Shown here one piece after another: positions 1 to 22,125 of a DNA stretch of 22,125 nucleotides; the first letter of the stretch is position 1, and each line of letters starts with the position of its first letter. Both the position numbers and the translations under genes were made by a program. Source of the DNA: a virus; IMG/VR virus record IMGVR_UViG_3300021354_000037, positions 1 through 22,125 of that record. The stretch is one strand, 5' to 3'. The notes below the pieces were generated by a model. That model had not been told where the DNA came from. It saw nothing but the letters and a program-made list of their open reading frames with translations, and ran no database searches.

Positions 1-1736
1 CCTTCACCCCTACCAGGTAATCTTACACGACCAAAGCGGTAGTGAGGTTGTAACACCGTCACACCCAGTGCTTCGTCCGATTTATTGATGCCATTTGTGT
101 TGTGAGGAATAATCTCCACAGACCGCATTTGGCGCCATTGCTTGACATAATCGTACTGGAGCATAAACCGCTGAGCTGCGTTAGATTCCACAATCCAGTA
201 CTGAATAGGGTATCCCATGGATTCAGACAAGTTTTGCCATTCTTCCATAACCCCAGTGTATTTACCGTCATGGATGTTGTAGTCCAAGAACTTACTGGCT
301 TCCATCTTCTGTCGTATTAGGTCAATCAGGAACCGTTGCTGGGACTCTGGGTGATACAGCCAGCACTGGATAGCCCAGTAGTTAGTAGGACTAGGGTCAG
401 CAGTAGCGACCATCAAGCACTCGCTGGCTGTGATGCCTTTAGGTATCTGCCAGATGTCTCGGTCTTTGTCCATGCAACCTGGGTTGTCACCCTGGCCAAA
501 TACCCACTCGTGGCGTACTAAGACTTCCGACGGGTCCAAGTCCTCTTGCTGGTAGACCACAGCAAATCGTTCTCCACGGTTGGACATGAGGTTGGAGATG
601 TCTCGCCATGATAAGCGGCGTGGGTCAAGTAAGCAGCCAGTCGGATACGGATCAGAAGTTCTCTTATGGTGACTCGGATCGCAAAGCTCATCGTAGTGGG
701 CCTTATAAAGTAGATGTTTGTATTTCTTGTTTGTTCTGAGTTTCGTGACCTCATCTTCAGTCATCCCTTCATCTAGTAGTTCTTCCTCATCTTCCAGAGG
801 TTGTTCCATATCTAAAGCAAATCGATAAAGGTCATCAGCAGCAAGACGCTGGCCAATAAGAGCAAGCATACCTGCTGGCTCAAGTCGAGATTCTGCAACG
901 TCTTGGTACCAATCTTCCATTGCTTCTCGTTGGTCTGCACTTCGTATCTTGCGAGGGTCCACAAGGTCGTCCCAGAAACAACCATCGAAGCGTCCACCGA
1001 TGAAACCACTATCCATACCGTAGGCACTGACTGTTGGTTCCTTTTCACTAATTGCTCCGTTTTCTTCAGGCTGCATAACAATGAACGCTTCGTTAGTCCA
1101 CAGTTCTTTTTCTAGTGGCTTAAAGCGACCAAAGTCAAGTGCCATTGTAGTCTCAGCGTCAACGGCTAGACCACGAGCTTTAAGTGCATCGTCAGCCAGT
1201 TCAGGAATAACACGTTCTAGTGAACGACGTACTCGCATCAAGTTTCGCTTGGCAAGGCTCATAGTCGCAGAGCCAGTCAACAAACGTATACTGCGGTTAC
1301 GACAAATGATCCAGCACGTAATGTCATGGAGCAACGTAGTCTTACCAGAACCAGGTGGCATGTTCATAACCACGTATTCTTTTTCTTCAGACTCAAGAAG
1401 TGATACCAGTGCGATACCGGCTTCTTCTTGCCACGGTGTAGAGATACGTCCAAAGTAACGCTGACGGAAATAACCAAAGTCCTCTAGGGCACGTTGGGCA
1501 TCTTCGCTTAGTTTGTCGTACGACTTAGGACCTTCTAGTTTTGCTTCTGTCTTAAGTTCACGGTAGTTACGTGCCGACGTGTCCACATCGTCGCTAATGC
1601 GAAGTGTTTGGGCAGCCTTCTCAACACGGTGTCCCGTCGACTCAGAGAACCGAGCCTTACGTGAGGCTTCTGCAATCGAAAGTCCTGCGGAACGTGCCTC
1701 AAAGTATTTCTTGCGTTGTACTGCGCTAACTGCCAT
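1..1736 (-). CDS. terL: Terminase large subunit with N-terminal HTH (3' end outside window)
   Basis: This is the ATPase-nuclease that packages phage DNA into the prohead. The reading frame is open from ATG at 1736 to the left edge, about 578 residues, so the C-terminus is missing. Visible motifs are Walker A PPGSGKTT (residues 127-134), Walker B CFWDDLVD (253-260), coupling motif ALIGQRL (about 292-298), and nuclease-domain acidic residues in ATADPSP and YWIVESN. Residues 5-42 (AGLSIAEASRKARFSESTGHR region) look like a helix-turn-helix of the kind normally found on a separate small terminase. The gene overlaps the upstream gene by 11 bases and has no clear Shine-Dalgarno, so translation is probably coupled. 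Function is certain from the motifs; the HTH role is inference. Confidence 0.95.
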   Translation of the reverse strand, partial: MAVSAVQRKKYFEARSAGLSIAEASRKARFSESTGHRVEKAAQTLRISDDVDTSARNYRELKTEAKLEGPKSYDKLSEDAQRALEDFGYFRQRYFGRISTPWQEEAGIALVSLLESEEKEYVVMNMPPGSGKTTLLHDITCWIICRNRSIRLLTGSATMSLAKRNLMRVRRSLERVIPELADDALKARGLAVDAETTMALDFGRFKPLEKELWTNEAFIVMQPEENGAISEKEPTVSAYGMDSGFIGGRFDGCFWDDLVDPRKIRSADQREAMEDWYQDVAESRLEPAGMLALIGQRLAADDLYRFALDMEQPLEDEEELLDEGMTEDEVTKLRTNKKYKHLLYKAHYDELCDPSHHKRTSDPYPTGCLLDPRRLSWRDISNLMSNRGERFAVVYQQEDLDPSEVLVRHEWVFGQGDNPGCMDKDRDIWQIPKGITASECLMVATADPSPTNYWAIQCWLYHPESQQRFLIDLIRQKMEASKFLDYNIHDGKYTGVMEEWQNLSESMGYPIQYWIVESNAAQRFMLQYDYVKQWRQMRSVEIIPHNTNGINKSDEALGVTVLQPHYRFGRVRLPGRGE

Positions 1737-1986
1737 TGCTGAGTGCCGTGGCTAGTAAGCCTTGTATCCGATACGAAGAAGAATCAGGTGGCGAAATAGA
1801 AAACACTCCTACACCACCATCTTTATAATCTTTAGCAGCAACGACTAAAACAAAATCCTCAACGACTGGCATCTCCCACGACTCATCTTGTGGGAGATCC
1901 AAGTTTGTTAAAAAACGTGTGAGGTTCAATTCTAGCCATTGTCTAAGTGACAAAGAAAGACTTGACTCGTCAGGACTTAGTGGCAC
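1726..1986 (-). CDS. Small conserved-looking phage protein next to terL
   Basis: Protein of about 86 residues, of unknown function. It has an N-terminal amphipathic leucine-rich segment, an acidic middle with MPVVEDFVLVVAAKDY, then a glycine-rich GGVGVFSISP and a short C-terminal helix, so it looks like a small alpha/beta fold. The stop overlaps the terL start by 11 bases. The start is uncertain. I chose GTG at 1986, which overlaps the upstream gene by 17 bases. An ATG at 2034 would add 16 residues and overlap by 65 bases, with no clear ribosome-binding site for either. Tiling between two convincing genes is the main reason to call it. A small-terminase or packaging role would fit its position but is not shown. 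Confidence 0.7.
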   Translation of the reverse strand: MPLSPDESSLSLSLRQWLELNLTRFLTNLDLPQDESWEMPVVEDFVLVVAAKDYKDGGVGVFSISPPDSSSYRIQGLLATALSNGS

Positions 1987-2230
1987 GTGGCTTAGCCGCT
2001 TCAGCTTGCTGTGCAACCTGTGAAGCAAGTGCAATAGCAGTGTGCAACTGCAACTGACGGTGTGTAATTAGGTGGTACCCCTCAATGATTCCTGCAATGA
2101 TGACGCAGACTGATGGAAGCACTACCTGTACCGACGTTGGAATCTGGAACCCTGGGTGCACAATAGTAAACACTGACACTGCTGTTGCAATGAATGATGA
2201 TACGTGTGCTGAGATTACATTAAGTTTCAT
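1970..2230 (-). CDS. Holin-like small membrane protein
   Basis: 86 residues with two predicted hydrophobic segments (about 9-28 and 34-55) separated by a short PGFQIPTS turn, followed by an alanine/glutamine-rich, charged C-terminal helix. That is the general architecture of class II holins, which make lesions in the cytoplasmic membrane at lysis. The start overlaps the preceding stop in an ATGA junction. It lies between a small nucleotide-metabolism-like gene and terL, away from the endolysin at 17965-18450, where a second holin candidate sits. A simple membrane-anchored accessory protein is equally possible, since holins share no sequence signature. Confidence 0.75.
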   Translation of the reverse strand: MKLNVISAHVSSFIATAVSVFTIVHPGFQIPTSVQVVLPSVCVIIAGIIEGYHLITHRQLQLHTAIALASQVAQQAEAAKPRATKS

Positions 2231-2523
2231 TGTTCTACCTTACCATATTGTTGTCTATAAAGAATTAAACCAATAATACTGTACACTGCCATGTCCATGA
2301 ATGAATCCTCAATGCCTTCATTGGCTAGAGTCGATCCTTGGGCTGCAGTCTGTAGTCGGCGCATCTTGTCGTTCATGCGAATGGCACAACCAATCCAAGC
2401 TTCTACACCAAAATCTTCACTAGCGCGTACGTTGGCAAACGGGTCAACCGCACGGCCATAGTCACTTTGCTTTTTATTATGAAGAAGTGTTAGTTCTTCT
2501 ATAACATCTAAAAATGCGCTCAT
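2227..2523 (-). CDS. DUF1599/Nmad1-like protein
   Basis: 98 residues from ATG 2523, chosen because GGGAGA lies just upstream; an in-frame ATG at 2649 would swallow another small gene. The block KKQSDYGRAVDPFANVRASE, then FGVEAWIGCAIRMNDKMRRL, then EDSFMDMAVYSIIGLI resembles the small all-helical family annotated as nucleotide modification associated domain 1 (DUF1599), related to MazG/dUTPase-like helical pyrophosphatases. The conserved DYG, the E of EAW, NDK and the D of DMAVY would be candidate metal or nucleotide ligands. Such proteins are common in actinophages. The family assignment is from memory of the motif; the substrate is unknown. Confidence 0.85.
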   Translation of the reverse strand: MSAFLDVIEELTLLHNKKQSDYGRAVDPFANVRASEDFGVEAWIGCAIRMNDKMRRLQTAAQGSTLANEGIEDSFMDMAVYSIIGLILYRQQYGKVEQ

Positions 2524-2663
2524 TGTTCTCCCTTGTATTTTTCTGGTACCGGCCCCGAATACTTGTGTCCCGTGGCTTCCTGTGGTATCTGAAATCTTAT
2601 ACCACAATGGCAATAAATCCAAACTTTTGTATTGACTAAAATTATCCATTGGTGTGTGTGCAT
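2520..2663 (-). CDS. 47-residue CxC protein
   Basis: Small protein with a central YCHCG motif followed by a polar, proline-rich tail ending KYKGEQ. The stop overlaps the next start in an ATGA junction at 2520-2523. The only start is ATG 2663, five bases after the upstream stop, where AAGGA sits unusually close to the start codon. The CxC pair could be half of a zinc site completed by dimerisation or by the histidines at residues 2, 4 and 19. No function is recognised. It is supported by tiling exactly between two genes and by its non-random composition; the alternative is a longer N-terminus of the downstream gene in another frame. Confidence 0.6.
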   Translation of the reverse strand: MHTHQWIILVNTKVWIYCHCGIRFQIPQEATGHKYSGPVPEKYKGEQ

Positions 2664-2667
2664 GTCC

Positions 2668-3156
2668 TTAAAAAATTTTATAAAAAAAACGGAATGGTTT
2701 AACGCACATAGTAGAGTGGTGCTCCGTCACATCCATGGCGGTCTTTACCATTTCTATAGGCTCCAAAGAGAAGGACGAGAGAGCCGCCAGCGCACCTGTA
2801 GCAATATCACACGCAGCGCCAACAGCCGCATAGGGTTCCTTAAACTTAATGACCGAGTAATCTTCACCCAGCTCGTAAATACCATCCCTATTTACAAGCA
2901 GGACACTCCACGTATCGTTGCCTTGACCTAGTATCTGCATGAGGTGGTCGCGCAATTTGTATGGGTCAGAAATGTTGGACTTAGCCACTAGCTCCATGAT
3001 CCGAAACGAACCGGCTACGCCAACAAGCGTATTGCCAAACTTAAAGACCTTCGGTTCAGCCGAGGTTGCTATTAACGTGCCACCTTCATCAAAGGCGCCA
3101 GCGTCACCGCCGATAGCATAACTCGTATCAGAATGTACCGCCAGGATCGCTGTCAT
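2668..3156 (-). CDS. Proteasome beta/HslV-like Ntn hydrolase
   Basis: 162 residues, close to bacterial HslV (about 175). It starts MTAILAV. Removing Met would expose Thr2 as N-terminal nucleophile, the hallmark of Ntn-hydrolase proteasome subunits. Counting that Thr as 1, Asp falls exactly at 17 in IGGD, and the general-base lysine fits the PKVFKF segment (Lys35, two residues later than the canonical Lys33). GVAGSFR matches the glycine loop that lines the active site. The C-terminal EMVKTAMDVTEHH resembles the last helix of HslV/beta subunits. No HslU-like ATPase is seen in the window. It might be a self-standing Anbu-like or head-maturation peptidase, or a non-proteolytic Ntn hydrolase. The fold call is strong; the role is unknown. 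Confidence 0.85.
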   Translation of the reverse strand: MTAILAVHSDTSYAIGGDAGAFDEGGTLIATSAEPKVFKFGNTLVGVAGSFRIMELVAKSNISDPYKLRDHLMQILGQGNDTWSVLLVNRDGIYELGEDYSVIKFKEPYAAVGAACDIATGALAALSSFSLEPIEMVKTAMDVTEHHSTMCVKPFRFFYKIF

Positions 3157-3162
3157 GTTGTA

Positions 3163-3171
3163 ATGATACCA
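3163..3171 (-). promoter_or_regulatory. Extended -10 promoter for leaderless HslV-like mRNA
   Basis: Minus-strand TGGTATCAT (TG-N-TATCAT) lies exactly 6 bases before ATG 3156, which places the transcription start at the start codon. There is no Shine-Dalgarno. The same TGGTATYAT-N6-ATG arrangement precedes the gene at 3499. Prediction only; no good -35 box is seen. Confidence 0.5.
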
Positions 3172-3188
3172 TGCTATAGTTGTAGTTA

Positions 3189-3207
3189 CGAAGGACCCTT
3201 ACCTTCG
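3189..3207. terminator. Intergenic hairpin upstream of the HslV-like gene
   Basis: Perfect 6-bp stem CGAAGG/CCTTCG with a 7-base loop. It lies immediately after the larger hairpin at 3216-3234 and just before the leaderless promoter. It lacks a T-run in either direction, so it may be a U-less terminator, an RNA-end stabiliser or a protein site. Confidence 0.4.
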
Positions 3208-3215
3208 CAGTGAAG

Positions 3216-3234
3216 CCCTACCTTATCGGTAGGG
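3216..3234 (+). terminator. Intrinsic terminator, best oriented for rightward transcription
   Basis: Perfect 7-bp stem CCCTACC/GGTAGGG with loop TTATC, followed on the plus strand by TTTTACTTTTT. On the minus strand it follows three bases after the stop of the 43-residue gene but has only CTTCACTG behind it, so leftward termination would be U-poor. It may act in both directions. Confidence 0.6.
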
Positions 3235-3236
3235 TT

Positions 3237-3368
3237 TTACTTTTTCTTAGACTTAGTAATGCTAGGTGGCGTAGGCTTAACTACGTAGGCGTACTTGTGA
3301 TTAGCCTGAGCAATAGTCTTTTCGCCGTGCTTATTATTTGGCTTAAGACAGCCGCAAGTATCACACAT
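3237..3368 (-). CDS. 43-residue CxxCxC protein
   Basis: Tiny protein that opens MCDTCGC, giving a CxxCxC cluster suited to zinc binding, continues with KPNNKHGEKT and ends in a very basic ITKSKKK tail. The ATG at 3368 shares one base with the upstream stop (TAATG), so it is translated by re-initiation with the 43-residue gene before it. Similar short CxxCxC plus NNKHG proteins are, from memory, frequent among actinophages, but no function is known to me. The basic tail suggests nucleic-acid contact, which is inference. The following hairpin at 3216-3234 begins three bases after the stop. Confidence 0.75.
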   Translation of the reverse strand: MCDTCGCLKPNNKHGEKTIAQANHKYAYVVKPTPPSITKSKKK

Positions 3369-3499
3369 TACTTTTTCCTAGACTTCCCAGCCTGTGACAG
3401 AGCAATAGCAACAGCTTGCTTCTGTGGCTTACCGGCTTTGATCTCAGCGCGGATGTTGGCTGAGACTACCTTTTTAGATTTACCTTTTTGTAGTGGCAT
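3368..3499 (-). CDS. DUF6496-like 43-residue basic protein
   Basis: Begins MPLQKGKSKKVVSANIRAE, followed by an amphipathic helix with GKPQKQAVAIAL, and ends in GKSRKK. The MPLxKGKSxKxIxxNI...PQKQAVAIAL pattern is that of the DUF6496 family of short basic proteins found in phages and bacteria, of unknown function. I chose ATG 3499 rather than the in-frame ATG at 3622 because the longer form would run through a terminator and lacks family similarity. No Shine-Dalgarno is present. TGGTATTAT ends 6 bases before the ATG, so the mRNA is probably leaderless. The strongly positive charge suggests nucleic-acid or ribosome association (inference). Confidence 0.85.
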   Translation of the reverse strand: MPLQKGKSKKVVSANIRAEIKAGKPQKQAVAIALSQAGKSRKK

Positions 3500-3505
3500 A
3501 CACAA

Positions 3506-3514
3506 ATAATACCA
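3506..3514 (-). promoter_or_regulatory. Extended -10 promoter for leaderless DUF6496 mRNA
   Basis: Minus-strand TGGTATTAT, 6 bases before ATG 3499, in the same geometry as the element at 3163-3171. It begins 6 bases after the T-run of the preceding terminator, so the gene needs its own promoter. No -35 box is convincing. Confidence 0.55.
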
Positions 3515-3520
3515 CACAGC

Positions 3521-3549
3521 AAAAAGCCCCCTAGTTTCGGGTAGGGGGC
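3521..3549 (-). terminator. Intrinsic terminator of the 67-nt small RNA
   Basis: Perfect 8-bp stem GCCCCCTA/TAGGGGGC (3549-3542 with 3533-3526 on the minus strand), 8-base loop, followed by TTTTT at 3525-3521. Textbook leftward rho-independent terminator. Confidence 0.9.
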
Positions 3550-3587
3550 CAAATGCTCGGAAATTCTGATAGTAGGATTTTCCTACT
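3521..3587 (-). ncRNA. Predicted 67-nt small RNA
   Basis: A near-consensus promoter (3594-3622) places the start near 3587, and an intrinsic terminator ends the RNA near 3521. The transcript starts with a 5-6 bp hairpin (GTAGG, loop, CCTAC at 3586-3572), has a single-stranded middle of about 22 bases (3571-3550), and ends with the terminator stem. There is no start codon with a reading frame of use. This is the layout of a trans-acting small RNA with an exposed seed and a protected 5' end. It could also be an attenuated leader of the downstream 3499 gene, or a decoy. No known family is recognised. Confidence 0.65.
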
Positions 3588-3593
3588 GCACAC

Positions 3594-3622
3594 ATTATAC
3601 ACACATAAAAGATGTTACGCAA
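3594..3622 (-). promoter_or_regulatory. Strong sigma70-type promoter, leftward
   Basis: Minus-strand -35 TTGCGT (3622-3617), 17-bp spacer, -10 TATAAT (3599-3594). The perfect inverted repeat GTAGGA-TTT-TCCTAC (3572-3586) starts exactly at the expected +1 and could be either an RNA hairpin or an operator. Its -35 is 4 bp from that of the divergent promoter at 3627-3655. Confidence 0.8.
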
Positions 3623-3626
3623 ACCC

Positions 3627-3655
3627 TTGCACTCAGCTCACTTAAGTGCTACACT
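3627..3655 (+). promoter_or_regulatory. Strong sigma70-type promoter, rightward
   Basis: Plus-strand -35 TTGCAC (3627-3632), 17-bp spacer, -10 TACACT (3650-3655). The spacer contains the perfect palindrome CACTTAAGTG (3639-3648), a possible operator. It points away from every protein gene in the window, into the long non-coding region. Confidence 0.65.
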
Positions 3656-3661
3656 TGGGGT

Positions 3662-4450
3662 ACCACCGATGGGAGTGGTCGTGCGTGTAAGTCGCCGCGG
3701 AGTGTGAGTCTTTATAGATACTCGCCGTAGTTAGCCGGTTAGAGCGGTATTCGGTTTGTCGCGCCCAGAGATCACCCTGGAGAATAGACAAGGCAGTACC
3801 TTTGCCACAGTCAGGCCTCGCGACAGCTTCTTCTTATGCGATTGAATGAAGAAGGTACTTGGTACAGTACTCGCGTCTACTAATTAGACTATAACAACTC
3901 GGACAGGTGTGAGGGTCTGGAGTAACCGTTTACGGATATTCCGGATTTGGGATTGTAGGGTGAGTTTTTTCTAAGCATCAATAGACTAAGTTAAGCTACA
4001 CCCGTATGCGACCTGAGTCCATACCCTGCGAGGCCGCCTGACACCGTTTATGCCTTGCTTTTTGAACCATCTTTTGACATGTCGCTTTCTCTTTTCTGGC
4101 CAACTAATCCGAACAAAACTGAACCTGCCAGATCGAAGCGTAAGTACCCTGCAAAGCTGCACAAACCTCTTTGTTTACTTGGAAAAAACGGGAATGACAG
4201 TTCACCGTTAGTGGGATAAACTAACTATTAACAGACCGCCCCTCGGCAGACCGCCGGTCAAAGACTGTCGCTGGATAGGGACTGGTGATAGGTGTATGAG
4301 GGTTGAGGGATGGGGACGGATAGGCTTAACTCTTTTAGACCTCACTCACAACATGATCGATCATCAGCAGTTCGGGCTTGGTGTTGGTATTGCTCAGCAT
4401 GTTTGCGGGCTGAGAATCAAACCACACAGTTAGCTTGAACAGCAAAGTTT
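3662..4450 (+). ncRNA. Candidate large structured non-coding RNA (about 800 nt)
   Basis: There is no protein frame of note on either strand, but many inverted repeats. Examples on the plus strand: TGTCGCG (3757-3763) with CGCGACA (3819-3825), enclosing CCAG/CTGG and GGCA/TGCC hairpins; CTTCTTC (3827-3833) with GAAGAAG (3848-3854); GTCTA/TAGAC (3875-3889); TCTGG/CCAGA (4095-4132); GTTAGT/ACTAAC (4207-4225); CTCAGC/GCTGAG (4393-4414); TTAGCT/AGCTAA (4430-4456). A rightward promoter sits just upstream. Length and phage setting recall giant RNAs such as GOLLD or ROOL, but I cannot recognise a family consensus. No U-rich terminator was found at the right end, so the strand and 3' end are uncertain; it may instead be an untranscribed control region. 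Confidence 0.4.
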
Positions 4451-4454
4451 AGCT

Positions 4455-4491
4455 AAAAAGCAGAAACCCCCCAATTAAGGGGGGCAACTGC
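4455..4491 (-). terminator. Intrinsic terminator of the small-gene operon
   Basis: Minus-strand GCAG...CCCCCC TTAATT GGGGGG...CTGC (4491-4460) followed by TTTTT (4459-4455). It lies 17 bases after the stop at 4509 and ends the 6186-to-4509 operon. Six G-C pairs plus an outer 4-bp stem make it very strong. Confidence 0.9.
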
Positions 4492-4508
4492 ATGAGTGCT
4501 GCTCGGCG

Positions 4509-4703
4509 TTACATGTCGCGAATCTTCGTGTATGTCCAGTAGATAGCAACCCAACCAAAGACGAACACCCAACCTAGTAAATCATCAGCACCGCAAACCT
4601 GCGAAGAACAGTAGAACGGTCCCTCGTGGTGTTTGAACAAGTCAGCCAATAGATAAGCGGTGACGGGTGAAGCAATGCCAGCCATGTAGTTTCTAATTCT
4701 CAT
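4509..4703 (-). CDS. Small membrane protein
   Basis: 64 residues. It has a weakly hydrophobic N-terminal stretch (about 8-23) and a clear transmembrane segment GWVFVFGWVAIYWTY (about 44-58), with two cysteines between them (CSSQVC, residues 32-37) that could form a disulfide on the outer face. Start ATG 4703 shares a base with the upstream stop (TAATG) and has AAGGAGATG upstream, so it is well supported. It is the last gene of the operon and is followed by a terminator. Function unknown; superinfection exclusion or envelope modification would be plausible for a small phage membrane protein but has no direct support. Confidence 0.8.
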   Translation of the reverse strand: MRIRNYMAGIASPVTAYLLADLFKHHEGPFYCSSQVCGADDLLGWVFVFGWVAIYWTYTKIRDM

Positions 4704-4999
4704 TAGTTCATCTCCTTAAACATCTCACGCTTCAGGGCTTGTGACTTGGTGTAGTAAAAATCAATTCCTAAATCCCGTATCTGGCGTATTGAATAGGGTT
4801 CACACTCTGGTTTCAATACTTTGCGCTTCACTAGCTCTTTGATCGACGTGTAAACACTGTGGTCTCCATAACCATACTGAAACGGTAAAGCAAACAACAC
4901 TTCACCATCTACCCAAACACGTGACGACCAATAGGTGTTGCCAAAGGTCTTATCATTCCACTCTCGGACTTCAATAAGTATTGAATTAGGATTGTTCAT
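4703..4999 (-). CDS. Hypothetical 98-residue phage protein
   Basis: Soluble protein. The N-terminal half is beta-rich and aromatic (YWSSRVWVDGEVLFALPFQYGYGD); the C-terminal half is helical and basic (SIKELVKRKVLK, SIRQIRDLGIDFYYTKSQALK). It is coupled to both neighbours by TAATG junctions at 4999 and 4703. I recognise the style of protein from phage accessory regions, where a WxDGxxLFALPFQYGYG core recurs, but cannot name a family or function. It lies in the same operon as the DUF1281-like gene upstream. Confidence 0.8.
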   Translation of the reverse strand: MNNPNSILIEVREWNDKTFGNTYWSSRVWVDGEVLFALPFQYGYGDHSVYTSIKELVKRKVLKPECEPYSIRQIRDLGIDFYYTKSQALKREMFKEMN

Positions 5000-5631
5000 T
5001 ATTTCACCAATTCCCTTCTTGGGCAGTCATCAAATAGATACTGATCTTCGTAACCTTCGGAGCAGCGACAGTTCTCTATCATCTCAAGACCGACATACTC
5101 AGCATGTGATTCAGGAATGTCGTATTCAGTGGTAAAGACTTCTCCTTCAAAGTCCACTGACACCGAACCGCCCCAACCTTGTTCTTCTCGGTATGACCAG
5201 TCCATAATGAAATCATTGTCAAGGCAAATCTGAACAAATTTATCCATGATGGGTTTCGGTGTTGACCATGGTGTATCAAAACTGATCGACAAAGTAGCAA
5301 TGCCGCTTTCAATTTCAAGAGTCCCAAAGTCCTCACCTGCATCCCATTTACAGCCCCAGTTGTCACAATTCCACTTGTACCAGTTGTTCTCAGACTTCAT
5401 GCCTTCTGAATCACAAGTGGTGTGGTATTCATCAAGTATGTCGGCTGGAATTGGAATCACATTTTGAAATGAAATCCAGTCGGGTGTTGTTGTCTTGTAA
5501 ATAAGTGGCTCTGCCTGCTTATAGTTATCCATCACTGGGGTTTGAATCGGCTTACGTAATTGCTCACGTAAAGCTTTGACTGCAATCTCATCACCAGTGA
5601 TGTTCACTGTATTAAATACCCAATTTGGCAT
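4999..5631 (-). CDS. DUF1281/Api92-like ferredoxin-fold protein
   Basis: 210 residues. It opens MPNWVFNTVNITG, the usual start of the DUF1281 / Api92-like family, and contains the family signature NWYKWNCDNWGCKWDA (about residues 83-98) followed by ISFDTPWSTPKPIMDKF and a WSYREEQGWGG strand-turn. Family members are small ferredoxin-like-fold proteins carried by phages and plasmids; their role is not known. The C-terminus is acidic with several cysteines (NCRCSEGYEDQYLFDDC). The gene is coupled at both ends by TAATG. The family call is from motif memory; no catalytic site is evident. Confidence 0.85.
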   Translation of the reverse strand: MPNWVFNTVNITGDEIAVKALREQLRKPIQTPVMDNYKQAEPLIYKTTTPDWISFQNVIPIPADILDEYHTTCDSEGMKSENNWYKWNCDNWGCKWDAGEDFGTLEIESGIATLSISFDTPWSTPKPIMDKFVQICLDNDFIMDWSYREEQGWGGSVSVDFEGEVFTTEYDIPESHAEYVGLEMIENCRCSEGYEDQYLFDDCPRRELVK

Positions 5632-5789
5632 TAGTTAATCTCCTTTACTTTTACATTTTCAAATTCAAAGCCACCTCGGTAATCCTCAAAGTGTTCCTTT
5701 GCGTACTTCTCCACATCTGTTTCACCTTCAAGTTCTTCTTCGGTGAATTCAAAGTAGTGAGTAACTGTTACTTCTGCGTAGTATTCCAT
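5631..5789 (-). CDS. 52-residue acidic hypothetical protein
   Basis: Begins MEYYAEVTVTHYFEF and continues with a strongly acidic helix (TEEELEGETDVEKYAKEHFEDY) and a final strand FEFENVKVKEIN. ATG 5789 was chosen over the in-frame ATG 5828 because it has AAGGAG upstream and forms a TAATG junction with the previous stop. The beta-helix-beta pattern and acidity recall short phage proteins that bind or mimic nucleic acid, but nothing specific is recognised. Confidence 0.75.
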   Translation of the reverse strand: MEYYAEVTVTHYFEFTEEELEGETDVEKYAKEHFEDYRGGFEFENVKVKEIN

Positions 5790-5992
5790 TAGTTGTTCTC
5801 CTTGTTGTAATTGAGTGAGTAAGTGCATGTGCCATCACAATTCAAATTGTGATCGATCACTTCGTGCATTCTTTCAATGTTAGGGAAGTCACGCCCCAAC
5901 AATTTTCCTATTTCCAAAATCATTTGAAGTTCATCAACATCACTTTGATAAAACTTCATTGAGAAAAAGGCTGATTTTTCTATTGAGTTCAT
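5789..5992 (-). CDS. 67-residue hypothetical protein
   Basis: Mostly helical and acidic in the first two thirds (SDVDELQMILEIGKLLG, FPNIERMHEVIDHNL), ending in a short CDGTC motif and polar tail. It is coupled by TAATG at 5992 and 5789. The codons for EVIDH contain one of the TGATCGATCA palindromes (5850-5859). No family is recognised. CxxxC plus nearby histidines could bind a metal, but a full site is not visible. Confidence 0.75.
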   Translation of the reverse strand: MNSIEKSAFFSMKFYQSDVDELQMILEIGKLLGRDFPNIERMHEVIDHNLNCDGTCTYSLNYNKENN

Positions 5993-6186
5993 TAGTCCAG
6001 AACCTCGCTTGCTGCTAGCACTTCATACGCCTTACCGATTAACTGATCGACGTAAGTTTCTCGGTCTGAAAATGTTTCTCCGTATAGCTCGTAGTCGCCT
6101 TCGCAATCATCAAAGACACCAGTTTCCCAGATTCCTTGAAGTTCGCTCAGCATCAACGAAAAAACGGTCTTGGATTCTTCATTCAT
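5992..6186 (-). CDS. 64-residue acidic protein, first gene of the small operon
   Basis: Very acidic helical protein (MNEESKTVFSLMLSEL, then FDDCEGDYELYGETFSDRETYVDQLIGKAYEVL). ATG 6186 has an excellent ribosome-binding site, AGAGGAGAAATAA, and follows the promoter at 6233-6260 with a stem-loop at the predicted mRNA 5' end. It leads six coupled genes down to 4509. High expression is expected from promoter and ribosome-binding site together. Function unknown; early host-takeover proteins often have this size and charge (inference). Confidence 0.8.
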   Translation of the reverse strand: MNEESKTVFSLMLSELQGIWETGVFDDCEGDYELYGETFSDRETYVDQLIGKAYEVLAASEVLD

Positions 6187-6207
6187 TTATTTCTCCTCTA
6201 ATTAAAT

Positions 6208-6226
6208 TGATGAGAGTCACTCATCA
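6208..6226 (-). promoter_or_regulatory. 5'-terminal hairpin or operator of the small operon
   Basis: Perfect 7-bp inverted repeat TGATGAG/CTCATCA separated by 5 bases. Its right edge (6226) coincides with the transcription start expected from the -10 at 6233-6238, so it is either a stem-loop at the very 5' end of the mRNA or a repressor site at +1. Confidence 0.6.
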
Positions 6227-6232
6227 CTAACT

Positions 6233-6260
6233 ATTTTACACGTTTTTCCAGTAATTGCAA
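6233..6260 (-). promoter_or_regulatory. Sigma70-type promoter of the 6186-4509 operon
   Basis: Minus-strand -35 TTGCAA (6260-6255), 16-bp spacer, -10 TAAAAT (6238-6233) preceded by TG. It lies in an AT-rich tract 47 bases upstream of the first ATG. Confidence 0.75.
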
Positions 6261-6289
6261 GCAAATCTTCAAAAACTTTTTTGCGCTCG

Positions 6290-6299
6290 TGATCGATCA
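6290..6299. repeat. TGATCGATCA palindrome
   Basis: Perfect 10-bp palindrome. It recurs at 4354-4363 (in the long non-coding region, extended to 12 bp) and at 5850-5859 (inside a coding region, extended to 12 bp). Three copies within 2 kb is more than chance predicts. Possible operator or modification/restriction site; function unproven. Confidence 0.4.
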
Positions 6300-6360
6300 A
6301 CATGTGCTTTTTCAACTTGTTCCAGGGTGAAAAATAGCTGGTTTTTTTATACAGAGTTGA

Positions 6361-6413
6361 TGGATACCCTCAACAACCGCAAAACACAACCTCGGATACC
6401 CTCAACAATCGCA
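6361..6413. repeat. Two direct repeats, GGATACCCTCAACAAYCGCA (iterons)
   Basis: Copies at 6362-6381 and 6394-6413 differ in one base and are 32 bp apart, close to three helical turns, so a protein would meet both on the same face. A third, diverged copy (GGATACCCTCTACAACGCC) starts at 6554 within the adjacent DnaA-like gene and is preceded by TGT, giving TGTGGATA, close to a DnaA box. They sit between an AT-rich tract (6231-6290) and the DnaA-domain-IV gene, so a replication origin is the leading interpretation. Confidence 0.6.
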
Positions 6414-6437
6414 GTTACAAACTTTGTCAGATTGTTG

Positions 6438-6446
6438 TGCTATAAT
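6438..6446 (+). promoter_or_regulatory. Extended -10 promoter, rightward
   Basis: Plus-strand TGCTATAAT, a perfect extended -10 with consensus hexamer; no convincing -35. The expected start near 6453 coincides with the first base of an 11-bp stem. It opposes all genes and is antisense to the end of the DnaA-like gene. Confidence 0.6.
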
Positions 6447-6452
6447 CGCCAA

Positions 6453-6530
6453 TGTCGTTGACGGTGGGCTTAGTCACCCTTAATGAGCTTCTACGGGAAC
6501 TCCCCCTGTAGAGTGCTCCCGTCAGCGACC
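6453..6530 (+). ncRNA. Predicted three-way-junction RNA at the putative origin
   Basis: Plus-strand folding by eye: P1 pairs GTCGTTGACGG (6454-6464) with CCGTCAGCGAC (6519-6529), 11 bp with one U-G. P2 is GGG/CCC (6466-6468 with 6477-6479). P3 pairs GAGC-U-UCUAC (6485-6494) with GUAGA-G-(bulge)-GCUC (6508-6518), 10 bp including one U-G, and abuts P1 for coaxial stacking. Both wobble pairs would be A-C mismatches on the minus strand, so the plus strand is the better folder, in agreement with the promoter at 6438. No U-run terminates it; it may be the 5' part of a longer antisense transcript, a replication-control or primer RNA, or a 3'-end structure of the minus-strand mRNA. Confidence 0.5.
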
Positions 6531-6929
6531 TCTCTGCTCCTGCACAATGCTGTGGATACCCTCTACAACGCCCTCAGGGACGTTCTCGCACCCTGCCATG
6601 ATAGTTGTGTGATCTTTGCCTACGTAGTCACCTATTTGAGGATAAGACCATTTGCCATAGGTTCTAATGCAAGCCCACCATAAGTGTCTAGGCTTGATGT
6701 ACTGCTTGAAGCGTCTGTCACCATCAATAAACTGTGGTGGGATACCAGTTAAATCACTGATTACCTTCAAGTAAGCGTCTGGATCGAAGTCGTTTGCGAT
6801 ACTTAGCCACTCGGTAACGAGCTGCTTCCCTGTGGGCTGACTGACAACCGCAGATGTCTTTGCCTTCGTCGTCGAACTCGATGGGGATTTCGCTACGGAT
6901 GTGCCAGGAGTAGCCTTTTTCTGTACCAT
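6522..6929 (-). CDS. DnaA domain IV-like DNA-binding protein
   Basis: 135 residues. The first 50 are low complexity (Ser/Thr/Lys/Ala/Pro). The rest resembles DnaA domain IV: YIKPRHLWWACIRTYGKWSYPQIGDYVGKDHTTIMAGCENV (about 78-117, broken here as a helix-turn-helix followed by the DHTT signature at 106-109). In DnaA this domain reads the DnaA box. The AAA+ ATPase domain is absent, so this is a stand-alone box reader: an origin-binding initiator partner, an anti-DnaA competitor, or a transcription factor. The start ATG 6929 has GAGGA upstream, and no other start exists before the domain, so the gene overlaps the WhiB gene by 176 bases out of frame. Three GGATACCCTC repeats lie at its 3' end. 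Confidence 0.85.
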   Translation of the reverse strand: MVQKKATPGTSVAKSPSSSTTKAKTSAVVSQPTGKQLVTEWLSIANDFDPDAYLKVISDLTGIPPQFIDGDRRFKQYIKPRHLWWACIRTYGKWSYPQIGDYVGKDHTTIMAGCENVPEGVVEGIHSIVQEQRGR

Positions 6930-7176
6930 GTTTGATTTCCTCGTTACGTGATGGTGGCTTAAAGCCTAGTAGTACTGCTGTGGCACGAAGTTCTAGGTAA
7001 TCCAGACCAGCCCAGATACCATAAGGTTCTCGGTACTCCAATGCCCATTGTAGGCACTGTGCCTTGATGTCACACAACGAGCAGATAGCCTTAGCCAGCT
7101 CTACTTGTTCTGGTGCTTCGTCAAAGAATAGGTCTGTCTTACCTAGACAACGTGCTTGTGACCAGTCTGTACCCAT
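6754..7176 (-). CDS. WhiB-family Fe-S transcription regulator
   Basis: 140 residues with the WhiB cysteine set C10, C32, C35, C41 (CxxC and CxxxxxC spacing) that holds a [4Fe-4S] cluster, and the GIWAGL turn (53-58) that contacts the principal sigma factor. The C-terminus has a second cysteine pair and the segment CQSAHREAARYR, then a basic DNA-contact tail KYRKRLRSRR. The same C-x-x-AHR block occurs in the next WhiB gene, so the C-terminus is real even though it overlaps the DnaA-like gene by 176 bases. WhiB proteins are confined to actinobacteria and their phages, where they redirect host transcription. The start lacks a clear Shine-Dalgarno; the gap to the previous stop is 24 bases. Confidence 0.92.
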   Translation of the reverse strand: MGTDWSQARCLGKTDLFFDEAPEQVELAKAICSLCDIKAQCLQWALEYREPYGIWAGLDYLELRATAVLLGFKPPSRNEEIKHGTEKGYSWHIRSEIPIEFDDEGKDICGCQSAHREAARYRVAKYRKRLRSRRLLEGNQ

Positions 7177-7200
7177 GAATTAAGGGTACATGATTAATCA

Positions 7201-7608
7201 CTAAACTGCAATTTTATTCGCTCTGATTCTTTTAGCCTGTGAAGCTCGGTATGATCGATGAGCAATTTGGCACTGATTACAAGGTGCTGGACCTTCACCC
7301 TTGCGAAACGCACTGTATTCACGACTAAACATAGTCACTGTACCGTGTGGGACGTGGGTTCTCATCTCCTTGCGGCGTTCAACTGCTATCTGGCGTCGTG
7401 CTCTCGTGCTCATGCCACCCCAGATACCTACCTGAATGTTGCTGTTAATTGCATACTCTAGGCATTGTTCTTTTACTGGGCAACTGTAGCAATAGTGCAA
7501 AGCTTCAGTCATCTTCTCTGGTTTGATCTGTCCCATGTCATTTGGAAAGAATACGTTGGTGTCAACGTTCTTGCAGTTGGCTCGATCTTTCCATAGGTCT
7601 GACTCCAT
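7201..7608 (-). CDS. Second WhiB-family regulator
   Basis: 135 residues, with cluster ligands C12, C40, C43, C49, sigma-contact turn GIWGGM (61-66) and an AT-hook-like basic segment RARRQIAVERRKEMR just after it. The C-terminal extension PCNQCQIAHRSYRASQAKRIRANK matches that of the neighbouring WhiB, suggesting duplication or a shared extra metal site. The start shares a base with the upstream stop (TAATG). Two WhiB paralogues in tandem would let the phage repress and activate different host or phage promoters, as known for mycobacteriophage TM4 WhiBTM4, which interferes with host WhiB2; the specific role here is inference. Confidence 0.94.
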   Translation of the reverse strand: MESDLWKDRANCKNVDTNVFFPNDMGQIKPEKMTEALHYCYSCPVKEQCLEYAINSNIQVGIWGGMSTRARRQIAVERRKEMRTHVPHGTVTMFSREYSAFRKGEGPAPCNQCQIAHRSYRASQAKRIRANKIAV

Positions 7609-7817
7609 TACTTCTTACCGCCCTTAACGATTTCCAGCTTTGGTTTTGCTGGACCATTCTCCATGGCCGGAAGCGATTGCTCAACTAAATCAGCAATACG
7701 CTTACCGGCAATGAAAAACTGTTCACGCGTAGGGTCTTTCGGGTCCAATGATTCATAGACAGTAAGACAAGCATCAACCGCAACGGCGAGCACGTCTAAT
7801 CCGAGTGACCCCTGCAT
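7608..7817 (-). CDS. 69-residue hypothetical protein
   Basis: Helical protein: LGLDVLAVAVDACLTVYESL, then KDPTREQFFIAGKRIADLVEQSL, ending in a lysine-rich KPKLEIVKGGKK tail. It is coupled by TAATG to SSB upstream and to WhiB downstream, so it is almost certainly translated with them. It is not membrane-spanning. No family is recognised; by position, an SSB-associated or regulatory accessory is possible. Confidence 0.78.
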   Translation of the reverse strand: MQGSLGLDVLAVAVDACLTVYESLDPKDPTREQFFIAGKRIADLVEQSLPAMENGPAKPKLEIVKGGKK

Positions 7818-8161
7818 TACTTGTCCCTGTTAATACTGGCGGTAGACCACATTAGTGATGGGCCGATGTCGCTCGCCACAATTTCCACAGCACTCCGTTT
7901 GTTCCCGTCCTTGTCCTCGTAAGACCTCTGCTTCGGTTCCCCGAAAACTATAACCCGATCCCCCTTTGTCAAGGTCTTAGCAGCGTGTTCTGCTGGCTTG
8001 CCCCAAAGAGTAACGTCAAAGTAACTTGTGCGCTTTTCTTCTCCAACTACTTTGTTCACTGCAATGTTGAGTGACAACGTAGCCTTGCCATCATTCAAGA
8101 ACTTAATCTCTGGTTCAAAACATAGGTTTCCACAGAGGGTAATTGATGTATCGTAGCTCAT
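7817..8161 (-). CDS. ssb: Single-stranded DNA-binding protein
   Basis: 114 residues forming one OB fold. It starts SITLCGNLCFEPEIKFLNDGKA, continues with LNIAVNK, then the diagnostic TSYFDVTLWGKPAEHAAKTLTKGDRVIVFGEP, and ends with a NKRSAVEIVASDIGPSL strand. It coats ssDNA during replication and recombination, in keeping with the ERF and nuclease genes in the same transcript. The protein stops at SINRDK: it lacks the flexible linker and acidic DDDIPF-type tip that cellular SSBs use to recruit partners. Coupled by ATGA and TAATG at its two ends. Confidence 0.93.
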   Translation of the reverse strand: MSYDTSITLCGNLCFEPEIKFLNDGKATLSLNIAVNKVVGEEKRTSYFDVTLWGKPAEHAAKTLTKGDRVIVFGEPKQRSYEDKDGNKRSAVEIVASDIGPSLMWSTASINRDK

Positions 8162-8364
8162 TTTTTCTTTGCTTTCTTCTTAGTGATTCGTTCAGGGATG
8201 AACGACCTCATACCCGTCCCCGATTGGAGAACGGTGTACGACTCTAACACACCATTCAATAGGTGTGCATTGATCCATTGGAAGTCACCACGCATACCAG
8301 CAACACGCACTGTGTCACCACGGGTGAATCCTTCGTATTCTTCTAACCAGTCTGACTTATTCAT
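8158..8364 (-). CDS. 68-residue basic-tailed hypothetical protein
   Basis: Small beta-rich protein with GDTVRVAGMRGDFQWINAH, resembling an SH3/KOW-like barrel, then FIPERITKKKAKKK as a basic tail. ATG 8364 was chosen because it forms an ATGA junction with the preceding stop; the longer in-frame start at 8454 would overlap that gene by 94 bases and adds an arginine-rich stretch typical of out-of-frame reading. It ends in an ATGA junction with ssb. A role in nucleic-acid binding is inferred from the fold guess and charge. Confidence 0.78.
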   Translation of the reverse strand: MNKSDWLEEYEGFTRGDTVRVAGMRGDFQWINAHLLNGVLESYTVLQSGTGMRSFIPERITKKKAKKK

Positions 8365-8498
8365 GACTTGTACCACATTTCGGTTGCGTCTAATACCTTG
8401 ATTACGTCGCAGGGGTATGGGTCGCCGTCGTAATTGCACTCTCTTTCTTTCCAAAGAAAATGCCTTTCTCGTATTTCTTGACGTTCAGCTTCAGTCAT
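8361..8498 (-). CDS. 45-residue hypothetical protein
   Basis: Short acidic/basic helix MTEAERQEIRERHFLWKER followed by ECNYDGDPYPCDVIKVLDA, a CxxDGxxYPCD-type segment that I recall as common in small actinophage proteins. ATG 8498 has GGTGGAG upstream and overlaps the previous gene by 8 bases (ATGACTGA). The alternative ATG at 8588 would overlap the upstream gene by 98 bases. Function unknown; two cysteines could be part of a metal site. Confidence 0.75.
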   Translation of the reverse strand: MTEAERQEIRERHFLWKERECNYDGDPYPCDVIKVLDATEMWYKS

Positions 8499-8733
8499 TA
8501 AGTGCTCCACCTGGCTCTGCTGCTGTTTGAAGAATCTTAATCTCAGTGCAGTACTTAAGTCCGGTGTACCAGTGACGCCACTTGCCATCTACTTTGTTAA
8601 TGCTGTAGCGACAGTTCTTACACTTTCGTGGTTCATCGCACTCAGCTTCGTGTTCGTCAATAGCACCGTCTAAGTACGCTGAATGAGCAACGTAAACTGT
8701 TTCCTTGCACCCTGGGCAAGTCCATCTATTCAT
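8491..8733 (-). CDS. Zinc-ribbon-like protein, 80 residues
   Basis: MNRWTCPGCKETV opens with a CPGC knuckle. Further on come HEAECDEPRKCKNCRYSINKVDGKWRHW and YCTEIK, giving two CxxC pairs plus extra Cys/His. This suggests one or two zinc sites, as in small nucleic-acid-binding zinc ribbons. ATG 8733 fits best: AAGGCGG lies upstream and it shares a base with the preceding stop (TAATG). The longer in-frame start at 8760 would add 9 residues. No specific family. Confidence 0.8.
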   Translation of the reverse strand: MNRWTCPGCKETVYVAHSAYLDGAIDEHEAECDEPRKCKNCRYSINKVDGKWRHWYTGLKYCTEIKILQTAAEPGGALND

Positions 8734-8894
8734 TAGATAACCGCCTTGCAACCAGCGCATGTCTTATTGTGTGGTGTGCCACCATCTGTTAGCTCATCCA
8801 TGTCATCTATTGACACGTGGCTTTCAGGTGCGCATGTAGGACAAAGAAAGATTATGTCCGTTGCTCCACGTCTTGCGTATCCAACTGTACTCAT
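8733..8894 (-). CDS. Zinc-ribbon-like protein, 53 residues
   Basis: Small protein with CPTC (residues 18-21) and CAGC (46-49) pairs, a classical four-cysteine zinc ribbon, separated by an acidic stretch IDDMDELTDG. It starts in an ATGA junction at 8894 and ends in a TAATG junction at 8733. The tandem position beside another CxxC protein suggests related nucleic-acid-binding accessories. Function unknown. Confidence 0.8.
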   Translation of the reverse strand: MSTVGYARRGATDIIFLCPTCAPESHVSIDDMDELTDGGTPHNKTCAGCKAVI

Positions 8895-9067
8895 GATTCA
8901 ATCCCGTAAAGGTAAGTGAGAACGTTAACTGCGTTAGTTAAACCTTCAGTTACTAATTCTTTGTCACTAATTAGTTTGTCATCAACCTTAGACAAAACTT
9001 CAATAGCTTCTTGAATGGACTGAACCATCCATTGAATTTTTCCTTCATTGTTTTTTGTTTCAATCAT
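8891..9067 (-). CDS. 58-residue helical hypothetical protein
   Basis: All-helical acidic protein (IQWMVQSIQEAIEVLSKVDD, then SDKELVTEGLTNAVNVLTYL). ATG 9067 has GGGAG five bases upstream, an excellent ribosome-binding site; the end overlaps the next gene in ATGA. Its AT-richer codons differ slightly from neighbours. No family is recognised; the heptad-like hydrophobic spacing suggests a helical hairpin or dimer. Confidence 0.78.
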   Translation of the reverse strand: MIETKNNEGKIQWMVQSIQEAIEVLSKVDDKLISDKELVTEGLTNAVNVLTYLYGIES

Positions 9068-9083
9068 TTCAACTCCCTTTTAG

Positions 9084-10115
9084 TTAAATAATGCTTTGCC
9101 AAGCTTCTGCCCATCTCCAGGCATTACGCTCGTATGTATTCTCACTGGCAAATGCTTTACCTGCTTGAATAAGATCGACGTTATCAGATGTGAGCAACTG
9201 ATTCAAGTCTTTCAACCAATCATGTTTCTCTTTAGCAATAAGACCAACGCCCTGCTTGTTAAGTAGTTTGTATTCTTCTGTAGGTGAAGCAACGAATGGT
9301 ATGCCCAGTGCCGCGTATTCCATGCCTTTTAGGTATGACTTACATTGGTTGAACCTGCTCATACGCAGTGGGACAACGCCAATGCTGAAAGATTTAACTG
9401 CTTTAGGGTAGTTCTTTAACTCAACCCAGTCTGACGACAAAGACTCACCATCATCAAAACCAGTAATCTCACCAGCGTTTTTTGAGCCAATGGCTAGGAA
9501 CTTAGCGTCGTGGTTACGTACTGCACGGCGTAACGAGTAACCCATAACCTCTAGGTCGCCAACATGTGTCTCAGTACTACCAGTCCAACCAACAACTTTC
9601 TTGCCTTCAGTTAGTTCCCAGTTTTCACCGTAGTCAACCTCAATGTCTAGGTAATAAGCAGGCACATAGTTTCGTAATACAATTACGTTCTTGTTAGGAA
9701 TCAACTTAGCGAGCTCAGGTGTGCTTACAGTAACCATGTCTGCTAAACCACACGCTTTAAGCATGGTGTCAGGAACGTCTAAAAGACCAGCCTTTGCAAG
9801 GCCTTTGCGGTATCCATTACGTGGATCAATGCTCCAGTAATCGTCGTCTAATTCAACAACAACTTTAGTCCCGTTGGCTTGAATAAGTGGAATGGCTTGA
9901 AGAACCTCAGGAAATATAGGACGTTGAATAACCATAACGTCGTCGCCAGTAGGTTCAATGGAAATCATCCTGTCGCCATCAAACTTGGCTCTTTGGCTCT
10001 GTGACTGGTAATCAAGAGTAACATCAAGTCCAGCGTTCTTTAGCACAGTGGCCGGTGCAATAATTCTATAGAAACCACAACCACCAGTGTCAGCGTGACA
10101 AACACTTACTTTCAC
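9084..10115 (-). CDS. Glycosyltransferase, GT-B fold (family 4-like)
   Basis: 343 residues. The N-terminal half begins VSVCHADTGGCGFYRIIAPATVL, the sugar-acceptor Rossmann entry seen in phage GT-B enzymes. The C-terminal half carries SIGVVPLRMSRFNQCKS, then KGMEYAALGIPFVAS and PTEEY, corresponding to the nucleotide-sugar EX7E-like region (KxxEYAAxGxPxVAS). It would transfer a sugar from an NDP-sugar to phage DNA, a virion protein or a host glycan. Start is GTG 10115 with GGGAGAAGCA upstream and a GTGA overlap with the nuclease gene. Its place among replication genes makes modification of DNA bases (together with the methyltransferase) thinkable, but the acceptor cannot be read from sequence. 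Confidence 0.88.
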   Translation of the reverse strand: MKVSVCHADTGGCGFYRIIAPATVLKNAGLDVTLDYQSQSQRAKFDGDRMISIEPTGDDVMVIQRPIFPEVLQAIPLIQANGTKVVVELDDDYWSIDPRNGYRKGLAKAGLLDVPDTMLKACGLADMVTVSTPELAKLIPNKNVIVLRNYVPAYYLDIEVDYGENWELTEGKKVVGWTGSTETHVGDLEVMGYSLRRAVRNHDAKFLAIGSKNAGEITGFDDGESLSSDWVELKNYPKAVKSFSIGVVPLRMSRFNQCKSYLKGMEYAALGIPFVASPTEEYKLLNKQGVGLIAKEKHDWLKDLNQLLTSDNVDLIQAGKAFASENTYERNAWRWAEAWQSII

Positions 10116-10447
10116 TGCTTCTCCCTAATTAGTTCTGTAAATTGTTCTAGTGTCATCACTGCGTAGGCTTGACTTACTCCCTTGCCGCGTCGCTTTATTA
10201 CAGCCACACCAAAGCGAGCCTTAGCGTGCCCTGCTTCAATAATGGCTTCGTCAATGAACTGTGCCAAGTTAATCTTGGACTGATTCTTACACTCAACTGC
10301 AAAGCCTGGAATACCAACGATGTCACCTTTGTCTTGTTGTACACCTGCACCGTAGCGTCGATCAGCTTGAGGGAAGCCATTGTCAATGAAGTAGTCAGCA
10401 ACGTCGCGTTCAAACGCAGAGCCTTTGATCTTGTTGGGATTAACCAT
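10112..10447 (-). CDS. Holliday-junction-resolvase-like PD-(D/E)XK nuclease
   Basis: 111 residues from ATG 10447 (8-base overlap ATGGTTAA with the upstream stop; a longer in-frame ATG at 10501 is less likely). KGSAFERDVADYF with E13, GDIVGIPGFAVECKNQ with D42, E52 and K54, form the E...D...ExK catalytic set of Hjc-type resolvases and related phage nucleases, with a basic RRYGAG segment between. The C-terminal half has a VAVIKRRGKGVSQAYAVM core strand. It probably trims or resolves branched DNA before packaging, together with the ERF pathway. The fold is well supported; true four-way-junction specificity is inferred. Confidence 0.88.
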   Translation of the reverse strand: MVNPNKIKGSAFERDVADYFIDNGFPQADRRYGAGVQQDKGDIVGIPGFAVECKNQSKINLAQFIDEAIIEAGHAKARFGVAVIKRRGKGVSQAYAVMTLEQFTELIREKQ

Positions 10448-11168
10448 GAGCCTTAAGCATCTCCTTAAAGCCCTTAGGCATTGGAACGGCCACCTTAGCA
10501 CGTTCTTCCATCTCCTTCTCCCAGTCTTTAGTTGGCTGCACTAACTTGGGCGCCATAGGTGTGGTCTTGCCTAACTTAGCCAACATGGTGTCGTAGTGCT
10601 TACGTAGTTTCTCCGGTGATCGTATGTTGGTTAGCCAGAACTCATCACGCTGGCACCACTCAATCATCATCAGCACTTCAGCTTCAGTGTGGTTGTCTAG
10701 TCTGAGTAGGCGCTCCATCGTGGCAATGGCTGTCTTGTTGACCACAAAAGCCTTGAAATTATTGGCTTGTATACGCTCGTTCAAGACAGTGCACAGACGT
10801 TCAGCAGCGAGCCATGTCTCTGATGTCTCTACCTGTACTACTTCTTGTACTACCTTTTGTATTACCTGTGGTAGTTCGTAGACCCAGCGTTCTACCTTGA
10901 CGAAGCGTCCTGCGTCGTCATGTACCTGCTGAGACTTCAGGTAGCCCAGTGACTCCAGCTCGTTCAGTATCTCGTACACCTTGTCACGCTTGGCAGACGG
11001 AGACTGCTGGATAAGTGAGTTAGGTTGCACAGTCCATGTACTTGGCTTAGACAGCAAGTAGGACAGCATGCCACGTGCTTCCCACGATAAGTCTTTGTTG
11101 CCTAGTGTTCGGTTGTCGATAATCGTGAAGGAATCACGAAGGTCATCGGGTGCGCGTCTGATAGTCAT
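10440..11168 (-). CDS. Winged-helix replication initiator/helicase-loader-like protein
   Basis: 242 residues. The N-terminal domain (about 12-95) with TLGNKDLSWEARGMLSYLL, SKPSTWTV, then AKRDKVYEILNELESLGYL is the winged-helix of phage replication O/DnaD-like and plasmid RepA_N-type proteins. The middle has a charged linker; the C-terminal part (about 150-205) has TEAEVLMMIEWCQRDEFWLTNIRSPEKLRKHYD, a helical block typical of DnaD-like helicase-loading domains, followed by a basic tail. It likely binds the phage origin or loads the host helicase. No helicase, primase or polymerase is present in this window, so the phage may encode them elsewhere or use the host's. Confidence 0.85.
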   Translation of the reverse strand: MTIRRAPDDLRDSFTIIDNRTLGNKDLSWEARGMLSYLLSKPSTWTVQPNSLIQQSPSAKRDKVYEILNELESLGYLKSQQVHDDAGRFVKVERWVYELPQVIQKVVQEVVQVETSETWLAAERLCTVLNERIQANNFKAFVVNKTAIATMERLLRLDNHTEAEVLMMIEWCQRDEFWLTNIRSPEKLRKHYDTMLAKLGKTTPMAPKLVQPTKDWEKEMEERAKVAVPMPKGFKEMLKAHG

Positions 11169-11724
11169 TTACGAGCCTTTCCATCACCCATTCCACACAC
11201 GGTACAGCGACAGCGTTACCCATCTGCTTGTACCTTGCAGAGTCCGATTGTCCCTCTGTCCAGTTGTCAGGGAAACCTTGTAAGCGTTCACATTCCACTG
11301 GTGTCAAACGACGTACTACTGACTCAGTAGCCACAGAAGCATGTGAAACTCTGTCAAGAGTGTACATTGGGCTTTCAGCATCACCAATGCCAGTTCCATT
11401 TTGTTTTTTCTCTAATTCACGTCCATCATCTATTGGAAATGCAACAGCCATACCTGCTCCTTCTTTGCGTAATGTAGGCCAGACATCTTCGCTCGGTTGA
11501 GCTGAGAGTCCTTGTGTGTGGCTAAATGCAACCATTGGCATGTTATTCCCACCTGTTCCCATTCGGGCTTGCAGGGTGTTTATAACGGCACCCTGGATTC
11601 GTATGTCCTCTACTCGATTGCCGTAGAAGATAATTGTAGTAGTTCGTGTGTCACCATTGTCAAAAGCATTTAATGTAGGCACAACGCCACCTTCGTACCA
11701 AGATTCATAATCTTGGTCATTCAT
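11143..11724 (-). CDS. dcm: Cytosine-5 DNA methyltransferase, C-terminal fragment (frameshifted)
   Basis: Carries the target-recognition region and the closing motifs of an m5C methyltransferase: VRRLTPVECERLQGFPDNWTE (IX region; shown as separate RRLTPVEC and LQGFPDNW signatures) and QMGNAVAVP (X). It lies in the +1 frame relative to the N-terminal part. I give ATG 11724, which overlaps the N-part stop by 8 bases; ATG 11763 with GAGGGA upstream is an alternative. Family-like sequence (KAKRA...ESWYEGGVVPTLN) continues upstream of 11724 in this frame, so this was once one gene. The two halves may still assemble as a split enzyme, as known for M.EcoHK31I. The end overlaps the replication-protein start by 26 bases. 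Confidence 0.85.
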   Translation of the reverse strand: MNDQDYESWYEGGVVPTLNAFDNGDTRTTTIIFYGNRVEDIRIQGAVINTLQARMGTGGNNMPMVAFSHTQGLSAQPSEDVWPTLRKEGAGMAVAFPIDDGRELEKKQNGTGIGDAESPMYTLDRVSHASVATESVVRRLTPVECERLQGFPDNWTEGQSDSARYKQMGNAVAVPCVEWVMERLVNDYQTRTR

Positions 11725-12472
11725 CGCTCGCTTTGCTTTTATGAACCACGAGATCAGTTGCATCTTTATAATCCCTCGCTTTCAAAGCTGAAAAAGAACC
11801 ATCTATTTCGTACTGTCCGAAAGACTGCATACGTGCAACAACGCCTGTTCCAGCATCGGTGGTAACGTCTTGCCCCTTCTTCCGGCTCGTCTTAGTATTC
11901 CCTCGCATGCCCTCGCTGAGAGCAAGTATTTCGCTGGGACCTGTTCTGTCTCCAAGACTTGCGACAATGAACACACGGCGGCGTCTTTGGGCGACTCCGA
12001 AGTGTTGAGCGTCAAGCACACGCCATCCCACACCGTACCCCCGTTTAGCCACTTCCCCGATGACGATTCCAAAGTCCCGTCCTTGGTTACTTGATAGAAG
12101 GCCAGGGACGTTTTCCAAGACAAGGTACTGTGGTCTAAGTTCGTCCACAAGTCGTATAATCTCCCAATAAAGTCCGGAGCGTTCTCCGGCAAGACCGGCG
12201 CGTTTGCCGGCAACTGAAAGGTCTTGGCAGGGGAACCCACCGGTGATAATCCCTCGATCGGGAACGAATCCTGCTGCTCTAAGTTGCTCACCTGTAATCT
12301 CCTTTACGTCAGTGAAGTGTTTGCTGTTAGGGAATCTTTTTTCAAGAACGCCACGTGCGCTCTTATCTATTTCTACTGTGGCTACTACTTCAATACCATT
12401 TCGTTCCATTGCTAGGTCAAAGCCACCGACACCTGCAAATAAGGAAACTGCTGTCAACATCCGTCTGTCCAT
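11717..12472 (-). CDS. dcm: Cytosine-5 DNA methyltransferase, N-terminal catalytic fragment (frameshifted)
   Basis: 251 residues with motif I SLFAGVGGFDLAMERNG (SAM binding), motif IV GGFPCQDLSVAGKRAGL with catalytic Cys82, motif VI LENV (119-122), and motif VIII QRRRRVFIVAS. It stops after the start of the variable region (ARDYKDATDLVV), where the frame is lost at an AAAA run (11740-11737). Removing one A would join it to the C-terminal fragment in one continuous frame. Methylation would protect phage DNA from host restriction. Start ATG 12472 has GGGGGA 11 bases upstream; ATG 12460 (7-base overlap with the previous stop) is an alternative. Frameshift could be genuine decay, programmed, a split enzyme, or a sequencing error. 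Confidence 0.88.
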   Translation of the reverse strand: MDRRMLTAVSLFAGVGGFDLAMERNGIEVVATVEIDKSARGVLEKRFPNSKHFTDVKEITGEQLRAAGFVPDRGIITGGFPCQDLSVAGKRAGLAGERSGLYWEIIRLVDELRPQYLVLENVPGLLSSNQGRDFGIVIGEVAKRGYGVGWRVLDAQHFGVAQRRRRVFIVASLGDRTGPSEILALSEGMRGNTKTSRKKGQDVTTDAGTGVVARMQSFGQYEIDGSFSALKARDYKDATDLVVHKSKASDE

Positions 12473-12849
12473 TCTGGGTATAGTCCCCCGTTGCGCTTGT
12501 AGTAGAACACTGCCACAGCTTGTTGCTGGTACACGTCTGCTTCGTTTGGTGTAGGTGGTAGTCCCTTAACGTAATTCCTTACGTATTGCCAAATGTAAGG
12601 CAAGAACTGAAACATACCCTGAGCGTTTGATACCGGATTAGTATCAACCACTTTGCCACGGCTTTCACGGTAGGCAACACAAGCAAATCTCTTTTGTGCT
12701 TCCAACGGCAGTGATAGCAGTGGTGGTTCAGGCATGGCTACTTGCCCCATTATGGGTGGGTCCGACGCAGCGTGTATCCCTACATGGCTGCTTGTTATCG
12801 GCACCAGCCCGACGACTGCAAACGTGGCTACCGCCACGGTCTTAAACAT
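12454..12849 (-). CDS. Exported Rpf/lytic-transglycosylase-like protein
   Basis: 131 residues. The N-terminus MFKTVAVATFAVVGLVPITSS followed by HAAS looks like a signal peptide with a cleavage site near 28. The mature domain FACVAYRESRGKVV, then SNAQGMFQFLPYIWQ and QAVAVFYYKRNG, matches the lysozyme-like fold of resuscitation-promoting factors and SLT transglycosylases; Glu62 in YRESRG is the expected catalytic acid. C57 and the final C131 could form a disulfide. It would cleave peptidoglycan outside the membrane. Finding it in the replication module rather than the lysis module is unusual; a tail-associated or SAR-like lysis role is possible. TAATG links it to ERF upstream. Confidence 0.85.
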   Translation of the reverse strand: MFKTVAVATFAVVGLVPITSSHVGIHAASDPPIMGQVAMPEPPLLSLPLEAQKRFACVAYRESRGKVVDTNPVSNAQGMFQFLPYIWQYVRNYVKGLPPTPNEADVYQQQAVAVFYYKRNGGLYPEWTDGC

Positions 12850-13544
12850 TAAAAAGGCTCCTCGGTAGCATCAAACGTGCTAGTGAGTACGTCCAGCATT
12901 GCTGCCTTCGTGTCACTGTTCTTTAGCACGCCGTAAGCAATCTTCTTGCCCGATGCAATCTGCTTTTCGCTGAGTGAACCCCTAGATGCCCACTGCTGAG
13001 CAAGACTCGCTAGAAACTCATTGTCAGGTGACATGTTCGCTGCCTTTATGATGTCAGCAATGTCCGGTGGAGCGTCGCTTGCATCAACTGGAGCTGAAGG
13101 CGCAGACTTAGTAAACGCTGGCTTAGACACAGCACTCTTAAGTTGTGACTGAGTTGCTGAGTTGCCATCGTCATCTGAATCATCACTAACTGCACCGCAA
13201 ACGGCCAGAATTGAGTAACGACGCAAATAACTCACGCTTGAACCTAATGCCTGGGATGTGTCATCCTTGCCTAAGTGTAGACGTGCTGAGTAAGCAATAA
13301 ACTGACCTGACTTGTGCAACAAGTAAGTAAGCAACTGATCGCTACCGTGTTCATCATACGTAATGTGCTGACTAATAGCCAACCCATGCTTAGTTAAGAT
13401 AGGACTCAAGTGAGCCATAACTTCGGGCAGTGCTGCATACTTGCTCTTAAAGAAAGGGTTGGTTGACCCCTTCGGTACTGCTGAGAACTCAGCTTGTGCT
13501 GCTACAAGGGCAGCGGCTAGTTCATTTATCTCTGGACTGTTCAT
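12849..13544 (-). CDS. erf: ERF-family single-strand annealing protein
   Basis: 231 residues. NPFFKSKYAALPEVM (about 29-43), then TYLLHKSGQFIAYSA and QALGSSVSYLRRYSILAVCG followed by a D-rich SDDSDDDGN stretch are the hallmarks of the ERF (essential recombination function) family, which anneals complementary ssDNA for recombination and genome circularisation. The C-terminal third is a linker plus a small helical domain. It is two genes after the Fe-S exonuclease, which would provide resected ends, and in the same transcript as SSB and the resolvase-like nuclease: a full annealing-type recombination set. ATGA and TAATG junctions at its ends. Confidence 0.94.
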   Translation of the reverse strand: MNSPEINELAAALVAAQAEFSAVPKGSTNPFFKSKYAALPEVMAHLSPILTKHGLAISQHITYDEHGSDQLLTYLLHKSGQFIAYSARLHLGKDDTSQALGSSVSYLRRYSILAVCGAVSDDSDDDGNSATQSQLKSAVSKPAFTKSAPSAPVDASDAPPDIADIIKAANMSPDNEFLASLAQQWASRGSLSEKQIASGKKIAYGVLKNSDTKAAMLDVLTSTFDATEEPF

Positions 13545-13738
13545 TCTTCTTCTCCTATTTCTCTGGCTGAGACTAACTTAACGTACCCAACACTGTGTAC
13601 GCCATTATGTAATACATGCTCCCAATGCCAATCCTCTGGCCAGGTGCTAGTAAATCCACCTAGTTGGCTGTCATGGTCACAATCAAATTCAATTACTGCT
13701 CTGTACCTCTTTACTCCCGTTGGTTCGGCAGCGGTCAT
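13541..13738 (-). CDS. 65-residue hypothetical protein
   Basis: Acidic, aromatic protein with a YRAVIEFDCDHDSQLGG strand and a WPEDWHWEHVLHNGVHSV segment, ending SAREIGEEE. It sits between the Fe-S exonuclease and ERF with ATGA junctions on both sides, so it is co-translated with the recombination pair. No family is recognised. Its acidity could suggest modulation of DNA-binding partners, but there is no direct evidence. Confidence 0.78.
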   Translation of the reverse strand: MTAAEPTGVKRYRAVIEFDCDHDSQLGGFTSTWPEDWHWEHVLHNGVHSVGYVKLVSAREIGEEE

Positions 13739-14622
13739 GATTCACTCCTTTTCTGTAGGTTGCTTTGGTTAATCCATACCTGACCTGGACCATCCTCTAA
13801 ACACACAGTACGAAACGCACAATACTCGCACTGCCATGCTCTCCCGTTCGGGTCAAGTTCTTCTAGTCGCCCATCGTCATTCAGGGCAATACGTTCTGGT
13901 AGGTAACCGTTCTCAATGTTGTAGTGCATACCGTTCATGCGCTCTAACTCAGCCATTGCTAGTGGCTCCCAAATGGCTCGATCTATGTGGAACTCAGCAA
14001 GTACACGGTCATAGCCACTTAGGTTCATGCGGTCAGCCTTCTGCTTAGACAAAGCTTCAAAGGTAATAGAACCCATGATGACTGTCTCAATGTGTACGCT
14101 GTCGTCGCCACCTTCAATGCCTAGGGCGTTCATACCAGCCTGGGCAATAGCCTTCTTTGCTGGTCCCTCAGGGTAGGAGAACTCACCCTTCATACGCTTC
14201 CAGCCCACCTGCTTGTCAAAGCCATAGGAGCCCATAGTCTTAAGTTCGTAGAGTACGTGCGTGCCACCGATGTAACCGTAGTCCAGCCCCAAGTCTTTCA
14301 CTGGAATAAATGCGTCACACGATCCACTCACAAAGTCAGCGCCACTGGCTACTTCAAACTGAGCGGTAGGGAACTGACGTAGGATGGCGTCTTGTAATGC
14401 TTCGTGTACGAGCGTACCGATACCTGTTACCCAGGCACCAGCTTCGTCCATTGGCTCAGTAGGCACGGCATCAAAGGCTGCGTAGCCTTGCTGTCTCCCA
14501 CACGACCATGCTGACGAGTACCGTAGCGGTGTGTTTAATGCGGTTGGTTTTGGTGTCTGCGATTTCTCCCACAGCTCTTTCACCAAAAGATGAGTTAAAA
14601 CTATTTTTTTGACTGGCTCCAT
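13735..14622 (-). CDS. Cas4/RecB-like Fe-S PD-(D/E)XK exonuclease
   Basis: 295 residues. Cys41 (SCGRQQGY) together with C265, C268, C274 (CEYCAFRTVC) form the split four-cysteine [4Fe-4S] signature of Cas4 and AddB nucleases. Between them lie the catalytic residues: His73 (LVHEAL), Asp103 (GSCDAFI), Glu126 and Lys128 (YELKT). It probably degrades one strand at DNA ends so that ERF can anneal them. It is the first gene after the promoter at 14650-14678, with GGGGG as ribosome-binding site. No cas genes or repeats lie nearby, so a CRISPR adaptation role is unlikely. Confidence 0.92.
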   Translation of the reverse strand: MEPVKKIVLTHLLVKELWEKSQTPKPTALNTPLRYSSAWSCGRQQGYAAFDAVPTEPMDEAGAWVTGIGTLVHEALQDAILRQFPTAQFEVASGADFVSGSCDAFIPVKDLGLDYGYIGGTHVLYELKTMGSYGFDKQVGWKRMKGEFSYPEGPAKKAIAQAGMNALGIEGGDDSVHIETVIMGSITFEALSKQKADRMNLSGYDRVLAEFHIDRAIWEPLAMAELERMNGMHYNIENGYLPERIALNDDGRLEELDPNGRAWQCEYCAFRTVCLEDGPGQVWINQSNLQKRSES

Positions 14623-14649
14623 TTGGAACCCCCTTTCAAGTCATATTTA

Positions 14650-14678
14650 ATCATAGGGGTGTGACACTCCCATGTCAA
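14650..14678 (-). promoter_or_regulatory. Consensus promoter of the recombination/replication operon
   Basis: Minus-strand TTGACA (14678-14673, perfect), 17-bp spacer, TATGAT (14655-14650). The 15-bp imperfect inverted repeat GGGGTGT-G-ACACTCC (14656-14670, one mismatch in seven pairs) fills the spacer, an ideal repressor site. It drives 14622 leftward, probably as far as 6522. Confidence 0.88.
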
Positions 14679-14688
14679 GCATTGTTTC

Positions 14689-15921
14689 TTAAACCCAGGT
14701 AAGCCCACCAAAGTCTCGGCCATTGTTCTTTACTGCAACGAGGTTTGCGTGTACATAGGAAATCTGCTTCTCCTCGTGCCACGGGCTAGGGTAGAACGTC
14801 TTGACCCATGAAGGCTGGAACTTTGCTTCGATCTCAGGCACGTACTTACGGTAGTTGTCTTCAGTGAAGTACCAAAATGAGTTCTCGTTCCAGAAGGCTA
14901 CGTGGGTGGGGTCCTGGTGGGCGCCACGACCACTGCTGTCTGGGGTCATACTTAGGAGCATGCCACCGTGAGCCAGTAGTTTCCAAATCTTGTTCATCAC
15001 TGCTACCTTGTCTGGAATGTGCTCTAGAAAGTCATAGGCACGGATAAGACCACACGAGTTGTCTGGTAGGTCAAGCTCTAGGAAGTCACCGATGTAGTTA
15101 ACGTTGGGTCCACCGTGGATGTCTACGCCTAGGTAGCCTTCAGGCTTGTCGTGTGCCGCGCCTAGGTCTAGACAGTGCAGTTTGCGTCGACGTGCCCAGG
15201 CCATTGTGTTGCGTTCAATGTACTTGTGATACAACTCAACAGTTTCCACCTGAATCTTGGCGTTAGTTTCAGTCTGTGTCTGTGTCTGGTCTGGGTGGAC
15301 GCGCTGTAGGTACAGGTTCTCACGGATGTAGTAGAACTCACCCACCTGAAAGAACTTAGCCATAAGGTCTTGGTCGTCTAATACAAAACGATCTGCGTCA
15401 TACCCACCAGTTCGCTTGTAAGCGTCAGCACGGAAGGCACGTAGGTGGTTCGGTGCGTACCAGATGTAGGAAACGTTGTGTGGGTACGGTGCAAAGCCAG
15501 CAGCGACGTTGTAGCCGTCAATGTCCTTGTATGTCCAACCGTGGTTAGAGTCAAACCTATCTCCGTTAGGCGTACCGTCAGCGTTAATCTGGGCAAACTG
15601 TGAGTAGCAGAACACCACGTCCTCGTAGGTGTCAAAGACTTCCTTGACTTCTTCCAAGGCTTCAGGCATGAGCTTGTCATCGTGGTCTAGTTCAACCAGG
15701 ATGTCGCCGGTGCAGTAACTAACTGCTTCCTTCTTCAGTGCTCCAACGTTTGTCTCCACAGACCAGTAGATAGTGACTCGCTGATCCTCTGGGCCATTCC
15801 ATTCAGCGTCGCCGTTGAGCAGTACAATCCACTCCCAGTCCTCATAGGTCTGTTCGTTGAGTGAGGTGTAGCACTCGTTCAGGTACTTCGGATCGTGGCT
15901 AGGTGTAAATACTGAAATCAC
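14689..15921 (-). CDS. Glycosyltransferase (GT2)-methyltransferase fusion
   Basis: About 410 residues. The first half is a GT-A glycosyltransferase family 2: VFTPSHDPKYLNECYTSL, then WEWIVLLNG, and ELDHDDKLMPEAL with the metal-binding DxD-like motif, and FVLDDQDLMAKFF. The second half (from about 240) is a Rossmann methyltransferase: LHCLDLGAAHDKPEGYLGVD (SAM site) and RAYDFLEHIPDK, then GGMLLSMTPD. It likely adds and methylates a sugar on a virion protein, DNA or host glycan. GTG 15921 was chosen: GGGAG is 6 bases upstream and it forms a GTGA junction with the small gene before it; the TTG at 15933 is less likely. The promoter at 14678 lies just downstream. Confidence 0.9.
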   Translation of the reverse strand: MISVFTPSHDPKYLNECYTSLNEQTYEDWEWIVLLNGDAEWNGPEDQRVTIYWSVETNVGALKKEAVSYCTGDILVELDHDDKLMPEALEEVKEVFDTYEDVVFCYSQFAQINADGTPNGDRFDSNHGWTYKDIDGYNVAAGFAPYPHNVSYIWYAPNHLRAFRADAYKRTGGYDADRFVLDDQDLMAKFFQVGEFYYIRENLYLQRVHPDQTQTQTETNAKIQVETVELYHKYIERNTMAWARRRKLHCLDLGAAHDKPEGYLGVDIHGGPNVNYIGDFLELDLPDNSCGLIRAYDFLEHIPDKVAVMNKIWKLLAHGGMLLSMTPDSSGRGAHQDPTHVAFWNENSFWYFTEDNYRKYVPEIEAKFQPSWVKTFYPSPWHEEKQISYVHANLVAVKNNGRDFGGLTWV

Positions 15922-16043
15922 TTTATCTCCCAATTATCTAAGACTTCGTTTAACTGCTTCAAGATGTTGTTTAAGCGGTCTAGTGATTCTCCCACAGCCC
16001 ACAGGTCTACCATCATCTCCACTGCGTCTAATTCATTCTCCAT
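15918..16043 (-). CDS. 41-residue helical protein
   Basis: MENELDAVEMMVDLWAVGESLDRL followed by NNILKQLNEVLDNWEIK: one long amphipathic helix with heptad-like leucines, suggesting a coiled coil. ATG 16043 overlaps the previous gene by 11 bases and has GGGAAG upstream; the stop forms a GTGA junction with the glycosyltransferase fusion. No function recognised. Confidence 0.65.
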   Translation of the reverse strand: MENELDAVEMMVDLWAVGESLDRLNNILKQLNEVLDNWEIK

Positions 16044-16116
16044 CTTTAATGCTTCCCATAATTATTGATGCGACAAATAACAAAATGCAGAATAGCACAC
16101 CGACAGTGGTTCTCAT
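16033..16116 (-). CDS. 27-residue single-span membrane peptide
   Basis: Begins MRTTVG, has a hydrophobic helix VLFCILLFVASIIMG (residues 7-21) and ends KDGE. A very strong AAGGAG lies upstream and an ATGA junction links it to the preceding membrane protein. It could be a spanin-like, holin-modulating or regulatory micropeptide; too short to classify. Confidence 0.65.
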   Translation of the reverse strand: MRTTVGVLFCILLFVASIIMGSIKDGE

Positions 16117-16322
16117 GGCTTCTCCTTCCAATTCATAATTGCACGAATGTACATGATGACGTAAAGGAAACTGTACAGAATGAATCCGTACTGGCGTGTG
16201 CTCAAGGCATACACCACCCATACACCTTCATTGAGGATTAGGATAAACCAACCCCATAGTTTCTTATTGCCTACAAAGAATAGACCGCATGATCCAATAA
16301 CTGCTAGGACCCATGACCACAT
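16113..16322 (-). CDS. Three-helix membrane protein
   Basis: 69 residues with three hydrophobic segments (about 2-18, 22-41, 46-64): WSWVLAVIGSCGLFFVG, LWGWFILILNEGVWVVYAL and YGFILYSFLYVIMYIRAIM. ATG 16322 was chosen because it shares a base with the preceding stop (TGATG); the longer in-frame start at 16394 lies inside that gene. The arrangement resembles short membrane proteins, distantly like half of a PnuC/SWEET-type transporter, that recur in actinophages. Transport, holin accessory or superinfection exclusion are all possible. Confidence 0.8.
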   Translation of the reverse strand: MWSWVLAVIGSCGLFFVGNKKLWGWFILILNEGVWVVYALSTRQYGFILYSFLYVIMYIRAIMNWKEKP

Positions 16323-17155
16323 CAGGAGTTCCACACCGTCTTGTACTTCTTTAGCATGAACTGTGTGAGTCGCATGCCCTCGTACTTGCGGCATAGGTAG
16401 TCAAGGCTTACAAACATTGGGTCGTAGGAGCCGTCCTCTACCTCGTGACAAATGATGATGCCACGCCAGTGAGCGTTGCCTTGGTATCCCTTGTAATCTT
16501 CGTCGTGAAGATAGCATGCACCGGCAACTAGGCCGTGCTGTGATTTGCCACTAACGAATTTAAGTCCGTAGTCAAGTACTTGCTGGTGTCCCATAGTGAA
16601 TGAGTGTCCCAGTTTGTTTAGTCGTGCCAAGGCTGAACCGCCAAGTGGCTTACCAGTCATGGTGTTAGCCCAGAAGTGGGCGTAGTACACTCCGTCTATA
16701 GGTACAGGCTTTAGGAACGGGTGAACTTCCCAACCAGTTTCCGCATAGATAAGGTCATCCGTTGAAATGACGCCTTCAAGCTGTGCGTCCGACTCCACCG
16801 CCCTGTTAATACGATCCTCATGGTTTCCGAGAAGTATATGGCGCTCCGGCTGCCAAGGACGGTGCTTGAGTTTCTTCTTGTGTTTGTTGTAGGCTTCGAG
16901 TGCTTCATTTAGTACTAACCATGCTGAGTTCGCCGCCTCAATGTCTTGGGTGTAACGACGCCCTTCCATTGACTTCTTGCCTTTGTCATACGATGAAAGC
17001 GAAGGCATGTCAGCGTGGTCGCCTAAGTGAATAATCTTTACTGGCTTATCTCTGAACTGGTCAACAATGTATTGACCTATCCATCGCAGGTGGTCTGTTG
17101 GGACTCCTGCTTTTGCTTGTGTATCAGGGATAATGATGTGGGTAGTCGGCCTCAT
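16322..17155 (-). CDS. Calcineurin-like metallophosphoesterase
   Basis: 277 residues with the complete metal-site motif series: IIPDTQ (D11), HLGDHAD (D46, H47), LLGNHED (N111, H112), a later HFWAN (His), and FTMGHQQV. These bind two metal ions for hydrolysis of phosphomono- or diesters. Phage members include DNA-end, nucleotide and cyclic-nucleotide phosphatases; none can be singled out here. A helical insert rich in lysine (NKHKKKLKHRPWQ) precedes GNHE. AAGGATGG precedes the ATG. Following genes are small membrane proteins. Possible roles include removal of signalling nucleotides (anti-defence) or nucleotide salvage, both inference. Confidence 0.93.
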   Translation of the reverse strand: MRPTTHIIIPDTQAKAGVPTDHLRWIGQYIVDQFRDKPVKIIHLGDHADMPSLSSYDKGKKSMEGRRYTQDIEAANSAWLVLNEALEAYNKHKKKLKHRPWQPERHILLGNHEDRINRAVESDAQLEGVISTDDLIYAETGWEVHPFLKPVPIDGVYYAHFWANTMTGKPLGGSALARLNKLGHSFTMGHQQVLDYGLKFVSGKSQHGLVAGACYLHDEDYKGYQGNAHWRGIIICHEVEDGSYDPMFVSLDYLCRKYEGMRLTQFMLKKYKTVWNS

Positions 17156-17213
17156 GAATCCATCCTTGTTAGGTTGGAATCATTCTACCTTAGGTTGTGC
17201 GTAAAGTGGTGGA

Positions 17214-17711
17214 TTACTTGTTGGAAATTATTGCAGAGGCTACTTCAGCCGGTGTGGTGGTGTAGAGGTCTCCCCAGTCGCATGCTTTGGCAAACCCACA
17301 GAACCACAAAGCGCCAGCCACTAGGCCGGAGCAAATCCATGTGTTGTCTTTACGGAGACAAATAGCGTCGGGTAGGGCCATGTCTAGGGCACACGAGAAG
17401 ATTGACAAGAATCCGTATTTAGACCCCACCTGGGTCAAAAGAAAGTTCATGAACCTGACCCGATCTAGGTGCTCAGGAAAAGGGATAATATCGTAGGTGC
17501 CACCTGGAGCCACCGAGGACAACATCTTGTCGTTGGTTACGCCCTTGGCTTCAGCCTGGATAATGGTCCAGTCGTCGCCTACCTGCTCGTGCAGGACAGC
17601 AACGTGGTTCCATTTATAGTAGTGTGACCTGTCTAGGCGCTTCTGTGCCCATCTAATGCTGGCCCCAATAATGCCCTTAGAATGGCAGAATACTAAGTCC
17701 CCTTGTTTCAT
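17214..17711 (-). CDS. Permuted papain-like (YiiX/NlpC-P60 type) hydrolase
   Basis: 165 residues. It starts with GDLVFCHSKG, has His36 in WNHVAVL and Cys127 in TWICSGLVAG. The order His-then-Cys, the reverse of classical NlpC/P60, marks the circularly permuted YiiX/YaeF-like group, which cleaves or transfers acyl or peptide groups at the cell envelope. It follows the holin-like gene in an ATGA overlap and is part of the lysis-like block. It could cleave peptidoglycan stem peptides or lipids beside the endolysin, or act on host proteins. The fold call is moderate to strong; the substrate is unknown. Confidence 0.8.
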   Translation of the reverse strand: MKQGDLVFCHSKGIIGASIRWAQKRLDRSHYYKWNHVAVLHEQVGDDWTIIQAEAKGVTNDKMLSSVAPGGTYDIIPFPEHLDRVRFMNFLLTQVGSKYGFLSIFSCALDMALPDAICLRKDNTWICSGLVAGALWFCGFAKACDWGDLYTTTPAEVASAIISNK

Positions 17712-17962
17712 CGGGACTCTTTGCCTTTATGATACGAAATGTGTGATTTAAGTTCGCTATCAACCTCATGAACATGAGCGTTAATATCGTCTAACTTATC
17801 TTCAATGCGATTCAATGCGTCCTTCAGTGACGATCCACTGTTGGGCTTAAACTCTGCCATCAACCTTCTCCAACCCCAAACAACGAAACCTGCCAATACT
17901 GCCAATGTTGTTGCGTAACCGGAAGCTACGGTGAACCAGTTATTCCAGTTAACGCCGAGCAC
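17708..17962 (-). CDS. Holin-like membrane protein with coiled coil
   Basis: 84 residues: one transmembrane segment (about 12-30; TVASGYATTLAVLAGFVVWGW), then a cytoplasmic amphipathic helix with heptads (LKDALNRIEDKLDDINAHVHEVDSEL, split by eye into two helices) and a basic tail. Directly follows the endolysin with a 2-base gap; start is GTG 17962. Holin or antiholin is the best reading by position and architecture; actinophage lysis cassettes often hold a single-span holin of this size. Confidence 0.8.
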   Translation of the reverse strand: MLGVNWNNWFTVASGYATTLAVLAGFVVWGWRRLMAEFKPNSGSSLKDALNRIEDKLDDINAHVHEVDSELKSHISYHKGKESR

Positions 17963-17964
17963 GA

Positions 17965-18450
17965 TTATGCCTTAGGTGGTAAGTGAATGTTCTTTTCACT
18001 TAGTGCAGTTGTGTTGAAGCGAAGGTATGTCTGTGGGAGTCGTCCATCTTGTGACACGTGGCAGTACGAAGGATCACCCTGCTGACCATGGGAGATAGTC
18101 AACGGGTTCTTGCTACCGTCAACGCCTACGATTAGTGCTGTGTGGTCGCCAGTTCCCTTGCCGTACACGATAACGTCACCAGGCTTTACGTCCTTGAGAG
18201 CAATCTTTTGACCGTGGGAAAGCAGTGTGCCTGTGTAGCCTGTGTGGTTGTAGCCCATGCCGTTAGGGTCTGGTGCGCCAGCCCAGTTGTAGCAGAGGGT
18301 AACAAACGAAGAACAGTCAGCGTTGACTGGCAGTGAGCCAGGCTTGCCAATACCACTCATGCGGTTAGGACCCTGTGTGTAATTAAACTTAGCGTGGTTA
18401 GCCGCAGCCCACTTGGCCCAAGCAACTATTCCTTGTCTTACGTCTGTCAT
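17965..18450 (-). CDS. Endolysin, NlpC/P60 or CHAP-like cysteine peptidase
   Basis: 161 residues. Cys46 in NADCSSFVTLCYNWAG, His103 in GDHTALIVGV and the preceding KPGDVIVYGKG loop are the catalytic core of NlpC/P60 peptidases that cut peptidoglycan stem peptides. No signal peptide is present, so release would need a holin, encoded next. No separate cell-wall-binding domain is visible; the C-terminal 25 residues are too short. AAAGGAAAATT precedes the ATG. Confidence 0.92.
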   Translation of the reverse strand: MTDVRQGIVAWAKWAAANHAKFNYTQGPNRMSGIGKPGSLPVNADCSSFVTLCYNWAGAPDPNGMGYNHTGYTGTLLSHGQKIALKDVKPGDVIVYGKGTGDHTALIVGVDGSKNPLTISHGQQGDPSYCHVSQDGRLPQTYLRFNTTALSEKNIHLPPKA

Positions 18451-18462
18451 AATTTTCCTTTA

Positions 18463-19065
18463 TTAAGAGATACCTATAACGCTCATGTTGCCATTGAAAA
18501 AAACTCCAGCAGAAGCACCAGGCGTAACTTGACCTTGAATTACTTGAGTTCCTGAGACAGAACTTAAAAGGTAACTTCCCGTCACCGTTACCGATTGAGC
18601 GTTAAGCGCACCGTAGGTAGTACCTGATGTTGCTCCGTATAAAGATCCACCAACCCTTATCCCAATGCTACAAGTTCCTGCTGTAGCAGTAGTCATTCTT
18701 ACTGTGCAAGAAATCTGAACTAAATAGTTAGAAAATCCAGAAGCAGTAATTGTCCAAGCACTAGGTGTATAAGTAGTACCTGCGGACATAGAAGTATTTG
18801 CGTTGGCGTTTGTAACCGCCCATGCTTGAGAGGTTTTCCCTGCTACCCAATTAGTTCCGTCCCATATTAAAACTTGACCTATTGTTGTAGGAGCAGCAGT
18901 AACAGGGTAAGCTGTGGTATTAAGCGAAGTTGCATTACCAGACGCAGTGCTAAATGATGTTGTTTGTGACGTAGGAAAGTCACCCCACTTGACCTGGTTG
19001 CCGTTACCGACAGATACCAGGGGGCGGTTAGCCTGATTTACAGGTGGGATGTTTGTCTGGTTCAT
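18463..19065 (-). CDS. Tail-fibre/virion surface protein with C1q-like C-terminus
   Basis: 200 residues. The N-terminal part has IPPVNQANRPLVSVGNGNQVKWGDFP, then IGQVLIWDGTNWVAGK, a motif frequent at the base of phage fibres. The C-terminal 110 residues are Ser/Thr/Gly-rich beta strands ending NGNMSVIGIS, similar in texture to TNF/C1q-like jelly-roll trimer heads. It probably forms a receptor-binding or decoration trimer. Coupled to the 904-residue protein by TAATG. Assignment is by texture and position rather than a catalytic motif. Confidence 0.78.
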   Translation of the reverse strand: MNQTNIPPVNQANRPLVSVGNGNQVKWGDFPTSQTTSFSTASGNATSLNTTAYPVTAAPTTIGQVLIWDGTNWVAGKTSQAWAVTNANANTSMSAGTTYTPSAWTITASGFSNYLVQISCTVRMTTATAGTCSIGIRVGGSLYGATSGTTYGALNAQSVTVTGSYLLSSVSGTQVIQGQVTPGASAGVFFNGNMSVIGIS

Positions 19066-21779
19066 TATGAAGTAGCGACGTTAGTGTACGTGTAAGGAGA
19101 AAGTGTCTTGAACATAACTACACAGTCACCCTCAAAGCCGTTCTCGTAGTTGTCACGACGCTTGTGAGGAATCCAGTCCAGCGATTCAATGACACAAGGG
19201 GCGCTGATTGGACCTTCGGTGTAGGTAACAACGTCTTGAATTTGACGTAGGTTCTCTAGCCAACTGAAGTTGTCGTAAGGGTCAATAAACACTTCCATGC
19301 CGTCAACCACGTCTATTGAGGACAGCTGGAATACAGCAGAGATGCTTGTACCCTGAACAACTGTTGGCCATGCCTTGAGAGTCCAACGGTGAAGCGTTGG
19401 TGAGTTAGCGTTGCTAGAACCAGCGTTCAGCGTTACTGTTACTTGGAACTGGTTGGCACGAACAGTTGAGCCATCAGTGTTTAGAATCTGAGTGGTGGTG
19501 TCGTATGATCCGTTGCCAGAGAAGGCAGTGATGTTGGCACTCTTTGGGCTAGGCATGTCAGGGTCAGAGATAACTGTGGCCGCGACTGAACAACCAGTTG
19601 GGTTCACTGCGTTGTAAGCAAAGCCGAATCCAACCTTGGCATCAGGGATACCGTAGTCAAAGTAACCAGAAGTAATTGAGCCAGACGCAACGTAGGTGTT
19701 GCCGTTTGCTGGCACAACAGTCATCAGGCCGTTGACGTTGGTAGCCTTTGGAGCGTAGATTCCCTTGCCACCAATAGCCATAACCGGAAGGTTACGAACT
19801 GGGTCCCAGACAAGTGAGTTAATCATTCCCTGTCCGGTGCCGTAAGCGTATGAACCTGTGTAAGGAACCATAACGTCAGAAGCGTAAGCTGGTGCAAGTG
19901 GGTCGCCAGCAATGAATGTGCCAAGGTCAAGTCGACCTAGACCAGTGCTCTGTGTGTCGTACTGATTCCATGAGAACCAGATGTAACGTCCATCACCAAT
20001 GATTGCTGTGACTGGCTGGCTAAGTGGCTGAATGACGTTAGGGATAACTGGACCAGATTTAAGGTCACCAGTCTGTGTAGCCGTTGGGTCGTAAAGGCTA
20101 AGGGTTTGAGCCATGCGGATACCACGGTTAGTGCCAATGAAAATAAAGTTAAGGTATGACGTAATACACGTTGGGTATTCGTCAGGAGACATTGGTAGTG
20201 CCTGTACTGGTGTGTTTAACTGGAACGGCTGGAACACGCTGGTGTTACTTGTGGCCGATACACCAGTTGACGTTGTAGTACTTGATCCTTGAAAACTAGA
20301 ACGGTAAATGCAACCACCGTAAATGTTGCCTGAAGAACCCTTAACGTAACCAGAGTAGTAAATCTGCGTGTAGCCACCAGTCATGTCTGACCATACCCAT
20401 GATGGGTTCTCGTGGGTGTACAGAACGTCTGCAAGAACAGAGCTAGATACAATACCACCAGTGGCAGAAAGCCCTAATACAAGACCAGGGTCAGAGAACG
20501 TAAATGTATTTGAACCTGCTGTTGTGTACTTGACTTTGTAGGTACCTGACAAAACGCTTGGGTGGTCGCCAACCGCAGTTGCAGCCACCTGATACGAGTA
20601 GTAAAGGTTTGCACTAATCGCTGAAGGGTTGGTGGTTGTGTAGACAAAACTTGAACCACCAATAGAAGTTACAATGCCCGTGTCAACAAAAGTATTAAGA
20701 ATAAGTTGAGGTGTACTGTTGTCGTAGAAAGTGTAACTAACAGTTACGGTGTCATTGACAGCAACGCTAAGACCTGAGACACTGGTGCAAGTTACTGCAG
20801 TACCAGTAATACTGATGTTTCCAGCATTACTTAAAGACTTAGGAATAGTCATAGTTGAAGATACTGCCGTAGCAGTAATAGTAAATGGTTGACCGATGCT
20901 TAGACCATGAGCTGTGTCTGTAGTTGCTGTCCAGGTGTTTGTCATTGTGCCATCGTCTTGTGCTGAAAGCAAAACAACGTTTACGTCATTGACACTTGGC
21001 ACAGCACCGTATTGAGGAAACAACGTTGCAGTTCTTGGTTGAAAGGCGTATAAACGTGAATTACGCGAAGCAATTATTTGGTCGTTAGCCCAACGAACAA
21101 GATCGTAACCACCAGTGAAATTAGTAGTAACGTCGTTAGCCGCGTACAGACGGAACTCACTGGCTCCAGTTATGTAAGGTGCGCCAGAACGACCAATGTT
21201 AGAGAACCAAACACCAGTGTCAGTAGCAATAAATGTGTAAGTGTCGTTAGCGTCAATGCTACGAATTACGCTAGGGGTAGAGCCACCGTATACCGTGTTG
21301 TATGTACAAGTAGTAGGCGAACCCCACGCTCCCGAAGTTGAAGTGGTGTAGTAGACAACGCTTGAGCCATTGACTACAACCACCTTGTCTCCACAACGGG
21401 TGGCCAACATGTTGTTGTTAGCAGTAAGAGCATCTACACGCTCAACGTCAGGTAGGAGTTTTGCCTGAAGTGGGTACGAAAATACGTCAACGCCTTTAGA
21501 GTTGTAGAAGCGAGTCTCCTGTGAGTCACCCTTACGGTCTAGTGAGTACTGTCCAGCACCCATTGACCATTCAACTTGCTCACGGCGCCAGAGTCCCTCA
21601 GTGTTTACTGTTCCTTCGCCCACGATGTTGGTCATCATGATTGACTGACGCTGTGGTGGGATTGACTTGTGACGGAACGCTTCGCGACGGTACGGCTCAA
21701 ACGAAGTGTCTAGAACAAAGTTACGAGCAGCACCACTAGACGGTGTAACCGTGACGGAATAAGGCCACTGAGCAGTCAT
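19065..21779 (-). CDS. Large tail/virion protein with propeller-like repeats
   Basis: 904 residues, largest protein in the window. It begins with a conserved-looking head region (LDTSFEPYRREAFRHKSIPPQRQSI, then EGLWRREQVEWSMGAGQYSLDRK), then repeated strands with DRVVVVNG-, TFIATDTGVWFSN- and YIWFSWNQYDT-type blades typical of a beta-propeller. Residues about 270-450 form a distinct Thr/Ser-rich insertion resembling Ig-like tail domains (HGLSIGQPFTITAT). The C-terminus (SAVFQLSSIDVVDGMEVF, IDPYDNFSWLENLRQIQDVV) recurs in actinophage minor tail proteins. Probably part of the tail tip or fibre base. TAATG junctions both sides. Confidence 0.85.
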   Translation of the reverse strand: MTAQWPYSVTVTPSSGAARNFVLDTSFEPYRREAFRHKSIPPQRQSIMMTNIVGEGTVNTEGLWRREQVEWSMGAGQYSLDRKGDSQETRFYNSKGVDVFSYPLQAKLLPDVERVDALTANNNMLATRCGDKVVVVNGSSVVYYTTSTSGAWGSPTTCTYNTVYGGSTPSVIRSIDANDTYTFIATDTGVWFSNIGRSGAPYITGASEFRLYAANDVTTNFTGGYDLVRWANDQIIASRNSRLYAFQPRTATLFPQYGAVPSVNDVNVVLLSAQDDGTMTNTWTATTDTAHGLSIGQPFTITATAVSSTMTIPKSLSNAGNISITGTAVTCTSVSGLSVAVNDTVTVSYTFYDNSTPQLILNTFVDTGIVTSIGGSSFVYTTTNPSAISANLYYSYQVAATAVGDHPSVLSGTYKVKYTTAGSNTFTFSDPGLVLGLSATGGIVSSSVLADVLYTHENPSWVWSDMTGGYTQIYYSGYVKGSSGNIYGGCIYRSSFQGSSTTTSTGVSATSNTSVFQPFQLNTPVQALPMSPDEYPTCITSYLNFIFIGTNRGIRMAQTLSLYDPTATQTGDLKSGPVIPNVIQPLSQPVTAIIGDGRYIWFSWNQYDTQSTGLGRLDLGTFIAGDPLAPAYASDVMVPYTGSYAYGTGQGMINSLVWDPVRNLPVMAIGGKGIYAPKATNVNGLMTVVPANGNTYVASGSITSGYFDYGIPDAKVGFGFAYNAVNPTGCSVAATVISDPDMPSPKSANITAFSGNGSYDTTTQILNTDGSTVRANQFQVTVTLNAGSSNANSPTLHRWTLKAWPTVVQGTSISAVFQLSSIDVVDGMEVFIDPYDNFSWLENLRQIQDVVTYTEGPISAPCVIESLDWIPHKRRDNYENGFEGDCVVMFKTLSPYTYTNVATS

Positions 21780-22125
21780 TACCAGCTCCTTACTTTGGTG
21801 TACTGACGCTGTAGACGGTCAGCTTCCTCGCTCATCCTTTGCATACGACGATTAATCAAAGCGTTCACCGAACCAGACACAGCACCGGCAGGTACTTCTT
21901 GTGCCTTGCGTGGGTCAGGCTGAGACTCCATAAAGTTACGTGAGATTTCACGAGGTAACGTTAGGTCAATCTCAGCACCGAGTGGTGGCAAGTCAAGCAT
22001 GGTAGGCGTCATGTTTGGGATGTTAGGTGAGTTAGCACCACCAATAGCCACGGCAGTTCCGTTGGCAGTGGCAACAGCACTCATGGTTACAGTGGCCGCA
22101 CCGACGTTGATAGACGAGATAGTGG
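21779..22125 (-). CDS. Virion-associated protein, 5' end outside window
   Basis: C-terminal part of a structural protein. An ATG exists at 22084, but the frame stays open to the edge and reads TISSINVGAATVT directly into MSAVATANGTAVAIGG, which is one continuous beta-rich, Ala/Thr-rich stretch, so the true start lies further right. It is followed by a proline-rich linker (SPNIPNMTPTMLDLPPLG), then a charged helix INRRMQRMSEEADRLQRQY. This mixture of fibrous strands and a terminal coiled coil suits a tail connector or fibre base. TAATG links it to the 904-residue gene. Confidence 0.7.
   Translation of the reverse strand, partial: TISSINVGAATVTMSAVATANGTAVAIGGANSPNIPNMTPTMLDLPPLGAEIDLTLPREISRNFMESQPDPRKAQEVPAGAVSGSVNALINRRMQRMSEEADRLQRQYTKVRSW

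Follow-up and report, generated by a model that had tools for sequence, protein, structure and literature searches.

A conserved small-RNA gene candidate beside a long structured RNA in a probable actinobacteriophage

Does a 67-nt interval of a viral genome form an RNA gene of its own and, if so, through which part might the RNA act? The question arose from an initial annotation of IMGVR_UViG_3300021354_000037, a virus record of 22,125 bases that we analysed whole and refer to as the window. The predicted RNA, here called sRNA-1, lies on the minus strand and has the following parts:

3617–3622, minus strand: −35 hexamer of sRNA-1, TTGCGT, read from the window sequence.
3594–3599, minus strand: −10 hexamer of sRNA-1, TATAAT, read from the window sequence, with a 17-nt spacer to the −35; the relatives show TATAGT or TATAGA here.
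3521–3587, minus strand: sRNA-1, predicted 67-nt transcript, based on its fold, 10 contigs and a shuffle control.
3571–3587, minus strand: 5′-terminal hairpin of 7 bp, AGTAGGA-AAA-TCCTACT, starting at the predicted +1 (3587).
3550–3571, minus strand: middle segment of 22 nt with the UUCCGA hexamer (proposed seed), unpaired in the window fold.
3521–3550, minus strand: intrinsic terminator and U-tract of sRNA-1, based on a terminator listing, the fold and a U-A to C-G double change.

The annotated promoter, TTGCGT and TATAAT at 17-nt spacing, is present on the minus strand (3622–3594) with a weak −35 (3/6); a consensus promoter scan missed it, and the terminator was listed. The predicted 67-mer, from 3587 to 3521, folded at −24.5 kcal/mol with its middle unpaired, and the fold confirmed that a hairpin starts at +1. 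The terminator, previously described as 8 bp followed by five Us, was also recovered: it has the sequence GGCCCCCTA-CCCGAAAC-TAGGGGGCT, in which nine pairs, eight of them Watson–Crick, enclose the loop CCCGAAAC, and then runs through a series of Ts (Us in the RNA) to its end at 3521. A scripted search of both strands for −10 and −35 hexamers, a hairpin at +1 and a terminator found this single site in the window and none in 100 dinucleotide shuffles, indicating that the arrangement is not a chance pattern.

The interval had also been described as holding no reading frame. There is indeed no in-frame start inside the RNA, but an 84-aa open frame (TTG at 3622) crosses sRNA-1 into the downstream open reading frame (ORF). 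This frame is broken or out of phase in three of the ten contigs that carry sRNA-1 (L023, L020 and L022) and open in the other seven. Given the missing internal start and the broken or shifted frames, we rejected the idea that coding sequence of the small ORF reaches 5′ into the element. sRNA-1 thus appears to have three features of phage-encoded trans-acting small RNAs, namely promoter-like hexamers, an intrinsic terminator of its own and a noncoding sequence.

The hairpin-to-terminator pattern recurred in nine other viral contigs, giving ten in total with eight distinct sequences; the metagenome numbers suggest that these relatives come from lakes. All ten aligned contigs keep GTAGGAAAATCCTAC of the 5′ hairpin, UUCCGA and ACCCGAAAC, and 99.0% of 200 pair cells were paired across the eight distinct sequences. 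One terminator pair is changed on both sides, U-A versus C-G, in two of the eight distinct rows, and several others have one-sided changes. The covariation score of the whole structure was reached by 18 of 500 shuffles, which is modest evidence, and the 5′ hairpin, being invariant among the ten contigs, contributes no covariation. Upstream, an insertion supplies TTGACT or TTGATT, 17 nt and TATAGT as the putative promoter in three relatives (L021, L024 and L023), L020 and L022 have TTGACA-17-TATAGA, and L019, L017 and L018 have weak −35s only (TTATGT/TTTATG-like). Promoter-like hexamers at 17-nt spacing are therefore kept or re-made in the window and five relatives, and weak in three. Poor conservation of promoter and terminator in close relatives, named earlier as grounds for refutation, was not seen: all ten contigs have a terminator, and several have a re-made promoter. 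The promoter appears to be conserved by function, not by sequence.

A covariance model of the ten sRNA-1 sequences, searched over 40 loci, scored the ten at 68–111 bits and a distant copy in L025 and L044 at 24.8 bits (E = 2e-4 with L025 searched alone). In this copy, which lacks UUCCGA, the 5′ hairpin is re-paired (GTGGGAAAATCCCAC); a TTGACA-17-TAGTCT of its own and a terminator complete the unit. All further matches over the 40 loci scored at most 17.8 bits, and we claim no homology for them. At the position of sRNA-1, a different promoter-hairpin-terminator unit, with UUCCGAA displayed by its hairpin, is present in L030 and L040; the units of this build in L027 and L036 are unrelated (all four chosen by eye). 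A wider search with TGGACTTCCGAATCCA returned 15 contigs, of which nine (L049–L057) were dropped since they had the motif without the sRNA context. The sole match of a genome-contig scan, L048 (a Selenomonadaceae metagenome-assembled genome), was treated as chance because it lies at a contig edge in different surroundings, though a hairpin and a T-run are present. More promoter-like, hairpin and terminator-like units occur near small ORFs in L029 (3510–3790) and L041 (1310–1080, minus strand). With such extra units in distant relatives, this phage group may carry several small RNAs.

A terminator about 20 nt upstream of an ORF on the same strand could instead mark an attenuator in a cis-acting leader: termination ahead of the small ORFs would be regulated, and the short RNA would be left over as a by-product. 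The features that bear on this reading are:

3506–3511, minus strand: extended −10, TGG-TATTAT, 6 nt upstream of the start codon (ATG) of the next ORF; a putative separate promoter of leaderless type.
3368–3499, minus strand: 43-aa ORF, phrog_2423 (unknown function), downstream of sRNA-1.
3237–3368, minus strand: 43-aa MC.TCGC ORF, directly after sRNA-1 in eight of the ten contigs.

The ORF has a −10 of its own at a fixed distance: in each of the ten sRNA-1 contigs, exactly 6 nt separate the end of a TAnnnT hexamer from the ATG of the first small ORF, and the same spacing is found in 11 contigs that lack sRNA-1 and in L030 and L040; it does not hold in L029, L041, L043, L045 and L047. The gene that follows sRNA-1 differs, being of phrog_2423 type in the window and L019 and the MC.TCGC ORF in the other eight, which, together with the fixed spacing, argues against a cis leader. 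We also classified by eye the units at this position in 33 contigs that carry the neighbouring long RNA described below (30 from a search, the window, and L020 and L022, which have a variant core). sRNA-1 was present in ten, the L025 type in two and other units in four; in 11 (L026, L028, L031, L032, L034, L035, L037, L038, L039, L042 and L046) the divergent promoter leads straight to the small ORF with no sRNA, and the remaining six (L029, L033, L041, L043, L045 and L047) have no such unit. A possible antiterminator, 5′ GUAGG pairing with CCUAC of the terminator (found by eye), is lost in relatives that have CCCAC. An attenuator is thus distinctly unlikely; because the ORF has its own promoter and 11 of the 33 contigs keep the ORF without the RNA, we read sRNA-1 as a separate gene. 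The proposal of a self-contained RNA gene is accordingly well supported, by a conserved or re-made promoter, the hairpin and the terminator, by the separate promoter of the downstream gene and by the absence of the unit where that gene is kept. At the level of sequence and comparison, the anatomy of sRNA-1, its conservation, the structural constraint on its terminator and its independence from the downstream gene are established.

The middle segment occurs in two forms. In the short form, found in the window, L002 and L021, it is unpaired; in the long form, found in the other seven of the ten contigs, it is 15–16 nt longer and folds as a hairpin with CUUCCGAA in the loop. The exposed 22-nt middle of the initial annotation therefore holds for the window and not for the family, in which UUCCGA is the only constant part (10/10) and the remainder varies in sequence and length (15–16 nt); conservation of the middle, another proposed check, likewise extends to the hexamer and not to the rest of the segment. 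As predicted from these folds, exposure of the middle is a property of the window's subgroup, and the family constant is the hexamer. Of the ten contigs, L020 and L022 have the neighbouring long RNA that has diverged furthest, and since the long form occurs in that lineage, we infer that the short form is probably derived.

We favour a reading in which sRNA-1 is an independent trans-acting small-RNA gene whose UUCCGA pairs with mRNA, and we put its probability at roughly 0.55. The promoter would make an RNA of about 67 nt, the 5′-terminal hairpin would act as a clamp against decay from the 5′ end, and the terminator would form the 3′ end. UUCCGA would be presented between hairpin and terminator, where most relatives place it in a hairpin loop and the window leaves it single-stranded, and would pair in trans with a short mRNA site, UCGGAA or longer. 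Because it is invariant, the hexamer is likely to be the contact site. Among the observations against this reading, the L025/L044 copy is without UUCCGA, and the −35 is weak in the window and in L019, L017 and L018. The suggestion that the middle could base-pair with phage mRNAs found no backing in target prediction, which gave nothing beyond chance over 35 gene starts hand-picked from the window's ORFs: the best duplex at a translation start (gene 17708–17962, −15.6 kcal/mol) was equalled by 3 of 200 shuffles, which is not significant over 35 genes.

The 5′ hairpin allows for other modes of action. Instead of base-pairing, the RNA might bind a protein (RNA polymerase or an RNA-binding protein) through the invariant GGAAAAUCC hairpin, serving as its decoy or regulator. 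Consistent with this, the GGA-AAA-UCC hairpin including its loop is invariant in the ten contigs and is kept with changed outer pairs in L025 and L044, and L029 and L041 have GGAAAATCC just after TATACT. However, the same hairpin follows strong promoters in unrelated phages, as would be expected of a general 5′ clamp. A scan for TTGAC-18-TAnnnT-N(4-11)-GGAAAATCC found 57 contigs, 20 of which extend the stem by at least three pairs; six of these 20 belong to the sRNA-1 family and 14 to other phages, several of which nearly duplicate one another. In the other 51 of the 57 contigs, the fetched loci lacked the GGTTAGAGCGG core of the long RNA. Such recurrence of a promoter-adjacent hairpin in other phages suggests protection of the 5′ end as the most likely role of the 5′ hairpin, and since protein binding would also leave the hexamer unexplained, we consider it unlikely. 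Perfect GGAAAATCC-centred hairpins shortly after a strong promoter, resembling a recurrent 5′-terminal clamp, were seen in the unrelated phages L063, L072, L073, L081, L089 and L108.

Alternatively, the element could work as DNA, with the perfect palindrome GTAGGA-AAA-TCCTAC at the start site serving as a +1 operator and the terminator doing no more than insulate divergent units. The changes in L025 are symmetrical and would suit an operator no less than an RNA hairpin. Yet the palindrome is present in a single copy in the window even with up to two mismatches allowed, and neither UUCCGA nor the double change in the terminator would be explained, which makes this reading quite improbable.

The surroundings of sRNA-1 contain further candidate RNAs:

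3627–3655, plus strand: divergent promoter of the long RNA, TTGCAC-17-TACACT, its −35 lying 4 bp from that of sRNA-1.
3661–4232, plus strand: long structured noncoding RNA of about 570 nt (3′ end approximate), based on 33 contigs and covariation in its 5′ domain.
3182–3245, plus strand: sRNA-2 candidate, a hairpin near +1 and a terminator, based on nine contigs, with a −10 (TATAGT) at 3175–3180.

The long RNA is found in the window and 32 other contigs (L002 and L017–L047), and its −35 is kept as TTGCAC or TTGCGC in eight aligned sequences. The block of about 570 nt is nearly invariant in close relatives and contains no ORF reaching 60 aa, and its indels argue against coding. Across 18 distinct sequences of the 5′ domain, 10 of 22 proposed pairs were changed on both sides and 96.6% of cells were paired; the covariation score was 0.272 versus 0.078 in shuffles (0/500), with the limit that the structure was hand-drawn from the same sequences, so that the test favours the proposed structure over slid controls. 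No Rfam family matched, even at E values up to 5 for the window region; a search of 50,697 phage records with three variants gave no nucleotide match; and ARAGORN found no tRNA or tmRNA in the window and 11 related loci. Because strong covariation goes together with the lack of an Rfam family, the long RNA may be new among large phage RNAs, perhaps new in kind. Its GGG-UGNAAGU-CCC hairpin followed by GUUAGCCGGUUAGAGC bears a possible resemblance to the T- and D-arms of tRNA in permuted order. In L042, a region downstream of the MC.TCGC ORF (2279–2369, minus strand) gave a weak tRNA-model match of 21.1 bits against a gathering score of 29 bits.

The hairpin of sRNA-2 changes compensatorily in the nine contigs, and its G-U pairs fit the plus strand only. 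This candidate is convergent with the MC.TCGC ORF and divergent from the gene for an HslV-like peptidase family protein (phrog_1040; 2668–3156, minus strand), which is kept beside the RNA locus.

Could sRNA-1 act on its divergent neighbour, with UUCCGA and adjoining bases pairing with the invariant GGUAUUCGG core of the long RNA? The best duplex involved the core in four of five contigs tested, reaching eight contiguous pairs (CCGAAUCC with GGAUUCGG) in L020. In the window, however, the best duplex lies elsewhere; 13 to 184 of 200 shuffled middles did as well, duplex energies were not clearly better, and the core is equally conserved in contigs without sRNA-1. Such a partnership is highly unlikely. 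Very improbable, too, is a wider reading of the locus as a three-RNA control module of lake actinobacteriophages, in which two promoter-to-terminator small RNAs flank an RNA of about 570 nt of an undescribed class, with tRNA-elbow parts permuted in its 5′ domain (a T-arm-like and then a D-arm-like hairpin), and sRNA-1 works with that long RNA. Pairing of sRNA-1 with mRNA is the reading that we retain.

An actinobacterial host is likely, as judged from two proteins and the leaderless-type starts. The 904-aa protein of the window matched only Streptomyces phages (27 of 27 records; 22–26% identity among the matches listed), and the best matches of the ERF protein are mycobacteriophages. The metallophosphoesterase gene is closest to those of proteobacterial phages, which points the other way. 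Actinobacteria are not known to have Hfq.

sRNA-1 belongs to a known kind, the phage-encoded intergenic small RNAs. PMC5712189 reports small RNAs without a known function, expressed at high abundance, in mycobacteriophage D29 and its relatives; like sRNA-1 in its probable actinobacteriophage, these are intergenic RNAs, but they were seen by RNA-seq, whereas sRNA-1 is predicted from sequence, and the likeness drawn here is one of description. PreS of lambda and VpdS of VP882, trans-acting phage sRNAs with regulatory roles described in PMC12197685, resemble sRNA-1 as short phage RNAs, in its case one proposed to base-pair; they are described as requiring Hfq, whereas sRNA-1 resides in a phage of a probable actinobacterial host. 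Yfr1 and Yfr10 of cyanobacteria (Yfr10 being RF02362) comprise one or more stem-loops, an exposed conserved motif, ACUCCUCACAC, and a terminator, as described in PMC2518516, and Yfr10 and sRNA-1 each adjoin another noncoding RNA. We rejected membership of sRNA-1 in the Yfr10 family, as its score of 22.0 bits falls short of the gathering score of 43 and ACUCCUCACAC is absent from 3587–3521. Other weak Rfam matches (anti-hemB, Betaproteobacteria toxic sRNA, SpF51, Trp leader, rnk, sar, RyhB, isrO and others) were all below gathering and were treated as chance. The neighbouring long RNA resembles GOLLD and ROOL, large phage RNAs described in PMC12286853, in being a long structured noncoding RNA in phages; it differs in matching no Rfam covariance model and in having no tRNA genes nearby (ARAGORN, the window and 11 related loci). 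Keyword searches of the open-access subset of the literature found no paper describing sRNA-1 or the long RNA.

The neighbourhood, with its long RNA and sRNA-2, is more striking than sRNA-1 itself. If our reading of sRNA-1 is true, a compact conserved small RNA of phages with freshwater actinobacteria as their probable hosts would offer a tractable case of Hfq-independent RNA regulation by phages, with UUCCGA as a concrete seed.

Follow-up and report, generated by a model that had tools for sequence, protein, structure and literature searches.

A family of phage-encoded three-way-junction RNAs predicted to pair with the translation starts of replication genes of the same phage

In S. aureus, the small RNA (sRNA) RsaA masks a Shine-Dalgarno sequence with a C-rich motif and makes an additional loop-loop contact with its target (PMC3961350). 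Among phage-encoded sRNAs, PreS (LPR1) of phage lambda, about 88 nt long, targets the host dnaN mRNA in an Hfq-dependent manner, Sar of P22 acts on the ant mRNA, and OOP of lambda is a cis-antisense RNA encoded near the lambda origin (PMC12197685). The DNA analysed here, referred to as the window, is a virus record of 22,125 bases, and its plus strand encodes at positions 6454-6529 a compact RNA belonging to a family that is absent from Rfam. To our knowledge, the regulon is known for few phage sRNAs, and no sRNA of such a fold has been described in phages of actinobacteria. The RNA is likely a trans-acting phage sRNA that would mask the ribosome-binding sites of mRNAs for the phage's own replication and recombination functions.

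The existence of a structured RNA at this position had been claimed in an earlier note on this DNA. Folding of positions 6440-6540 on both strands and comparison with shuffled sequence, as suggested there, here with dinucleotide shuffles, showed that the structure is real: the plus strand reached a minimum free energy of -39.3 kcal/mol (z = -5.14), with none of 200 shuffles as stable, while the minus strand (-37.9 kcal/mol, z = -3.60) was weaker relative to its own shuffles. The coordinates given in the note were right within one base, the 11-bp stem P1 was recovered, and the two hairpins enclosed by it are both present, one of them (P3) adjoining P1 without a linker; the corrected coordinates, with 13 pairs and one bulge in P3, are given in Table 1.

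Covariation among homologues, also suggested as a check, was clear. In an alignment of 15 distinct sequences, 96.7% of the cells were paired and 20 of the 23 pairs had two-sided compensatory changes, with none of 500 shuffles reaching any of five measures; in controls in which the partner was shifted by 1-3 columns, 39-50% of the cells were paired. The first four sequences alone already contained two-sided changes in 15 of the 23 pairs. RNAalifold recovered the same three-way junction unaided from the 15-sequence alignment, an agreement that leans towards the structure because the alignment was fitted to a covariance model. Across the family, the two linkers (a single U and GUAAU), the P3 base (GA/UC) and the inner end of P1 were constant and the two apical loops varied, with L3 pyrimidine-rich in every member (78% pyrimidine, CUCCC or CCCUUUC as core). 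An internal kissing contact of L2 with L3 was rejected, as their complementarity is not conserved, and so was a small protein starting at the AUG of the UAAUGAG junction, this AUG being absent in L165.

Table 1. Coordinates of the RNA, its promoter, neighbouring genes and the predicted target in the window.
Feature	Position	Strand	Basis or remark
Extended -10, TGCTATAAT	6438..6446	+	Predicted +1 at 6453/6454
Three-way-junction RNA core	6454..6529	+	Fold, covariation, RNAalifold, covariance-model matches
P1 (11 bp)	6454-6464/6519-6529	+	Two-sided changes in 10/11 pairs, 15 sequences
P2 hairpin (3 bp)	6466..6479; pairs 6466-6468/6477-6479	+	3/3 pairs covary
L2, loop of P2, CUUAGUCA	6469-6476	+	Predicted second mRNA-contact loop; complementary to clamp leaders
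Junction linker UUAAU (consensus GUAAU)	6480..6484	+	Family alignment
P3 hairpin	6485..6518; 6485-6497 with 6505-6513 and 6515-6518	+	13 pairs, one bulge
L3, loop of P3, AACUCCC	6498-6504	+	Pyrimidine-rich; predicted Shine-Dalgarno-pairing loop; own-target tests
DnaA domain-IV-only gene (Bac_DnaA_C)	6522..6929	-	Pfam PF08299, E 4e-13; not required by the RNA family
WhiB-like gene	6754..7176	-	Pfam PF02467; syntenic landmark, 3' end always beside the RNA
PD-(D/E)XK / Cas4-like exonuclease gene	13735..14622	-	PHROG 1706, E 2e-8; PHROG 1990; weak PDDEXK_1 match
Predicted target leader, UGACUUGAAAGGGGGUUCC	14623..14643	-	Directly before the exonuclease ATG
Sigma-70-like promoter of the exonuclease leader, TTGACA-17-TATGAT	14650..14678	-	Read from sequence

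At least 17 distinct versions of the RNA were recovered, from uncultured IMG/VR phages encoding WhiB proteins. A search with the large terminase yielded 80 related loci, among which a single-sequence profile search detected the first distant homologue (L044/L046); L110 was found by a covariance model built on two sequences, and L131 and L154 by pattern scans. The first pattern scan of IMG/VR returned mostly chance matches, and model R1 was too narrow, true homologues being missed in whole records. A four-sequence model combined with a WhiB-based scan gave 31 matches below E 4e-4 and none between these and E 3, and a third model added L206 and L069. Wherever the RNA was found, the record contained one copy. 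As defined by models R1-R3, the new family is a three-way junction backed by compensatory change, with its own promoter at a fixed distance and a location 3' of the second WhiB gene. The records are fragments, and the absence of the RNA or of a clamp gene (see below) from a record is therefore weak evidence.

Close relatives of the window had an identical RNA with the flank on one side fully diverged. One of them, L038, is a 25.8-kb contig (3300021131_000468) that begins inside P1 of the RNA, either by an assembly break at the hairpin or at a real genome end.

No match anywhere in the window reached an Rfam 15 gathering cutoff, positions 6350-6650 gave no Rfam match up to E 5, and no Rfam match overlapped the RNA in 12 homologous loci. 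In GenBank phages, blastn detected no direct homologue and a WhiB tblastn returned only distant WhiBs, tblastn found no TerL relative in cultured phages, and in bacterial genomes a WhiB search gave nothing but host WhiBs. A search for the RNA in 296 actinobacterial genomes gave no match, which is weak evidence given its strict filters and the lack of a positive control. The WhiB proteins of the RNA-bearing phages point to actinobacterial hosts, for which WhiB is a marker (PMC10202952).

Several described RNA classes were considered and rejected: a hammerhead ribozyme, also a three-way junction, because the Rfam scans gave no hammerhead match at the RNA; a phi29-type packaging RNA, because the large terminase of these phages is of the ordinary kind (phrog_38, E 5e-48); and a riboswitch, because there was neither an Rfam match nor a sense gene downstream. 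Separately from the family RNA, L172 carries a type II hammerhead ribozyme at 5085-5146 on the minus strand (40.8 bits, E 7e-5, above the Rfam gathering score), found in the same Rfam scan.

The extended -10 that the earlier note had placed before the first stem, with transcription starting at this stem, turned out to be common to the homologues: the motif TGnTAnnnT was present in 16 of 16 distinct homologues checked, 3-6 nt upstream of the aligned start of the RNA, compared with 0.8% of 24-nt background windows. The argument drawn from G-U pairs for the strand also extended to the whole family, with 14 G-U cells against 4 A-C cells on the plus strand, and the structured strand is therefore the plus strand. 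That the RNA runs opposite to all genes is correct for the window and incorrect for the family. A terminator-like hairpin lies directly upstream of the promoter in some relatives (e.g. L172 and L195), suggesting a separate transcription unit. The 12 nt after P1 are 71% pyrimidine, and the sequences contain no strong U-run after P1, so that the 3' end is uncertain; transcription probably stops no more than about 10-15 nt beyond P1, and the predicted length of the RNA made from its own extended -10 promoter is roughly 80-95 nt.

Every RNA of the family lies beside the second WhiB gene, at its 3' end and encoded on the other strand. The antisense link to the DnaA-like gene suggested earlier did not hold. 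In the window, the 3' strand of P1 (6519..6529) shares only about 8 nt with the 3' end of the DnaA-domain-IV gene, and tblastn located such a gene only in the window, L037, L165, L166 and L154 among RNA-bearing phages; the RNA occurred without it in L195/L110, L202/L058, L172/L075, L200, L191, L104, L069 and L170, and L113 possessed the gene (1437-1733) without the RNA. The overlap is thus not conserved, and since most carriers lack the gene it is incidental. The iterons (GATACCCTC) adjoining the RNA in the window are confined to a few phages and do not belong to the RNA family.

Three GGATACCCTC(A/T)ACA repeats are located around the RNA in the window (6362-6381, 6394-6413 and 6554-6573), one of them ending in the DnaA-box-like TGTGGATAC, and the repeats also occur in L037, L038 and L165. 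The DnaA-domain-IV-only protein, which is devoid of the AAA+ part, may bind at these repeats.

The pyrimidine-rich loop L3 matched the translation starts of the phages that encode it. In a translation-start scan, the L200 phage had exact complements to L3 of 13 nt and 12 nt, both at Shine-Dalgarno regions, and the L195 phage had three 9-nt complements, all at gene starts; over 14 genomes, the translation starts were fitted better by a phage's own L3 than by the L3s of others (permutation p = 0.001). The own-versus-other test was then applied by gene family, covering 37 families each present in at least 4 phages. With L3 alone, the sliding clamp (DnaN-like) ranked first (p = 0.0016; mean energy -11.4 with own L3 versus -7.0 with other L3s), a p value that sits at its floor because the 6 phages allow 720 permutations, which limits the power, and that alone fails a strict Bonferroni correction over the 37 families. 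The clamp proteins are two-domain and DnaN-like, with matches to beta domains of DNA polymerase III (Pfam PF02767, E down to 1e-13) and to the processivity factor PHROG 947. Three of them (L110, 4447-5052; L044, 4700-5323; L131, 8424-9074) gave near-equal scores with PHROGs 3007 and 12598, which are labelled RusA-like Holliday junction resolvases, labels that may be wrong.

The clamp leaders of L206 and L037 were found later by a clamp profile and were not used in forming the idea: the former fits its own L3 well (GAAAGAGG, 8 nt), and the latter only weakly (GGGAG, 5 nt), pairing better with the loop of another phage. This 5-nt GGGAG match is all that the nearest clamp relatives of the window (L037 and L038) offer to L3. 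Over eight clamp leaders, with 40,320 possible assignments of loops to leaders, the true one ranked third by energy and second by the longest Watson-Crick run, and within each of two clades it was the best of 24; the L3 duplexes in these leaders span -16 to -2 before the start codon. A clamp gene was present in 9 of 17 RNA-bearing relatives versus 0 of 13 RNA-lacking relatives checked, several RNA-bearing phages having no recognisable clamp. By computed complementarity and covariation, L3 thus resembles the UCCC-type seed of a trans-acting sRNA that pairs with Shine-Dalgarno sequences. All p values of the target tests are only indicative, because the loops were delimited by eye, the starts were predicted, the phages are related and several tests were run sequentially. 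The role in replication control that had been suggested for the RNA fits these results, because the best-supported targets are the sliding-clamp and exonuclease genes, but the cis-antisense route through the DnaA-like gene does not.

A second contact would involve L2. In 8 of 9 clamp leaders (the ninth being that of L038, which shares its RNA with L037), a hairpin ends 15-25 nt before the start codon and exposes a loop complementary to L2, for instance in L165 (UUGACUA to UAGUCA) and L191 (UGAGA to UCUCA); L170 has UGACUAG unpaired, directly before the Shine-Dalgarno sequence. Pairing of L2 with the leader hairpin loop ranked 528 of 40,320 against permuted L2s (p = 0.013) and gave p = 0.0002 against shuffled leader loops. 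There was no clear signal for L2 over the unrestricted clamp leader, and when the strongest hairpin anywhere in the leader was chosen automatically, the pairing failed against permutation; the signal emerged only under the rule of a hairpin ending shortly before the Shine-Dalgarno sequence. This pairing is likely and in part post hoc, a grading that follows from the failure of the less constrained tests.

Leaders with both sites also precede other genes, coding for proteins of 57, 96 and 54 aa in L195, 117 aa in L165, 87 and 159 aa in L191, and 102, 82 and 56 aa in L172. Genes with both an L2 and an L3 site numbered 89 with own loops versus 64.5 with permuted ones (p = 0.004), and when L2 and L3 were scored together over the 37 families, p was 0.0011 for the clamp, again the top family, and 0.011 for the exonuclease, the next in rank. 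We lean, by a little, towards a two-loop RNA regulator with a regulon of its own, in which the clamp, the exonuclease and several small genes would share one leader code (hairpin loop read by L2, Shine-Dalgarno region by L3) and loops and leaders would co-evolve phage by phage, keeping the circuit private.

A profile search found no clamp gene in the window. In L037, with the identical RNA, the clamp gene lies about 240 nt from the RNA; comparison with L037 and L038 shows that the window has a different sequence left of the RNA, at about 4300-6350, a replacement that removed the clamp gene. The best predicted target in the window is the exonuclease gene (Table 1), whose leader forms 9 contiguous pairs with L3 (one G-U; -17.3 kcal/mol; p = 0.002 versus shuffled leaders) and also contains a UGACU match to L2. 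The position of the sigma-70-like promoter would place the 5' end of the exonuclease mRNA at the predicted sRNA site, and the exonuclease leader of L170 has the same design (UGACUAGACAGAAAAGGGGGUUUCC). Two glycosyltransferase-like genes were also observed in the window, one at 9084-10115 (weak Pfam match) and one at 14689-15933 (sequence reading only), the second being located in the early region, with a cytosine-C5 methyltransferase gene (11717-12472) beside it.

In the proposed mechanism, the sRNA would be transcribed from its own extended -10 promoter and fold into the three-way junction presenting two loops, of which L3, on P3, would pair with the phage's own mRNAs at their Shine-Dalgarno regions, and L2 would pair just upstream, usually with the loop of a small hairpin whose end lies 15-25 nt ahead of the start codon. 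Across the family, the principal target would be the two-domain DnaN-like sliding-clamp gene, with the exonuclease gene and several small early genes as further targets with leaders of the same design; in the window, where the clamp is lacking, the predicted target would be the exonuclease gene. Masking of the ribosome-binding sites would lower the translation of replication and recombination genes. The family, the fold, the strand, the promoter and the covariation of loops with leaders were obtained by computation; that the RNA is expressed, that it physically pairs with the leaders, that it represses rather than activates them and when it acts in infection are inferred.

The RNA could instead act where it is encoded, as a cis-antisense RNA repressing the DnaA-like gene or as a primer at the neighbouring iterons. 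In the window the RNA runs into the DnaA-domain-IV gene from that gene's 3' side and sits beside the iterons, and in all homologues it is convergent with a WhiB gene, so that read-through would oppose the WhiB operon; however, the scarcity of the DnaA-like gene among RNA-bearing phages, its presence without the RNA in L113 and the overlap of a few nucleotides all speak against such a role, the covariation of the apical loops with distant genes is explained by neither model, and nothing found favours a primer. We regard local action of this kind as quite improbable. It is still harder to believe that the fold acts as DNA, or as a terminator or protein site ending the WhiB operon, with loops devoid of function. 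The constant location at the operon 3' end, the ability of the minus strand to fold (z -3.6) and the pyrimidine-rich stretch after P1 are what one would expect of such an element, but the G-U excess favours the plus strand (14:4), the promoter is fixed at the 5' end of the RNA, no T-run was read on the WhiB-sense side, and the loops covary with their targets.

Action in trans might also take another form. Host mRNAs could be the main targets, with L3 serving as a general anti-Shine-Dalgarno-like loop and the phage matches being secondary; the pyrimidine content and C-rich cores of L3, the phages without a recognisable clamp and the action of lambda-encoded PreS on host dnaN (PMC12197685) are in line with this, but the better match of each phage's genes to its own L3 than to those of other phages would not be expected from a general or host-directed loop, and we judge host targets to be unlikely as the main ones. 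Equally, the same leaders could be bound and activated, for example by opening of the leader hairpin or stabilisation of the mRNA. Upstream of the Shine-Dalgarno sequence, clamp leaders do have a hairpin with a loop that L2 is predicted to contact, pairing over the Shine-Dalgarno sequence could in principle remodel the leader, and PreS is reported to target dnaN in a manner favouring phage propagation (PMC12197685). The L3 duplex nevertheless covers the Shine-Dalgarno region in eight clamp leaders, which would normally block the ribosome, and activation is in our estimate an unlikely outcome. Masking of the ribosome-binding sites of the phage's own replication and recombination mRNAs is thus the reading retained here.

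If so, a phage would limit or time its own replication clamp, in parallel with the action of lambda PreS on host dnaN. The RNA, its promoter, its targets and the two-loop rule are readable from sequence because loops and leaders change together, and the combination of an L2 site with an L3 site offers a code for listing new target genes in each genome. Such private pairing of each phage RNA with the leaders of its own phage is also relevant to how co-infecting relatives compete.

No homology of the family RNA to RsaA or PreS was found, nor any structural relation to PreS, and the Rfam scans of the window and of the 12 homologous loci gave no 6C match at the RNA. The 6C sRNA differs in its fold, which consists of two hairpins, and Rfam holds a 6C model. 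The actinobacterial setting and the C-rich loops are shared with 6C (B11 sRNA), whose gene is chromosomal (PMC10470900). Like Sar and OOP (about 69-77 nt), the RNA described here is a small phage RNA that would regulate phage genes, but its pairing is predicted to be bipartite, short and directed to distant genes. With PreS it would share the character of a phage-encoded trans-acting sRNA with a sliding-clamp gene as key target, whereas PreS acts on host dnaN with Hfq and the RNA here fits the clamp-like gene of the phage itself. As in RsaA (PMC3961350), an unpaired C/U-rich seed on the Shine-Dalgarno region would be combined with a second loop contact, which in RsaA is a loop-loop contact in the coding region and here would lie upstream of the Shine-Dalgarno sequence; unlike RsaA, the RNA is phage-encoded, forms a compact three-way junction, has no terminator hairpin of its own and is predicted to target replication genes of the same phage. 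By analogy, the best-supported reading is that the phage RNA would work like the C-rich seed sRNAs of Gram-positive bacteria.
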